A DNA stretch of 64,000 bases, taken from assembly GCA_905182555.1 (NCBI GenBank), contig CAJJBX010000018.1, positions 62,001-126,000 on the forward strand. The letters are read 5' to 3'. Of this stretch, positions 1 to 64,000 are shown in pieces. The notes beneath the pieces were generated by a model. The model worked only from the letters and a program-made list of their open reading frames with translations, was not told the DNA's origin and did not search any database. The position numbers and the translations under genes were made by a program. This stretch comes from an uncultured Ilumatobacter sp. Lineage in GTDB: Bacteria; Actinomycetota; Acidimicrobiia; Acidimicrobiales; Ilumatobacteraceae. Each line of letters opens with the position of its first letter. Position 1 is the first letter of the stretch.

Positions 1-1413
1 CAAGCTGTCAATGCAAAACGGGTGGTGATCGACTACTCCGCGCCCAACGTTGCGAAAGAGATGCACGTCGGCCACCTTCGCTCCACCGTGATTGGTGACT
101 CACTCGTGCGGATGATGGAATTCGTCGGCCACACCGTGTCGAGGGAAAATCACATCGGCGACTGGGGGCGGCCGTTCGGCATGCTCATCGAGCATCTTCT
201 TGATCTTGGCGAAGATGTGGCATCCGAAGGACTGTCGCAGGGCGATCTTGATGGCTTCTACAAGGAGGCGAACGCCAAGTTTAAGGACTCGGAACCATTT
301 CAAGAACGAGCTCGGGCCCGCGTCGTGTTGCTGCAAAGCAATGACGAAGACACGCTGGTGCTTTGGCGTCGTCTGGTCGAGATGTCCAACGACTATTTTA
401 ACCGTGTTTACAACAAGCTCGGTGTGCTGCTGACGGACGACGACCTGGCCGGCGAAAGCCAATACCAATCGTTGATGAAGGGGGTTCACCAGCGGCTCGA
501 AGAGCAAGGCTTGGTGATCGAGTCCGACGGCGCAACGGTCGTGTTCCCTGCCGGCTTCAAGAACCGCGATGGCGACCCGTTGCCGATGATCACGAAAAGC
601 AAGACAGGTGCCTTCATGTACGCGACGAGCGACCTCGCATGCGTGGTCGATCGAGTTGAACGACTTGGGGCTGATCTCATGCTCTACGTGGTCGGGACGC
701 CTCAGGCGAACCATTTGCAGATGGTGTTCGAAGTTTGTCGCATGGCCAGCTGGCTGACAGAGCCGACACAGGCGGTGCATGTGAACTTCGGCAGCGTGCT
801 GGGAGCTGACGGCAAGATGATGAGAAGCCGTGCCGGTGACTCGGTGAAGCTCGTCGACCTGTTGGACGAAGCTGTCGAACGGGCCGATGCGTCTATCGCA
901 GAGAAGAATCCGAATATGGCAGCCGAAGAACGTGGTGCCGTTGCCCAAGCGGTGGGGATCGGTGCTCTCAAGTACGCCGACCTGTCGACCGACCGCATCA
1001 AGGACTACGTCTTCGACTGGGACCGGATGCTCGCATTCGAAGGCAACACCGGCCCGTATCTGCAGTACGCGCACGCCCGAATCTGCTCCATCTTCAGGCG
1101 TGCCACCATTGAGCGGTCGGCGGTGCGAGACGCGCCGATCGTGCTCGGCCACGCAGCCGAGAAGGCGCTGGCAATGCGGATCATGGGCTACCCGTCAGCG
1201 ATCGACAACACGCTCGATTCGTACAGTCCGCACAAGCTTTGTACATACGTATACGAGCTTGCATCCGACTTCTCGTCGTTCTACCAGGAGTGTCCAATCC
1301 TGAAGTCTGACGAGCCGACGCGCACAAGTCGTCTCGCGCTCGCCGACCTGACAGCCCGCGTGCTCGAACACAGCCTCGGCCTGCTCGGCATTGTTGCTCC
1401 GGAGGAGATGTGA
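1..1413 (+). CDS. argS: Arginyl-tRNA synthetase, 5'-truncated by window edge
   Basis: Class I aminoacyl-tRNA synthetase that charges tRNA-Arg with arginine in the cytoplasm. The reading frame is open from base 1 (Q-A-V-N-A-K-R-V-V-I-D-Y), so the N-terminal additional domain lies upstream of the window. The HIGH-type signature appears as HVGH near the left edge in the usual ArgS context SAPNVAKEMHVGH. The KMSKS-equivalent loop is GKMMRSRAGD. The C-terminal DALR anticodon-binding domain is present (YLQYAHARICSI and onward). The stop TGA at 1411-1413 is followed by lysA after two bases, and the lysA ribosome-binding site lies inside the argS end, so the two genes are co-transcribed. No frame damage is visible. 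Confidence 0.96.
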   Translation, partial: QAVNAKRVVIDYSAPNVAKEMHVGHLRSTVIGDSLVRMMEFVGHTVSRENHIGDWGRPFGMLIEHLLDLGEDVASEGLSQGDLDGFYKEANAKFKDSEPFQERARARVVLLQSNDEDTLVLWRRLVEMSNDYFNRVYNKLGVLLTDDDLAGESQYQSLMKGVHQRLEEQGLVIESDGATVVFPAGFKNRDGDPLPMITKSKTGAFMYATSDLACVVDRVERLGADLMLYVVGTPQANHLQMVFEVCRMASWLTEPTQAVHVNFGSVLGADGKMMRSRAGDSVKLVDLLDEAVERADASIAEKNPNMAAEERGAVAQAVGIGALKYADLSTDRIKDYVFDWDRMLAFEGNTGPYLQYAHARICSIFRRATIERSAVRDAPIVLGHAAEKALAMRIMGYPSAIDNTLDSYSPHKLCTYVYELASDFSSFYQECPILKSDEPTRTSRLALADLTARVLEHSLGLLGIVAPEEM

Positions 1414-1415
1414 CG

Positions 1416-2705
1416 ATGTCTGCGCTGCCACTGCAATTACTTTCTGACAACGCACGTGTCGAGGCCGATGGCTCACTCAGCGTTGGCGGTTGCCGTGTCG
1501 ATGAGATCGCTGCTGAGTTCGGCACTCCGGTGTTCCTCTACGACGAGGGGCACCTGCGCGCTCGCTGCCAGGAAGCCGTTGCGGCCTTTGGGCACCAGAA
1601 GGTCGTCTATGCAACGAAGGCGTTTCTCTGTAAGGCAATGGCCAAGCTTGCATACGACGAGGGCTTGCTCCTCGACGTCGCTTCGGGTGGCGAGCTTGCG
1701 GTCGCGCTTGCCGCTGGCGTGCCCGCGAACGCGTGCACGCTGCACGGCAACAACAAGTCGGTGACCGAACTGCGAGAGGGAATCGCCGCTGGCGTCCGCC
1801 ACGTCATCGTTGACAGCTTCGACGAGCTCGATCGCCTGGATGCGCTGTGGGCTCACGGGCTGCGCCATGCCGATGGCGGAGCGCCCAAGGTCGTCTTGCG
1901 GATCACTCCGGGCGTGTCGGCGCACACGCATGAGTTCATCGCCACTGGGCAAGATGACTCCAAGTTTGGTTTCAACCTCCGCAACGGTGATGCGATCAAG
2001 GCCGTCGATCGGGCCCGCCGTTCCGATTCGGTCGAGCTGGTCGGTGTGCATTGCCACATTGGCTCGAACGTGTTCGAGGCGTCGTCGTTCGCCAAGGCCG
2101 CAGAGGTGATGGCCGACTTCGCTGTGCCGCTCGACCTACCCGAACTCGTGCTCGGTGGCGGCCTTGGTGTTGCCTACATCGAAGGTGAGGAGGCGCCGAA
2201 CATTGCCCAGTGGGGCAACGTACTGCTCGACGCCTGCGAGGCACTCGGTGTCCGTTCGAAGGTCAGCGTCGAGCCTGGTCGAGCAATTGTCGCCTCTGCT
2301 GCGATGACTGTCTACACCGTCGGCACGGTCAAACGCATCCCGGGCGTTCGCACCTTCGTGTCGGTTGACGGCGGGATGAGTGACAACCCCCGCCCGGTGC
2401 TCTACGGCTCGGGCTACGAGTCGTTTCTGCCCCGCGCTGCGTCGGCTCCTCGCGACCTCACTGCTCGACTCGTGGGCAAGCACTGCGAATCAGGCGACGT
2501 GCTTGCGTTCGAGGCGAAGCTCCCTGCCGACATCGCTGTCGGCGACCTTCTGGCCATGCCGGTCACGGGCGCGTACGGTCATTCGATGGGTTCGAATTAC
2601 AACAAAATCACGCGGCCGCCGGTCGTCTTCGCAGCACACGGCGACGCCCGCCTCGTCGTGCGCCGCGAAACGTACGACGACCTCCTCCGCACCGACCTTG
2701 GCTGA
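1416..2705 (+). CDS. lysA: Diaminopimelate decarboxylase
   Basis: PLP enzyme that decarboxylates meso-diaminopimelate to L-lysine, the last step of lysine synthesis. Fold-type III alanine-racemase-like protein of 429 residues, normal for LysA. The PLP lysine is in VYATKAF (K68), followed by HGNNKS, HCHIGS and EPGR motifs of the barrel, and a C-terminal beta domain with CESGD and YGHSMGSNYN. I chose ATG 1416 because GGAGGAG at 1401-1407 is 8 bases upstream; the alternative GTG at 1410 would be only 2 bases from it. It sits directly behind argS, the common actinobacterial order argS-lysA-hom-thrC. Confidence 0.95.
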   Translation: MSALPLQLLSDNARVEADGSLSVGGCRVDEIAAEFGTPVFLYDEGHLRARCQEAVAAFGHQKVVYATKAFLCKAMAKLAYDEGLLLDVASGGELAVALAAGVPANACTLHGNNKSVTELREGIAAGVRHVIVDSFDELDRLDALWAHGLRHADGGAPKVVLRITPGVSAHTHEFIATGQDDSKFGFNLRNGDAIKAVDRARRSDSVELVGVHCHIGSNVFEASSFAKAAEVMADFAVPLDLPELVLGGGLGVAYIEGEEAPNIAQWGNVLLDACEALGVRSKVSVEPGRAIVASAAMTVYTVGTVKRIPGVRTFVSVDGGMSDNPRPVLYGSGYESFLPRAASAPRDLTARLVGKHCESGDVLAFEAKLPADIAVGDLLAMPVTGAYGHSMGSNYNKITRPPVVFAAHGDARLVVRRETYDDLLRTDLG

Positions 2706-2761
2706 CGCTTCGGTCAAGCCGCAAGGATCGCCAACGCAACCGCTCAGAAGGACGAACTGAC

Positions 2762-3255
2762 ATGAGCAAATGGGTGAACATCCTGCTGCAGCTGTTCAAG
2801 CAGGTCCAGGCAGCGCAGAAGGAACGCGAGAAGGGGACTGGCAAGCCACGCAAGCGAGCTGCTCCGCGGACGGAGCGAGTTGAGCACGGAACCCGTGTCG
2901 AGTACACCCCGGACCTCGACGGCGACCCTGATCCCGGCGAAGTCGTCTGGACCTGGGTGCCGTATGAGGAGGACCCGCTCCGCGGCAAGGATCGGCCCGT
3001 CGTGATCATCGGACGAACCGGCGACGACTTGGCTGGCGTGATGCTGACCTCGAAGAATAAGGGCCGCGACGACCGGGTGCCGGTTGGCAGTGGCGCATGG
3101 GATCCGAAGCGGCGTCCGAGGCTACGCAAAAGTTGACCCGGCTGCTGCGGATCGATCCGGACGACGTCCGGCGCGCAGGAGCGATCCTCGATGAAAATCG
3201 CTTCAACGACGTCGTTGGAAACCTCGCGAAGCACCACGACCTCGTCCGCAGATAG
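2762..3255 (+). pseudogene. PemK/MazF-like protein, frameshifted
   Basis: The first frame (2762-3136) encodes a basic N-terminal leader and then GEVVWTWVPYEEDPLRGKDRPVVIIGR-type sequence, characteristic of actinobacterial PemK/MazF-family proteins (mRNA interferase fold). The frame stops early at 3136. The expected C-terminal part (LTRLLRIDPDDVRR ... AGAILDENRFNDVV) continues in another frame to TAG at 3253-3255, so one indel at about 3107-3125 separates the halves. No antitoxin gene is adjacent; this subfamily is often solitary, so toxin activity is uncertain. Its stop codon lies inside a REP-like hairpin. It may be an intact gene with a sequencing error. Confidence 0.7.
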
Positions 3256-3292
3256 TTGCGTATGGGGTCAGGCCCCTTTCGCAACTATCTGC
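3248..3292. repeat. REP-like palindrome, family A copy 1
   Basis: 45-nt hairpin. The outer arms (3248-3260 and 3280-3292) are a perfect 13-bp inverted repeat. Inside is GGGG-TCAGG-CCCC, separated from the arms by TAT/TTT. The element overlaps the stop codon (3253-3255) of the PemK/MazF-like gene. The central 31 nt (GTTGCG to CGCAAC) recurs at 3877 and 19540. It resembles intergenic REP elements; no transposase is in the window. Confidence 0.85.
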
Positions 3293-3313
3293 GCTCGAAG
3301 TAGGTTGCCCATT

Positions 3314-3877
3314 ATGAGCACACAACCTCTCAAGATGGTCAACGCCAGCACCCGCAGCGTCCTCGCCAACATCACCGCTGATCAGATGCAGAACACCTCG
3401 CCCTGTGCGTCGTGGAACGTCGCCAGCATTGTCAACCACGTGATCGGAGCTCAGGGGTTTTTCGTCGCGGGCATGACCGGTCAGCGGCCGAGCAGCGAAG
3501 AAGTCGATTATTCCACTGGGGACTTCCTCGCCGCATACGATGCAGCCACGCAGGCAACAGTCGACTGTTTCGAAGCCGACGGCGCACTCGACGGCATGGT
3601 CAAAATGCCGTTCGGCGAAATGCCTGGTCGCGCTGTTTTGGGTCTTGCAATGACTGACACGTTCACGCACGGCTGGGACCTCGCCAAGGCCACCGACCAG
3701 TCCACCGACCTCGCCCCCGAGCTGGCCGCACAGCTCCTCGAAGCCAGCCGTCAAATGATTCAGCCGGGGTTTCGCGGCGAAGACGGTGCAGCACCGTTTG
3801 GCGTCGAGCAGGAGTGCCCCGATGGTGCCTGCAACGCTGATCAGCTCGCAGCATTCCTTGGCCGCACCCCAAAATAG
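3314..3877 (+). CDS. TIGR03086-family (DinB/mycothiol-type) metal-binding protein
   Basis: 187-residue protein of the actinobacterial TIGR03086/maleylpyruvate-isomerase-like group of the DinB superfamily. Visible features are the N-terminal helix with CASWNVASIVNHV, where the His usually binds the metal, and the C-terminal DTFTHGWDLAKATDQ, supplying further metal-binding His residues. These proteins are often mycothiol-dependent enzymes, but the substrate cannot be read from sequence. I use ATG 3314, immediately downstream of the family A hairpin. It converges with a second, more diverged member at 3943-4508, with a double palindrome between the two stops. Confidence 0.8.
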   Translation: MSTQPLKMVNASTRSVLANITADQMQNTSPCASWNVASIVNHVIGAQGFFVAGMTGQRPSSEEVDYSTGDFLAAYDAATQATVDCFEADGALDGMVKMPFGEMPGRAVLGLAMTDTFTHGWDLAKATDQSTDLAPELAAQLLEASRQMIQPGFRGEDGAAPFGVEQECPDGACNADQLAAFLGRTPK

Positions 3878-3939
3878 TTACGTTTGGGGTCAGGCCCCTT
3901 TCGCAACAGTTGCGAAAGGGGCCTGACCCCAAACGCAAT
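3877..3939. repeat. REP-like doublet, family A copy 2
   Basis: Two family A units head to head. Bases 3881-3907 and 3909-3935 form a perfect 27-bp inverted repeat around a single base at 3908. Each arm contains a full GGGGTCAGGCCCC core. It fills the space between the convergent stops of two TIGR03086 genes (TAG 3875-3877 and the minus-strand stop at 3943) and could act as a bidirectional terminator. Confidence 0.85.
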
Positions 3940-3942
3940 TCT

Positions 3943-4508
3943 TTACGGACGACGCCCTAAGAGGTCGAGGAGGCGTTCCTGCAGAGGAGCGTCGTCGGGG
4001 ACCGCGCCGCTTGGACCGTTGCCGAACACACCGAGTTGAGCGATCACCGGCGCCATCGGCGAGATGTCATCCCAGACGATCTGGACGACGTCGGGGTCGA
4101 GCGTCTCGTTTGCGCCGATTGCTCGGGCAAGATCCCACTGGTGGACCAGTAGGTCGCTGATGCGGAGGCTGCGGAGCTGCGCGGCGGGCATGTCGCCAGC
4201 GGAGCCGCTCGAGGCGACGGCCGCCTGGGCCGCTGCGGCAACGCCAGGGCGACATCAAGTGCATTCAGCGCATCAAGCGGGTCGTCGCCGATGAACTCCG
4301 TTGACAGCACATCTATTGCCTCGGCCCGGCCAGCACCAGCTGCAATCGCCACAGACATCTGGCTGCCGGCGATCACATGCCCAAGCACTTCGGTGACGTT
4401 CCACTCGGGGCATGGCGTCGGCAGGCCCCACTGGTTCTTCCTCACCATGGCGGCCACAGTCCGAAATTCTCGGCTCACGGTTGCCAACGGATGATCGGTC
4501 GTCGTCAT
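3943..4508 (-). CDS. TIGR03086-family protein, frameshifted
   Basis: Second TIGR03086-type protein on the opposite strand. The N-terminal part (MTTTDHPLATVSREF ... CPEWNVTEVLGHVIAGSQ) starts at 4508. The C-terminal part, with SDLLVHQWDLARAIG and ending LLDLLGRRP, is in a different frame and stops at 3943. The two join cleanly if one indel is placed at about 4236-4245. The CPEWNV...H and HQWDLA motifs match the metal-binding positions of the family. It is divergent from hom (start 4576), with a short intergenic region. Confidence 0.72.
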
Positions 4509-4575
4509 TTGGTCGACGGTACCTGTCCGGCAATGTCCTGAGAACCGATGGTGTGCAACCAGTAGCCTCAGCAGC

Positions 4576-5886
4576 GTGACCAGCGACATAACGTCTCTCA
4601 AGATCGGTGTGCTCGGCTGCGGCAACGTGGGCGCCGCACTCGTAACTCTCGTGGAGGCGCAGCGCGCCACCGTGCTTGCTCGAACCGGGATCGATCTCAC
4701 CGTCACCCGCGTTGCTGTCCGGAACATATCGGCGCCTCGCGATGTCGAACTTGCGGACGGCGTACTGACCCGTGATGCCATGGGCGTCGCGACTGACCCC
4801 GATGTCGACATCATCGTCGAGTCGATTGGTGGCATTGAGCCGGCGCGTGAGCTGATTCTTGCGGCCCTGTCGCACGGAAAACCTGTTGTGACTGCCAATA
4901 AGGAACTCCTCGCCAACGTTGGTGCCGAGCTGTATGCCGCGGCCGACGCTGCGCATCGCGACCTGCTCTTCGAGGCGGCGGTCGCTGGTGGTATCCCGAT
5001 TATGCGTGCGTTGCGCGAGAGCCTGCACGGAGAACCAATCACTCGCGTGCTCGGCATCATCAACGGCACGACGAACTACATCCTCACCAAGATGACCGAC
5101 GCGGTCGACGCTGGTGGCGATGCTGACTATGGCGCAGCGCTCAAAGAGGCGCAGAGCCTCGGCTACGCCGAACGTGACCCGACAGCTGATGTCGAGGGCT
5201 ACGACGCAGGAGCCAAAGCTGCGATCATCGCAACAGTTGCCTTCGGTAGGAAGGTCGTGGCCGGTGACGTCTATCACCAGGGCATCAGCGAGATCACTTC
5301 CTCCGAGATCGCCATCGCACGCCGGCTCGGCTACGTCGTCAAACTGCTCGGCATCGTCGAGCGAGATGCGGCAACCGAAGAGATCAGCGTCCGCGTGCAC
5401 CCGACGATGGTGCCGGTTCAGCATCCGCTCGCCTCGGTTCGAGACAGTTTCAACGCGGTGTTCGTCGAGGGCGATTTCGTCGGGTCGTTGATGTTCTATG
5501 GCCGCGGTGCCGGTGGAGCGCCGACGGCGAGTGCCGTGTTCGGTGATGTCGTCGATGCAGCCATCAACCTGCGTGCAGGCACGCACGGTTCGCTCGGCGA
5601 GCTCGCCAAGGCAACGATCCGGCCGATTGATGAGACCTCTGCCGAGTACTTGCTTGGGCTCGACGTCGCAGATCAGCCAGGTGTGCTCCACTCGGTCACT
5701 GGAGTCTTCGCGAAGCACGGCGTTTCGATCCGCGCCGCAGAGCAAGAGGGAAATGGGCCTGATGCCCGCCTCGTGTTCATTACGCACTCGGCCCTCGAGA
5801 AAGATGTCCAAGCCACCGTTCGCGAACTCAACGAACTTGACGTCGTGCTCAAGGTCGGTGGCCTGCTGCGCGTCATTGGAGACTGA
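4576..5886 (+). CDS. hom: Homoserine dehydrogenase
   Basis: NAD(P)H-dependent reduction of aspartate semialdehyde to homoserine, at the branch to threonine and methionine. 436 residues, typical of the ACT-domain form. The N-terminal Rossmann motif is GVLGCGNVGAALV, the catalytic region contains TANKELLA and NGTTNYILTKM, and the C-terminal ACT domain (from about residue 355, LGLDVADQPGVLHSVTG) suggests feedback control by threonine. The start is GTG at 4576. thrC follows 5 bases after the stop, so hom-thrC form an operon; no thrB is present in the window. Confidence 0.95.
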   Translation: MTSDITSLKIGVLGCGNVGAALVTLVEAQRATVLARTGIDLTVTRVAVRNISAPRDVELADGVLTRDAMGVATDPDVDIIVESIGGIEPARELILAALSHGKPVVTANKELLANVGAELYAAADAAHRDLLFEAAVAGGIPIMRALRESLHGEPITRVLGIINGTTNYILTKMTDAVDAGGDADYGAALKEAQSLGYAERDPTADVEGYDAGAKAAIIATVAFGRKVVAGDVYHQGISEITSSEIAIARRLGYVVKLLGIVERDAATEEISVRVHPTMVPVQHPLASVRDSFNAVFVEGDFVGSLMFYGRGAGGAPTASAVFGDVVDAAINLRAGTHGSLGELAKATIRPIDETSAEYLLGLDVADQPGVLHSVTGVFAKHGVSIRAAEQEGNGPDARLVFITHSALEKDVQATVRELNELDVVLKVGGLLRVIGD

Positions 5887-5891
5887 TCAGC

Positions 5892-7272
5892 ATGAAGTAT
5901 CTCTCCACCCGCGGTGATGCCCCCGTTTTGGGTTTCAGCGATGTGCTGCTGGCGGGGCTCGCCACCGATGGCGGCCTGTACATGCCCGAGGAGTGGCCGA
6001 CGCTCAAGCAGCCGTCGACCGCTCGGACCTATGTCGAGCGAGCCGTCGAGGTCATGCTGCCCTTCGTTGAACCAGATATTGATGAACTGACGCTCACCCA
6101 CCTCGCCACCGAGGCGTACGCGACGTTCCGGCACCCGGCAGTGGTGCCACTCGTCCAAATCGACCACAACCAATGGGTCCAAGAGCTGTTTCACGGCCCG
6201 ACGCTTGCGTTTAAAGACGTCGCACTGCAGCTCGTCGGCAGACTTTTCGATCACGTCCTCGCCCAACGCGGCGAACGTGTCACCATCGTTGGTGCGACCT
6301 CAGGCGACACCGGTTCAGCAGCAATCGATGGAGTGCTCGGTTGCGAGAACATCGACATTGTCATCCTGTACCCGCTTGGCCGCACAAGTGAAGTTCAGCG
6401 CACAACAACTGACGACCCTTGGCCAAAACATTACTGCCTTAGAAGTGGATGGTGTGTTTGACGACTGCCAAGACATGGTCAAAACAGCATTTCACGACGT
6501 CGAATTCCGCCAACGCAATCAGCTCTCGGCCGTGAACTCGATCAACTGGGCCCGCGTGATGGCGCAAACGGTTTACTACGTCACAGCATCCGAGAGGTTT
6601 GACGAACCTGTCACGTTCAGCGTCCCGACCGGCAACTTCGGCAATGTGCTTGCTGGGTGGATCGCCCGCAAGATGGGTGCGCCGATCCGTGACTTCATCA
6701 TCTCGTCGAACACCAACGACATTCTCACCCGTTTCATCAACGACAACGACATGAGCGCCCGTGCGGTGATCCCGTCGTTGAGCCCGTCGATGGACATTCA
6801 GGTGTCGTCCAACTTCGAGCGTCTGCTGTTCGAGATGAACGGCCGTGACGGTGGGATGACCGCCGAGCAGATGCAGCGCTTCCGAGCGACGGGCAACCTC
6901 GCAGTCGAGGCCGACCAGCGCGCTGAATTTCTCAGCGGGTCGATCCGGGCAGCAGCCTTCGACGATGAGCGCACGCTGGCCGAGATGAGGCGAATCTATG
7001 ACGCCACCGGTGGCTACGTCGTCGAGCCCCACACAGCCACCGCCACCGCCGCCGCGCGAATGCTTTCGGCCAACGATGGGGGAGGGCCCGTCATCACGTT
7101 GGCAACGGCTCACCCAGCAAAGTTCCCCGATGCAGTCGAACAGGCCATTGGTATTCGTCCCGCGCTGCCGGCGCACCTTGCTGACCTCTTTGACCGTGAG
7201 GAACGCACCCAGACCGTTGCCAACGACCTCGCCACCGTGCAGGCGCTGGTCGAGGAACTCACAGCACGCTGA
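5892..7272 (+). CDS. thrC: Threonine synthase, frameshifted
   Basis: PLP enzyme converting O-phosphohomoserine to threonine. The PLP lysine is in HGPTLAFKDVALQ (K108), and GATSGDTGSAAI binds the phosphate. The first frame runs off into nonsense after TSEVQR (about position 6400) and stops at 6461. The protein resumes in the next frame with TTLGQNITALEVDGVFDDCQDMVK and continues to the normal end at 7272. One indel at about 6400-6406 explains this. Both sides are well conserved and the gene is needed for threonine prototrophy, so a sequence error is likelier than real loss. Confidence 0.9.
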
Positions 7273-7719
7273 CGGTTCTGCCGGCGAGCCGTTGCGCCCG
7301 AGTCTCACCGGAGGCGAAATCGTCACGTACGCCGTGCTTCGTCGCAACGGGTTGATTTGCCACGATCGTGAGATGGCAATCGACGTCATGGCGCAACTGG
7401 CGGACCTCGAACTGGATCAGCGGTGGGCGAACTGGCAGCGCGATCCCCTCACGAGCCAGAGCACGGCACACGTTTCGGTGTGGCGCCAGCCGCAACTCCG
7501 GCGACCTGCTGGCGCTCGGTCGGTAAACGACACGCGTTGCATTCTCAATCAGCAGCGGGCTAACGTGTGGTTATTCGGTTCGCCGAGTCGCATCCCGAGC
7601 TTTCGGTTGTTTGCGAATTCCGTTCAGAGAAACTCCGTCGGGCGTGTTCTGACCCCTCAGTCCTCTGGCACGATCACTTTCCGTACAGCCCCAATCGGGC
7701 GCGGAAGGAGAGGAACAAC
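7273..7719. other. Intergenic region thrC-rho, no supported gene
   Basis: About 447 bases with only short, biased reading frames that match nothing I recognise. The right end holds the rho leader, with a purine-rich GGAAGGAGAGG at 7703-7713 ahead of the GTG start at 7720. The length would fit a long regulated rho 5' leader, as rho is often autoregulated, but I see no specific structure. Confidence 0.4.
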
Positions 7720-9624
7720 GTGGCCGCTGCCGCACTCGAACAGTCCGTCCTGGAATCCAAGGACAAAGACACACTTCTGGAAATGGCCAAGGCGCTCGGC
7801 GTCAAGGCCCCTGCCCGTCTGAAGAAGTCAGAAATCATCGACAAAATTCTCGAAACTACGGGCCCGTCTAGCGCGCCGGCCCCGAAGGCCGCCGCCCCGG
7901 CTCCCGCCGCAAAGATCGCAGAGAAGCGCGAACCGGCACTCGATGACAAACCCGTCGAAGCGCGGCAGTCGTCTGTTTCGAGAACTGCTTCGAAACAAAA
8001 CGACAAGGCTGGCGCCGATGGCGCCGGCGTGGTGCTCGGCCCTGACGGCGATCCGCTCGCTGACTGGGAAATTGAGCTACTCGCTGATGGCGTCAACACG
8101 ACGACCAGTGAAGTTGACACCGAGGCCGCGTCCGGTGACGACAAGTCGAACAATGATCGCAACCGGAATCGCAACAACGGCGATGCCGGCGAGCGCAACC
8201 GCAACCGGAACAACGAGGGCAACCGCGCCGACGGCGAAAGCCGTAACGGTGAGGGCGCCAACCGCAACCGAAATCAGGGCGCAGCTCAGGGTGGCGGTAA
8301 CCAGGGTGGCGGCCAGCAAGGTAATCGCAACCCTGGAGCCCAAAACCGCAACGACGACGGAGGCGAAGGCAACAACAAGCGCCGCCGTCGGCGTCGCAAG
8401 GGCGGCGCCAACCGCGGATTCGATGGCCCCCAAGGCGAAGATGCCGACTTCGTCGAAACAAATTTCGATGGTCAGTCCCAGGGCAACGAGCCCACCGAAG
8501 TCACCGGTTACCTCGATATGCACGACCAGGGATACGGCTTCCTCCGTCTTAACGGTTATCTCCCGAGCAAGCAGGATGCCTACATCACCGTCAAGGTGGC
8601 AATGCAGTACGGACTGCGACGTGGCGACCTCGTCGTCGGCTCGATGCGCGCAGCGCAACGGAACGAGAAGAACCCGCAGCTGATCGAGGTTTCGACCGTC
8701 AATGGCGGCGACCCCGAAGCAGCGAAGAAGCGCCCACGCTTCGAAGACCTGACGGCACTATTCCCCGATTCGCAATTGCGCCTCGAGAACCCGGCAGACC
8801 CGGCAAACATGACAGCGCGCGAATCATCGACCTCGTCGCACCAATCGGCAAAGGCCAGCGCGGACTTATCGTGTCGCCGCCGAAAGCGGGTAAGACTCTT
8901 ATTCTTCAGAACATCGCGCAGTCAATTACGCGCAATAATCCTGAATGCCGCCTCATCGTACTGTTGATCGATGAGCGTCCCGAAGAAGTAACCGAAATGC
9001 AGCGTTCTGTGCGCGGCGAAGTCGTCGCGAGTACCTTCGACGAGCCACCCGCACGCGCACGCCCACGTGGCCGAGATGGCCATTGCTAAGGCGCGTCGCC
9101 TCGTCGAGCAGGGCGAAGACGTCGTGATTATTCTCGACGGCATTACTCGCCTCAGCCGTGCATACAACCTGGCCGCTCCCTCGAGTGGCAAGATTTTGTC
9201 TGGCGGCATCGACGCCGGAGCGCTGTATCCGCCAAAGAAGTTCTTCGGTTCGGCCCGCAACATCGAAGAGGGTGGCTCGCTCACCATTCTCGCCACGGCG
9301 CTGGTTGACACGAACAGCCGTATGGACGAAGCGATCTTTGAAGAGTTCAAGGGCACCGGCAACATGGAACTTCGCCTCGATCGCAAGATCGCCGAGCGGC
9401 GCATTTACCCAGCGATCGACGTTGATGCGTCGTCGACCCGCCACGAAGAGCTCCTTTTCGATCGCAAGCAGCTCCAAATGGTGTGGAAGCTTCGCCGGGT
9501 CCTCAGCGGTCTCGCCGACGGTGGCAACGGGGCCCCTGGTCTCGAGCTATTGATCGATCGCCTCAAGACGTTCCGCACCAATGCCGAGTTCCTCAACGAA
9601 ATCGGCAAGCAACCCGGAATGTGA
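7720..9624 (+). CDS. rho: Transcription termination factor Rho, two frameshifts
   Basis: Hexameric RNA helicase that terminates transcription. GTG 7720 follows GGAGAGG with good spacing. Order: Rho_N domain ([23 protein letters not shown]), a long Asn/Arg/Gly-rich insert typical of actinobacterial Rho, an RNA-binding cold-shock-like domain ([16 protein letters not shown]), then the ATPase core. The core is split over three frames. The first breaks at about 8816 after ANMTAR. The middle part carries Walker A ([12 protein letters not shown]) and [13 protein letters not shown]. The second break is at about 9048, after which [16 protein letters not shown] and [16 protein letters not shown] (Walker B) follow. 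Both breaks look like 1-2 base indels in CG-rich stretches. Rho is essential in most actinobacteria, so assembly error is the simplest explanation. Confidence 0.93.
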
Positions 9625-9627
9625 TTC

Positions 9628-9643
9628 CGGCGCTTTTGCGCCG
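9628..9643. terminator. Hairpin after rho
   Basis: Perfect 6-bp stem CGGCGC-TTTT-GCGCCG three bases after the rho stop, followed by AAACAAAA rather than a T run. It may be a weak terminator or RNA-stabilising stem before rpmE. Confidence 0.45.
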
Positions 9644-9742
9644 AAACAAAACAGAATCGCGCGTGGTTACACTCTCGCCACCCGATCTGTCGCCGACGAA
9701 GGCTCTTCAGCCGGCACCAGAAGATCAACAAAGGACACAACC

Positions 9743-9962
9743 ATGCAGACTGACATTCATCCCCAATACACCGACACCACAGTGAAATGCTCCTGCGGGA
9801 ACGTCTTCACGACGAAGTCGTACCGCGACGCGCTGAGCCTCGAGCTTCTGAGTGCCCGGCTCCACCGGCAAGCAGAAGCTTGTTGACTCCGGTGGCCGCG
9901 TGGAGCGCTTCAACAAGCGCTACGGCGAGCGTAAGGGTGCACCGTCCAACGTCGAGGAGTGA
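9743..9962 (+). CDS. rpmE: 50S ribosomal protein bL31, disrupted copy
   Basis: Starts MQTDIHPQYTDTTVKCSCGN with the first zinc-ribbon Cys pair (CSC) intact. The usual second half (Cys pair plus HPFYTGKQK) is damaged: after LSLELLSA the sequence lacks the CHPFY codons and is out of frame. It then resumes as TGKQKLVDSGGRVERFNKRYG and ends at TGA 9960-9962. Compared with the family, a net loss of about 8 bases near 9855-9865 is needed, and the second Cys pair is absent. Unlike the other frame breaks this is more than one base. AAAGGA lies 7 bases upstream of the ATG. A second, zinc-independent bL31 elsewhere in the genome would make the loss tolerable. Confidence 0.8.
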
Positions 9963-10020
9963 CTCATCGCCTCTGCCAACGTGCAGGGTGTCGATCAAGA
10001 GATTGACAAGAACGACGAAC

Positions 10021-10055
10021 GAACCGCCGTCCTACGGGGCGGCGTTTCGCGTTTT
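10021..10055 (+). terminator. Probable rpmE terminator
   Basis: GC-rich stem CGCCG (10025-10029) with CGGCG (10040-10044), extended by TCC/GGG around a TAC loop, followed by TTTCGCGTTTT. It is placed about 60 bases after the rpmE stop. Confidence 0.6.
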
Positions 10056-10057
10056 CC

Positions 10058-10156
10058 CTGGTGGTCGCCAAGCTGGGGGCCAATGACAGCGTCGACCCGT
10101 TCAACGCTGCAGGTGCCGTCGACCTCGTTGTCGATCTGAAAGGCTACTTTGTCTGA
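10058..10156 (+). pseudogene. C-terminal fragment of a cell-surface repeat protein
   Basis: The frame LVVAKLGANDSVDPFNAAGAVD followed by LVVDLKGYFV and a stop matches the end of repeat domains common in large exported actinobacterial proteins (pattern: N..VVAKVG..G.V...N..G..D.I.DV.GYF). Only about 32 codons remain and there is no start codon. It lies directly between the rpmE terminator and the next gene, so it looks like the leftover tail of a deleted surface-protein gene. Family recognition is from the GAVDLVVDLKGYF pattern only. Confidence 0.45.
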
Positions 10157-10203
10157 TCTGGACACACGGGCTGAGGCCGGTGGGCGCCGGTAGCGTTCGC
10201 TTT

Positions 10204-11257
10204 ATGAGTGCTGCGATGGACCCGCAACGTCGAGGTCAGCTCCTCGGAATCAAGCTGCGCGCCCTGGTGAGCGACCATGTTGGTCGCGTGATCGAGGCTG
10301 AACCTGTGCCACTGCTTGGCGGGTCCGCTCTCGTCGACGCAGATGCTGCGTGGGTCCTTGTCGATGCTGATGCGTGCTGCCTCCTCGGTGCATCGCTCGC
10401 CTGGGCAATTCGGCATGGAGCCACTGCCCTCAACGTCGTGGCTGACGCCGGCGGCGGCACGGTCGCAGACGATGCCGCGGGACTTCAACTTTCCGATCAA
10501 CGTGTGGTTCACCGAAGATCGAACATTGCTACCGACGGTTGCTGAGCCGCTGCCCGAACGTCGCAGCGCCTCGATGGACAACCCCGACCTGATCGAGATG
10601 ATCACCAACTCGGGTGCGGCGGTCAATGTCGAGCATGGCACCATCGCCGGCGAGGTTCGTGGATTGGAAATCTGCCGCATCGTCGATCAGCCCACCGTCG
10701 GCTTTTTCGCCGAGCTCAGTGACGTCGTGATGCCGGCGGCGCCGATGGACGGAGCATTTGGCGGTGGTGAGGGCGTTCGGCTTGAAGTCGGCGTTGGTGC
10801 TGCTGATCGCGAAGCATTTCAAATGTTGCATGGCGATCTGCCGACTGCCGAGGCGCTCACGTCGGTGGTCGCGACGGTGATTACCCACCGTTCCGCTGCG
10901 GCACGGCAGCACCCGCTGAACCGCCTCGGTGCCGAGCGATACCTTCGCTGGGAAGCCGAACAAGACCCGGGTCGCGTCGGCTTGGCCAGCCTGGCGTCGG
11001 TTGAGCCACCAACGCCCCGCCCAAATCTAAAGGATCCGATTCCGTGCGTGGCCGCAGGCGCCACCCACGACGACCAGGCTGTACATGTCGTGTTCTCGTC
11101 GGGTGTCGACCTCGATGCGATTCCGTTTGTGGCCGACGTGCAACGGCTGGTCGGCACGCCAGTGTGGCTCGCTGTTCCGGCTCGTGACCTCGTCCCGGTC
11201 ACGCGTGACATGGCGGAACTGCTGCTCAACCCGATCGAACTCATCGCTCTTGACTGA
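10204..11257 (+). CDS. Conserved hypothetical between rpmE and prfA, frameshifted
   Basis: About 350 residues if one indel is allowed. The N-terminal part (SAAMDPQRRGQLLGIKLRA ... AIRHGATALNVVADAGGG) starts at ATG 10204. After about 10455-10480 the protein continues in another frame with FNFPINVWFTEDRTLLPTV and runs to 11257. I recognise this as a protein of unknown function seen beside prfA in Acidimicrobiia-type genomes, but have no functional call. It is Ala/Val-rich with no clear signal peptide or membrane helices and no catalytic motif I can name. prfA starts 46 bases downstream. Confidence 0.6.
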
Positions 11258-11303
11258 TCGCTCACGGCAGAACGTCGATTGGCGGCACTAACATCGAATC
11301 GCC

Positions 11304-12385
11304 ATGGCTGAACCCGACATGATCGCCCGACTCAGCCAAGTTGGTGACGAATTCGAGACGCTCGAACACCAACTCAGTGACCCTGCAGTCCTGTCGGACC
11401 CCTCACAGCTGCGGATCCTGTCGAAGCGGTACAACCACCTCGGTCCGGTCATGGAGAAGTTCCGCCTCCATCAGAGCCGTGTCGCTGACCGCGAAGCCGC
11501 GCAGGAGATGCTCCCTGAGGCCCACGGTGATGAACGTCAATTGCTCCAGGGCGAGATCGACGACGTCAACGCCGAACTTCCGCAGCTGATTGATGAGTTG
11601 CGCGAGATGATGCTGCCCACCGATCCCCACGACGGCAAGAACGTCATTATGGAGATCCGCGGTGCCGAAGGCGGTGAAGAGGCCAACCTGTTCGCCAGAA
11701 ATCTGTTCGAGATGTATTCCGCGTACGCCGCCAACATGGGTTGGAAGGTGGAACTGATGTCGACGACCCTGAGTGATATGGGCGGCTTCAACGAGGTGAC
11801 ACTCATGGTCAGCGGGGCAACGGCATGGCGGAACCTCAAGTTTGAGGGCGGCCCCCACCGGGTGCAGCGCGTTCCGGTGACGGAGAGCCAGGGTCGTATT
11901 CACACGTCGTCGGCAACGGTGACGGCGCTGCCCGAGGTTGACGATGTCGACGTGACAGTCGATGATCGGGATCTCGACATTGACGTGTTTCGTGCCAGCG
12001 GCCCAGGTGGCCAGGGCGTGAACACCACGGACTCTGCCGTACGCATTACTCACCGCCCGACTGGCGTTGTCGTGTCGATGCAAGACGAACGCTCGCAACT
12101 TCAGAACAGGCTGCGTGCAATGACGGTTCTACGGTCACGGTTGTGCATTGGGCCGAGCGGGAGCGGCGCGAAGAGATGTCTGATGCCCGGCGCTCCCAAA
12201 CCGGTGGCGGTGGGCGCAGCGAGAAAATTCGCACATACAACTACAAGGAAAATCGCGTGACCGATCATCGCATCGGATTCACGATCTACCGGCTGGCCGA
12301 AGTGTTGCGTGGCGATTTGCAACCGGTCGTTGACGCGCTTGCGGCCGACGAGCGGGCGCGGCTGCTCGCCGAAGGCGATGTCTGA
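11304..12385 (+). CDS. prfA: Peptide chain release factor 1, frameshifted near 3' end
   Basis: RF1 releases peptides at UAA/UAG codons. The N-terminal helical domain, the core domain and the catalytic GGQ loop ([17 protein letters not shown]) are intact in the first frame. That frame then diverges after [18 protein letters not shown] (about 12135-12145). The expected tail ([20 protein letters not shown] ... [19 protein letters not shown]) continues in another frame to TGA 12383-12385. The result would be a normal-length RF1. prmC, which methylates the GGQ glutamine, starts at 12378 and overlaps the prfA end, the standard coupled pair. Confidence 0.93.
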
Positions 12386-13244
12386 GCACACCGACGTCAC
12401 GGTGACTTGGCGGGGACTCTGGGACGAGACCGCATCGGTCATTGGCGATCGTCAACATGCGCGGTGGATGTGCGAAACAGCGTCGTCAACCGATCCAGAG
12501 GAGTTCCTCGCAGGTCTCGACCAAACACCGATGGCTCGGATGGTCAGCCACCTCGACGCGATGGTGGCGCGCTACCAAACGGGGGAGCCGCTGCAGTACG
12601 TGCTCGGCAGCTGGTCGTTCCGCCGGCTCGATCTCAACGTCGACAAGCGTGTGTTGATCCCGAGGCCGGAAACCGAGCTCGTCGCCGAAGTCGCGATCAG
12701 CCTTGCGCTCGCGTTCAACGACGAGCGCACCGTGGTAGACCTTGGAACTGGTTCAGGCGCAATCGGGCTTGCCTGTGCTGACGAACTTCCGCTCGACGGC
12801 ACGACGGTGTGGCTGACCGATGCGAGCAGCGATGCGCTCGATGTCGCACGCGCCAACCTGGCCGGAGTCGGTCGAGCGGCGAGGAACGTTCGGGTCGCGC
12901 TCGGCAACTGGTTTGCAGCCCTGCCCGACGACCTTGAGGCCGACGTGATCGTGTCGAACCCACCATATGTTGCTGTCGGGTCAGTCGACCTGGAGACGAA
13001 CGTGGGGGAGTGGGAGCCAAAGGATGCGCTCTTCGCCGGCGCCGATGGCCTCAACGACTATCGAGTCATCATTCCGGGTGCGATTGATTACCTGAGACCG
13101 GACGGCTGGTTGGTCCTTGAGATCGGCTATGACCAAGGCTCAGCGGTCTCGGCGCTGTTTGAACAGCAGGGCTATCGGAAGATCGAAGTGCGCCAGGATT
13201 TCGCGAAGCTCGACCGCATCGTTTTCGCCAAACGCCCCGCCTGA
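12378..13244 (+). CDS. prmC: Release factor glutamine methyltransferase
   Basis: SAM-dependent N5-glutamine methyltransferase acting on the GGQ motif of RF1/RF2. 288 residues from ATG 12378 (overlapping the prfA stop by 8 bases). An N-terminal helical domain is followed by VLIPRPETE, the SAM motif VVDLGTGSGAIGLA and the catalytic SNPPYV motif that defines the family. The frame is intact. Confidence 0.93.
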   Translation: MSEHTDVTVTWRGLWDETASVIGDRQHARWMCETASSTDPEEFLAGLDQTPMARMVSHLDAMVARYQTGEPLQYVLGSWSFRRLDLNVDKRVLIPRPETELVAEVAISLALAFNDERTVVDLGTGSGAIGLACADELPLDGTTVWLTDASSDALDVARANLAGVGRAARNVRVALGNWFAALPDDLEADVIVSNPPYVAVGSVDLETNVGEWEPKDALFAGADGLNDYRVIIPGAIDYLRPDGWLVLEIGYDQGSAVSALFEQQGYRKIEVRQDFAKLDRIVFAKRPA

Positions 13245-13255
13245 CAGATCCCTCC

Positions 13256-13711
13256 TCAGTTGAAGCGGACTGCGACGGCAGCGAGGATGGAGCCTTCTTC
13301 AGGGCTCACTTCGTCGTCGACTCCGGCCACCTCGCGTGAGGCGGAAAAGAGTGCCGAGCGCAGCACCCGGCTGCTGATCCGTTCGTCGATCGAGTCAATG
13401 AACTCTTCGACGCGGTCGCGTTCGATTGCGTGGCGGGCCTCTTCGATTGCGGGCCGAAGGTAGTCCTCGAAGGAAAATTCGTCGTCGTGCCAGTCGGTAC
13501 TGATCTCACGGACGAGTTCGACCTCTTCGTCGGCGATGTCCTGATCAGCCAGCATCACCAGGGCCAGTAGTTCGAGGGCGGCCTGGTGTTCCAGGTTGGC
13601 AGTGGCGTGCACGGCGACACCGCGGTACATCTCGAGCAGGCGGTTGTTCATACCCGGGCGACGATAGATGAATCGCCCGCTGCGCGCAGCGGCAGGGGTC
13701 CGAATCGTCAT
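13256..13711 (-). CDS. TerB-like protein
   Basis: Acidic, all-helical 151-residue protein (about 131 if the Met at 13651 is the start) with the TerB/tellurite-resistance-like pattern: ALELLALVMLADQDIADEEVELVREI, a central helix pair and a C-terminal repeat REVAGVDDEVSPEEGSIL. The D/E-rich D-G/D-E-V-x-x-E-E sequences resemble metal-binding sites of TerB folds. It lies 8 bases downstream of the S9 peptidase gene on the same strand, so probably co-transcribed. The specific role is unknown. Confidence 0.65.
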   Translation of the reverse strand: MTIRTPAAARSGRFIYRRPGMNNRLLEMYRGVAVHATANLEHQAALELLALVMLADQDIADEEVELVREISTDWHDDEFSFEDYLRPAIEEARHAIERDRVEEFIDSIDERISSRVLRSALFSASREVAGVDDEVSPEEGSILAAVAVRFN

Positions 13712-13719
13712 GGGAGGTG

Positions 13720-15822
13720 TCAGCTCGTCGGTTCGGGAAGCGACCGTCGAAGGAAATCCAGCTGGTGGAGCAACAGGTTCTCAGCGACCTGCTCCTGGGG
13801 GGTCATATGGGTGACGCCGACCAGGGGCAGAACTTCATGCCGCTTTCCTGCAGCAAGCAGAGCAGATGAAAGTTGGAGCGTGTGCGCCGCCACGACGTTG
13901 TCATCTGCCAGCCCATGAATCAGCAGGAGCGGCCGCGTGAGGTCGCCGGCGAGGGGCAGGAGTGAGCTGGCGTCGTACTGAGCTGCGCTGACGTCTGGAT
14001 CGCCGAGGTACCGCTCGGTGTAGTGGGTGTCGTAGAGCCGCCATTCGGTGACGGGTGCGCCGGCGATCGCGGCATGGAATACGTCGGGTCGGCGCAGTAC
14101 CGCGAGCGCTGCGAGATAACCGCCGAAACTCCAACCTCTGATTGCCACGCGGCTTGGATCAAGCGCAGCGGTCTGCTTCGTCACGAAGTGCAATGCCTCG
14201 ATCTGGTCGTCGAGCGGTGCCGTAGCGAGATCGCCGTGAACCGCTCGTTCCCAGACTGATCCTCGCCCGGGGGTGCCGCGATTGTCGGTGACGAGGACAG
14301 CGAACCCTTGATCTGCAAACCACTGTGAGGCCACGAACGCGTTGAAAGAATTCTGAACGCGTAGGGCATGCGGACCGCCGTAGGGGTCGAGCAGGACGGG
14401 CAGGGGCGAACCGTCGTGATCGTGTGGGAGGAGCAGTGCCGACGTCAGCCCGGTCGCAGCACTTCGGAAGAATTCGACATTCGGTGTCACGAGCGGTGTC
14501 TCGGCGAACGATTCGAGTGGGCGTGCCGTGCCGGACGAGTGAGATACCAGATGGGTGGCGCCCGGTTCGCTGAGTGTTGCCGAACGAGCGACCGAGGTGC
14601 CGCTGCGTTCGGTGAGCGTGTGGATGCCCGGTTCGTCGGTGAGGGCAGTGAGCGTGCCGTCGTGACTGCGCCGCCAAACGTGGAGCGATGTCGAGTCGTC
14701 GATCGGGTTGGCTTGAAACAGAATTGACGCGGCATCGGCTTCGAGCACGGCACGGACTTGCAGGTCAACGGGTGTCACGGGTTGGTTATTGACCATGAGC
14801 CGTCGAGCTCCGTCGCGGTCAGCAGCAGAGATGAGCGTGCCGTCGGGGAGGAGGCGCGGGACCCCGGGTACCAACTCGACCCAGGCGTCGTCGCAGTCTT
14901 GGGCCAGTACTTCGGTTTCGCCGGTGATCTCGTCAATCTTGAGCGTCATGGTGGCGCGTTGGTCGCGTGCCTGTACCGCCATGATCAGGCCAGCTCGGGT
15001 CCATTCGACGGAGGAGATGTAGGGGAAGAACTCCTGGTCCCAGTCGACGTCGGTGCGGGACCCGTTGAGGCCGAGCAGGTGAAGCGACACGGTGGCGTTG
15101 TTCGTTCCGGCCGACGGGTAGCGAACGGTCTTGACGGGGTGGTCGGGGTTGGCCGGATCGGCGATGACCCACTCATCAACCGGTGATGTATCGACGCGGC
15201 ACGCAGCAATGGTGCTGCCGTCGGGGCTCCACCAATAGCCACGGAAGCGGTGCATCTCCTCGGCTGCAATGAAGTCAGCGCTGCCCCACGACACCGTGTC
15301 GGCTTCTGCCGGGTCGCCACCGGCGAGGACGCGCCACGTGCCGTCTAGTTCGCCGATGCAGAGCAGCTGGCCGCTCGCGTAAGCGATGCGACGCGCAGTT
15401 GGATCGGGGCGGGGGTCAAAGACAGGGCCGGCGACGTCGAGCGGTCGGGTGAGGCCCGTGAGTAGACCTGCAACGAACATCCGGCCGCCGAGTGCAAACG
15501 CGGCGACCTTGCCGGCCCCGTCGGTTGCGTAGCTCGTAATGCCACCAGCGCCTTCCCGAGAGCGTTCGCGTCGGGCGCGTTCCATCGGCGGCAGGTCGTT
15601 GTTGGTGCCGTCGTTCAGCAACACAAGCGGGTCACCGACGAGCCGTTCACTGCCATTTGCGACGTCGAGTACCCAGAGTGCGTTGACCGGGTCGGTCCCG
15701 CTGGAGCTGCGGAGGAACATCACGCGTTCGCCGTCGGCCGAGACGGTGATGTCGCGCGGCGCGCCGAGGGTGAATCGCTGGGTGCGAGCGTGCTGGCGGG
15801 GGAACGTGTCGGCGGCGGTCAC
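13720..15822 (-). CDS. Prolyl oligopeptidase (S9) family, DPP-IV-like peptidase
   Basis: 700-residue serine peptidase. The N-terminal two-thirds is a WD/beta-propeller of the DPPIV_N type (GAPRDITVSADGERVMFLRS, FRGYWWSPDGSTIAACRVD). The C-terminal third is an alpha/beta hydrolase with the nucleophile in RGWSFGGYLA, the Asp in LLIHGLADDNVV and the His in GVTHMTP. HRFRGYWWSPDG and the double-Glu region SADFIAAEEMHRF are typical of dipeptidyl peptidases that hold the substrate N-terminus. No signal peptide is visible, so it is probably cytoplasmic. The TerB-like gene follows on the same strand. Confidence 0.88.
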   Translation of the reverse strand: MTAADTFPRQHARTQRFTLGAPRDITVSADGERVMFLRSSSGTDPVNALWVLDVANGSERLVGDPLVLLNDGTNNDLPPMERARRERSREGAGGITSYATDGAGKVAAFALGGRMFVAGLLTGLTRPLDVAGPVFDPRPDPTARRIAYASGQLLCIGELDGTWRVLAGGDPAEADTVSWGSADFIAAEEMHRFRGYWWSPDGSTIAACRVDTSPVDEWVIADPANPDHPVKTVRYPSAGTNNATVSLHLLGLNGSRTDVDWDQEFFPYISSVEWTRAGLIMAVQARDQRATMTLKIDEITGETEVLAQDCDDAWVELVPGVPRLLPDGTLISAADRDGARRLMVNNQPVTPVDLQVRAVLEADAASILFQANPIDDSTSLHVWRRSHDGTLTALTDEPGIHTLTERSGTSVARSATLSEPGATHLVSHSSGTARPLESFAETPLVTPNVEFFRSAATGLTSALLLPHDHDGSPLPVLLDPYGGPHALRVQNSFNAFVASQWFADQGFAVLVTDNRGTPGRGSVWERAVHGDLATAPLDDQIEALHFVTKQTAALDPSRVAIRGWSFGGYLAALAVLRRPDVFHAAIAGAPVTEWRLYDTHYTERYLGDPDVSAAQYDASSLLPLAGDLTRPLLLIHGLADDNVVAAHTLQLSSALLAAGKRHEVLPLVGVTHMTPQEQVAENLLLHQLDFLRRSLPEPTS

Positions 15823-15941
15823 GCCGCAGAGACTAGAGCCGCTCGACGCTCGCGTCCCGGTGGGCGCGCCGCGTCGCGTCGCTCAACCGCAACCGCGTCG
15901 CGCAACCGCTCCGTGGCAGTGCGCCGGTCGCGTCATGGTAG

Positions 15942-16910
15942 TCAGCCGGTGAAATGCGTGATTGCTTCGAGGGCGACGTCGAAGGCAGCCGCTGCGTCGA
16001 CCGAGGTCAACATGTCGCAGTTGGGGGTCTGCCGTTCGGTGACTTTGCGCTGGTCGATCACCGTCATCCCTCGGGTGTGCTCCCCGCGCGTCTCCACGAC
16101 CACATGGCGCGCAACGCGTTCGAACAGGTGCGGGTGAGACAATGCCATCACCGCGAGCGGGTCGTGAATTGCCCCGCCGATAAGTGCGCCGTCGTCGTGT
16201 AGTTCGCCGTACTTTGCTGAGAAGAACGTGAGGAGGTCGGCAAGGGTCGTGCCGAGCAGGCCGCCGGTGGAACGGATAGCGGCGATGCGGCCGGGTGTGG
16301 CGGTGAACTGGTGCGTCACGTCGAGACCGGCCATCACGATGCGGACGCCACTGGAAAATACGACGTGCGCGGCTTCCGGGTCGGCCCAGATGTTGAACTC
16401 AGCAGTACTGCTGCGGTTGCCGAACGTACCGCCGCCCATCAACGAGATCCCGGCGATCCGGTGAGCGATGTCAGGTGCGGTCCGCAGTGCGAGCGCAATG
16501 TTGGTGAGCGGCCCGATCGGCACCAGCCAGAGGTCCTGCGTGCTCCGACACATATCGATGATGAAGTTGACTGCGTCGGTTCCGTCGAGTGGCGTTGACG
16601 GAGTCGGGAGATCGGCGCCGTCGAGTCCGCTTTCGCCGTGGACGTGTCCAGCGAACTTGGGTTCGCCGACGAGCGGTCGTGCTGCTCCAGAGTGAATTGG
16701 TATGTCGATGCCGAGCAGGTCGCGCATGACGAGTGCATTGTGCGTAGTGCTCGTGAGCGGTGCGTTGCCTGCAACCGTGGTGATCCCGACGAGTTCGGTA
16801 TGCCGGGCGGCGACCACGATGGCAATGGCGTCGTCGTGGCCTGGATCGCAGTCGAGGAGGATGGTGGGGCGAGTCCCAGCGGAGGCAGTCTCAGGCATAA
16901 TGCCGAGCAT
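15942..16910 (-). CDS. Inosine-uridine-preferring nucleoside hydrolase family
   Basis: Ca2+-dependent N-ribohydrolase fold for nucleoside salvage. The diagnostic DxDxxxDD cluster appears as LLDCDPGHDDAIAIV near the N-terminus. Further motifs include TTVAGNAPL, the GPLTNIALAL strand, EFNIWADPEAA and a late HDPLAV that completes the metal site. 322 residues, or 318 from the second Met at 16898, which starts closer to the conserved core. The frame is intact and the gene stands alone. Confidence 0.9.
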   Translation of the reverse strand: MLGIMPETASAGTRPTILLDCDPGHDDAIAIVVAARHTELVGITTVAGNAPLTSTTHNALVMRDLLGIDIPIHSGAARPLVGEPKFAGHVHGESGLDGADLPTPSTPLDGTDAVNFIIDMCRSTQDLWLVPIGPLTNIALALRTAPDIAHRIAGISLMGGGTFGNRSSTAEFNIWADPEAAHVVFSSGVRIVMAGLDVTHQFTATPGRIAAIRSTGGLLGTTLADLLTFFSAKYGELHDDGALIGGAIHDPLAVMALSHPHLFERVARHVVVETRGEHTRGMTVIDQRKVTERQTPNCDMLTSVDAAAAFDVALEAITHFTG

Positions 16911-16968
16911 GGCATCCGGACGGCCGCAATGACGTCATGGACCGACGAGTGTTGCTGGCCCAGGCTTC

Positions 16969-17449
16969 GTGCAGCCCGAGTTTGGCGATGTCGCTGAGCC
17001 CGGCGTCGGCACAACCGAGTTCGACCTCGGAGCACAGCCGAGCACCCCAGAGATCCCGGTGGTCCCCGAGACCGGTGTGCCGGGTAGCGACAGCGTCGAT
17101 GCGTTCTGCCGTGACTGGAGCGGCCCAGCTGGCCCAGCTGGCCCAGCTGGCCCAGCTGGCCCAGCTGGCCCAGCTGGCCCAGCTGGCCCAGCTGGCCCAG
17201 CTGGCCCAGCTGGCCCAGCTGGCCGAGCAGGGCGTGGACGATCCGTTCCTTGACGTCGATTTTGCTGGGGTGGCTGACCCGACGCTGTTTGTAGCTGCCG
17301 TTGAGTCGTTCAGTACGACCTTCCCGTCAATCGTTATGGACCCGAGCTTGATTACCGACGTGCGGATCCCAACCACAGGCGCCTACCTGGGGGCCAACTG
17401 TCTTGATCGGGGCACTCTCGGAGGCGGCGACGTGATCATTGGTGATTGA
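16969..17449 (+). pseudogene. Decayed exported-protein-like gene containing a 9-bp repeat array
   Basis: Before the repeat, the natural-looking frame reads PEIPVVPETGVPGSDS and VDAFCRDWS. After it, the natural-looking frame is EQGVDDPFLDVDFAGVADP ... GGGDVIIGD ending at 17449. The two are one base apart, with the shift just before the repeat (around 17121-17124). The repeat itself would be read as (Ala-Gln-Leu)11 in the downstream frame or (Pro-Ala-Gly)11 in the upstream frame. The style (acidic, Pro-rich, a Cys near a Trp) resembles actinobacterial lipoproteins, but there is no signal peptide left, because the frame is closed by a stop at 16932-16934. I read it as a fragment of an unknown secreted protein. 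Confidence 0.5.
17126..17224. repeat. Tandem repeat, 11 exact copies of CAGCTGGCC
   Basis: 99 bases made of eleven identical 9-mers. Each unit contains the palindrome CAGCTG. The period is a multiple of three, so copy-number change keeps the reading frame. Perfect identity across all copies suggests recent expansion by slippage. Confidence 0.97.
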
Positions 17450-17496
17450 CGATCGCAATGTTCTGTCAGACACCACGTCGTCCGCTTCTCTGAAAA

Positions 17497-18999
17497 TCAG
17501 ACAAGCAGTTTGCCCGCTGGGTCGAGTTCACAGCTGACGCCGACCCATTCGCCATCGCACATCGCAGCGGCGATTGCCGGGTCGGTTGAGATGCCCCACG
17601 CGCGGCGACCGTCAGCGAGCAGGCAGGCAGCCTGCGCAGTTTCGGCCTGGCCGTCGCGAGAGAACATGACCGAGTAGGCCTCGATCGTCGCTGCGCCAGC
17701 GGCGTTGGCAGGGCTGGCCAGGCTGCGCTTCGGAAGCGCATCGACCTCGTCTTGTGGTGAGCCGTGCCGGAACGCAACGGCTGGGGGAGTGGTCGAGTAC
17801 ACGCCGAAAGCGTGCTTGGTCGCGTAGCCGCCGTTGGCCCATGTGAAGCCGTGTTCGCCTGGGCGCTCCCGGAGGTCCTCGACGACCGCAGCAATGGCGT
17901 GCATGACATAGTTGTTCCACGGCCCGCCGCAGAATGTGAGGCCTCCGGTGCGCGACCACTGGCGGCCGGTGCCGGGCGTGATGTCGACGCCGAGCGACTG
18001 GGCCCCGAGTTGGACTGCTGACGGGAAGCACGAATAGAGGTCGAGCACAGACACGTCGTCGATGGCGATGCCGGCGAGGTGGAGCGCCATCTTGCCGCCA
18101 AGCTCGACGGCGGGGGTTTTGGCGAACGTGTCGCGGTGCGAGACGAACGGGTGCTCGTGCGAGTCGGCGCCGGCGTGCGGAAACACCCATTTGTCACGGC
18201 TGACGCCCATCCGTTCGGCTGCCTCGACGGTACACATGATGATCGCTGCACCCATGTCGACGTCGTTGTTCGAGTTCATCAGCTTCGGGTACGGGAAGCC
18301 GATCATTCTGTTCGAATCTGTGACTGTCGTGATCTCGTCGGCCGTCTTCGACTCCTGGATCCAGGCGTGGGGATTGTTGGCAGCGACGTCGCTCAGACCG
18401 GCATACAGTTCGCCGAGAAATCGCTGATGTTCATCGACAGTGCGGCCCGACGCGGCGCGCAGGGCCGTTTCGAACATCGGATAGATCTGCACCGGCATGT
18501 AGAGGCCGCGGTCGCGTTCCGCTGGCAGGTTCATCTCGAGTTCCTTGCCGATGTAGCGCGGCAGGTCGTCGTCGGCGGCTTTCGCCCAATCGAGCGTGGC
18601 GTCCTGCTTGCGAGCGCGCATGAACGTCTTGAACGCTTCGGCGCCGGACAGGATGGCGATGTCGACCGAACCGTCGAGGATCTCGACGGCGGTTGTGTTG
18701 ACGAGCGACTGGGGGCTGTTGCCGCCGGCGGTCGACTCGGCAAGCTCAATTGCTGTGTCGTCGAGACCGAGGCGTTGGGCCAGGAAGCGGGGGGCGTTCC
18801 GGTAGCGCCACCCGATCACGTTGACGACGCGCACCGAGTCAGCCAACGGTGGGCCATCGAGCCCGGCGTCCGCTGCAGCGGCGTGTACGGCCTGCTCCAT
18901 GAGAGCAACTGGCTCGAGTGCGTCGTCGAGCCCCGTGGCCCGATGGTTGTATTGGCCGACGCCGATGATCACAGGTGTACGAGGGTCGAGAGTCACGTC
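17497..18999 (-). CDS. Thiolase-like protein (acetyl-CoA acetyltransferase family)
   Basis: 500 residues from GTG 18999 (first residues VTLDPRTPVIIGVGQ). Thiolase superfamily by overall pattern: N-terminal IIGVGQ, a mid-protein VDMGAAIIMCTVEAAERMG and a C-terminal TFCGGPWNNYVMHAIA carrying the late Cys-Gly-Gly-Pro and His. The usual acylated cysteine of the N-terminal half is not visible: the matching segment reads ESTAGGNSPQSLVN. This fits the SCP-2/LtpX-like subgroup of actinobacterial thiolase homologues involved in sterol or lipid CoA-ester metabolism, some of which are not classical thiolases. It is divergent from rpiB. Confidence 0.82.
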   Translation of the reverse strand, partial: DVTLDPRTPVIIGVGQYNHRATGLDDALEPVALMEQAVHAAAADAGLDGPPLADSVRVVNVIGWRYRNAPRFLAQRLGLDDTAIELAESTAGGNSPQSLVNTTAVEILDGSVDIAILSGAEAFKTFMRARKQDATLDWAKAADDDLPRYIGKELEMNLPAERDRGLYMPVQIYPMFETALRAASGRTVDEHQRFLGELYAGLSDVAANNPHAWIQESKTADEITTVTDSNRMIGFPYPKLMNSNNDVDMGAAIIMCTVEAAERMGVSRDKWVFPHAGADSHEHPFVSHRDTFAKTPAVELGGKMALHLAGIAIDDVSVLDLYSCFPSAVQLGAQSLGVDITPGTGRQWSRTGGLTFCGGPWNNYVMHAIAAVVEDLRERPGEHGFTWANGGYATKHAFGVYSTTPPAVAFRHGSPQDEVDALPKRSLASPANAAGAATIEAYSVMFSRDGQAETAQAACLLADGRRAWGISTDPAIAAAMCDGEWVGVSCELDPAGKLLV

Positions 19000-19094
19000 G
19001 GGGACTCTATGAATCGGAGCGGCCGGTGCCCCCATCCGAACGATTCGTCAATGTGTGACAGGGTGACTTGCTGGGACTCCTACACTTCTTACCG

Positions 19095-19539
19095 ATGACA
19101 CGAATCGCGATTGGCTCCGATCATGCGGGCTACGAACTCAAGCAGCACCTGATCAGCTTCATCGAAGCAGCCGGGCACACCGTCGACGACCAGGGAACGC
19201 ACTCGACCGAGTCGGTCGACTACCCCGAAATCTGCGCGGGTGTCGGCCGAACTGTGCGCGATGGCAACGCCGACTTTGGCATCGTCCTCGGCGGCAGCGG
19301 TCAGGGCGAACAGCTCGCGGCGAACAAGGTGCGAGGCGTCCGCGCAGCGCTTTGCAACTGTCTGTACACGGCCCGGATGGCACGCGAGCACAACGATGCC
19401 AACGTGCTGTCGATGGGCGCTCGCGTCGTCGGCACCGGCGTTGCCGAGGAAGTCCCCCGATGGCCGCAGCGATCCGCCCACGCAGCGCCGTCACCAGCGC
19501 CGCGTCGGTCAAATTACTGAACTCGAATCCAACTTCTAA
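19095..19539 (+). CDS. rpiB: Ribose-5-phosphate isomerase B, frameshifted near 3' end
   Basis: Interconverts ribose 5-phosphate and ribulose 5-phosphate. N-terminus MTRIAIGSDHAGYELKQ and the active-site loop GIVLGGSGQGEQLAANK are typical of actinobacterial RpiB. After NVLSMGARVVGTGVAEE the frame degenerates, and the family-typical tail RRHQRRVGQITELESNF is found in another frame, ending TAA 19537-19539. The break lies at about 19450-19490 and the intervening LDxFLxTxFxGG-type segment is not recognisable. glyA follows, with a family A palindrome between. Confidence 0.87.
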
Positions 19540-19570
19540 GTTGCGTATGGGGTCAGGCCCCTTTCGCAAC
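19540..19570. repeat. REP-like palindrome, family A copy 3
   Basis: 31-nt hairpin GTTGCG-TAT-GGGG-TCAGG-CCCC-TTT-CGCAAC that begins at the base after the rpiB stop. It is identical in its 31 nt to the centre of the copy at 3254-3285. Confidence 0.85.
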
Positions 19571-19620
19571 TCTGTCTCCGTCACGCTCCCTTCGTTACCG
19601 CTCTCGATCAAGGACTACCG

Positions 19621-20862
19621 ATGCCATTTCCTTCTGATTCCAATCCCGACACTGAAGTACTCGCACTTCTCGATCGCGAAATTGAACGCCAGACCACGGG
19701 TTTGCAGCTCATTGCATCAGAGAACTTCACGTCGCCAGCAGTGATGGCCGCCACGGGCTCGGTCCTCACGAACAAGTACTCCGAGGGATACCCGGGCAAG
19801 CGTTACTACGGCGGCAACGCGATCGTCGACGAGATCGAACAGCTCGCCATTGATCGCGTAAAGGAACTTTTCGGCGCTGAACATGCCAACGTGCAGCCGC
19901 ACTCGGGCGCCAACGCCAACATGTGCGTCTACCAGGCACTTCTGCAGCCTGGCGACACGGTGCTCGGCCTCAGCCTTGATCATGGCGGCCACCTCACCCA
20001 CGGCTCGCCTGTGAACGCCTCCGGCATGATGTACAACTTTGTCGCCTATGGAACTGGTGACGAAGATCGCATCGACATGGACAACGTCCGTGAACTCGCC
20101 CTCGAGCATCGTCCGAAGATGATTGTTGCCGGCACCACCTCGTACCCCCGGCGTCTCGACCCCGAGCCGTTTAAGGCGATTGCCGACGAGGTCGGCGCCC
20201 TGCTGATGTTTGACATTGCTCACCTTGCAGGCTTGGTCGCTGGCGGTTCGCACCCGAATCCGGTGCCGTTTGCAGACGTCGTCACGTTCACGACGCACAA
20301 GACGCTCCGCGGCCCGCGTGGTGGTTGCATCCTCTCGAAGGAAGTGCACGCGAAGGCGATCAACAAGGCCGTCTTCCCGGGCTGGCAGGGCGGCCCGCTT
20401 GAGCACGCGATTGCTGGAAAGGCAATTGCGTTCCGTGAAGCGATGGACCCGTCGTTCAAGGAGTACGCAGCACAGATTGTGACGAACGCTTCAGAGCTCG
20501 CTGCGGCCTTGGCGGCAGAGGGCTTCCGGCTGGTCTCTGGCGGCACTGACACCCACATGATGGTCGTCGACCTCACGCCGTTCGATGCTGAGCTGACCGG
20601 CAAGGTCGCGCAGGCCACGCTCGACGAGGCCGGAATCACGCTCAACAAGAACACGATCCCCGATGACCCACGCAGCCCGTTCGTCACCAGCGGCGTACGG
20701 ATTGGCACCCCGTCGGTCACCACGCAGGGCATGCAGGAGCCAGAAATGGCCGAGATTGCCAAACTCATCGCTCGTGCGCTGCGCAATGTTGACAACACCG
20801 AGGTACTTGCCGCCATTAAGGCTGAAGTGGCCACCCTCTGCGCCAAATTCCCCGCCTACTGA
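19621..20862 (+). CDS. glyA: Serine hydroxymethyltransferase
   Basis: PLP enzyme converting serine and tetrahydrofolate to glycine and methylene-THF, the main one-carbon source. 413 residues, intact. Motifs: [46 protein letters not shown] and the PLP lysine in [17 protein letters not shown] lies just upstream of ATG 19621. It converges with the AbiEi/DUF559 gene, with a 48-nt hairpin between. Confidence 0.96.
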
Positions 20863-20883
20863 CCCTGACCCCAACCCACAGGT

Positions 20884-20931
20884 TTTGCGTCGAAGAACCG
20901 GTTGGACGGCCCTCCGGAATCTCGACGCAAA
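20884..20931. repeat. Cassette 1 hairpin, downstream copy
   Basis: 48-nt inverted repeat with 10-bp arms TTTGCGTCGA (20884-20893) and TCGACGCAAA (20922-20931) around a 28-nt centre that includes two CCGG sequences. It ends 4 bases before the stop codon of the AbiEi/DUF559 gene. The same arms and the same 48-nt length recur at 21871-21918. Confidence 0.85.
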
Positions 20932-20935
20932 TGGA

Positions 20936-21826
20936 TCATCGCAGGCGTTCGCGCAACGTTCGGGCGACCATCGCACTCCGTTGGGTGACATCGGCGTAGG
21001 TGTACTCGAACACCAGGACGCCCAGATCCTGGAGCTCGTTGCGACGTTGGGCGTCTTTGGCCCGATCCGTTGGCGATGAGTGTCCGTGTTGCCCGCTGAC
21101 TTCGATCACGATCTGCCGTTCCTTGAACAAGAAGTCGGCGCGTGCAACGTGGCGTGCGCCTTTGCGGTGCACGGCCTGCGTCAATGGACGAGGCAGCCTG
21201 TGTCGGCGAACCAACTCGAGGAATCGGCGTTCCAGCATCGAGTGTCCACCTGAGTCGACCATGAGGTCTTCGATGAGCCGGCAACCCCAGCGACCCGAAC
21301 CGCGCAGTGTCTCGAGTCGCCGCTCAATCGTGTGAGGTGCGGAGAGGCCAAGTCGCACCGCACTGTCAATTGCTGCCTCGACACGTGCCCGTCGCGCCCG
21401 AGCATGCGCGAGGTCCAAAATCGTCCGTGTCGCCGATGTTGTGCGGAAACCCTCGACGGTGACGATGTCGATTGCCGGCAGGCGGTTTGTGGTGTGGACG
21501 ACCAGATTCGTGTGGCCGGGGCGAGCTCGACGTGCCACGGTGAACTCAACCGCGCTGGGAACGGGCCGATCGAGATGGTGGAGCGCAGCGGCGGCTTCGT
21601 AGCTCACCACCGAGTGCTCGCCAAGCATCAGCAAGCCTCGTCGGAGCTCGAACCGGTGTGTACGTGGCGCGCCGGCGACGGCATACGTTCGGGGCCCGAC
21701 GCGTTCGAGCCACCCACTTCGAATGAGCTTGCGGCGCTGCCAGTCGGTCGACGCATAGGCGCGTATCTGGGCGTCAGTGATCAAGCCGTCCTGGTGCCGG
21801 GCAAGTGCTGCAATCTCTTGATTCAC
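20936..21826 (-). CDS. AbiEi-type winged-helix + DUF559 (Vsr-like) nuclease protein, hairpin-bracketed
   Basis: 296 residues from GTG 21826 (VNQEIAALARHQDGLITDAQ). The N-terminal ~65 residues form the AbiEi_4-like winged helix (LITDAQIRAYASTDWQRRKL and WLERVGPRTYAVAGAP). A middle domain with VVSYEAAAALHHL and an Arg-rich helix (TRTILDLAHARARRARVE) follows. The C-terminal part is a DUF559/Vsr-like PD-(D/E)xK nuclease fold with ARADFLFKERQIVIEVSG (catalytic D and E), then HGHSSPTDRAKDAQRRNELQ and VLVFEYTYADV. Such proteins are annotated as 'type IV TA system AbiEi antitoxin' or 'DUF559', but no AbiEii toxin gene is adjacent. The longer open frame upstream runs through the hairpin and is not coding. 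A second such gene is at 62411-63328. Confidence 0.82.
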   Translation of the reverse strand: MNQEIAALARHQDGLITDAQIRAYASTDWQRRKLIRSGWLERVGPRTYAVAGAPRTHRFELRRGLLMLGEHSVVSYEAAAALHHLDRPVPSAVEFTVARRARPGHTNLVVHTTNRLPAIDIVTVEGFRTTSATRTILDLAHARARRARVEAAIDSAVRLGLSAPHTIERRLETLRGSGRWGCRLIEDLMVDSGGHSMLERRFLELVRRHRLPRPLTQAVHRKGARHVARADFLFKERQIVIEVSGQHGHSSPTDRAKDAQRRNELQDLGVLVFEYTYADVTQRSAMVARTLRERLR

Positions 21827-21870
21827 GTCCAACAGTGGGGCCGATGCCCTGCCAGACGGAAAACCCAGGG

Positions 21871-21918
21871 TTTGCGTCGACGTTTCCGTGGACAGTCCAA
21901 CGGAAACATCGACGCAAA
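21871..21918. repeat. Cassette 1 hairpin, upstream copy
   Basis: 48-nt near-perfect inverted repeat. Outer arms TTTGCGTCGA/TCGACGCAAA are identical to those of the downstream copy. Inner arms GTTTCCGT (21882-21889) and ACGGAAAC (21900-21907) are followed by GGAC/GTCC at the tip. It lies 44 bases upstream of the AbiEi/DUF559 start, in the divergent region with the glycosyltransferase gene, where a terminator would not be expected. Confidence 0.87.
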
Positions 21919-21990
21919 CGTTCAGCAGGAGCGGGCGGAGTGGGAAGCTGGGCAGGGTCTGTGGTGGCCGTGTGCGTAGGATCGGTTCTC

Positions 21991-23289
21991 GTGCCAACCA
22001 TTGGGTCATACGTGGTGATCGGGTTGGTGGCGGCAGCTGTGACCTTCGCTGTGACGCCGCTCGTCGGGATGTTTGCCCGTCGGATGGGTTGGGTGTACCT
22101 CCCCAACGATCGCACGGTGCACGAAACGCCACTCCCGGACATCGGGGGGTTGGCGATGTACATCGGCTTCGTTGCCGCCTACGTCACTGCATCGCTGACT
22201 GGGTCGCTCGACGTCGTGTTCCGCAGCAATTCGGAGCCGCGAGGCGTCTTTGTGGCGGTCACTATTATCTACGCAGTTGGCCTGATCGACGACGTTCGGG
22301 AGATTTCGGCGCCGGCGAAGGTCTTCGGAATCGTGCTCGCCGGCATTGCGCTCGTGCAGTTCGGCGTGGTCATGTTTGCCTTCCGGCTTCCGTTCTATGA
22401 CGGTTCGATTTTTCTTGACGAGAGCCTTCGCCCGCTGATCACGATTTTGTGGCTGCTCGGTATGAGCACGGTTGTCAATTTGGTCGATGGCCTCGATGGT
22501 CTCGCGGCCGGCATCGTCGGCATCGGAGCTATCTCGTTCTTTCTGTACAGCGAGCGGTTGACCGACCTCGATCTGCTCGACAGCGCCAACGTCGGGCCGC
22601 TCTTCGCCGTGATCGCCGCAGGGCTCTGTGTCGGCTTTCTGCCGCACAACTTCAACCCCGCACGCATCTTCATGGGTGACGGGGGAGCGCTGCTGCTCGG
22701 CTTGCTGCTCGCAGTGTCGACGAGCGTGGTTGGTGGCCGTGTCGACTCGGTCGAACAGGAGACGATTGGAACGACCTATTTTTTCCTCGCTCCGTTGGTT
22801 ATCCCGCTCCTCATCTTGGGCGTACCGATCTTCGACACGCTGTTCGCGATCGTCCGGCGTGCGACAAGCGGCAAGGGCTTGGCCTCTGCGGACAAGGGCC
22901 ATCTGCACCACCGTTTGATGGAGATGGGCCACGGCCACCGTCGAAGCGTGGTGATCCTTTGGCTCTGGTCGGCTGTGCTCAGTGGCTTCGTGCTCTACCC
23001 GACTCTGGCTGACCAGAACCCGACGTATCTGCCGTTCGGCATCGCCGTGATCGGGATTGTTCTTTACACGGTGCTCCATCCAAGCGTGCGGGCGCGCCGC
23101 AAGGAAAACAGCATTCCGAGTCAGGGAATCGCGAGGAAGCCCGTCGATATGACGAGCGATATGGCGAGCGATATGACGAGCGATACGCAGGCCGAAGCTG
23201 AACGTCGAGAGCTTCCTGGGCAACTCGAACTCGACGTCACTGGCGAGAACTTGCGCACACAGTTGCCGTCAGCCGGGCGCGACGACTAG
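21991..23289 (+). CDS. WecA/MraY-family undecaprenyl-phosphate sugar-1-phosphate transferase
   Basis: Polytopic membrane enzyme (about 11 helices) that transfers a HexNAc-1-phosphate from UDP-sugar to undecaprenyl or decaprenyl phosphate, starting cell-wall linker or polymer synthesis. Family motifs: PNDRTVHETPLPDIGG, the catalytic-aspartate loop GLIDDVREIS, NLVDGLDGLAAG, FNPARIFMGDGGALLLG and the WecA-type HLHHRLMEMGHGHRR loop. I use GTG 21991, since the open frame upstream crosses the hairpin. The hydrophilic tail carries a 12-bp tandem repeat. It precedes the ATP synthase operon, as in mycobacteria (rfe next to atp). Confidence 0.9.
   Translation: MPTIGSYVVIGLVAAAVTFAVTPLVGMFARRMGWVYLPNDRTVHETPLPDIGGLAMYIGFVAAYVTASLTGSLDVVFRSNSEPRGVFVAVTIIYAVGLIDDVREISAPAKVFGIVLAGIALVQFGVVMFAFRLPFYDGSIFLDESLRPLITILWLLGMSTVVNLVDGLDGLAAGIVGIGAISFFLYSERLTDLDLLDSANVGPLFAVIAAGLCVGFLPHNFNPARIFMGDGGALLLGLLLAVSTSVVGGRVDSVEQETIGTTYFFLAPLVIPLLILGVPIFDTLFAIVRRATSGKGLASADKGHLHHRLMEMGHGHRRSVVILWLWSAVLSGFVLYPTLADQNPTYLPFGIAVIGIVLYTVLHPSVRARRKENSIPSQGIARKPVDMTSDMASDMTSDTQAEAERRELPGQLELDVTGENLRTQLPSAGRDD
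23149..23184. repeat. 12-bp tandem repeat in glycosyltransferase tail
   Basis: Three copies of ATGACGAGCGAT (the middle one with one substitution), encoding M-T/A-S-D repeats in the cytoplasmic C-terminal tail. In-frame, hence length-variable without breaking the protein. Confidence 0.85.
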
Positions 23290-23381
23290 GTTGTGCATTC
23301 GTTCACAAGCGCCGGTCTCGGTGATCCGAAAACACTGGTTCCACACCGGACTCATTACTTCGCCTCGAACGTCTCGCACTC

Positions 23382-23669
23382 ATGAAGCTTCTCACTCTCA
23401 AGACGACCAAACGGGTCGACACCCAAGACGCCATGGGCCATGGGATGGACGCCGTCTTTATGCTCGTGCTGTTCCTCGGGGCCGGTTACGGACTCGATCG
23501 GGTTGCCGGGACAATGCCGGTGTTCATGATTCTGATGACGCTGCTCGGCTCGGTCGGTCTTTTTCTGAAGTTTAAGTATCGCTACGAAGAGCGGATGGAC
23601 GAGCTCGAGGCGCAGCGCCTTGGCAAACATGCCCCCACTCAACCCAACGGCGCCGAGCACGCAGCATGA
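23382..23669 (+). CDS. AtpZ/AtpI-family protein
   Basis: 95 residues with two predicted transmembrane helices (MDAVFMLVLFLGAGYGLDRV and VFMILMTLLGSVGLFLKF) linked by a short loop with the G-Y-G-L-D signature of the AtpZ/AtpI (F0F1 ATPase_gene1) family. These proteins assist assembly of the c-ring or Mg2+ supply for ATP synthase. First gene of the atp operon here; its TGA overlaps the next start (ATGA, 23666-23669). Confidence 0.78.
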   Translation: MKLLTLKTTKRVDTQDAMGHGMDAVFMLVLFLGAGYGLDRVAGTMPVFMILMTLLGSVGLFLKFKYRYEERMDELEAQRLGKHAPTQPNGAEHAA

Positions 23670-24123
23670 CGACCGCCGACGCACTCACCCTGAGCAGCAA
23701 GGCCCCGCCCCCGAGGTCGGGTTCGGCTCCATCCGGCGCGGCCTGATGGTTGCTCCCGTGCTCATTGCCATCGGCGCTGTCATCTGGGGTGCCGACGGTG
23801 CATGGTCGAGCGCGTTTGCCATTGCCATCGTGCTCACGAACTTCGCTCTCGCTGCAGCGCTCATCGCCGGCGCTGCAAAAATCTCGGTCGGGTTAATGAT
23901 GGGCGCAACGCTCTTCGGCTACCTGATTCGCCTCGGCCTGATATTTTTGGCCGTCTGGTTCGTGAAAGACGCCGGTTGGATTTCATTTCCGGCGCTTGGA
24001 TCGGCCATCATCGTGACTCATCTTGGTCTCCTCTTCTGGGAGATGAAGTACGTCGCACTGTCGCTGTCGCAACCGGGTCTGAAAACAGATATCCCGCAAA
24101 TCGACCGCAATGCAACAAACTGA
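23666..24123 (+). CDS. atpI: ATP synthase protein I-like, probable frameshift near N-terminus
   Basis: Small membrane protein with about four hydrophobic helices (GLMVAPVLIAIGAVIWG, FAIAIVLTNFALAAALIAG, MMGATLFGYLIRLGLIFLAV, IIVTHLGLLFWEMKYVAL), matching the actinobacterial AtpI-like slot upstream of atpB. The body frame has no good start of its own: upstream in frame are only TTG and ATG codons inside the previous gene. The coupled ATG at 23666 (ATGA overlap) reads MTTADALTLSSKAP and then leaves frame. One missing base at about 23705 in a C-rich stretch would join SSKAP to APEVGFGSIRRG. I therefore call 23666 with a probable indel. Confidence 0.68.
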
Positions 24124-24168
24124 CCTAGCATCCCCCGCTGAATCCCACGACTGAAACGGAAATTCAAC

Positions 24169-24948
24169 GTGCTCGCTGAACGTGGCCTCGTATTCCCCCC
24201 AATCAATGAAATTCTGCGTTGGCAGGACATCTTCCCGTCCTTCAACAAGGTTGCACTCATCGCCGTCGCTTCTGCGCTCATCGGCATAGGTCTCTTCCTG
24301 CTCGCTTCACGAGCAGACGCGAAGAAGGCGCCGACAGGCGCTCGGAACCTCGCTGAAACCACAGTTGAGTTCATCGAAGAGGGCATCGTGATGCAGACCC
24401 TCGGTAAGTCTGGCCTCGGCTGGACCCCGTTCTTGCTCAGTCTCTTCATCTTCATCTTCCTCTGCAACCTTCCCGGTGTCATTCCGATCCTGCAGATGCC
24501 AGCCACGGCCCGTATGGCCATCCCGCTGGCGTTGTCGCTGCTGGTCTGGGTGCTGTTCATCGGTACCGGCATTAAGCACCAGGGAATGGGCTACTTCACC
24601 GGTTTACTCTGGCCCGCAGGTGTTCCGACGGCGCTCAAGCCGCTCGTGGGTGGCATTGAGTTCGTCTCGACGATCTTCATTACACCGTTCAGCCTCACCG
24701 TTCGTCTGATGGCGAACATGATGGCCGGCCACATTCTGCTCGTCACGTTCGGTCTACTGACCGAGGCGCTGGTGACCGCCGAGACCTCTCAGGCGCTCCT
24801 CATTCCGGCGGGCATCATGCCATTCTTCATGTTGATCTTCCTGACTGGCTTCGAGATTCTCGTCGCCTTCCTTCAGGCATACATCTTCACGATTCTGGCC
24901 GCCGTCTACTTCAACAACTCGACCGTCGGGCATGGTGACGAGCACTGA
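24169..24948 (+). CDS. atpB: ATP synthase subunit a
   Basis: Membrane F0 subunit forming the proton half-channels with the c-ring. 259 residues with five to six helices. The essential arginine lies in helix 4 within PFSLTVRLMANMMAGH. Conserved TPFLLSLFIFIFLCNLPGVIP is also present. The start is GTG 24169 with a weak ribosome-binding site. No frame damage. Confidence 0.94.
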   Translation: MLAERGLVFPPINEILRWQDIFPSFNKVALIAVASALIGIGLFLLASRADAKKAPTGARNLAETTVEFIEEGIVMQTLGKSGLGWTPFLLSLFIFIFLCNLPGVIPILQMPATARMAIPLALSLLVWVLFIGTGIKHQGMGYFTGLLWPAGVPTALKPLVGGIEFVSTIFITPFSLTVRLMANMMAGHILLVTFGLLTEALVTAETSQALLIPAGIMPFFMLIFLTGFEILVAFLQAYIFTILAAVYFNNSTVGHGDEH

Positions 24949-24978
24949 GCCTCGGCTCATTTCGTCACTGATCTTTAG

Positions 24979-25305
<327 letters not shown>

Positions 25306-25358
25306 GCGAACTCCCCGAGAAATAAGTCCGAGTCCATCATTCAACGCAAGGAGTCGAC

Positions 25359-25988
25359 GTGCTGAAAGCACTCGTCACAACTTCGCACTCGAGTGGTCAG
25401 CCCCAGGTCAACCTGGTGACGGCCGAATCTTGTGAGCGCACCGACCTCGACGGGAATCCTATTTTCCCGACGAGCGACACCACGTCGACCGGCTGCCCCG
25501 AACTCATCCCGATCATGCCCGAGGTCAAAGAACTGATCTGGGGTTTCGGGTCGTTCGTGGTGCTCGCCGTCGTGCTGCGCTACGTGCTGTTCCCGAAGCT
25601 TCGGGCCGGCATGACTGCTCGCTACGAGAGCATCCGTGGGGACTTCGAGAAGGCAGAAACACTCACTGCTTCGGCTCGCGCCGAAGTCGCTGAGTACGAA
25701 GCTCAGGTTGCATCGGTTCGCGCCGATGCCCAGGGCCGGGTCGAAGCCGCTCGTTCTACCCTTGAGGCTGAGCGCAGCGAAAAGCTGACTGCCGTCAATG
25801 CGCGTATCGCTGACAAGCGTGCAGTAGCAACCGCTGAAGTCGATGCCGCCCGTGCGGCAGCGAGCTCACAGGTCGCTGCAGCCGTTGCTTCGGTAGCGTC
25901 ACGCGCTGGCGAACTCGCCACCGGTAAGGCACCCAGTGCCGCAGTCGTCTCCGACGCCGTCACCAACTCGATGGGAGTCAACGCATGA
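25359..25988 (+). CDS. atpF: ATP synthase subunit b (first of two)
   Basis: 209 residues. An unusual N-terminal ~50-residue polar segment with two Cys precedes a single membrane helix (LIWGFGSFVVLAVVLRYVLFP) and then a long Ala/Glu/Arg-rich coiled coil, the peripheral stalk. AAGGAG lies just upstream of GTG 25359. The 3' end overlaps the second b-type gene by ATGA (25985-25988). Not fused to delta, unlike mycobacterial b-delta. Confidence 0.88.
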   Translation: MLKALVTTSHSSGQPQVNLVTAESCERTDLDGNPIFPTSDTTSTGCPELIPIMPEVKELIWGFGSFVVLAVVLRYVLFPKLRAGMTARYESIRGDFEKAETLTASARAEVAEYEAQVASVRADAQGRVEAARSTLEAERSEKLTAVNARIADKRAVATAEVDAARAAASSQVAAAVASVASRAGELATGKAPSAAVVSDAVTNSMGVNA

Positions 25989-26563
25989 GTTTCCTCTCCA
26001 CGATCTCGCTGATCGCTGCCGAGAACGTCCCGAACGACGGGGTCGGTTCGACTTCGTTGAACCCGATCTTGCCGCCGATAGGCGAGATGATCATTGGCTC
26101 GCTTGCGTCGATCATCGTCTTCAGCTTGATCGTCAAGTTCGCTGGCCCGACGATTAAGAAAAGCATGTCGGACCGTACGGCCCGCATCCAGAAGGATCTT
26201 GACGACTCCGCCGCAGCAGCGTCGGCGGCTGAGGCTGAGGCCAGCAAGATTCGCGCAGCCAAGGGCGACATCGACGCAGAACGCAGCCGCCTCTACGCCG
26301 ATGCCGACACCCAGGCCGAAGCGCTCTTGGCCGATGGCCGAGTTCGCATCGATGCCGAAATGGTCGACCTCGAAACCCGCGCCGAAGCCGAGCTTGTCTC
26401 AGCTGCAGGCCGCAGTGGCGACGAGCTCCGTGCCGAAATCGCCCGGTACTCGTCCGGCGCTATCGACAGTGTCGTCAACGGCACGCTCGACAATGCCGCA
26501 CACCAGGATCTCATCGAAAGCTTCATCGCACGCGTTGGTAGCAGCACAGGAGCCGCATCATGA
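25985..26563 (+). CDS. ATP synthase subunit b' (second b-type subunit)
   Basis: 192 residues with a membrane helix (MIIGSLASIIVFSLIVKFAG) near residues 34-55 and a heptad-rich coiled coil of Ala, Glu, Asp and Arg to the C-terminus. It is clearly a b-type peripheral stalk protein but differs in sequence from the preceding atpF. It is coupled to both neighbours by 4-base overlaps (25985-25988 and 26560-26563), so the two stalk proteins and delta are probably made in equal amounts. A b/b' heterodimer is known from cyanobacteria, chloroplasts and alphaproteobacteria. Confidence 0.85.
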   Translation: MSFLSTISLIAAENVPNDGVGSTSLNPILPPIGEMIIGSLASIIVFSLIVKFAGPTIKKSMSDRTARIQKDLDDSAAAASAAEAEASKIRAAKGDIDAERSRLYADADTQAEALLADGRVRIDAEMVDLETRAEAELVSAAGRSGDELRAEIARYSSGAIDSVVNGTLDNAAHQDLIESFIARVGSSTGAAS

Positions 26564-27087
26564 GCGACGCACGCATTCAGGGCTACTCCCGAGCACTCTT
26601 CGAGATTGCCCGCGCCGAGGGAACCCTCGACGAGGTCGAAGACGAATTGTTCCGTTTCGCTCGCTCCTATGAGTCGAGCGAAGAGTTGCGCACTGCGCTC
26701 ACCGACGATCAGGTGCCCGCTGAAAAGCGTCAGGCCATCGTGGAAGATCTACTTGGCGGCAAGGCCACAAGCACAACCACGCAGTTGGTGTCGATGGTCG
26801 TCGGCTCAGGCCGTGGCCGCGACCTTCCTGCCATCGTCGATCAACTGGTCCAGCGTGCTGCAGGTTCAAAGGACCTCGACGTCGCCGAAGTGCGCACCGC
26901 AATTGCGCTCACCGCCGACCAGCAGGCTCGCCTGAAGGCCGCACTCGAAAACGCCACCGGTAAGAGCATTTCGCTCAAGACCGTCGTCGATGCCTCCGTC
27001 CTCGGCGGCATCGTGGCCACAATCGGTGACACCGTCATCGACGACACCGTTCGTACTCGCATCGACCAGCTGAAGAGCCGGCTCTAA
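26560..27087 (+). CDS. atpH: ATP synthase subunit delta
   Basis: 175-residue OSCP/delta subunit that ties the peripheral stalk to the top of F1. N-terminal helical bundle starting IQGYSRALFEIARAEG; C-terminal GGIVATIGDTVIDDTVRTRIDQLKSRL is the family signature. Normal length, in contrast to the fused long b-delta of mycobacteria. Confidence 0.93.
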   Translation: MSDARIQGYSRALFEIARAEGTLDEVEDELFRFARSYESSEELRTALTDDQVPAEKRQAIVEDLLGGKATSTTTQLVSMVVGSGRGRDLPAIVDQLVQRAAGSKDLDVAEVRTAIALTADQQARLKAALENATGKSISLKTVVDASVLGGIVATIGDTVIDDTVRTRIDQLKSRL

Positions 27088-27123
27088 GGCCGCCAGGCCT
27101 GGACCTCGTAAGGGACAAAGAAA

Positions 27124-28719
27124 ATGGCTGAACTCACCATCTCTGCTGCCGACATCGCGTCGGCACTCAAGAAGAACCTCGATGGCTTCGCGCCGTCGCT
27201 GGAAGCCCGCACTGTGGGCCGCGTTGCCGAAGTCGGTGACGGTATCGCTCGCGTCTCCGGCCTGCCCGACGCCGCCGTGAACGAACTCCTTGAGTTCGAA
27301 GACGGCTCGATGGGGCTCGCCCTCAACCTTGACGAAGACGCCATTGGCGCCGTTGTCTTGGGCAACGTCGACAAGATCGAAGAAGGCCAGACCGTCAAAG
27401 CGACCGGTCGTATTCTCTCGATGCCCGTCGGCGACGGGATGATCGGCCGAGTCGTCAACGCGCTTGGCGAGCCCGTCGACGGTCACGGAGAGTTAACCGG
27501 TGTCGAACAGCGCCGCATGGAGATCCAGGCACCTGGCATCCTCGGCCGCAAGCCAGTGCACGAACCGCTCCAGACAGGCATCAAGTCGATCGACGCCATG
27601 ACGCCGATCGGCCGTGGCCAGCGTGAGCTGATCATTGGTGACCGCAAGACCGGTAAGACCGCCATTGCAATCGACACGATCCTGAACCAAAAGGGTCTGG
27701 GCGTGAAGTGCATCTACGTCGCCATCGGTCAGAAGGGCTCGACAGTCGCCCAGACGGTCGACACGCTGCGCCAGGCCGGCGCCCTCGAGTACACGGTTGT
27801 GGTCACCGCACCTGCGGGCGACCCCGCTCCGTTCAAGTACCTCGCCCCGTACGCCGGTTGCGCCATTGGCCAGCACTGGATGGACAACGGTGAGCATGCA
27901 CTCATTGTGTATGACGACCTTTCCAAGCAGGCTGATGCCTACCGTCAGATCTCGCTGCTGCTTCGCCGCCCGCCGGGCCGCGAGGCATATCCGGGCGACG
28001 TCTTCTACTTGCATTCGCGTCTCCTCGAACGCAGCGCAAAGCTGTCTGACGAGAATGGCGCAGGCTCACTCACCGCATTGCCGATCATCGAGACCAAGGC
28101 CGGCGACGTTTCCGCATACATCCCGACCAACGTGATCTCGATTACCGACGGTCAGGTCTTCCTGCAGGACAACCTCTTCAAGTCGGGTGTTCGCCCCGCA
28201 GTCGACGTCGGCATCTCGGTGTCGCGAGTCGGCTCGGCCGCTCAGACAAAAGCCATGAAGGGCGTCGCTGGCACCCTGAAGCTCGACCTTGCACAGTTCC
28301 GTGAGCTTGAAGCTTTCGCCACGTTCGGTTCCGAACTTGACGCCATTTCCAAGGCTCAGCTCGAGCGCGGTTACCGCCTCGTGGAATTGCTCAAGCAACC
28401 GCTGAACAGCCCGATGCCGGTTCAGAACCAAGTCGTGTCACTGTTCGCTGGAACAAAGGGCTACCTCGACGACCTGCCGGTCTCCGATGTGGCTCGATTC
28501 GAGACCGAGCTGCTGGACTTCATGCGGTCCAACCATGCGGGCATGATGGACGAACTGAAGACGCAGAAAATTCCTGACGCTCTCGCTGGCGCTGTCGAAA
28601 CGTTTAAGGCGCAGTTCGTCTCGGGCCTCGACGCTTCCGGCAATCCAACAGACCCCGCCTCGGTTGACGCCGATGAGATGGGCGACGCCCAGTCCAACAA
28701 GACCCTCGCAACTGAGTGA
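27124..28719 (+). CDS. atpA: ATP synthase subunit alpha
   Basis: 531 residues; non-catalytic nucleotide-binding F1 subunit. Walker [14 protein letters not shown], the alpha signature around [14 protein letters not shown]-like [17 protein letters not shown], and the catalytic-site arginine finger in the [11 protein letters not shown] region. The C-terminus is acidic and slightly longer than usual ([15 protein letters not shown]). The frame is intact. Confidence 0.96.
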
Positions 28720-28733
28720 GTGGAACAGTCCTG

Positions 28734-28828
28734 ATGACCCTTTCGATCCACGTACGAGACGCCACTACGGCTGTCTCCGACGGCGATAGCGCCGCCGCGC
28801 CGCGTGGTCTGAGCTGGAGGAATTCGTA

Positions 28829-28829
<1 letters not shown>
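28734..28829 (+). CDS. Possible 31-codon ORF between atpA and atpG
   Basis: ATG 28734 to TAA 28827-28829 encodes MTLSIHVRDATTAVSDG and onward, ending SWRNS. The TAA overlaps the ATG of atpG (TAATG), the geometry of translational coupling, and the atpG ribosome-binding site (GGAGG, 28817-28821) lies in its end. No clear ribosome-binding site of its own and no family match. It may instead be chance reading of the 109-base atpA-atpG spacer. Confidence 0.25.
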
Positions 28830-31374
<2,545 letters not shown>

Positions 31375-31414
31375 GACGAACCATGACGAAGCAACCCGTA
31401 GAAGGAGCCTGGTA

Positions 31415-31840
31415 GTGGCCGAGGCGCTGAAAGTCGAAGTCGTCTCGCCCGAGAAGGTTCTGTATTCGGGTGAGGCTGACATGGTCATCACTCGGACTTC
31501 GGGTGGCGGCGAAATCGCATTCCAGGCTGGCCACGCAGCCTTCCTCGGCGTGCTCGTGGAAAATCATACGCGGGTTTTCCAGACCGACGGCACGGTCATT
31601 GACTTGGCCGTCCACCGGGGCTTTGTCGAAGTCAGCGGCCACCCGACCAAGGTGTCGATTCTGTCTGATACAGCCGAGATGGCTGAAGACATCGATGTTG
31701 CTCGGGCCAAGGAAGCACTCGAGCGTCATCAGCTGACTCTGAAGGCCGAATCGGTCGATGCAACCATCGCTGATGCCGTTGCTGGCAAGGCGCGAGCCGA
31801 GGCACGCCTCACTGCAACGGGGACCGGCTTTACCGCCTAA
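31415..31840 (+). CDS. atpC: ATP synthase subunit epsilon
   Basis: 141 residues from GTG 31415, with GAAGGAG 7 bases upstream. N-terminal beta sandwich (KVEVVSPEKVLYSGEADMV, GGGEIAFQAGHAAFLGVL) and C-terminal helical hairpin (DIDVARAKEALERHQL). Couples rotation and can inhibit ATP hydrolysis. Last gene of the operon. Confidence 0.93.
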   Translation: MAEALKVEVVSPEKVLYSGEADMVITRTSGGGEIAFQAGHAAFLGVLVENHTRVFQTDGTVIDLAVHRGFVEVSGHPTKVSILSDTAEMAEDIDVARAKEALERHQLTLKAESVDATIADAVAGKARAEARLTATGTGFTA

Positions 31841-31861
31841 TTCCTGACATAGCTCTGCACG

Positions 31862-31907
31862 AAGTGTGAGTTCCTGAGGCCACTCGTGGCGTGAAGGACT
31901 CACACTT
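31862..31907 (+). terminator. atp operon terminator
   Basis: 10-bp perfect arms AAGTGTGAGT and ACTCACACTT with inner CC/GG pairing, 21 bases after the atpC stop, followed by GTCGTTTTCC. The strongest simple terminator in the window. Confidence 0.8.
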
Positions 31908-31969
31908 TGTCGTTTTCCCCTCTGCTTTCCCGATGGCATTGGTTCGCCCGGTGCGGATACGGTTTTGGG

Positions 31970-32752
31970 ATGGCCCGCTTTCCGTTCGCATCAGCCCTCG
32001 TAACCGGAGCCTCGTCCGGGATCGGTGCCGAAATGGCGAAGCAGTTGGGAGATGCCGGTGTTCCGACGGTGCTGGTCGCGCGTCGTGTCGACCGCTTGCA
32101 GGAGATCGCTCATCGGTACGACGGTTTCACCATGATCGAGGCCGACCTCGGAACAGAAAGCGGCTTGGCTGCGGTGATGGGGGCCGTCAGCGATTCCGAG
32201 ATCGCGATCGACTTGGTGGTCAACAACGCAGGTTTCGGTACGAGTGGACAATTCGCCGATCTCGACCCAGGCCGACTCGGAGAGGAAATCGACCTGAACG
32301 TTAAAGCACTCACCAAGATCAGCAACGCCGCACTCGGGGCGATGCGCGAGCGAGGGAGTGGCTACCTCCTCAATGTGTCGAGCGTGGCGAGCTTTCAGCC
32401 GGCCCCAGGTCTTGCGGTATATGCAGCGACGAAGGCATACGTGACAAGTCTGACCGAAGCGCTTCATGAGGAAATGCGCGCAACAGGGGTCCATGTCAGC
32501 GCGCTGTGCCCGGGCCTCACCAAGACCGAGTTCCAGGAGCGGAGTAACACCAGTGAGTACGAAGCGACGTTCCCCGATTTTGCTTGGACCTCGGTGGAGT
32601 CGGTGGCATCAGCTGGCCTTGATGGCGTCGTCAAGAACCGGGCGATCATCGTGCCTGGGGCGTTGTACAAGGGTCTCGTGGCGACCAGCGGCGTCGTGCC
32701 GCGATCGGTCGCCCGCCGACTCAGCGCAATGGCCTCAACGATTCGCACCTGA
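31970..32752 (+). CDS. SDR-family NAD(P)-dependent oxidoreductase
   Basis: 260-residue classical short-chain dehydrogenase from ATG 31970. Cofactor motif TGASSGIG (residues 12-19), NNAG, catalytic Ser in NVSSVASF and YAATK as the YxxxK catalytic pair; ends with Arg-rich helix. The substrate is unknown; the closest style is the DltE/YqjQ-like group often annotated as ketoreductase. It converges with the xsc fragment, overlapping it by 18 bases at 32735-32752. Confidence 0.88.
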   Translation: MARFPFASALVTGASSGIGAEMAKQLGDAGVPTVLVARRVDRLQEIAHRYDGFTMIEADLGTESGLAAVMGAVSDSEIAIDLVVNNAGFGTSGQFADLDPGRLGEEIDLNVKALTKISNAALGAMRERGSGYLLNVSSVASFQPAPGLAVYAATKAYVTSLTEALHEEMRATGVHVSALCPGLTKTEFQERSNTSEYEATFPDFAWTSVESVASAGLDGVVKNRAIIVPGALYKGLVATSGVVPRSVARRLSAMASTIRT

Positions 32753-33165
32753 GCCGCGGAGCCAGCCGAAGAGCTGTTTGAGGGCTCGATGGTGCTGCAG
32801 CGTGAGCGGCTCGGCGATCTCTACGTCGATGTCGCCAGAGAAGCGGTCACGTAGGAAGTTCAATTGTTTCGGGTCCATTTTGGAATGAGCGCGATCGAAG
32901 CAGCGAGAAGTGATCTCGGCCAAGCGGTTCTCGTTGTTGATGTGGCCCTGGTCTTCGGTGAACTCCTGGAACATCGGGAGTTGGTTGGCCTCGTGGAAGC
33001 CTCCGAGGCCGATGCCCATCGTGCCGATCCCCAGCGTCACGATGACGACGGGCGAGTGAGCCCAGAATGCGGCGGCGACTGCGGTGACGCAGTTGGAGGT
33101 GCCGGGCCCGTTCTGGTCGATCACGACCCGGTGCTTGCCGGACACACGTGCGTAGCAGAGTCGCG
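32735..33165 (-). pseudogene. xsc: Fragment of sulfoacetaldehyde acetyltransferase (TPP enzyme)
   Basis: About 143 codons readable as NARLCYARVSGKHRVVIDQ, then NGPGTSNCVTAVAAAFWAHS, MGIGLGGFHEANQLPMF, QGHINNENRLAEITSRCFDRA, FLRDRFSGDIDVEIAEP. This is the N-terminal pyrimidine-binding domain pattern of Xsc (FTRATGK..VIAQNGPG.TN, GGFQE..Q..MF, R..E...R...KA, IPRDY....IDVE), which normally has about 600 residues. There is no proper start, the first ~55 residues and all of the TPP-binding C-terminal domain are missing. Intact Xsc converts sulfoacetaldehyde and phosphate to acetyl phosphate and sulfite. It is next to an IclR fragment and upstream of a pta/TauC-like pair. Confidence 0.72.
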
Positions 33166-33225
33166 CGTTCCTGTTGTGACGAACGTCGGAGTCTGAAGTG
33201 GCCAGCTGACGCCTGGTGTCTGGGT

Positions 33226-33243
33226 GTTATCAGCTTTAATAAC
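33226..33243. promoter_or_regulatory. Possible operator between xsc and iclR fragments
   Basis: GTTAT-N8-ATAAC inverted repeat just ahead of the IclR-type reading frame in the divergent space with xsc. It is AT-rich against a GC-rich background, as expected for a regulator site. Speculative. Confidence 0.3.
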
Positions 33244-33246
33244 GGC

Positions 33247-33582
33247 GTGAGTTTCGTTGACGCCCCAAGAGGGCCTGATGTACAGCTGGCAGACGGGCTT
33301 CCGGCCCTGCCGGATTCGCCGTTGGCCCAAAGCATGCAGCGTTCGGGGACCCAGGTCATCTCGCGCACCCTCGACGTCATCGAGTGTTTCTTCGATGTCC
33401 CTGAGCGGGGTGTCAACGAGATTGCTCGTCTCTGTGGATTGAGTCCGAGCACCGCCCACCGGGTGGTCAGGGCGCTCGTCGCTCGGGGCTACCTCGAACA
33501 GAACGCCAGTCGCAATCGGTACCGGTTGGGGCCCAGTGCCATCCAATTCGGCGATGCTGTGCAACGGCACGTGTCCGACTGA
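33247..33582 (+). pseudogene. Truncated IclR-family regulator (HTH domain only)
   Basis: 111 codons from GTG 33247. The segment VISRTLDVIECFFDVPERGVNE... IARLCGLSPSTAHRVVRALVARG and YLEQNASRNRYRLGPSAIQFG is a complete IclR-type winged helix. The ~170-residue effector-binding domain that should follow is absent; the frame closes at TGA 33580-33582 after QRHVSD. It is probably the remnant of the regulator of the adjacent xsc locus. A free DNA-binding domain could still act as a weak repressor. Confidence 0.7.
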
Positions 33583-33627
33583 ATTCGCTCTCGCTGCTGC
33601 TGTGCTCGCCGACGGCCATGTGAGAGC

Positions 33628-36471
33628 ATGGCGTTGATGAATGTTGCCGCCCTGGAGACGCCACTGAGGTCGGCTGGCTTCCGCGGGAGCGTCGAGCACG
33701 ATGCCGCCGCTCGCGTCGTCTACGGAACCGACAATTCCGTCTATCAACTACGGCCGGTCGGCGTTGTCGTTCCCACATCGATCGAGGACCTCGCAGCGAT
33801 GGCCCGAGTGAACCACGAGCTGGATTTCCCGTTTGACCTCGTCGCTCGCGGTGGAGGAACCGGCACGAACGGGCAGTCACTCACCAACGGTTTGGTCGTC
33901 GACACGCGTCGAGCTATGAACCGGATCATCTCGATTGATCCCGACGCCCAGGTCGCTGTCGTGCAGCCTGGCGTTGTACTTGGTCAACTTAATGCCGCGC
34001 TGAAGCCGCACGGCCTCTTTTTCGCGCCGCACGTCTCGACTGGTTCGCGGGCAACCATCGGCGGCATGGTGTCGACCGATGCCGCAGGCAAAGGCTCGCT
34101 TGTCTACGGCCGGACAAACAAGCACGTGATCGGCCTGCAAGCCGTGTTGGCTGATGGCACGCCTTGGAATGTCGGCAAGGTCACCGGTGCCGAGCTCGAC
34201 CAGCTGGCGCAACGGAGTGATCGTCTCGGCGCCTTGCATCGTCTGGTTCGCGAGGCGACGCTGGGCCTTCGGTCTGAGGCGTTCCCCGATGTGCCGCGCG
34301 GGTTCTCCGGCTACAACCTTGCCGACGCCACCGCTGGGCCGGGCATCGACTTCACGAAGATCCTCACCGGCTCGGAGGGCACGCTGGCGCTGCTCGGTGA
34401 AATCACCGTGCACCTCGAGCCGCTCCATCGACAGCCGCACCTTGCCGTGATCGCCTATCCACGTTTCGAGGACGCCATTCGTGACTCGAACCGGTTAAAG
34501 GTGGCCGCACCGATTGCCATCGAGTGCCTCGATGAGCGAACCATCTCGTTGGCGACGGCGTCACCGGCGTTCCCCAGGTTGGCATCGCTACTCGGCCCGT
34601 CCTTCGACGCGTCGGAGTCTTTGCTCCTTATGGAGTTCGACGGCCCTGACGGCATTGGCGAGCTGCGTAACTTGTTGTCCGAGATGTCGGGATCGACGGC
34701 GGTTGCGATCACGGCTGATACAGCCGACATAGCAGCGGTCTGGAAAGTGCGTGCCGACGCTGTTGGTCTGCTCGGCCAGGCTGTCGACGGCCGGCGTTCA
34801 GTCGCGTTTGTCGAAGACTGTGCGGTGCCGCCACATCGTCTTGAGGAGTTCGTTGCTGGCTATCGCAGCCTGCTCGACTCCTACGGCTTGAGCTACGGCA
34901 TGTTTGGGCACGCCGATGTCGGCTGCATTCACGTCCGCCCAGCACTGGACCTGTACGAGGAGTCGCACGAGCGGCTGCTACGAACGATCTCCGACGAGGT
35001 GCATGCGCTGGTCGCAAGCTTCGGCGGTGTGCTGTGGGGTGAACACGGTCGTGGTTTCCGAGGCGAATACCTCGACCTTGATGACAACACTGTGCATCGA
35101 ATGCGGCAAATTAAGACGGCATTCGATCCGCGCAACATCTTGAATCCTGGAAAGCTGTACGCACCGCTACAGGGCGCGCCACCAATCACGAAGATCGATG
35201 AAGTGCCGCTGCGCGTTCACAGCGACCGGTCTGTTGCGGTGGCCCATCGACAAGAGTTCAACAGCGCGTTCGGCTGCAACGGGAACGGCATCTGCCACCA
35301 CTGGGGCGAAGCCGAAGTGATGTGTCCGTCGTACAAGGTCACGTTAGACCCGCGCCTCTCGCCGAAGGGTCGGGCTGATTTGTTGCGCGGTTGGCTTGCC
35401 AACCCGAGTGACGCCGACCTGGCCAACGATCTCGACGACTCGATGCGTCAGTGTCTGTCGTGCGGGGCGTGTACCGGGCGCTGCCCGGTCCAGGTGGATA
35501 TCCCGGAAATGAAGTCGCGCTTCCTCGAACGACGTTCCCAGGTCAGCCGCTGGCCCGACCTGCGAGATGTTCTCTTGAGTCGCTTCGAATCGTTGCTCCC
35601 GAAAGCGCAATCCGCAGCCCGGCTGGTGGGGCCGCTGCAGCGGCTGTTTGCACCGATTTTGAGGAAGGGCCTTGGCATTGTCGATCTTCCGCAAGTTCCG
35701 GCGGGCTCCTTGGGCACACGACTCACCGCACTCGACGTGCCAGTCGTAGACGGCTCTGATGGCGTCGGCGACGCCACAGTGGTGGTGCTGCCAGATGCCT
35801 TTACGGCATTCATCGATCCGAACGTGCTCGACGCAACGATCACCGTGCTGCGAGCACTGGGGGAACGGCCCGCACTGGCCCCTTTCGTGCCGTCGGCGAA
35901 GTACGACCACGTCAAAGGCCGGCGTCGTAGGTTCGCGAAAGCTGCTGCCCGGCAGCGCGAACTGATCGAACGTCTTGCGCCTTACGGCGTGCCGCTGGTG
36001 ATCATCGAACCGGCGGTCTCACTGCTGGGTGCGCACGAGTACACCGCCATCGATAGGTCATTTCCAAGCGATGCGACGATGTCATTGGCAGAGTTCCTCG
36101 CGCCTCGGCTCGCGGCGCTGCCGGCGTCGACCGGGCGTGACAACGAGGGGGTCGTGCAGCTGTTTGGCCATTGCACCGAAGTCAGTCTCGCTCCGGAGCA
36201 GATGGGCACTTACCGCTCCATGCTGGAAGCGGCGGGCTTCAACGTACAAGTCGAAGCAACGACGTGCTGCGGGATGGCGGGAGTCTTCGGGCACGAAGCT
36301 GAGAACCAAGAGATGTCGACGGCTCTTTTCGATATGGGCTGGCGATCGAAGCTGAAATCAGGGGATCCGGTGCACCGGTGCGTAAGCGGCTATTCGTGTC
36401 GGAGTCAGTCGAAGCGGTTCGGTTACACGTTGACACACCCGATCCAGGTGCTCGCATCAGCCATTTCCTGA
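33628..36471 (+). CDS. FAD-linked oxidase / 4Fe-4S fusion oxidoreductase (YdiJ-like)
   Basis: 947 residues. N-terminal half is a FAD-binding PCMH/GlcD-type oxidase (VARGGGTGTNGQSLTNG, GSRATIGGMVSTDAAGKGS, TGSEGTLALLGEI) with C-terminal FAD-oxidase domain (DVGCIHVRPALDL, GEHGRGFRGEYL, AFDPRNILNPGKLY). Then a ferredoxin-type cluster (CLSCGACTGRCPVQVDIP) and a CCG domain (ATTCCGMAGVFGHE). This is the YdiJ/Dld-like fused architecture; relatives oxidise D-2-hydroxy acids such as D-2-hydroxyglutarate or D-lactate. The frame is intact. Its stop lies inside a long palindrome shared with the convergent TetR gene. Confidence 0.87.
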   Translation: MALMNVAALETPLRSAGFRGSVEHDAAARVVYGTDNSVYQLRPVGVVVPTSIEDLAAMARVNHELDFPFDLVARGGGTGTNGQSLTNGLVVDTRRAMNRIISIDPDAQVAVVQPGVVLGQLNAALKPHGLFFAPHVSTGSRATIGGMVSTDAAGKGSLVYGRTNKHVIGLQAVLADGTPWNVGKVTGAELDQLAQRSDRLGALHRLVREATLGLRSEAFPDVPRGFSGYNLADATAGPGIDFTKILTGSEGTLALLGEITVHLEPLHRQPHLAVIAYPRFEDAIRDSNRLKVAAPIAIECLDERTISLATASPAFPRLASLLGPSFDASESLLLMEFDGPDGIGELRNLLSEMSGSTAVAITADTADIAAVWKVRADAVGLLGQAVDGRRSVAFVEDCAVPPHRLEEFVAGYRSLLDSYGLSYGMFGHADVGCIHVRPALDLYEESHERLLRTISDEVHALVASFGGVLWGEHGRGFRGEYLDLDDNTVHRMRQIKTAFDPRNILNPGKLYAPLQGAPPITKIDEVPLRVHSDRSVAVAHRQEFNSAFGCNGNGICHHWGEAEVMCPSYKVTLDPRLSPKGRADLLRGWLANPSDADLANDLDDSMRQCLSCGACTGRCPVQVDIPEMKSRFLERRSQVSRWPDLRDVLLSRFESLLPKAQSAARLVGPLQRLFAPILRKGLGIVDLPQVPAGSLGTRLTALDVPVVDGSDGVGDATVVVLPDAFTAFIDPNVLDATITVLRALGERPALAPFVPSAKYDHVKGRRRRFAKAAARQRELIERLAPYGVPLVIIEPAVSLLGAHEYTAIDRSFPSDATMSLAEFLAPRLAALPASTGRDNEGVVQLFGHCTEVSLAPEQMGTYRSMLEAAGFNVQVEATTCCGMAGVFGHEAENQEMSTALFDMGWRSKLKSGDPVHRCVSGYSCRSQSKRFGYTLTHPIQVLASAIS

Positions 36472-36522
36472 TTTGTTTTCACACACCGCGTGTAAACAAA
36501 TCACAAAATGGCTGATGCGAGC
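36450..36522. terminator. Bidirectional terminator with 17-bp arms
   Basis: Perfect 17-bp inverted repeat: 36450-36466 (GCTCGCATCAGCCATTT) and 36506-36522, continued inside by TGATTTGTTT/AACAAATCA and ACAC/GTGT pairing. It spans the convergent 3' ends of the YdiJ-like and TetR genes and contains the stop codon of the former. Confidence 0.85.
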
Positions 36523-37113
36523 TCATGAAACGTGTTGTTGGTGGCGAATGCCAGCGCAGAGCAGTTGGAGCATGTGATCGAACGTGTCGTCGATGTCGAG
36601 CTTGTGCGGGTGCCCGTCGGACAACTCGATGTGGGAGAAACCGTGAAACGCCGACCGCAGCGTGCGGGCTGCATGGACGCGATTCTCGGGGTCGAGGTTG
36701 AAACTCGCGAGCGACATCGAGATCACCTCGACAATGCGGTTGGCCGCGGCCTGGAGTTCAGCGTCGCCGGTGCAGGGATATCGATCCGTGGCTGCGAACA
36801 GGCCGGGCCGCTCGGCGGCAACGCGTCGCCAGGCATGGCCGACTGCCGCCACGGCGTCGTTGCCTGCCACGCCGATGGCGGCTGCTGCCATCGAATCGGC
36901 GAGGAGCTTGCGACCGCGCAAGCTCAGTGATCGGATGAGGTCTTGGTAGCTCTCGACATGGCGGTAGAGCGCCGGTTGCCGGACCCCGAGCTGTTTGGCG
37001 ACCGATGTGAGCGTCACCTCACCGAGACCGTGAATGTCAGCCAGTTCGCCCGCAACGTTGACCACGGTGTCGTGGTCGAGAGGCTTGCGTTCGGTCGTGG
37101 AGGCGGAGGTCAT
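36523..37113 (-). CDS. TetR/AcrR-family transcriptional regulator (WHG domain)
   Basis: 196 residues. N-terminal HTH (LGEVTLTSVAKQLGVRQPALYRHVESYQDLI) and a ligand-binding domain with the C-terminal WHG/TetR_C_33 pattern (RSAFHGFSHIELSDG). Same strand as pta and the TauC-like permease, 72 bases downstream of pta. It could regulate that operon, but an independent role is equally possible. Confidence 0.85.
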   Translation of the reverse strand: MTSASTTERKPLDHDTVVNVAGELADIHGLGEVTLTSVAKQLGVRQPALYRHVESYQDLIRSLSLRGRKLLADSMAAAAIGVAGNDAVAAVGHAWRRVAAERPGLFAATDRYPCTGDAELQAAANRIVEVISMSLASFNLDPENRVHAARTLRSAFHGFSHIELSDGHPHKLDIDDTFDHMLQLLCAGIRHQQHVS

Positions 37114-37185
37114 GAGCAGGTTTGAACCTATAACAGCAACGTGATGCTCACTTCACTCAACGGTCTGAGACCGCCGCGAGTCTCG

Positions 37186-38064
37186 TCACGCCTGGAGGCT
37201 GGAGATCACGGCGACATTGACGATGTCGTCGACGCTGCAGCCCCGTGACAGGTCATGGAGGACGCCGTCGAGCCCTTGCAACAGCGGCCCGAAGGCCTGG
37301 GCGCCGCCGAGTCGTTCGGTGATTTTGTAGGCGATGTTGCCGGCGTCGAGGTCGGGAAAGATGAAGGTGTTCGCGTGGCCGGCAACGAGGGAGTCAGGTG
37401 CCTTGCTTGCAGCGATTGTGGGGATCCATGCAGCGTCAAACTGCAGCTCGCCGTCGATGGAGAGGTCAGGAGCGAGCTGGCGGGCCAGCTCGGTTGCAGT
37501 TCGGATTTTGTCGATTCGCGGATGTTCTGCGCTGCCCTTTGTTGAGAAGGACAGCATCGCGACAGCGGGATCGATGCCTGCAAGCTGCGCGAAGGTCCGG
37601 GCGCTGGAGATGGCGATCCAGGCCAACTGCTGGGCATCTGGGTCGGCGATGACTCCGCAATCGCCGTAAACAAGCGGTGTGCCGTCGGGCAGGACGAAGA
37701 AGAAACTGCTACTCACGGTGCCAGCGCCACGGGCGACTCCGAGGATACGGAGCCCGGCGCGAACCACGTCGACCGTCGGGCGACTCGCTCCGGCGACGCA
37801 TCCGTCGACTTTTCCGGTCTTAACCATGAGGGCCGCAACGTGCAGTGGATCGGTGAGGTCGACCTTCTCGCCGAGTGGCGCTGCAGCATCTCGAATCGTC
37901 GCATCGACGTGGTCAGGCGCGTGTTCGATCACGATGGCTTCGGCGAGGCCGTCGGCGTTGAGTCGCTCGGCAGCCTCGCGAGCGCGGTCGTCGCCAGCGT
38001 CGGCGAGCACGATCCGCTTGGGGTCGGCTCGAGCTTGCTTGTACCAGCTGTCGATGAGGGTCAT
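37186..38064 (-). CDS. pta: Phosphate acetyltransferase (short form)
   Basis: 292-residue PTA_PTB-fold enzyme interconverting acetyl phosphate and acetyl-CoA. N-terminus RIVLADAGDDRAREAAERL, catalytic-region GCVAGASRPTVDVVRAGL, SSSFFFVLPDG, VYGDCGVIADPDAQQLA, and C-terminal FIFPDLDAGNIAYKITERLGGA with the LSRGCSVDDIVNV end. No ackA is nearby, which favours a role in converting acetyl phosphate made by Xsc to acetyl-CoA, as in taurine-degradation clusters. It lies 81 bases behind the TauC-like permease. Confidence 0.9.
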   Translation of the reverse strand: MTLIDSWYKQARADPKRIVLADAGDDRAREAAERLNADGLAEAIVIEHAPDHVDATIRDAAAPLGEKVDLTDPLHVAALMVKTGKVDGCVAGASRPTVDVVRAGLRILGVARGAGTVSSSFFFVLPDGTPLVYGDCGVIADPDAQQLAWIAISSARTFAQLAGIDPAVAMLSFSTKGSAEHPRIDKIRTATELARQLAPDLSIDGELQFDAAWIPTIAASKAPDSLVAGHANTFIFPDLDAGNIAYKITERLGGAQAFGPLLQGLDGVLHDLSRGCSVDDIVNVAVISSLQA

Positions 38065-38145
38065 GTGATGTCCAGTCCTGAAAAATACAACAGGGATGAG
38101 CCTCGCACCGATTGACCCGGTCTGAGACTTATCACTGTCGGGAAA

Positions 38146-39522
38146 TCAGCCCTTGCCGCGCCAGGGAATCAGCTTCGACTCGGCAAAGCGCATGACGACG
38201 TCCATGAGGACGCCGATGACTGCGATGACGATGATGCCCACGACCACCACATCGGTACGCAGGTTGTTGCGGGCGTCGAAGATCATTGAACCCAAGCCCG
38301 TCTCCGCGCCGACGAGTTCGGCGGCGACGAGGGTGCCCCAGCTCACTCCGAGCGCGACGCGAACCCCGGTGAACAGCTCGGGCAGTGCGTTCGGGAAAAT
38401 CACTCGGCACAACACCTGCGATTTCGACGCGCCGAGCGAATACGCGGCGCGGACTTTCGACAGCTTGACCGTTCGGGCGCCTGCTCGAGCCGCGATGACC
38501 ATGATCCACACGGAGGCGAAGATCAGAAGGTTGACGGCCGTTCCATCGCCGATGCCGAACCACACGATGAAGAGCGGCAGCAATGCGAGTGGCGGGATGG
38601 GGCGGAACAGCTCGACCGGGGCCTCGAAGATTCCGCGCAGCTTGCTGTTGAGACCCATCGCGAAGCCGATCGGGATTCCGATGATGCTGCCATAGAACAT
38701 GCCACGCACGACGCGCCACAGGCTGGTCGTGGTGTGCTCCCACAGCGTGACGTTTTTGAACCCGGTGGTACGAAGCCGATTGAACTGCGTCCATGTATCG
38801 CCGGGCGAAGGCATGGTTGCGGGCCCGACGAGTTGCGAGTGGTCGGCCGGATTACAGGTCTGGATGAACCCGAGGCGCCGGTTGGTCTCGGCTTCGCTGA
38901 ATTCGTAATCGGGCATGTCACTGAGACCGTTGGCCAGGAGATTCCGAAGCCCGTCTTGGGCATCGGGCACGTCTGCTTCAGTGCGTGGGGCCTGTTCGCA
39001 CGCGGCGAGGTAGTCGCGCTGCATCGGGTCGGTAAACGGAATGGAGATGCCGTTCTTTCCGTCGGCGAGCCGCGCTTCGTTGCGCAGCATCGAGTCGTCG
39101 GCCGAGGCCTGGAACTGCTGATCGACGTTGCCTTTGAAGGAGTCGTCGAATCCGAACGGTGTGGTGGCAAACCACCAGAACGCAATGAGCGCAACCACCG
39201 CGATGAGGCTGTAGAGGGGCAGGCTTCGAACCGCGCCCGCATCACCGAACGTGACGGTCTTCTTGGGGTTCGGGCCATCCTTCTTCTTGAAGAGACCGAA
39301 CAGGCCGCCCGTTCCGGTTTTCGAGTTCACGCCGTCATCGGTCGCGAGTTCGCTGGCTGGCATGCCGTCGGGGACCGAGTCGCCGTAGGTGTTGCGGACA
39401 TGGCGGATGCCATTCCACATCATCGGGCCAAATTGCTTGCGGAACTCGGCGATGCCCGTCACGCTCAGAGCAATGAGCGTCGTGCCGTGGCACGCCCAGT
39501 TGGGATCAAGCGCGCAGCGCAA
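38146..39522 (-). CDS. TauC/SsuC-like ABC permease with large extracytoplasmic insert
   Basis: Permease of the nitrate/sulfonate/taurine ABC family: five C-terminal helices and the EAA loop (RAAYSLGASKSQVLCRVIFPNALPELFTG), preceded by ELFRPIPPLALLPLFIVWFGIGD, a TauC hallmark. Unlike typical ~270-residue permeases it has an N-terminal extension: a first helix at about 100-122 (YSLIAVVALIAFWWFATTPFG) and then ~150 polar residues before the core. The first ~50 residues (to DGMPASE) are doubtful; Met at 39363 is a better start. No ATPase or binding protein gene is adjacent, so the transporter is incomplete here. Confidence 0.8.
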   Translation of the reverse strand: MRCALDPNWACHGTTLIALSVTGIAEFRKQFGPMMWNGIRHVRNTYGDSVPDGMPASELATDDGVNSKTGTGGLFGLFKKKDGPNPKKTVTFGDAGAVRSLPLYSLIAVVALIAFWWFATTPFGFDDSFKGNVDQQFQASADDSMLRNEARLADGKNGISIPFTDPMQRDYLAACEQAPRTEADVPDAQDGLRNLLANGLSDMPDYEFSEAETNRRLGFIQTCNPADHSQLVGPATMPSPGDTWTQFNRLRTTGFKNVTLWEHTTTSLWRVVRGMFYGSIIGIPIGFAMGLNSKLRGIFEAPVELFRPIPPLALLPLFIVWFGIGDGTAVNLLIFASVWIMVIAARAGARTVKLSKVRAAYSLGASKSQVLCRVIFPNALPELFTGVRVALGVSWGTLVAAELVGAETGLGSMIFDARNNLRTDVVVVGIIVIAVIGVLMDVVMRFAESKLIPWRGKG

Positions 39523-39973
39523 CGAGGTACTGTCCGCCGCCCTCTTGAATATCGCTGCTCAGGGTGAGACCGGGTTCGAGGCGGCTGATGCGGTCGATCA
39601 GCCACGCCGCCGTCGTGTCGGCGTCGGCAGCAGTCGGACAGCGGCAGAAAATTTCTCGCCCGCCCTTCGCTGCGAGTCGATCGACCGTTGGGATGATTGC
39701 AACCGGGTCGATCGTGAAGAGCTGCTCGTTCCATATAACGACTGCCTCGATGTTGCCCTTGCCGGTGTTGCAACCGCGATGGGCAAGGCGTTCGTGGAGG
39801 TCGGTCGAGCCCTTCGACTTTCCCTTGCCCTTCTTTTTCGCCTTCCGATCCGTCATCCGTGCATCGACGCTCGGCCCGCGATCGTCGTTGACCGACATAG
39901 CCGGATCGACCGAGTCGTCGCAGAGCCAGCAACGCCAATTGTCTTGCTGACCAATATCTTCGACGCGTGCCAT
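39506..39973 (-). CDS. HNH-like zinc-finger protein
   Basis: 155 residues from Met 39973. Contains a CxxC pair (WRCWLCDDSVDP) and LAHRGCNTGKGN, which resembles the HNH-nuclease core (CxxC ... H..CN..K). A Lys-rich stretch (KAKKKGKGKSKG) separates the two. The C-terminal half has a separate alpha/beta look (IFCRCPTAADADTTAAWLIDRI). A nuclease function is possible but unproven. Its stop overlaps the doubtful start of the TauC-like gene. Confidence 0.5.
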   Translation of the reverse strand: MARVEDIGQQDNWRCWLCDDSVDPAMSVNDDRGPSVDARMTDRKAKKKGKGKSKGSTDLHERLAHRGCNTGKGNIEAVVIWNEQLFTIDPVAIIPTVDRLAAKGGREIFCRCPTAADADTTAAWLIDRISRLEPGLTLSSDIQEGGGQYLVALRA

Positions 39974-39986
39974 GCTTGGAATGTAG

Positions 39987-41402
<1,416 letters not shown>

Positions 41403-42072
41403 TCACCCGTCGTCGTTGTTGACGGCAACGATTTCGTCTGGAGCGTCGATCAGCACGTTGTCGAGGTACGACGCGAGCGCCTGGTCGAGTGCGACGTCGG
41501 TGGCGCCAGCCTCTGAGAGGTACCAACGATGCTCAAGGAGTTGGTGGTATATCTGCGGCCTCCAGCTTGTTGAACATTGACTCGGGGACCTGCGCCATTA
41601 ATGGTTCGAATTGCTGGTCGAGCCATCGCACCGCAATGACGTTCTCGGGGAGCTGTCGGAACGTGGCACCGGTGACAGCCGAAGTAGCGGCCCGCTGCCG
41701 CTGGAGTTCGGCACCGAACGCGCGGATGTCGCTGAGGAGACGCCGGGCCTGATTCTCGGTGGTCTCGAGGCCGGTGAGGTTCTTGAGTCGAAGCCGGTGA
41801 TAACCATGTTCGACGACCCGAGGGGTGTACCGCATGTGCCCGGTACCTGGGTCGCCGTCGATGTCCATCTCCTCGACGTCGAACCCGAGTTCGTGCAGCC
41901 GTTGCAGTCGTTGCTCTATCCGGAAGGTGTCGCCGAGAACGAAGTCTGCTGGCTCGGTCAATTCGGCCCACAACCCGTTGTAGCGGTCCTCGATTTGTAT
42001 CGACACTTCCCACGGGTCGATGTCTGCGGCCAGTCGCTTGCCGGCTTCGCTGCGCAGGCAATCTTGCTCTAC
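41403..42072 (-). pseudogene. DUF4032 protein, N-terminally truncated and frameshifted
   Basis: Readable as EAGKRLAADIDPWEVSIQIEDR, YNGLWAELTEPADFVLGDT, RLHELGFDVEEMDI, RVVEHGYHRLRLKNLTGLETTENQARRLLSDI, then after one lost base at about 41545 HQLLEHRWYLSEAGATDVAL and SYLDNVLIDAPDEIVAVNNDDG. This is the C-terminal DUF4032 domain. The usual ~200-residue N-terminal kinase-like domain is missing: an in-frame stop at 42073-42075 closes the frame right where a plus-strand membrane-protein gene begins. The function of DUF4032 proteins is unknown. eno follows 100 bases downstream on the same strand. Confidence 0.68.
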
Positions 42073-42084
42073 CTACCTTTTGCC

Positions 42085-42414
42085 ATGCTCCAACGTTCGG
42101 CTCGGGCCGTCAACGTCAGGCGAAACCCGATCCTGCTGACCTATGCCGTCGGAGTGCTCCTGTTCGTCCACATCCAAGGATTGGCAGGACTGTCGACGCT
42201 GTCCGAGACGTCCGAGACGTCCGAGACGTCCGAGCCAGCGCAGGTTGCTCAACTTGTTGGCTATCTCGCCATTGGCGCCCTGCTGCAGTTGGTCGCAACC
42301 TTGTCTGCAGCAGAGGTAACTCGCTCGTTGAATAACGCCGCCGAGAACCTCGCAGCGGATCACAATGCACAGGTTGACAAGTACCGGAGCGTCGAGGTGC
42401 CGCCGCCGCAATGA
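42085..42414 (+). CDS. Small membrane protein with in-frame 9-bp repeat
   Basis: 109 residues from ATG 42085. Two hydrophobic helices (LTYAVGVLLFVHIQGLAGL and VGYLAIGALLQLVATLSAAEV) are separated by a Ser-Glu-Thr repeat. I know no family. The gene lies against the strand of its neighbours and ends ATGA-coupled to the next frame (42411). The pair looks like a small insertion between mazG and the DUF4032/eno genes. Confidence 0.45.
   Translation: MLQRSARAVNVRRNPILLTYAVGVLLFVHIQGLAGLSTLSETSETSETSEPAQVAQLVGYLAIGALLQLVATLSAAEVTRSLNNAAENLAADHNAQVDKYRSVEVPPPQ
42202..42234. repeat. 9-bp tandem repeat TCCGAGACG, 3.7 copies
   Basis: Codes for Ser-Glu-Thr repeats in the loop of the small membrane protein at 42085. 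Same 9-bp period as the array at 17126 but unrelated in sequence. Confidence 0.9.
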
Positions 42415-42784
42415 GTTCCGACACCGAATTCACCGACGGCGACTGATTCGCTGACGTCGTACCTCCGCCACTGCGATCGGACCCGCCCCCGTCGCTCATC
42501 TCCACGTGGTGGCTGAGAACCGCAATCCTGATGATGCTGCTCGGCGCCCTGGTGCTGACCATGTGGGTCGAATGCGCGGGCGAGGCGGACGACATCGGTT
42601 CGCACCTTGGGGTGATTGGACTCCATATTGTCATCGCTGGCTCGATCATGATCTGGAGCTTTGTCGCGATGTGTCACGCCAACAAGTTCGTGCCGGGGTG
42701 GTTTACCGGCTGCCGATGCTGATGTTCGCGTTGGCAATGTGGCAGGCGATCACCGTCTTTGACGAAGTCATCGATCTGCGATGA
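42411..42784 (+). pseudogene. Small membrane protein, in-frame stop and frameshift
   Basis: Starts ATG 42411 (overlapping the previous stop) MSSDTEFTDGD, then an in-frame TGA at 42444. The same frame continues as VVPPPLRSDPPPSLIST, ILMMLLGALVLTMWVECAG, HLGVIGLHIVIAGSIMIWSF and VAMCHANKFVPGWF. At about 42700 the frame shifts to YRLPMLMFALAMWQAITVFDEVIDLR and ends at 42784. If repaired it is a ~120-residue protein with three helices. Unknown family. Confidence 0.45.
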
Positions 42785-42888
42785 CGACGCTGGAAGGCCG
42801 AGTGGGACCACTCGCTCGAAGATCTTGTCCGTCAGCCAGAATCTGGGCCGGAAGGGCCACCTGACACTCGACTTCTTGGGAACTGATT

Positions 42889-44340
42889 TCAGCTCGCGTT
42901 GCGCTTGACTTCGTCCCAAAGCGCATCCAGCGCGATGAGGTCGGCGGTCTTGAGGTCGATAGATCTCGAAGCGGCTAAGGCTTCGACGCCTTCGAACCGC
43001 GCCCGGAACTTGTCGCTTGCGGCACGAAGTGCCAGTTCGGCGTCGATTTTGAGGTGCCGTGCCACGTTGACAACGGCGAACAGCAGATCACCCAGTTCGA
43101 GTTCTGTGGCTGCGGCGTCGGTCTCAGTCATTGCTTCGGCGAGCTCGGCGGTCTCTTCGGCGATTTTCGGGAACGCTCCAGCGACGTCAGGCCAGTCAAA
43201 CCCGACCTTGGAGGCCTTTCGACCGACCTTCTGTGCGTACGCGAGCGATGGTAGCGAGCGTGGAATGCCTTCGAAGATCGACGTTCGGCCCTTCTCGGCT
43301 TTCTTGATCTCGTCCCAGTTCTCAAGCACCGTCCCGGTGTCGTCGGCAATGATGTCACCGAACACGTGCGGGTGGCGTCGGACGAGCTTGTCGTGAATCC
43401 CCTGCGTCACGTCAGCGATCGTGAAGCGGCCTTCCTGCTCGGCGATCGTGGCATGAAACTCGATCTGAAAAAGCAGGTCGCCGAGTTCTTCGATCAGGTC
43501 GTCGTCACTTGACGGCTCGTCCGGGTCGAGCGCCTGCAGTGCATCGACGACCTCATAGGTTTCTTCAAGCAGGAACGGAATGAGCGTCTCGTGTGTTTGT
43601 TCGATGTCCCACGGACACTGCTCGCGCAACATACGGGTGAGCTCGTGGAATCGGACGTAGCCCTGGCCGACCGGAGCGGCCAACTGCGGTATGTAGATCG
43701 ATGTGAGGTGGTCCGCTTCGATCGTCTGATCGAGTTGGGCCCAGGTCGTTTCCACAATGAGTTCAGCATCGGTGCCGAGCGCATGCAGCATCGTGACGGG
43801 TTCGTCGCCCTGAGCGTCTTCGACGGCCAGTTTGATCTCGTTGAGTACCCAATTGGCGTGTGTGTGAGCGACAAGCATTGGCCCACGTTCGCCGGCAGCA
43901 GCAGTGGCGAAATCGTGGCCGTCGACAAGGCGCACGCCCTTTTCAACTGGGTCGATACCGAGTCGCGCCCACGCCACGTCGAGGAACGACATGGCAGGAA
44001 GAACGTCGAGTTCGATCATTCCGTCGGCGGCTCGTTGGCGTAGGTAGCGGACAGTGCGCTCGAGGACGAGTGGCGAACCTGGAACGGCGTAGAGGACTTC
44101 GCCATGCTCGGTAGCTGCAGCTGTCAGCCGGTGAGCGATTTCGATGTAGACGTCGTCGAACGTGTCGGCGCTCTCATACAGATCGTCGTGTGTGACGGCG
44201 TCGGGTACAAGGTGGGCCGACGGATGGATCGATGTGCGGAGGTGGCGGTGTTTAATCCGCTCGATGGTTGCGAGCGTCTCGGTGGTGACGTGATTGACGC
44301 CTCCAGGCCCGAGACCAACGACGACGATGCGACCGGGCAT
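42889..44340 (-). CDS. mazG: Nucleoside triphosphate pyrophosphohydrolase with methylase-like N-domain
   Basis: 483 residues. The N-terminal ~225 residues resemble the tetrapyrrole (corrin/porphyrin) methylase fold (IVVVGLGPGGVNHV, VPGSPLVLERTVRYL), as in Bacillus YabN. The C-terminal part has two MazG domains: REQCPWDIEQTHETLIPFLLEE-type start, EETYEVVDAL with EELGDLLFQIEFHA, and a second EETAELAEAM with ELGDLLFAVVNVAR. Hydrolyses (d)NTPs to monophosphates, house-cleaning role. Intact; upstream gene is the SurA-like lipoprotein. Confidence 0.9.
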   Translation of the reverse strand: MPGRIVVVGLGPGGVNHVTTETLATIERIKHRHLRTSIHPSAHLVPDAVTHDDLYESADTFDDVYIEIAHRLTAAATEHGEVLYAVPGSPLVLERTVRYLRQRAADGMIELDVLPAMSFLDVAWARLGIDPVEKGVRLVDGHDFATAAAGERGPMLVAHTHANWVLNEIKLAVEDAQGDEPVTMLHALGTDAELIVETTWAQLDQTIEADHLTSIYIPQLAAPVGQGYVRFHELTRMLREQCPWDIEQTHETLIPFLLEETYEVVDALQALDPDEPSSDDDLIEELGDLLFQIEFHATIAEQEGRFTIADVTQGIHDKLVRRHPHVFGDIIADDTGTVLENWDEIKKAEKGRTSIFEGIPRSLPSLAYAQKVGRKASKVGFDWPDVAGAFPKIAEETAELAEAMTETDAAATELELGDLLFAVVNVARHLKIDAELALRAASDKFRARFEGVEALAASRSIDLKTADLIALDALWDEVKRNAS

Positions 44341-44363
44341 GTGTAAATTTCGATTCGCCAGGC

Positions 44364-44864
44364 TCAGCCCAGCGCAACGACGGCGTTGGTTGCGCTGTCG
44401 AAGGTTCCAATCCGAGGATCGATGTAGACGTCGGCGGCGTTGATTGCATCGAGTTGTGCCTGAGCGCCATTCGGTAGGGCGCTGGCGATCGTCAGGTGGG
44501 CCTGTGCGTCGACCAGTAGATCTTGGACTCCGTCAGGGGCTTCGAGGAATGTCGGCAAGCTGCCAGCAAGGCCCTGCGTGGCGGCATCGCGATCGGCATC
44601 GGTGATTTCGATGCTCTGCTCGCCGAAGTAGTCGTTGAGTGCGCCGGCGATGACCAAAGTGCTCGTGACGGATCGGATGGTGTCGAGGTCGTTCGCCGAT
44701 TCTTCGGGGATGCCAATGGCGTTGATGATTCCGCTGAGATCTTCGTGGGAGTACTCGACGTCGTTGATGCGAGCGGCAACGTTATTGTCGGTGAACGTGG
44801 TGCAGCCTGCGGTGAGCGAGGCGGCAGCCAGCGGGAGCAGGATCGTCAATAGTCGGTGCTTCAC
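44364..44864 (-). CDS. SurA-N-like lipoprotein
   Basis: 166 residues from GTG 44864. Signal peptide KHRLLTILLPLAAASLTAGC with lipobox LTAGC, so a membrane-anchored lipoprotein. The mature part (ARINDVEYSHEDLSGII, then helices) resembles the SurA/PpiC N-terminal chaperone domain, without a parvulin domain, and ends VYIDPRIGTFDSATNAVVALG, a C-terminus seen in actinobacterial proteins of this type beside mazG and mfd. Probably helps fold exported proteins. The longer frame to 44885 starts inside a REP-like element and is rejected. Confidence 0.72.
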   Translation of the reverse strand: MKHRLLTILLPLAAASLTAGCTTFTDNNVAARINDVEYSHEDLSGIINAIGIPEESANDLDTIRSVTSTLVIAGALNDYFGEQSIEITDADRDAATQGLAGSLPTFLEAPDGVQDLLVDAQAHLTIASALPNGAQAQLDAINAADVYIDPRIGTFDSATNAVVALG

Positions 44865-44877
44865 CGGGATGACGATA

Positions 44878-44914
44878 GCGGTCACACTGTGTCAGGCACA
44901 GTGTGACCGGTCAC
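44878..44914. repeat. REP-like palindrome, family B copy 2
   Basis: 37 nt identical to copy 1. Stem 44880-44891/44897-44908, loop TCAGG. It supplies the last seven sense codons and the stop codon of mfd (44892-44894 on the minus strand). Confidence 0.9.
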
Positions 44915-47900
44915 GCCTGGGTTGGGGGATGGCCTCTTCGACCAGCTCGCGAAGGAACTTGACAAGGTACGCCGATGGTTCGGCTTTGGTGCCGTCAGGG
45001 TTCCGCCTGGGCAGTGGCACGACCAATTGGCCGAGATCCTCTTTGTACTTGGCGCCCTTGGAGAGTCGACGGAGCCGCATTGTTTCGCTCAGCTTGAGTT
45101 CGATTGGTGCGAGCTTGGCATCGTTCGTAGAGATCTGGATGTCGCGTAGGCCGAGGCGGTGGCACTGTGCTCGCAGATAGCCAACCTGCAGCAGGGCTTC
45201 GGCTGGCTCGGGCAGCGGACCGTAACGATCTTCCCATTCAGCGCGGATGTCGTCGACCTGGGCATCGGTCTGCACGCCGGCGAGACGTCGGTAGGCCTCG
45301 AGCCGGAGCTCTTCCTTGGCCACGTAGTCGGTTGGAAGGAACGAGTCGGTCGGCACGTCGAGCTTGATTTCGGCTGGAGCCTTCTTTGCTGGCTCGCCCT
45401 TCATTTCACTGACCGCTTCGGTGACCATCTGGCAGTACAGGTCGTAGCCGACGGCTGCGATATGGCCAGACTGAGACTCGCCGAGCAGGCTGCCCGCGCC
45501 TCGAATTTCGAGGTCGCGCATAGCGATTTTGAAGCCTGATCCGAGCTCGGTTGATTCACCGATCGTCCGCAGCCGCTCGTACGCCTCTTCGGTCAGCACT
45601 TTGTCGGGCGGATAGAAGAGGTAGGCGTATGCCCGCTGGCCAGATCGGCCGACGCGTCCGCGCAGCTGATGCATTTGGCCGAGGCCGAGCAGGTCGGACC
45701 GCTCGACGACGAGCGTGTTGACGGACGGCATGTCGATGCCCGACTCGATGATGGTGGTGCACACAAGGACGTCATAGTGGCCGTCCCAGAAGTCTTGGAC
45801 AACGGTTTCGAGGGTGCTCTCGTCCATCTGGCCATGAGCCACGGCGATGCGCGCGTCCGGAACGAGCTGGCGCAGCCTGGCTGCCGCCGTGTCGATTGAA
45901 CGCACTCGGTTGTGGACCCAGAAGACTTGGCCTTCGCGAAGGAGTTCACGGCGGATCGCCTCGACGGCGACCCGTTCTTCGTATTCGCCAACGAAGGTCA
46001 GGATGGGCTGGCGTTCCGCCGGCGGGGTCTGCAGCAGCGACAGGTCCCGGATACCGACGAGAGACATTTCAAGGGTGCGCGGAATTGGCGTTGCCGAGAG
46101 CGTGAGGACGTCGACGTTTGTCTTCATCCTTTTCATCTTCTCTTTGTGCTGCACGCCGAAGCGTTGCTCTTCGTCGACGACGAGGAGGCCGAGGTCTTTG
46201 AAATTGATGTCCGCCGCAAGCAGTCGGTGGGTGCCGATGATGCAGTCGACCTCACCAGATTTCACCTGAGCGATGACCTTCTTGGCCTGCGCTGCAGTCA
46301 AGAATCTCGACAGCACTTCGACCCGAATCGGGTAGCCGGCGAAGCGGTCGGCGAACGTATTGCCGTGCTGCGTTGCAAGCAAGGTGGTCGGTGCGAGCAC
46401 AGCGACTTGTTTGCCGTCTTGGATTGCTTTGAATGCAGCGCGGATTGCAACCTCTGTCTTGCCAAAACCAACGTCGCCACACACCAGACGGTCCATTGGA
46501 TGCGTGCGCTCCATGTCGGCCTTGATCTCGGCGATTGCGGTGCGCTGATCAGGCGTCTCGACGAACGGAAACGCCTCTTCCATCTCGTGCTGCCACGGCG
46601 TGTCTTGAGCAAAAGCATGGCCCACTGCGGTAATTCGCTGCTGGTACAACAGGACCAACTCTTGCGCGATTTGACGAACCTCCGACTTGACGCGGCTCTT
46701 CGCTTTGGCGAAGTCGGACCCGCCGAGCTTGTGCATAGCAGGCGCTTCGCCACCGACGTACTGGCGGAGCGCGTCGATCTGGTCAGACGGTACGTAGAGC
46801 TTGTCGCCGCCCTTGTACGAGATGAGCAGGTAGTCGCGCTCGACGCCGCCGATGGCCCGTTTGACCATGCCCTCATATTGTCCGACGCCGTGCTGGTGGT
46901 GCACCACGTAGTTGCCGGCTTTGAGGTCTTGGAAGGTGGTGGTGCCTTCGCGCTTTGGCTGGCGGCGTGCCTTGCGGTGGGCGCGGCGTCGGCCGGTCAA
47001 GTCGCTTTCGGCAACGATGCTGACCTTCGCGTTGGGCAGGGTGGCGCCTCGATGAATCGGTGCGACCACGATGTGGCCGCCCGGGCTCAGATTGAGCATG
47101 TCGCCGCTCTGTGCCATTGCGGCGGTGAGCTTGCGGATCGGGAAATCGAGCCCCTGGTCAAGGAGGAGCGAGTGCAGGCGGTCAGCTGACCCGGTGCCGT
47201 CGGCAGCGACCACCACTCGGAATCCGTTGCTAATGAGCTGTGTCAGCCGGTCGGTGAGCCCAGAGCCGTCGCCGGCAACCGGCCCCCAGCCTGAGGCTTC
47301 GACAACGGGGGTGCTGGGCGACTCGGGCGTCGAATCGATCGACCAGAAAGAGTTCGTGCCGCTGGCCGGGTCGGCAGCAAGGAGTGCATCGGGGTCGGCG
47401 TGCAGCCGCGGGAACGACTTGTCGGGATCTCGAGCCCAGGTGCTGGCAAGGGTTCGTGCCAGGTCGTCCTCTTCTGCGATCAAGTCGAGTGCGCGGTCGC
47501 GCATCCGGCGCGGCTCGACGAGCAGCACCTTGGCGTTCGCCGGTAACACGTCGGTGATCAAACGGTCGTCATCGACGAGCCAGGGGAGCCAACTCTCCAT
47601 GCCGTCGAAGTGCGCGCCTTCGGCGAGGCGCTCCCACTGCTCGCGGCCCCAGGGCTCCTTCGCCACCAGTTGGGCAGCACGAGCGCGGACGTCGTTGGTC
47701 GGCATCAGCTCGCGAGCCGGGAAGATCGTGACGCTGTCCAGATCGTCGGTCGAACGCTGATCGTTCACGCCGAAACGCGTGAGCCGCTCGACCTCGTCGC
47801 CCCACAGGTCGATGCGAATTGGGGCGTCGGCCGTCGCGGGGTAGACGTCGAAAATTGCTCCGCGTCGGGCGAACTCTCCGCGATGCTCGACCAGTTCTTC

Positions 47901-48395
47901 TCGGCGGTAACCGAATTCGACGAGTTGAGCAGCGAGGCGATCGGGGTCGACGTCGATCCCGGGCCGAATGATGATTGGTTCGACCGTGGTCGATCCCGGG
48001 CCGAGCTTCTGCAACAGCGCGCGCACGCCAGCGACGATGATCTTGGGCGCGCGATCTTCGTTGCCGAGGCGCCAGAGGACCTTGAGGCGTTGTCCCATGG
48101 TCTCGACGCTCGGGCTGACGCGTTCGAACGGGAGCGTCTCCCAGCCGGGGAACAGCGCAACGTCGTCCTCGGGGACAAACTGCATGAGGTCGTCGGCAAG
48201 TTGGGCGGCCATTGTGCCGGTCGGGCAAGCAACGACGAGGGGTCGGCGGTTCGACAGGTTGGCGAGCGCCGCAATAGCGATGGGTCGAGCGACTTCGACG
48301 ACGGCGAGGCGCGCATCGGGCTCGCCGAGTGCGCGGGTGAGGCCGGGCTCGCTCCGCAGTAGGCCGGGCAGTGATTCGAGGGGGGCGGTCGTCAT
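44892..48395 (-). CDS. mfd: Transcription-repair coupling factor
   Basis: 1167-residue DNA translocase that removes stalled RNA polymerase and recruits UvrA. N-terminal UvrB-like module, RNA-polymerase-interacting CarD-like domain (KAGNYVVHHQHGVGQYEG), RecG-like motor with Walker A (VCGDVGFGKTEVAIR), DExQ-like VVDEEQRFGVQHKEK, TPIPRTLEMS, RGRVGRSGQRAYAY, and the C-terminal TRCF domain (PTDSFLPTDYVAKEELRLEAYRRLA). The last residues DRSHCA and the stop are encoded by a family B palindrome. Overlaps pth by 4 bases (48392-48395). Intact. Confidence 0.96.
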   Translation of the reverse strand: MTTAPLESLPGLLRSEPGLTRALGEPDARLAVVEVARPIAIAALANLSNRRPLVVACPTGTMAAQLADDLMQFVPEDDVALFPGWETLPFERVSPSVETMGQRLKVLWRLGNEDRAPKIIVAGVRALLQKLGPGSTTVEPIIIRPGIDVDPDRLAAQLVEFGYRREELVEHRGEFARRGAIFDVYPATADAPIRIDLWGDEVERLTRFGVNDQRSTDDLDSVTIFPARELMPTNDVRARAAQLVAKEPWGREQWERLAEGAHFDGMESWLPWLVDDDRLITDVLPANAKVLLVEPRRMRDRALDLIAEEDDLARTLASTWARDPDKSFPRLHADPDALLAADPASGTNSFWSIDSTPESPSTPVVEASGWGPVAGDGSGLTDRLTQLISNGFRVVVAADGTGSADRLHSLLLDQGLDFPIRKLTAAMAQSGDMLNLSPGGHIVVAPIHRGATLPNAKVSIVAESDLTGRRRAHRKARRQPKREGTTTFQDLKAGNYVVHHQHGVGQYEGMVKRAIGGVERDYLLISYKGGDKLYVPSDQIDALRQYVGGEAPAMHKLGGSDFAKAKSRVKSEVRQIAQELVLLYQQRITAVGHAFAQDTPWQHEMEEAFPFVETPDQRTAIAEIKADMERTHPMDRLVCGDVGFGKTEVAIRAAFKAIQDGKQVAVLAPTTLLATQHGNTFADRFAGYPIRVEVLSRFLTAAQAKKVIAQVKSGEVDCIIGTHRLLAADINFKDLGLLVVDEEQRFGVQHKEKMKRMKTNVDVLTLSATPIPRTLEMSLVGIRDLSLLQTPPAERQPILTFVGEYEERVAVEAIRRELLREGQVFWVHNRVRSIDTAAARLRQLVPDARIAVAHGQMDESTLETVVQDFWDGHYDVLVCTTIIESGIDMPSVNTLVVERSDLLGLGQMHQLRGRVGRSGQRAYAYLFYPPDKVLTEEAYERLRTIGESTELGSGFKIAMRDLEIRGAGSLLGESQSGHIAAVGYDLYCQMVTEAVSEMKGEPAKKAPAEIKLDVPTDSFLPTDYVAKEELRLEAYRRLAGVQTDAQVDDIRAEWEDRYGPLPEPAEALLQVGYLRAQCHRLGLRDIQISTNDAKLAPIELKLSETMRLRRLSKGAKYKEDLGQLVVPLPRRNPDGTKAEPSAYLVKFLRELVEEAIPQPRRDRSHCA

Positions 48396-49009
48396 TGCTT
48401 GATGTTGTATCGGCGCATGGCGGCTTCGACCCCGTCGGAGATGATCAATTCGACGGCGTCGGCCGCGTCGACAACGGCAACGTCGAGTCGTTCCCGCTCA
48501 GACTTGGGAACCTTCGAAAGCACGTAGTTCTTGCCAGCTCCCGACGGGGGCTTGCCGACGCCGATCCGGACCCGCAGATAGTCCTGCGACTTGGTGTGCG
48601 CGGTGATTGAGCGAAGGCCGTTGTGGCCCGCGAGCCCCCCGCCTTGTTTCACCCGCAGAACGCCTGGATCGAGATCGAGTTCGTCGTGAATGACAATGAT
48701 TCGGTCCACCGAGGCGATGCGGTAGCGCCGCACTTGGGCGCCGACCGCCTGGCCCGACTCGTTCATGTACGTGATTGGAAAGCTCAGCACGACTCGTTCG
48801 TCGTTGCCAGGCGCTCCGAAGCGCGTTTCTGCGGTGAGTGCGTTATCGCGCCCGCCCTTGAGTTGTTCCCTGTGGCGTTCAGCGAGCAGCTTCACGACAT
48901 CTTCGCCGACGTTGTGGCGCGTGCCAATGTATTTGGGGCCGGGGTTGCCCAAGCCGACGACGAGCCAGTCGAACGGAGCACCTTTGCCAGTGCGGCCGAA
49001 CAAACTCAT
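48392..49009 (-). CDS. pth: Peptidyl-tRNA hydrolase
   Basis: 205 residues. Releases peptides from peptidyl-tRNA. VGLGNPGPKYIGTRHNVG contains the catalytic His and neighbouring Asn; PITYMNESGQAV, IHDELDLDPGVLRVK and GGLAGHNGLRSI complete the active-site set. Part of the minus-strand operon rplY-pth-mfd. Confidence 0.95.
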   Translation of the reverse strand: MSLFGRTGKGAPFDWLVVGLGNPGPKYIGTRHNVGEDVVKLLAERHREQLKGGRDNALTAETRFGAPGNDERVVLSFPITYMNESGQAVGAQVRRYRIASVDRIIVIHDELDLDPGVLRVKQGGGLAGHNGLRSITAHTKSQDYLRVRIGVGKPPSGAGKNYVLSKVPKSERERLDVAVVDAADAVELIISDGVEAAMRRYNIKQ

Positions 49010-49069
49010 ACCGTCAGATGGTCGAGTAGGCGATGTGGGGTGTCATGCGGGCCGGGTGGGCCCGGATGA

Positions 49070-49717
49070 TCACTCGGCGGTGTCGCCGGCAGGTGCGTCG
49101 CCTTCAGCGGCTTCGGCTGCAGCGGCTTCGATTGCTTCGGCCTCGGCGTCGAGCACCGGGGTCCGCATCGTGAGGACGGTGACGACCGGGTACTCGGGGT
49201 CGGCTGTTGCGGTGACGCCGGCAGGCAGGACGACGTCGGAGACGCGAATCGTTGTCTCCATATCCATCTCGGAGACGTCGATAACGACTGCGGAGGGGAT
49301 GTTGCGCGGCGTTGTCGTGACTTCGATGACGTTCATCGTGACGTCGACAAGGCCGCCGTCGGCCTCAACGGCCTTGGCCTCGCCCACGAGCCGGACCGGC
49401 ACGTTCACGGTGACTTCTTCGTTCAGGTCGACCTGAATGAAGTCGATGTGCTGGACGTTGCGCTTGACCGGGTGGCGCTGGATGGCTTTGACCAGGGACG
49501 GGTACACCTCGCCATTGACCGAGAGGTCAAGGATGGTGTTCATGCCGGACTCGCCGGACAGGGCAACGCGCAGGTCGCGACGAGCGACAGAGACGCTCAG
49601 CGGGTCCATGCCGTGGCCATAAACGACGCCAGGAATACGATCAGCCGTGCGGAGGCGGCGTGATTCGCTGCTTCCAGTTGTGCGGCCAGCTTCGGCAATG
49701 AGAACGGTCTCAGACAT
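49070..49717 (-). CDS. rplY: 50S ribosomal protein bL25 / Ctc
   Basis: 215 residues from ATG 49717 (MSETVLIAEAGRTTGSSES). N-terminal 5S-rRNA-binding L25 domain (RIPGVVYGHGMDPLSVSV) and C-terminal TL5/Ctc beta domain (HIDFIQVDLNEEVTVNVPVRLVGEA), ending in an acidic Ala/Glu tail common in actinobacteria. First gene of its operon; its promoter must lie in the gene-free stretch at 49739-50352. Confidence 0.94.
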   Translation of the reverse strand: MSETVLIAEAGRTTGSSESRRLRTADRIPGVVYGHGMDPLSVSVARRDLRVALSGESGMNTILDLSVNGEVYPSLVKAIQRHPVKRNVQHIDFIQVDLNEEVTVNVPVRLVGEAKAVEADGGLVDVTMNVIEVTTTPRNIPSAVVIDVSEMDMETTIRVSDVVLPAGVTATADPEYPVVTVLTMRTPVLDAEAEAIEAAAAEAAEGDAPAGDTAE

Positions 49718-49738
49718 GGATTCGATCCTAGAAATCAA

Positions 49739-50352
49739 GTGTTTGGCCCCGCAACCACGGCGGAACCTTCGTCAATACAGCAGGCTTCAACGCTATCGGC
49801 CGCGCGCTGCATCCCCTCCCATTCCTGTCACACCCGTTCCTGTCACACCCACTTCAACCCAGCCTCCATGCAGCATTTTCTACAACGAAGACTGTTTCGC
49901 CTCGCGGGTGCTGTGCGGTGGTCTCAATTTGAGGCAGGGCAGGGCAGGGCAGGGCAGGGCAGGGCCAGAATCTGAGACCGCTTTCGGTGTGGATGCACTG
50001 CGTTGGTCTCGATTTCAGGCGATCGAGATAGATATCAACCACGGCCGCAGTGACCTGGCCGAAGAGCATTCGGGCCGGCGTCGCGACGGCGACGGCGCCA
50101 TGAGGTATGCGCCCGGCAGGACGGGGACAGCCCATCCAGTCGAAACGGAGGGCGTCAACTTGTCTGGCGAGCAGCCTGCGCTATGGAGTTGTTGGCCCGA
50201 TACGGCACTGTGTTGGCGTGGCTCAGGGCGAGAGAATTGTTCGTCGAACACACCCGTTCGGTGGGTAGGTGGCGGTCTGCCCGAAGCGGAAATTGGGACT
50301 GTTGCAACGCATGGGCGCGGAGCAACAACTTGAGTTTCGGTCAAGCCGGGAG
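49739..50352. other. 614-base region upstream of rplY, no supported gene
   Basis: Open frames here are biased and match nothing I know. It contains a G-rich 5-bp repeat (49935-49964) framed by GGTCTCA (49919-49925) and TGAGACC (49973-49979), an inverted pair. Two near-copies of GGTCTC-[AG]ATTT occur at 49919 and 50004. It must hold the promoter of rplY-pth-mfd and the 3' region of prs. Confidence 0.45.
49935..49964 (+). repeat. CAGGG x6 repeat, potential G-quadruplex
   Basis: Six exact copies of CAGGG give six G3 runs separated by 2-base CA loops on the plus strand, meeting the usual G3N1-7 quadruplex pattern. Lies about 220 bases upstream of the rplY start on the strand that is template for rplY. 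Confidence 0.85.
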
Positions 50353-51342
50353 TCAGCTGAGATTTTCGCCGTCGAAGATGTCGCTGACGCTGGTGTCGTC
50401 GAAGACGGCGCCGAGGGCTTCGGCGATCAGCGGAGCGACGGAGAGCACCACGATGTTCGGCAGTTGCTTCTCAAGGGGGAGTGGCAGCGTGTTGGTGAGC
50501 ACGATCTTCTCGAGCGGGCTGTTCTTCAAGCGTTCGATCGCCGGGCCGGAGAGCACGCCGTGCGTGGCCATTGCCCAGACGTTCTTGGCGCCGCGCTTCA
50601 TCAAGAGTTCGGCAGCGGAAACGATGGTGCCGCCGGTGTCGATCATGTCGTCGGTCAGTACGCAGGTGCGTCCCTCGACGTCGCCCATGACTTCAGCGGC
50701 CTCAGCGACGTTGGTTGTTCCTTTCGGGCGGCGCTTGTAGATAAACGCGAGGTCAGCGCCGATGTCGCCGAGGTGCTGCGCCATCCGTTCAGCGACCTTG
50801 ATGCGGCCGGCGTCAGGCGAGACAATGACCGGCTTCGATGCGTTCTCGCGGACGTAGGCCTCGAGGACCGGCATGGCGGTGAGGTGATCGACCGGGCCAT
50901 CGAAGAAGCCCTGAATCTGTCCGGAGTGGAGATCAATCGAGATCATCCGTTTCGCACCGGCTGCCTTGAACATGTCGGCGACGAGGCGAGCGGTGATGGG
51001 CTCACGGCCGGCTGCCTTGCGGTCTTGGCGGGCGTAGCCGTAGAACGGCACGACCGCAGTGATCCGCTTGGCCGATGCACGCGACGCTGCATCGATCATG
51101 ATCAGGTGTTCCATGATTGAGTCGTTGACCGATCGACCATCGACGCCATAGTGGGTCTGCATGATGAACACGTCGGTACCGCGGACCGATTCGCCGAAGC
51201 TGCACCGGACTTCGCCGTTTGCAAACTCGACGAGGTTGTCGTGACCGACCTCGATGCCGAGATGGGAGGCCACCTCCTGAGCAAGTGCAGGATGAGTGCG
51301 CCCCGTGTAGATCGCGAGGCGTTTAGTGGTGACCTTTTCCAT
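50353..51342 (-). CDS. prs: Ribose-phosphate pyrophosphokinase
   Basis: 329 residues from ATG 51342 (MEKVTTKRLAIYTGRTHPAL). Makes PRPP from ribose 5-phosphate and ATP. FANGEVRCSFGESVRG, DLHSGQIQGFFDGPVDHL, the flexible-loop KRRPKG and the PRPP motif CVLTDDMIDTGGTI are present. The much longer open frame upstream overlaps glmU and is not coding. Follows glmU by 49 bases, a common operon pair. Confidence 0.96.
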   Translation of the reverse strand: MEKVTTKRLAIYTGRTHPALAQEVASHLGIEVGHDNLVEFANGEVRCSFGESVRGTDVFIMQTHYGVDGRSVNDSIMEHLIMIDAASRASAKRITAVVPFYGYARQDRKAAGREPITARLVADMFKAAGAKRMISIDLHSGQIQGFFDGPVDHLTAMPVLEAYVRENASKPVIVSPDAGRIKVAERMAQHLGDIGADLAFIYKRRPKGTTNVAEAAEVMGDVEGRTCVLTDDMIDTGGTIVSAAELLMKRGAKNVWAMATHGVLSGPAIERLKNSPLEKIVLTNTLPLPLEKQLPNIVVLSVAPLIAEALGAVFDDTSVSDIFDGENLS

Positions 51343-51391
51343 GGGGAAGTCCCTGTGTGGTGTGTGTTGGCGGAGCGGCGGTGCTTGGAAG

Positions 51392-52477
51392 TCAGTTGAC
51401 CGAAGCAGTGTAGAACGCGCCGGTCGTCGCATTCGAAAGAACCATGGACCCCGCAGGTAGGTGGGCATATGGGCCAACCGTCGCATCGGACCCGATGGTT
51501 GCCTGCTCGCCGACGCTGTGCTCGACGCGTACGCCGTCAGCAACCGTGCAATCGGTGAGTCGAGTGTCAGGACCGATCTCGCAACTGTCGCCGATTGTGG
51601 TCGATCCCTGCAGCATCGTGCCGGGGTAGAGCGTGACATCGCGACCGATCGTCACGTTCACGTCGACGAAGGTTTGACGGGGATCGAGCATCGTGACGCC
51701 GTTCAGCAGCCAGTGCCGGTTGGTGCGGTTGCGCAATTCGCGTTCCGCAAGTGCCAGCTGCCAACGATCATTGACGCCTTGAGTTTCTTCGGACGGCGCC
51801 TGCACCGCACCAATGCGGTGTCCCATCGAGGCAAGCGCCGCAATGACATCGGTGAGGTAGTACTCGCCCTGTGCGTTGTCGGTGGTGAGGTTGCGCAGCG
51901 CAGGGCCGAGGAGATCCCGCCGGAAACACAGGATCCCGGTGTTCCACTCTTTTATGTCGAGTTCGTCCGGCGAAGCATCGCGTTGTTCGACGATTCGAAG
52001 GACCTGGCCATCTTTTTTACGAACGACGCGGCCGTAGCCGGTCGGATCGTCGAGAACACTGGTCAACATCGTGGCGGCGTTCTGGTTCGCAACATGTGTG
52101 GCGACCAGTTCGTCGAGAGTGTCGGCGCGAAGCAGCGGCGTGTCGCCGGGCAAAATGACGATCGTGGCGTCGTCGTCGTAGTCGTCGCCGTCGAATGCGG
52201 TCATACCTATGGCCGCTGCGTCGCCAGTGCCGTTCTGTTCGATCTGCTCGACGAATGCAACGTTGGCCCAGCTCGGCGCCCGATCCTGAACTTTGGCTCG
52301 GACCTGTTCACCCATGTGGCCAATCACGACGGCGGTGCGGTCGGGCTGGAGCTTTTCGAGAGCGTGAATCACGTGCACGACCATCGCTCGACCGCAAATG
52401 AGATGCAGTGGCTTCGGTCGGCTGGATCGCATGCGAGAGCCCTCGCCGGCCGCGAGAACGATGGCAGAAACGTTCAT
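51392..52477 (-). CDS. glmU: GlmU-type N-acetylglucosamine-1-phosphate uridyltransferase, short C-terminus
   Basis: 361 residues versus about 450-490 for bifunctional GlmU. The uridyltransferase domain is complete: LAAGEGSRMRSSRPKPLH, EQIEQNGTGDA, ILPGDTPLL, GYGRVVRK, EWNTGILCF, GEYYLTDVI, GVNDRWQLA. A left-handed beta-helix begins (VTIGRDVTLYPGTMLQGSTTIG) but ends after VGPYAHLPAGSMVL, before the positions of the acetyltransferase catalytic Lys, His and Tyr. There is no room for the rest before prs. It should therefore make UDP-GlcNAc from GlcNAc-1-P but not acetylate GlcN-1-P. The start codon touches the tRNA-Gln 3' end. Confidence 0.88.
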   Translation of the reverse strand: MNVSAIVLAAGEGSRMRSSRPKPLHLICGRAMVVHVIHALEKLQPDRTAVVIGHMGEQVRAKVQDRAPSWANVAFVEQIEQNGTGDAAAIGMTAFDGDDYDDDATIVILPGDTPLLRADTLDELVATHVANQNAATMLTSVLDDPTGYGRVVRKKDGQVLRIVEQRDASPDELDIKEWNTGILCFRRDLLGPALRNLTTDNAQGEYYLTDVIAALASMGHRIGAVQAPSEETQGVNDRWQLALAERELRNRTNRHWLLNGVTMLDPRQTFVDVNVTIGRDVTLYPGTMLQGSTTIGDSCEIGPDTRLTDCTVADGVRVEHSVGEQATIGSDATVGPYAHLPAGSMVLSNATTGAFYTASVN

Positions 52478-52550
52478 GGTTCCGGGGGGAGGAATCGAAC
52501 CACCATTCTCGGCACCAAAAACCGCTGTCTTGCCGTTAGACGACCCCGGA
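52477..52550 (-). tRNA. tRNA-Gln (TTG)
   Basis: 74 nt including encoded CCA. Acceptor stem TCCGGGG/CCCCGGA is perfect; D arm GTCT-loop-AGAC; anticodon loop TTTTGGT with anticodon TTG; T loop TTCGATT. One mismatch each is seen in the anticodon stem (27-43) and the T stem (T-T), so one may be a sequence error. The last base overlaps the glmU start codon. Confidence 0.9.
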
Positions 52551-52727
52551 TCGAATCGCCCTTCAACCTACCGGGCGCGACGACCGCGCCAACTCCTTCA
52601 TTGTTGGATGACCCGAAGTGGTGAGGTCTGCAGACGAACAGTGTTGAGTGTCGGCCGAGGCGAATTGGACATGTGACGGACACGGGGCGTGGCGCGTGGG
52701 CACGTCGCCGATAGTGTGGCCCGCCTT

Positions 52728-52820
52728 ATGGGTTCGTTGATCAAGAAGCGTCGCAAGCGGATGCGCAAGAAGAAGCACAAAAAGATGCTTCGTCGTACGC
52801 GCCACCAGCGTCGCAAATAG
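52728..52820 (+). CDS. Small basic ribosomal protein bS22 / AURKAIP1-COX24 domain
   Basis: 30 residues, MGSLIKKRRKRMRKKKHKKM followed by LRRTRHQRRK. This matches the very short AURKAIP1/COX24-domain protein (pattern MGSVIKKRRKRMRKKKHRK) identified as bS22 on mycobacterial 30S subunits. It stands alone on the plus strand, convergent with ispE. No strong AGGAGG; the sequence upstream of ATG 52728 is TGGCCCGCCTT. Confidence 0.88.
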   Translation: MGSLIKKRRKRMRKKKHKKMLRRTRHQRRK

Positions 52821-52849
52821 TCCAATTCGTCCGGCGTCGCCGAACTGTT

Positions 52850-53632
52850 TCAGTTCGCCCGATTTGCCGCAAAATCTGACGGCACTGCATGTGCCAACGC
52901 CACGTATGCGCCCTCGTCGACCAAGTCGGTGAGGGCGTTGTGGTGTTCGCCCTCGACAAACCAGGTTGCACCGCTGCCTGCGAGAGTTGGGGCGCGTCCA
53001 CATCGGTCACCGATGCGATCCCTCCAGTGTGCGAGCCGTGGTTCAACAGCGATTGCTGCTGGTTCGAGGTCATTTGGTCCGTTGACTGTGGGGCCACCGA
53101 GATTGTCCCAGGCGCGGTAAACCGCTGGTGTGCTCACACGCAGCGGAGGGACAATCAGCGTGACCGAACGATCGACGTGTGGGAGTGGATCCAAAATCTC
53201 GCCGATTCCCGTCACGCGTGAGCGCCCGCCAACAAGGCAGAACGCAATGTCGGCGCCGAGTTCAGCGGCCCGTGCGAGACTGGCATCGTCGGTTTCCCAA
53301 CCCGCCCATGCGAGTGCTGTCGCTGCGTCCGTCGAGCCGCCGCCGAGGCCGCCGCCATGCGGAATCTGCTTGTCGATGGTGACATGTGCCGAGCCGCCAG
53401 CGAGGCCGAGGGCGCGCGCCACCAGGTTCGATCCGTCTGCGGGTACTCCGTCGGAAAACTTTCCGGTCACAGCGAGGCCGACTCCATTGGGGTCAAAGAC
53501 GAGGACGTCGTGCAGATCGAGACTGATCATTTCGGCGTCGATCAGATGAAATCCGTCGGGGCGGATACCGGTCATCTTCAGCGACAGGGTGAGCTTGGCG
53601 TGGGCGCGAAGGGTGATGGGCTCAGCGGCCAT
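52850..53632 (-). CDS. ispE: 4-diphosphocytidyl-2-C-methyl-D-erythritol kinase
   Basis: 260 residues from ATG 53632 (MAAEPITLRAHAKLTLSLKM). GHMP kinase of the MEP isoprenoid pathway. ATP-binding HGGGLGGGSTDAATALAW and the C-terminal TLAGSGATWFV motif; the substrate loop reads KLTLSLKMTGIRPDGFHLI. Overlaps the end of rsmA by 11 bases. The upstream extension of the frame lies within rsmA and is not coding. Confidence 0.93.
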   Translation of the reverse strand: MAAEPITLRAHAKLTLSLKMTGIRPDGFHLIDAEMISLDLHDVLVFDPNGVGLAVTGKFSDGVPADGSNLVARALGLAGGSAHVTIDKQIPHGGGLGGGSTDAATALAWAGWETDDASLARAAELGADIAFCLVGGRSRVTGIGEILDPLPHVDRSVTLIVPPLRVSTPAVYRAWDNLGGPTVNGPNDLEPAAIAVEPRLAHWRDRIGDRCGRAPTLAGSGATWFVEGEHHNALTDLVDEGAYVALAHAVPSDFAANRAN

Positions 53633-54437
53633 GGACAATCTCGGTGAGGCGGCACCAGGCGTCGACATCGAGTTCCTCGGGGCGTGACGTACCTGCAACG
53701 GCCGCAGCTTCGAACTGCTCGGCTGCAACGATGCCCGACAGCGACTTGCGGAGCATCTTGCGGCGCTGGCCGAAGGCGGTTTTGACGAGGGTGAACAGTT
53801 CGACGGCGTCCGTTGTCGGTGGCGTGTGACGAGTGATCTCAACGAGTGCCGATTCGACGTTCGGGCGGGGAACGAACACGGTGGATGGGACGATGCCGAC
53901 GATTCGAGCCGTGCCCCAGTAGGCGGCTTTCACGCTGATTGCGCCGTAGGCCGAGGTGCTCGGCGCCGCAGCGAAGCGTTCGGCGACCTCGCGTTGAACC
54001 ATCACAAGAATCCGGTCGACCTGCGGAACAAAGTCGAGAATGTCGCAGACGAGCGGCGTCCCGACGTTGTATGGAAGGTTGGCAACGAGGACCCATTTGA
54101 TCGATGGGTCGAGCATCTCGTCCCAATCAAGACGCATTGCATCAGCCTCGACAACGCGCACATTTTCGCGATCGGCGACCTCGTCGCGCAGGACGGGCAC
54201 CATGCCGGCGTCGACCTCGATAGCCGTCACATCGGCGCCGGTGTCGGCGAGAGCGAGCGTCAGTGAGCCGAGCCCGGCTCCGACTTCGACGACATGGTCG
54301 GCCGGCCCGACCCGGGCGAGGTAGGCGATCCGGCGAACTGTATTCGGATCGGCCACGAAGTTTTGGCCGAGGTCGCGTCGCGGTGCGAGCGAATTTGCCT
54401 CCAGCAGGTCGTGGATGCGCGGGCGCGAATGCGTCAT
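53622..54437 (-). CDS. rsmA: 16S rRNA dimethyladenosine transferase
   Basis: 271 residues from ATG 54437. Dimethylates two adjacent adenines near the 16S 3' end. LGQNFVADPNTVRRI, SAM motif VVEVGAGLGSLTLALAD, VEADAMRLDW and catalytic NLPYNVGTPL (NLPY). C-terminal FVPRPNVESALVEI and FGQRRKMLRKSL are standard. Start overlaps the preceding gene by 4 bases (54434-54437). Confidence 0.94.
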   Translation of the reverse strand: MTHSRPRIHDLLEANSLAPRRDLGQNFVADPNTVRRIAYLARVGPADHVVEVGAGLGSLTLALADTGADVTAIEVDAGMVPVLRDEVADRENVRVVEADAMRLDWDEMLDPSIKWVLVANLPYNVGTPLVCDILDFVPQVDRILVMVQREVAERFAAAPSTSAYGAISVKAAYWGTARIVGIVPSTVFVPRPNVESALVEITRHTPPTTDAVELFTLVKTAFGQRRKMLRKSLSGIVAAEQFEAAAVAGTSRPEELDVDAWCRLTEIVHGR

Positions 54438-55003
54438 CGCGGCCACCGGACCTGCACCGAGATCGGTGCGTCGGTCAAGTCGGCCAACCCAACGAAGTTG
54501 TTCGTGTGTAGGACGATGTCGGCCCGCTGGCTGGTGGGCGCGAGTGAGATACGGCAGATAGTCGAACGCAGATTGTCGAGGTTGATCACGGTGACGGTCT
54601 GGCCTGGTGGGATGACTTTCGCGAGACACGTCCGGGTGTCCGGAACGGTGCTCAGAAATGTGGCCTGTGCGAAGATCGAATCGGATTCGTCAGCCGTTGG
54701 TACAGCGATTTCCGCAACGCCACCCCGTTGAGGAGCAGGCCCATCGAGGAAGATCGGGTCCGTGTCGCGGATCGTGTCGAGGGTCGGCAGGTTGCTCTGG
54801 CCAATTGTTGTCTTCACAGTGATCGGTGTTCCCGCCGTGGGCTCAGCGCTGGCTGCCGGGCTTCGGAGATCAACGCCGGCGGTGGCGATGTTTGGCCTCG
54901 GAGCTGGATTGTCGCGGTTGGCGAACCAGAGCGCAGGCAGCGCGATCAGGCTGAACAATGCGGCGAGGTAGAAACGTCGTCGGTCGGTGTCGTCGAGGGG
55001 CAC
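54434..55003 (-). CDS. Conserved hypothetical with N-terminal membrane anchor
   Basis: 189 residues. One N-terminal hydrophobic helix (FYLAALFSLIALPALWFAN, about residues 11-29) and an exported beta-rich remainder (TPITVKTTIGQSNLPTLDTI, LAKVIPPGQTVTVINLDNLR). In this position (between tatD and rsmA) actinobacteria often carry an exported protein such as Rpf or a 3D-domain protein, but I see no such domain here. A role in the envelope is only inferred from the anchor. ATGA-coupled to rsmA. Confidence 0.6.
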   Translation of the reverse strand: MPLDDTDRRRFYLAALFSLIALPALWFANRDNPAPRPNIATAGVDLRSPAASAEPTAGTPITVKTTIGQSNLPTLDTIRDTDPIFLDGPAPQRGGVAEIAVPTADESDSIFAQATFLSTVPDTRTCLAKVIPPGQTVTVINLDNLRSTICRISLAPTSQRADIVLHTNNFVGLADLTDAPISVQVRWPR

Positions 55004-55095
55004 TGGTCAGTCTTTGGTCAGAGGCTGTAAGCGAGTCAGTCGCAGTGGAATGCGACCGCGTTGCGTCGGATACGGAGCGTATCCCACCGACGCGT

Positions 55096-55875
55096 TCAGG
55101 CGATACCGGGCAGGACGCGCCGAGTGTTTTTGGCGGTCTGAGCAGCGACTTCGGTGACTGGAAGCTCGCGGAGATTGGCGATGAACTGGCCCACGTGTGG
55201 CACCCATGCCGGGCGATTTATTTTGCCGCGATGCGGGAGTGGTGCGAGATACGGGCTGTCGGTTTCTACCAGCAGCGAATCGAGCGGGCACAGCTGCGCC
55301 GCTTCCTGTACCTCGGGAGCACTCTTGAATGTGACGATGCCGGAGAAGGAGAGCACCGTGCCGCGTTCAAGCGCGCGTCGAGCCTCGACTGTGCCGCCGG
55401 TGAAGCAGTGAAAGATCGTGTGTTCCGGCACGCCCTCGGCGTCGAGGATGTCGAAGGTGTCGTCCCATGCGTCGCGGGAGTGGATTACGAGCGGCAGTTT
55501 GTACTCGTGTGCGAGCTGCACCTGTTCGGCAAACGCTGCCTTCTGAATGTCGCGCTCGGAATGCTCGTAGTAGTAGTCGAGCCCGGCTTCACCGATCGCA
55601 ACGATGCCAGGCGTGCTGAGTAGGTCGATGATCGTGTGGACGCCCTGAACAGCGTCGTGCGGGTGCAAGCCGACCGTTGCGAACACGTTGTCGTGGCGAC
55701 TCGCGACGTCGATGGCCGCCTCGGAGGTTGTCCGGTCACAGCCGACCGTGACGAGCGTGTGGACACCCATTTCCATCGCTGTTGCAACAGCGCCATCAGG
55801 CCCTTCAGGAATCCGCTCGTCGTGAATGTGGCAGTGACTATCGATCCATTCGGGTTGGTTCGGGCTTGTCACCAT
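55096..55875 (-). CDS. TatD-family metal-dependent hydrolase
   Basis: 259 residues. TatD-like amidohydrolase/DNase. Metal ligands in DSHCHIHDE, GEAGLDYYYEH (Glu), VIHSRDAWDD, HCFTGG and ETDSPYLAP. 3'-5' exonuclease activity and a role in DNA repair are known for relatives. Located in the usual metG-tatD-rsmA-ispE order. Confidence 0.92.
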   Translation of the reverse strand: MVTSPNQPEWIDSHCHIHDERIPEGPDGAVATAMEMGVHTLVTVGCDRTTSEAAIDVASRHDNVFATVGLHPHDAVQGVHTIIDLLSTPGIVAIGEAGLDYYYEHSERDIQKAAFAEQVQLAHEYKLPLVIHSRDAWDDTFDILDAEGVPEHTIFHCFTGGTVEARRALERGTVLSFSGIVTFKSAPEVQEAAQLCPLDSLLVETDSPYLAPLPHRGKINRPAWVPHVGQFIANLRELPVTEVAAQTAKNTRRVLPGIA

Positions 55876-55964
55876 GTCTCCTGACCGCAGTTTTGGTCGC
55901 CCTCACGCCAGCCTCGCTCGCTCGGCGGCCTGTTGGTTGCGTTGCACTGTGGTTTCCGCATGGC

Positions 55965-57488
55965 TTAGAGCTTGATACGGGGGAAGAGTGCGTCGCCCTT
56001 AGTGACGACGGAGCCTGCTGCGTACTGGCCCCATGCGGCGGCGTCGGGGAGGCGCTGGTCGACGACGTTGCCCGTCATGCCGATGCGTTCCCACAGAGCC
56101 TGGGCGGTGTCGGGCATCGCTGGGTGGACCAGTATGGCGACAATGCGGAGCGCTTCGAGAGCGTCGCCCATCACCTGGTCGACGTCCGCCCCTGGCTCAG
56201 ACTTCCACGGCTCGTTCGTTTCGAGGTGGCCGTTTGTCGCACGGATCAGCGACCACGTGGCGTCAAGCGCCCGGCTTGGTTGGACCGTCGCCCAGCCTGC
56301 AGCCGTGTCGGCGTAGGCCTGCGCGGCAATGGCAGCGAGCGGGCTGTCGGGATCGGGAGCCGTGCCGAGGCCGTCGCACTTCTTGGCAACGACGGTGGCC
56401 ACGCGTGCTGCGAGGTTGCCGAGGTTGTTGGCCAGGTCGGAGTTGTATCGACCGACCAGCCCCTCCCAGGTGAAGTCGCCGTCGTTGCCGTAGGCGGTGT
56501 CGGCGAGCACGTAGTAGCGGAAACCGTCAAGGCCAATGTCGTCGATGAGGTCAAGAGGGTTGACGACGTTGCCGGCGGTTTTACTCATCTTCTCGCCGCC
56601 GCTGAGCAGCCAGCCGCCGATGGCCCAACCCTGGGGCGGCTCAAGGCCTGCTGACATGAGCATTGCGGGCCAGTACACGCAGTGCTGGCGGACAATGTCT
56701 TTGCCGATCAGGTGGAAGTCGGCCGGCCAGTTTTCTTTGTACGCGTCGGTGCCGTCGCCGAAGCCGACCGCGGCCAAGTAGTTGGTGAGTGCATCGAACC
56801 ATACGTAGGTGACGTGCTTGTCGTCCCAGGGCAGCGGGATGCCCCATTCGAGCGAGGTGCGGCTGATCGAGAAGTCACGGAGACCCGACTTGATGAGGCC
56901 GATGGCTTCGTTGCCGCGCTGCTCGGGTGTCATCGCCGTCGGATGTTTGGCATACCAATCAAGCAGGCGATCTTCGAAACGCGACAAACGAAAGAAGTAG
57001 TTCTCCTCTTCGAAGAACTCGACTGGACGATGGTGGATCGGGCACTGGTTGGCTTCGCCGTCGGCGTCTTTGTCGAGTTCGTCGTCTTGGTAGTACTCCT
57101 CACACGCAACGCAGTACTTGCCGGAGAATTTGTCGAGTTCGATGTCGCCAGCGTCGTAACAACGCTGCAACAGTTCGGCGACAGCTGCTTTGTGCCGAGG
57201 CTCGGTGGTGCGAATGAAGTCGTCGTTCGCGATGTTCAACTTCTCCCAGGCTGCAGCAAATTTTGGCGCAATCGAGTCGGTGAACTCCTGCGGGGTGACA
57301 TTGGCCGCGTCAGCGGCCTGCTGGATTTTTAAGCCGTGTTCGTCGGTGCCGGTCAGGTATTTGACGTCGTCGCCGAGGAGTCGATGCCAGCGCGTCAAGG
57401 CGTCGCCGATGATGGTCGTGTAGGCGTGGCCGAGGTGCGGCTCGGCGTTGACGTAATAAATGGGGGTCGTCACATAGAACCGAGTCAC
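55965..57488 (-). CDS. metG: Methionyl-tRNA synthetase
   Basis: 507 residues, the short form without a C-terminal tRNA-binding (EMAP) domain. HIGH-type HLGHAYTTIIGDALTRW, zinc-knuckle region with CVACEEYYQDDELDK and NQCPIHHRP, KMSKS-type GEKMSKTAGNVV, and the anticodon-binding domain. First gene of the metG-tatD-hyp-rsmA-ispE run. Intact. Confidence 0.96.
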   Translation of the reverse strand: MTRFYVTTPIYYVNAEPHLGHAYTTIIGDALTRWHRLLGDDVKYLTGTDEHGLKIQQAADAANVTPQEFTDSIAPKFAAAWEKLNIANDDFIRTTEPRHKAAVAELLQRCYDAGDIELDKFSGKYCVACEEYYQDDELDKDADGEANQCPIHHRPVEFFEEENYFFRLSRFEDRLLDWYAKHPTAMTPEQRGNEAIGLIKSGLRDFSISRTSLEWGIPLPWDDKHVTYVWFDALTNYLAAVGFGDGTDAYKENWPADFHLIGKDIVRQHCVYWPAMLMSAGLEPPQGWAIGGWLLSGGEKMSKTAGNVVNPLDLIDDIGLDGFRYYVLADTAYGNDGDFTWEGLVGRYNSDLANNLGNLAARVATVVAKKCDGLGTAPDPDSPLAAIAAQAYADTAAGWATVQPSRALDATWSLIRATNGHLETNEPWKSEPGADVDQVMGDALEALRIVAILVHPAMPDTAQALWERIGMTGNVVDQRLPDAAAWGQYAAGSVVTKGDALFPRIKL

Positions 57489-57511
57489 GCGTACACGATA
57501 CCGTCCGCCCG

Positions 57512-58336
57512 GTGACCGGTACGGGTGTGTTTGCAGCAGCGACGAGTGTTGAGCAGGTGGCGGAGGTGCAAGGCGATGGGACGCGCACCGCGTTCAGCGC
57601 CTCGATCAACGATGGCTGGGACATTGGTGGCAATGCCAATGGCGGCTACCTGATGGCGATTGCTGGCCGTGCGATGGCTGCAGCAGCCGGTCGACCGCCA
57701 TTGACACTCACTGCGCACTACCTGCGCCCAGCGCCTGCTGGGCCGTGCACGATCGACGTCGACCTCGTGCGCTCCGGTCGTCGACTCGCCACCGCTCGGG
57801 CATCACTTCGGATTGGTGGCAAGCCAACGCTCGAGTTGCTTGGCACGTTCGGCGATCAGCAGCCAGACGACGCCACGACCTATGAGCGTGAAGCGCCGGC
57901 CGATGTGACGCCGTATGACGAGTGCTCAATGAGGCCAAGCGCAACAGCGCCAGACGGCCCGGCATTGATGGACCGCCTTGCATTGCGCATCGATCCGGTC
58001 GACGCCGGCTTTCGGAACGGGACAGTCACGGGCGACCCGACGGTCCGCGGATGGTTCGCCCTGGCCGCCGACGAACCGATCGACGCGATTGCGTTGCTGC
58101 TGGCAGCGGATGCGTTCCCGCCGCCGATCTTCAACTCGGGGATGCCTGTTGCGTGGGTGCCGACCATCGAGTTGACCGTTCACATTCGTGGGACGCCGGC
58201 ACCCGGCCCGATCCGCTGTGCGTTCCGGAGCCGCTTTATTCACGACGGGCTGGTTGATGAGGAGGGCGAGATGTGGGACAGCACCGGCAAGCTCGTCGCG
58301 CAGTCACGGCAGCTTTCGCTGATGCCGCGCGGCTGA
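57512..58336 (+). CDS. Acyl-CoA thioesterase-like (double hot-dog) protein
   Basis: 274 residues, two hot-dog halves of the TesB/4HBT_3 type. NDGWDIGGNANGGYLMAIAGRAM and LTAHYLRPAPAGPCTIDVDLVRSGRRLATARASL are the usual N-terminal half; the C-terminal half ends RCAFRSRFIHDGLVDEEGEMWD and STGKLVAQSRQLSLM. Likely cleaves fatty or branched acyl-CoA. The stop is the first of three TGA codons created by a 14-bp tandem repeat. Confidence 0.82.
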   Translation: MTGTGVFAAATSVEQVAEVQGDGTRTAFSASINDGWDIGGNANGGYLMAIAGRAMAAAAGRPPLTLTAHYLRPAPAGPCTIDVDLVRSGRRLATARASLRIGGKPTLELLGTFGDQQPDDATTYEREAPADVTPYDECSMRPSATAPDGPALMDRLALRIDPVDAGFRNGTVTGDPTVRGWFALAADEPIDAIALLLAADAFPPPIFNSGMPVAWVPTIELTVHIRGTPAPGPIRCAFRSRFIHDGLVDEEGEMWDSTGKLVAQSRQLSLMPRG

Positions 58337-58370
58337 ACTGGGGCGGCTGAACTGGGGCGGCTGAACTGGC
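58329..58370. repeat. 14-bp tandem repeat covering the thioesterase stop
   Basis: Three copies of GCGGCTGAACTGGG (last base differs in copy 3). The first copy contains the stop codon of the thioesterase gene; because 14 is not a multiple of three, the added copies fall in different frames. Confidence 0.9.
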
Positions 58371-58387
58371 GCGGCGGTCAGCGTTGT

Positions 58388-59200
58388 TCAGATCGTGAGT
58401 TGGTAGACGTCGCGGCGTGACCGGCCGGTCTGTTGTGCCACAGCGGTAGCGGCGTCGCGCTTCGACATGCCGTCGGCGATCGCTTCATCAAGGAGACGTT
58501 GCACGTCTTGGTCAGTTGCTGGTGTGTTGTCGATCGGCACGCCGGCGAGTACGAAGACGTATTCGCCCCGTGGCTCGCCGATATCGATCGAGCCGAGGGT
58601 GCCGCGGACGACGGTTTCGTGCATTTTGGTCAGCTCGCGAGTCACCACGATGTCGCGGTTTGGGCCACAGGCTTCGCAGAGATCGGACAAGGTTCGAAGC
58701 GCTCGATGGGGGGCTTCGTAGAGGACTGATGTCCGCGGTTCGCAAGCGAGTTCGGCGAGCCGAGTCGCCCGCTCGCGACCTTTGCGCGGGAGGAACCCTT
58801 CGAACACGAACCGTGATGTGTCGAGGCCGCTGATCGTCACGGCCATTACTGCAGCGCTCGGACCGGGGACCGAACTGACGTTGCAACTGGCATCTATCGC
58901 GGCCCTGACCAGCCGCTCACCAGGGTCGGATACGCCAGGTGTCCCGGCATCACTGACCACTGCCACATCGCCGCCGCTACCGAGGACGCCGAGCACTCGA
59001 TCGATCAGGTCGTGTTCGGTGTGTTCGTTGCAGACCGCCATCCGCTTGGCTTTGACTCCAGAGTGATGGAGAAGTAATCCCGTCCGTCGCGTGTCTTCGC
59101 AGCAGACGAGTTCGACAGCAGCGAGCACTTCGATGGCCCGAGGTTGCAGGTCGCCGAGGTTGCCGATTGGGGTGGCAACAAGCCAGAGAGTGCCGCTCAC
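58388..59200 (-). CDS. rsmI: 16S rRNA (cytidine-2'-O)-methyltransferase
   Basis: 270 residues from GTG 59200 (VSGTLWLVATPIGNLGDL). Methylates C1402 of 16S rRNA. CCEDTRRTGLLLHH, VSDAGTPGVSDPGERLV, VPGPSAAVMAV and FEGFLPRKGRERATRL are typical; the C-terminal winged-helix-like tail (MSKRDAATAVAQQTGRSRRDVYQL) is present. GTGA-coupled to the DUF192 gene (59197-59200). Confidence 0.93.
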   Translation of the reverse strand: MSGTLWLVATPIGNLGDLQPRAIEVLAAVELVCCEDTRRTGLLLHHSGVKAKRMAVCNEHTEHDLIDRVLGVLGSGGDVAVVSDAGTPGVSDPGERLVRAAIDASCNVSSVPGPSAAVMAVTISGLDTSRFVFEGFLPRKGRERATRLAELACEPRTSVLYEAPHRALRTLSDLCEACGPNRDIVVTRELTKMHETVVRGTLGSIDIGEPRGEYVFVLAGVPIDNTPATDQDVQRLLDEAIADGMSKRDAATAVAQQTGRSRRDVYQLTI

Positions 59201-59541
59201 TCTTCGCGCACTTCGATCACGTCGCCAACGCTGACGCCCCATCGGGCGAACGCTCCTGCGTTTGCTTCGATCACGGTGCATGCGGAGAACACGGGGACGC
59301 CGACGCGGTGGCGGGCCATCTGCAACGTCTTGACGACGACGCCGTGTTCATCAATGAATGCCACGTCGATCGGAAACTTCATGCCGATTGTGTGGACACC
59401 GCGGCAGGGGCGAATCACGAGTGCTCCGTCGAGGCTGCTGCGACCGAGCAGGCCTTTGCGTCGGGCGGCTCGAGTTTCGGCGAGTTCGGCGGAAGCGAGC
59501 ACCCTCGCGTCGCTCACCAGCCAAGCCATAGCGTTCATCAT
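59197..59541 (-). CDS. DUF192-family protein
   Basis: 114 residues from Met 59541 (or 113 from 59538). Family signature TRAARRKGLLGRSSLDGALVI, RGVHTIGMKFPIDVAFID and VIEANAGAFARWGVSVGDVI. Function unknown; related proteins are small beta-barrels, often exported, but there is no signal peptide here. Coupled to rsmI by overlap. Confidence 0.85.
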   Translation of the reverse strand: MMNAMAWLVSDARVLASAELAETRAARRKGLLGRSSLDGALVIRPCRGVHTIGMKFPIDVAFIDEHGVVVKTLQMARHRVGVPVFSACTVIEANAGAFARWGVSVGDVIEVREE

Positions 59542-59682
59542 GCCAGAGCTGACGCGCTCTTTGGCAGTGCTGAACGCCAGACCCAGTAGCGGCGGGCGGA
59601 ACGTCCTGCACAGTGCTGGGTCCAGTGCTGGGTTCGCATGTGAGCACGGGCCGGATCGCCGAAGGGGAGTACGGTCGATGAC

Positions 59683-60390
59683 GTGGCTAGCAGTACCGGA
59701 TTTTCGCTTCTGGAGGTGGCAGCGGGCCCGGCTGAGGCCCCGATTCTCACTGACATCACCGTCGATCTGCCTGAACACGGAATCACTGTGATTGTTGGAC
59801 CCTCTGGATCAGGAAAGTCGACGCTGCTTCGTCTCCTGAACCGCCTCGACGACCCTGTTGGTGGGGCGATCACGTGGCGCGACGAGGCGCTGTCGGCAAT
59901 GCCGCCGCCCACGTTGCGCAGGCAAGTCGGAACAATCTTCCAACGGGCCCCGCTTTTCGAAGGGTCGGTGCTCGACAACTTCCGCGTCGCCGATCCAGAG
60001 GTTTCCGGCGAGCGAGGGAGGCACGTCCTCGAACATGTCGGGCTTTCTGCAGGCCTCCTCGATCGTGACGCGGCAACGCTGTCCGGTGGCGAGGCCCAGC
60101 GGATGTGCGTTGCCCGAGCACTGCTGACTCGCCCCGAAGTTCTGCTCGCCGACGAACCAACAGCGGCACTCGACATTGATGCCCGCATCGCCGTCGAAGG
60201 GCTCGCCCGCCAACTCGCCGACGAAGGGATTGCCGTGCTGTGGGTCAGCCACGACACCGATCAAGTCCGGCGGCTCGCGGACCATGTGTTAGCGATTGTC
60301 GACGGCAAGGTTGCGGCGTTCGGACATCTCTCTGAACTCGATATGCATGCCGATCCCATCGTTCGGCGCCTGATCGGAGCGCCGGCATGA
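59683..60390 (+). CDS. fetA: ABC transporter ATPase, FetA-type
   Basis: 235 residues from GTG 59683. Walker A VGPSGSGKSTLLRLL, Q-loop FQRAPLFEG, signature LSGGEAQRMCVARAL, Walker B LLADEPTAALD, H-loop VSHD. Paired with a UPF0014 permease, which identifies it as FetA-like (iron/metal export, oxidative-stress resistance in E. coli). Overlaps fetB by ATGA (60387-60390). Confidence 0.87.
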   Translation: MASSTGFSLLEVAAGPAEAPILTDITVDLPEHGITVIVGPSGSGKSTLLRLLNRLDDPVGGAITWRDEALSAMPPPTLRRQVGTIFQRAPLFEGSVLDNFRVADPEVSGERGRHVLEHVGLSAGLLDRDAATLSGGEAQRMCVARALLTRPEVLLADEPTAALDIDARIAVEGLARQLADEGIAVLWVSHDTDQVRRLADHVLAIVDGKVAAFGHLSELDMHADPIVRRLIGAPA

Positions 60391-61250
60391 GCGTTGCACT
60401 CTTTGGGATGGACCGCGCCGACATCGGGTTGGCGGGCCTCGCAGCGTCAGGTGGCCTGATTGCTGTGGGCGTCGGCATCTCGTTCTGGCGGGGGCTCGGC
60501 CTCGAACGTTCGCTGCTTTGGGCGGCCCTGCGTGCACTCATCCAACTCCTTATCGTGGGCTGGGCCCTGCAACTGGTTGTCGACCCCAACGACTCGCTGA
60601 TCTGGTCGGGTGTCTGGCTGCTGTTTATGCTTGCGTTTGCGGCATGGACGACGGCCCAACGTGCTGCCGAGGTGCCGAAGGTCTTCGCACTTTCCCTTTT
60701 GGCCTACGCGCTGTCGGGTGTCGTGACGCTCGGGGTTCTCTTTGGCTTCCAGGTGTACGAGTTGGAGGGCCGGACGATCGTCCCGCTTGCCGGAATCGTC
60801 GTCGGCAATTCGCTGTCGGCGACGGTCTTGGTGTCACGCCAAATACTCGAAGCTGCAAGCGAGCAGCGCGGCGTGATCGAAGGGCGGTTGGCGCTCGGCC
60901 TCTCAGCGCGTGATGCCTTCCAGCCACATCTGCAACGCGCGTTGCGGACTGCGCTTGTGCCTCAAATCGAGACCACCAAGGCGGTCGGCATCGTCGCTCT
61001 GCCGGGCGCGATGGTCGGATTGATTCTTGCCGGCGTCGATCCTGCCGACGCGGTGATGGTGCAGATCTCGGTGATGTACCTCGTGCTGGGCAGCGTGGCG
61101 ACGACGACGACGGTGATGATGATGGCATTTCACGCGAACTCTTCACATCTGCTCAACAGCTCCGTCGACTCTGACGCGGTCACACTGTGCCTGGCACAGT
61201 GTGACCGGGCGGTAGCGTGGCTTGCCGCATGGAACGTTTTGGCTTGGTAG
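60387..61250 (+). CDS. fetB: UPF0014 permease, FetB-type, altered 3' end
   Basis: 287 residues with about seven helices. LRALIQLLIVGWALQLV, LAGIVVGNSLSATVLVSRQIL, EGRLALGLSARDAFQPHLQRALRTALVPQ and the late GIVALPGAMVGLILAGVDPADAV match UPF0014/FetB. The conserved family end after MMMAFHA is replaced: the last ~25 residues (SDAVTLCLAQCDRAVAWL and on) are read through a family B palindrome and into the first 22 bases of ychF. So insertion of the element appears to have changed the C-terminus. Confidence 0.85.
   Translation: MSVALFGMDRADIGLAGLAASGGLIAVGVGISFWRGLGLERSLLWAALRALIQLLIVGWALQLVVDPNDSLIWSGVWLLFMLAFAAWTTAQRAAEVPKVFALSLLAYALSGVVTLGVLFGFQVYELEGRTIVPLAGIVVGNSLSATVLVSRQILEAASEQRGVIEGRLALGLSARDAFQPHLQRALRTALVPQIETTKAVGIVALPGAMVGLILAGVDPADAVMVQISVMYLVLGSVATTTTVMMMAFHANSSHLLNSSVDSDAVTLCLAQCDRAVAWLAAWNVLAW
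61176..61206. repeat. REP-like palindrome, family B copy 3
   Basis: Same perfect 12-bp stem (GGTCACACTGTG 61178-61189; CACAGTGTGACC 61195-61206), but loop CCTGG, close to the reverse complement (CCTGA) of the TCAGG loop of copies 1 and 2, so in the opposite orientation. Inside the 3' end of fetB, 22 bases before ychF. Confidence 0.88.
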
Positions 61251-62313
61251 GTCTTCCGAACGCGGGTAAAAGCTCGCTCTACAACGCACTCACCGGTGGT
61301 GGCGCCCTGGCGGCGCCCTACCCGTTTGCCACGAAAGACCCGAACATCGGCGTCGCGAAGGTGCCCGACGACCGGCTCGATCGCCTGGCGGTTATGTCGA
61401 AGTCGAAGAAGGTTGTCCATGCACAGGTCGAGGTCGTCGACATTGGTGGCCTGGTCGAGGGCGCAAGCACGGGCGAAGGTTTGGGCAACAAGTTCCTTGC
61501 CAACATTCGCGAAGTCGATGCAATCGTGTTCGTGCTTCGGGCATTCGAGGATGACGATGTCGTCGGGCCGTCCGATCCGATCGAACACCTCCGCGTCGTC
61601 GAGATCGAGCTGGCGCTGGCCGACCTCGAGACCGTCGAGAAACGGCTCAAGCAGACCCAACGCGCCGCGAAGCTCGACAAGTCAATGGTTGCCGAGACCG
61701 AAGCGCTACAAATTGCCTACGACCAACTCGCCGAAGGCCTGCCGCTCTACCGCGCCGGCCTGAAGGACGACGTCAAAGAGCTCCTCGCCCCGTACTACCT
61801 CTTGACGAACCGACGCGTGCTCGCGATTGTCAACGTCGGCGAAGACGACATCGATTCGATCCCGGAGAAAGAGAAGTTGGTCTCCGACGAGTTCAACAAC
61901 GTCGGCGACAACGTCGGCGACGTCGCCGGCATGGGATCCGATATTTTCGAATCCTATTGCGGTGCACCGACGAGCGCAAGGAAATCCTCGAAGGCTTCGG
62001 TCTCGGCGAAGGCGCCCTGTTTCGGATGGTGCGCAGCGCCTATCACCTGCTCGGCCTTCGCACGTTTTTGACAACTGGCGAGCAGGAATCGCGAGCATGG
62101 ACGTTCCGCGAGGGCTCGACGGCGCCGGTGTGTGCCGGGCGGATCCACGGCGACTTCCAGCGCGGCTTCATCCGCGCCGAAGTGATCCAGTGGGACGAAC
62201 TCCTCGAACTTGGTTCGTGGAATGCGGCCAAAGAGGTCGGCAAGATGCGCGTTGAAGGCAAGGACTACATCGCCCAAGACGGCGACGTGATGGAATTCCG
62301 CTTCAACGTCTGA
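61229..62313 (+). CDS. ychF: GTP/ATP-binding protein YchF, with foreign internal segment and frameshift
   Basis: Obg-related ATPase/GTPase that binds ribosomes. G1 GLPNAGKSSLYNAL, G3 VVDIGGLVEGAS, and TGS domain at the end (SRAWTFREGSTAPVCAGRIHGD, KDYIAQDGDVMEFRFNV). The N-terminal frame is normal to EKEKLVSDEFN (about 61900). Then it reads GDNVGDVAGMGSDIFESYCG, which is a signature of membrane pyrophosphatases (HppA), not YchF. The YchF sequence resumes in another frame at about 61960 with ERKEILEGFGLGEGALFRMV. Total length still equals a normal ychF, so about 70 bases seem substituted rather than inserted. Confidence 0.88.
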
Positions 62314-62350
62314 GCTGTCGGCCTCGGCCGGTTCTCGGCCTCGGCCGTTT

Positions 62351-62393
62351 CTCGGGACAGTTCTGGGCGGATACCGCTGTTTCACGTCCCGAG
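62351..62393. repeat. Cassette 2 hairpin, downstream copy
   Basis: 43 nt: arms CTCGGGAC and GTCCCGAG, 8-nt spacers, inner stem GCGG-ATA-CCGC. Located 17 bases past the stop of the second AbiEi/DUF559 gene, between it and the convergent ychF. Matched copy at 63375-63417. Confidence 0.85.
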
Positions 62394-62410
62394 TTCGCTG
62401 CGTCTGGCCG

Positions 62411-63328
62411 TCAGCGTGCGTCTGGTACCTCGAGGTGTTTCCAGCGTGCGAGTGCCCGTCGGATGCGGACTGCTGTGCCACCTGGATCGTTGACGATCGA
62501 CCGATAGCTGAACCGGAGCATCTGCCAGCCGGCGTTGGTGAGGTCGCTGTCTTTGAGGCGGTCACGTTCGAACTGGGTGCGGTCGAGGCCGTGTGTTGAC
62601 CATCCGTCGCATTCCACGAGTACTGCCGTGCCAGCGAAGCGGAAGTCGATTTCCCATCCAGCAATGCGTTCGTGGAACGTGGTTGACGGAAGCTGATGAC
62701 GTTGGACGAGTTTGGCAAAGACGGCTTCGAGGACCGAGTCGGCGGGTCGATGATCGATTTCCCATTCATCGATGGCGGCACGGAGCGCAGGTATCCCGGG
62801 CCGGCCGCGGTGGCTGTGCTGAACCGCGGCTGCGGTGAGCGCGTCCAGGTTGAGGAGGCGGCGGCTGAGCGCAACTCCGACTGCCGGCTCGACCAGTAAT
62901 GGGTCGTCGGCTCCGAGGTCACACAGGGTGCGGAGCGGGTCGGTGCAGCGGATTCCGTGGCGACGTTGGGGCGTGAGTCGCTGACGGTCGGTTGGCCGAT
63001 GCAAAACGACGCCGGCCAGGCGGGGTCGGCGGTTTCGTTCAGGCACGGTGAGGTGGACGAGTGCAGCTGCCGGCTCGATCAGGTTCCACAGCATGGCCGC
63101 GGACTGGTGCGAGGCCATTGCTTGGCCCCCTGCGGCCAGAACGGCTGCATGGATCCCTTGGCGTTGATCAGTCGGCGCGCCGGGGAGCCGGGCAACGCAG
63201 CGGTGGATCTCGATCAACGAGCCTGCACGTATCGCACGACGCCAGGCGTCGACGCTGAGCCCGGACGCGCCCAAGGTAATGAGGCCGTGATGCTGGCGCG
63301 CCCAGTCATCGAAGTCGGAGAGTCGCAT
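62411..63328 (-). CDS. AbiEi-type winged-helix + DUF559 (Vsr-like) nuclease protein, hairpin-bracketed (second)
   Basis: 305 residues. N-terminal winged helix (DFDDWARQHHGLITLGASGL, DAWRRAIRAGSLIEIHRCV), middle domain (ASHQSAAMLWNLIEPA, GIRCTDPLRTLCDLGA), C-terminal DUF559 nuclease: WEIDFRFAGTAVLVECDGW (D and E-x-D), HGLDRTQFERDRLKDSDLT, and GWQMLRFSYRSIV. Same architecture as the protein at 20936-21826 but strongly diverged in sequence. No partner toxin is adjacent. Enclosed by two 43-nt hairpins; divergent from the PHP-domain gene. Confidence 0.87.
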   Translation of the reverse strand: MRLSDFDDWARQHHGLITLGASGLSVDAWRRAIRAGSLIEIHRCVARLPGAPTDQRQGIHAAVLAAGGQAMASHQSAAMLWNLIEPAAALVHLTVPERNRRPRLAGVVLHRPTDRQRLTPQRRHGIRCTDPLRTLCDLGADDPLLVEPAVGVALSRRLLNLDALTAAAVQHSHRGRPGIPALRAAIDEWEIDHRPADSVLEAVFAKLVQRHQLPSTTFHERIAGWEIDFRFAGTAVLVECDGWSTHGLDRTQFERDRLKDSDLTNAGWQMLRFSYRSIVNDPGGTAVRIRRALARWKHLEVPDAR

Positions 63329-63374
63329 GCCATGACAGTGGGCATGGTTGGGGCCGACGAGGAAGCACCGGAAT

Positions 63375-63417
63375 CTCGGGACGCGCTGTTGCGGAATCCG
63401 CTGCTGTTTGTCCCGAG
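63375..63417. repeat. Cassette 2 hairpin, upstream copy
   Basis: 43 nt with exactly the layout of the downstream copy: CTCGGGAC, 8-nt spacer, GCGG-AAT-CCGC, 8-nt spacer, GTCCCGAG. It is 46 bases upstream of the gene start, in a divergent promoter region. Confidence 0.85.
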
Positions 63418-63514
63418 TTTCCTGTGACCGGTCTCGAACGGGTGGTTGGGAAGGTGAGTGGGTGAGTGAGTGAGTAGGGCTGGGGTGGGAGCGGGGGACG
63501 GATACGATTTGGGG

Positions 63515-64000
63515 ATGACGCCTGAGGCTGCGCTGTTACGGGTGATCCACTGTCTGGACCGTGCTCATGAGACCGGGTTCAAAGCCAAGGCGTTCACTCG
63601 GGCGCTCGATGTGATCCGCACGACCCCGGCTGCCGAGATCGAGTTGCGCGTGGCGAAGAAATCACTGCAGGAGCTCGATGGCATTGGCAAGTCGACCGCT
63701 GCGGTGATCATCGACGCGGTCGAAGGTCGCGAGCCCGAGTATCTGAAGAAGATCGAAGCGAGCTCCCGCGTTGACATCACACCGCAGGGCCAGGTGTATC
63801 GCGATGCATTGCGCGGCGACTGCCACCTCCATTCAACGTGGAGCGATGGTGGCGCACCGGTTGAGGCGATGGCGGCAACGGCGATGTCGATCGGCCATGA
63901 GTACATGGTGCAGACCGATCACTCTGCCCGCCTGACAATTGCGCACGGCTTGAACGAGGCACGGTTGAGCGAGCAGCTCGATCAGATCGCCGAAGTCAAC
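63515..64000 (+). CDS. PHP-domain protein (PolX/YcdX type), 3'-truncated by window edge
   Basis: 162 codons from ATG 63515, open to the end of the window. N-terminal helix-hairpin-helix region (KKSLQELDGIGKSTAAVIIDAV), then the start of a PHP phosphoesterase domain: GDCHLHSTWSDGGAP (HxH metal motif) and YMVQTDHSAR (second metal motif TDHS). This is the HhH-PHP arrangement of the C-terminal half of family X DNA polymerases and of stand-alone PHP phosphatases; the polymerase domain is not present upstream. Confidence 0.85.
   Translation, partial: MTPEAALLRVIHCLDRAHETGFKAKAFTRALDVIRTTPAAEIELRVAKKSLQELDGIGKSTAAVIIDAVEGREPEYLKKIEASSRVDITPQGQVYRDALRGDCHLHSTWSDGGAPVEAMAATAMSIGHEYMVQTDHSARLTIAHGLNEARLSEQLDQIAEVN

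Follow-up and report, generated by a model that had tools for sequence, protein, structure and literature searches.

The closest described counterparts of the locus studied here are the RAYT/REP systems. In these, one gene lies between two palindromic repeats, solo copies of the repeats are dispersed, and protein and repeats co-vary; orthologous genes stay in place while their flanking repeats change (both in passages of PMC2817692). The RAYT enzyme is of the Y1/HUH type. TIRtrons, in which genes or repeats have inverted, partly self-complementary ends, still encode tyrosine transposases, and palindrome families without a dedicated transposase have been reported, the CGTC REPs apparently being without one (excerpts of PMC3733652). 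AbiEi antitoxins and Rv2827c bind to inverted repeats of 23 bp in the promoters upstream of their own genes, as a part of PMC7319586 describes. The domain MTES_1575 is a Vsr-type nuclease domain according to a section of PMC3710099. Within the accessible text of the open-licence PMC literature, we found no paper that ties DUF559 to AbiEi, or to inverted repeats plus a transposase.

We found a unit that shares these RAYT/REP properties, the enzyme excepted, and the inverted, partly self-complementary ends of TIRtrons, in the window (the whole stretch of 64,000 nucleotides that was analysed). The organisation, the dispersal and the presence or absence of such units can be read from sequence. Gene 2 and its two hairpins probably form a REPtron-like unit with an AbiEi-like/PD-(D/E)XK nuclease instead of the HUH transposase. 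The unit most likely works like a REPtron, as a REP-like partnership in which an AbiEi-Vsr nuclease is the enzyme. It falls outside the RAYT/REP class, because the defining Y1/HUH enzyme is absent; TIRtrons, with their tyrosine transposases, differ from it in the same respect.

Table 1. Features of the two gene-hairpin cassettes (window coordinates).
Feature	Position	Strand	Description
Cassette 1 downstream hairpin	20884..20931		48 nt, arms TTTGCGTCGA/TCGACGCAAA
Gene 1	about 20936..21841	-	Second family gene; 28% identity to gene 2
Cassette 1 upstream hairpin	21870..21919		50 nt, arms GTTTGCGTCGA/TCGACGCAAAC
Downstream hairpin of gene 2	62351..62393		43 nt, arms CTCGGGAC/GTCCCGAG, inner GCGG/CCGC
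Gene 2	62411..63328	-	305 aa; predicted AbiEi-like fold and C-terminal Vsr/DUF559/MTES_1575 nuclease domain
Upstream hairpin of gene 2	63375..63417		43 nt, plan and arms as at 62351..62393

The preliminary description had placed two 43-nt hairpins around gene 2, and the sequence bears out their positions and that of the gene (Table 1). The downstream hairpin reads CTCGGGAC AGTTCTGG GCGG ATA CCGC TGTTTCAC GTCCCGAG and the upstream one CTCGGGAC GCGCTGTT GCGG AAT CCGC TGCTGTTT GTCCCGAG. Both thus follow the plan 8-8-4-3-4-8-8, with identical outer arms and inner GCGG/CCGC. Gene 2 is on the minus strand, which puts the hairpin at 63375-63417 5′ of its start, at a distance of 46 nt; the complete unit measures 1067 bp. 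Its neighbours are ychF and polX. The ychF gene of the window (61217-62313) is split into two overlapping frames, possibly by a frameshift or an assembly error, and points the opposite way from ychF at the polX locus of relatives.

Cassette 1 was originally described as built alike. The bracket layout is indeed common to both cassettes, but the hairpins of cassette 1 are 48 and 50 nt long with arms of 10-11 nt, so they depart from the 8-8-4-3-4-8-8 plan of cassette 2. The start codon of gene 1 is uncertain, and its longest open reading frame extends to 22132. The home genome is a metagenome-assembled genome (MAG; G000) of 2.56 Mb that is 73% complete; within the named collection, it matches an uncultured Ilumatobacter most closely (98% protein identity). 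It contains just two family genes at E<=0.01, both in the cassettes of the window. An Rfam scan of the window at gathering scores gave one tRNA as the sole match. The window also carries a 31-nt palindrome of another type (CGGTCACACTGTGTCAGGCACAGTGTGACCG) in three copies (39988-40018, 44879-44909 and 61177-61207) and a tandem 9-bp repeat, CCAGCTGGC, at 17125-17222.

The gene 2 protein is predicted to join an AbiEi-like DNA-binding fold to a PD-(D/E)XK nuclease of the Vsr/I-Bth0305I type. It had been labelled AbiEi/DUF559. The second half of this label agrees with Pfam, in which DUF559 scores above its cut-off (MTES_1575, at 34.7 bits, lies below its cut-off of 38.2), while the first half finds no AbiEi match at E<=1. 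We retain the AbiEi assignment because relatives match AbiEi_4 (16 of 31 at E<=0.1) and because of the predicted fold. No transposase domain is among the Pfam matches. An AlphaFold2 model built with 34 sequences (mean pLDDT 87.9) was compared with solved structures using Foldseek. The matches were AbiEi of S. agalactiae (6y8q_A, E 1.9e-6, TM to target 0.58), Rv2827c (1zel), the catalytic domain of I-Bth0305I (3r3p, TM to target 0.78), which the C-terminal domain resembles, and more weakly Vsr (1cw0, E 0.035). A profile search with the protein returned 3hrl and 3r3p. Residues D228 and E239 are invariant in 34 aligned rows, and E201 and H246 are nearly so.

In comparison with AbiEi and Rv2827c, the protein has an extra C-terminal nuclease domain, and the repeats flank the gene on either side and also occur dispersed. 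In comparison with I-Bth0305I and Vsr, there is no intron, the nuclease is fused to an AbiEi-like module, and the ends are palindromic. The gene family is under constraint, with dN/dS of 0.04-0.12 in four comparisons (0.12 for gene 2 against its relative L110 in G110), whereas rayt genes are said to evolve rapidly. We rejected phage or plasmid cargo as an origin: one scan of viruses via two peptide patterns gave a single weak partial match (29%), plasmids gave two partial matches, and neither yielded a close relative.

Chance palindromes can be rejected as the origin of the matched pairs. Among 1451 overlapping control placements in the window, none had a palindrome pair of equal length (±1) with a common 7-nt arm, and four had such a pair of any length. 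This agrees with the earlier claim that the pairing goes beyond chance. The flank survey suggested along with that claim, run on relatives of gene 2 only, found matched pairs at 16 of 32 testable loci, as against 5 of 320 swapped-flank controls (given as a total, not itemised). The survey set came from the named collection: 42 relatives were fetched and 40 tabulated, L150 and L151 being left out, and eight of the 40 had less than 180 bp on one side. Cultured organisms with a relative in this collection include Ilumatobacter nonamiensis YM16-303 and Desertimonas flava. The loci L135, L136 and L138 are sisters with common arms and are therefore not independent. When the survey score was applied in a sliding control to the window and nine loci, 2 of 1094 placements passed, both in L048, which itself holds a cassette. 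The 16 testable loci without a stringent matched pair count against the REPtron-like reading.

In an earlier set of 31 loci, a same-arm palindrome of any length was present on both sides in 22 and absent in nine, three of which had less than 180 bp on one side; the nine, too, count against the REPtron-like reading. Several sequences, e.g. L009 and L110, are common to both surveys, which are therefore not independent. One search of 150 genomes of the family located relatives in 76. A relative of the gene family is also carried by L145, a contig titled Bifidobacterium breve that is possibly a mislabelled MAG. In L111, L134, L135, L136 and L138, one hairpin is clearly the reverse complement of the other, in its interior as well. 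The orientation of the window pair is uninformative (12 vs 13 of 27). In L116, the direct orientation fits better than the inverted one, which counts against the REPtron-like reading.

The preliminary description had proposed that protein and hairpin co-evolve, as in RAYT/REP. When every pair among 21 cassettes is compared, hairpin similarity follows protein similarity (Mantel r=0.75, p=2e-4, with the hairpins of L112, L115 and L134 picked by eye or from earlier surveys, not by the survey score), which supports the proposal, and shared descent contributes to this correlation. For the 200 pairs with less than 60% protein identity, r is 0.38 (p=2e-4).

The polX-ychF locus allows a comparison at a fixed position. 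A family gene lies between polX and ychF in G012, G050, G076 and G088, as well as in G017 from a different genus; in some of these genomes, the interval also contains up to several kb of other sequence. In G064, a family gene is located beside ychF. In G034, polX and ychF are adjacent, the gene is absent, and a search of the genome gave no match. The arms at this locus are CTCGGGAC in G000 and G110, TGCGGAAT in G017 and CTCTGGTC in G012, where the two hairpins are of unequal length; G076 and G088 have decayed CTGTGGAC-like hairpins, read by eye. The same position thus has different arms in different species, in keeping with the earlier statement that each gene has its own matched hairpins. Given that the gene is present at this locus in two genera, movement there is rare, if it occurs, which counts against the REPtron-like reading. 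Beside polX in the complete genome G012 (L045:3540-3870), we also observed a cluster of short CGTCTCACC-type repeats.

Copies of the hairpins are dispersed, each type within the lineage of its gene. With up to three mismatches, the CTCGGGAC plan occurs seven times in the home genome (flanking pair included), ten times in G110, six times in G088 and three times in G076. It has no copies in six other genomes of the genus, and a reversed-pattern control gave none in all ten. The cassette 1 arms, TTGCGTCGA..TCGACGCAA, occur eight times in the home genome (flanking pair included), three times in G110 and not in eight other genomes, with none in the control. In the related genus g22, copies of the GATCTGGTC family with intact or one-mismatch arms are present in 8 of 24 genomes among the matches listed; of the other 16, again among the matches listed, 15 have only matches with two or three mismatches, and one has none. 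The reversed control for GATCTGGTC gave 2, 1, 1 and 2 matches in G022, G056, G161 and G069. In G056, this search with up to three mismatches, which is less biased than the comparison of orthologous sites below, gives 12 copies with no mismatch and one copy with one, and its five three-mismatch matches have unrelated interiors. Palindromes of the form GATCTGG..CCAGATC are numerous in two other genera (by pattern, 35 in G078 and 12 in G007).

It is extremely unlikely that these repeats are classical REPs mobilised by a Y1/HUH RAYT encoded elsewhere, with the DUF559 genes as passengers. A single Y1_Tnp match is indeed present in each of G000, G110 and five other tested genomes outside g22. However, the Y1_Tnp genes of G000 and G110 sit between inverted GGGGTCAGGCCCC repeats, whose sequence is unrelated to the hairpins. 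Moreover, Y1_Tnp was found at E<=0.001 in none of ten g22 genomes, several of them incomplete, and the Y1_Tnp-free genomes G056 (97% complete), G069 (91%) and G125 (92%) hold 12-17 hairpins. We therefore largely reject a RAYT as the mobiliser in g22 and consider it unlikely in the home genome, where it has its own GGGGTCAGGCCCC REPs.

In the window, GGGGTCAGGCCCC repeats occur at 3266, 3888, 3919 and 19551. Copies of the form GTTGCG..GGGGTCAGGCCCC..CGCAAC (3247-3293, 3881-3935 and 19551) resemble the bounds of the Y1_Tnp gene of the home genome (G000:C2:132558-132893). Three gene-linked palindrome families have copies in the window: two belong to the new type, and the third to the classical RAYT type, with its gene elsewhere in the home genome.

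The arms are conserved while the spacers drift. At 15 orthologous g22 sites (13 solos and two cassette ends, seeded by hairpin matches), substitutions were found at 1 of 270 arm positions, 47 of 480 spacer positions and 340 of 2484 flank positions, where the genome pair with the most spacer changes was chosen for each site, a choice that favours a reading of arm conservation. At both site H and site J, a single change in the arms is seen in other genome pairs. Between G000 and G110, two cassette ends and four solos differ at 8 of 144 arm positions and 31 of 114 spacer positions.

Arms under strong constraint and spacers under weaker constraint would also be expected of a domesticated regulator. 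The hairpins would then be duplex binding sites of an AbiEi-type protein, serving as operators or in chromosome organisation; they would flank the gene for autoregulation and insulation, and binding would keep the arms without any movement. The promoter repeats bound by AbiEi and Rv2827c (PMC7319586, in part) fit this explanation, as do the low dN/dS and the age and vertical inheritance of the solos. The outer edge of the upstream hairpin also lies 81-93 nt 5′ of the start in 7 of 16 positive loci, and 89 nt in the window. We nevertheless regard a pure regulator as unlikely, though it deserves some weight: it gives no reason for a second hairpin downstream, for the precise absence of the unit as a whole, or for the presence of invariant acidic residues in a nuclease domain.

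Many solos lie near gene ends. Among 44 solo sites, which include orthologues and are therefore not independent, 20 are between convergent stops, and 16 were left unplaced, covered by a naive ORF. The nearest stop is at a median distance of 8 nt (27 measurable sites). For comparison, the window has 34 gaps by the same naive ORF calls, 10 of them convergent. These positions would suit bidirectional terminators or 3′-end mRNA stabilisers that flank the gene by coincidence, a function that could coexist with the REPtron-like one. As the explanation of the unit it is very unlikely, since the upstream hairpin precedes the gene start, the arms vary by gene family and track the protein lineage, and the plan has no T-run.

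Most of the solos that were compared are common to several species and are therefore old, which counts against the REPtron-like reading. Some have decayed. G069 and G125 have one solo that G056 lacks, a difference not resolved to base level. In G125, a second solo stands next to an older one; this second solo is missing from G056, G069 and G155, and G150 has a similar double solo.

In g22, synteny between species ends at the edge of a solo hairpin in L165, L166, L167, L158, L160, L156 and L157, and gene gain or loss adjoins the solos at these breaks. Because synteny ends at some hairpins, we considered an analogy to integron attC sites. It was set aside, as no second hairpin bounds the variable segment in the loci checked.

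The unit at L135 shows precise presence or absence within g22. G056, G069 and G125 carry it, and G160 shows its left part, at which the contig ends. G161, G155, G162 and G150 lack the unit, and their two flanks adjoin with 2 bp separating them. The empty site reads CGCAAG-GC-TTAGAC (CGTAAG in two genomes), and the filled site of G056 reads CGCAAGAAGTAG-GCGATCTGG...CCAGATCGC-TTG-TTAGAC. The gene at this spot in four outgroup genomes is unrelated and, by eye, serine hydrolase-like. In both flank trees, the empty G150 is sister to the filled G125 (support 0.993 and 0.995), with the outgroup poorly placed in the left flank tree. Given this grouping, the difference reflects a precise loss, an allele exchange or a repeated gain. 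Together with the outgroup gene, this leaves room for either polarity, which counts against the REPtron-like reading.

The L135 junction, the one that was resolved, has no clear target-site duplication, and none evident beyond 2-3 bp, which counts against the REPtron-like reading; in this, and in having no transposase domain, the unit differs from DDE-type insertion sequences. No family gene was found at E<=1e-20 in G150, G161 and G162, MAGs that are 62-80% complete. These three genomes still hold solos with intact arms, which counts against the REPtron-like reading.

Precise filled and empty alleles would also result from a free-standing homing-endonuclease element, whose nuclease cuts the empty site so that repair copies the unit in, the hairpins only protecting it or stopping transcription. 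I-Bth0305I is among the solved relatives of the nuclease domain. We judge such an element improbable: it predicts neither dispersed solo hairpins nor hairpins that track the protein lineage.

The REPtron-like reading suggests the following mechanism. The DNA-binding module would recognise the palindrome arms, and the nuclease may nick or cut at the hairpin or close to it. Dispersed hairpins would be non-autonomous copies, with nuclease activity responsible for their spread and for the maintenance of their arms. The upstream hairpin may double as an operator for autoregulation, as in AbiEi antitoxins. Binding, cutting or movement of the hairpins by the nuclease is an inference.

Several properties set the unit apart from RAYT/REP systems besides its enzyme and its low dN/dS. 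By the patterns used, there are 3 to 35 copies, whereas REPs usually exceed 100. Most of the hairpins are 37-52 nt long with large interior loops, and one genus shows precise presence or absence of the entire unit. A further possibility, which falls somewhat short of probable, is that the units are a separate class of small mobile element, consisting of an AbiEi-Vsr/DUF559 nuclease with hairpin ends, that would insert and excise precisely as a block and seed solos. REP-like repeats would then have at least two origins, one with HUH and another with PD-(D/E)XK enzymes. The alternatives are not mutually exclusive and may overlap with the REPtron-like reading.

If the REPtron-like reading is true, a second, unrelated enzyme family would be tied to REP-like repeats and become a candidate partner for orphan palindromes. 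Recognition of hairpins by a Vsr-type nuclease would become directly testable. The reading would also point to a role for the functionally uncharacterised AbiEi/DUF559 genes of Acidimicrobiia.
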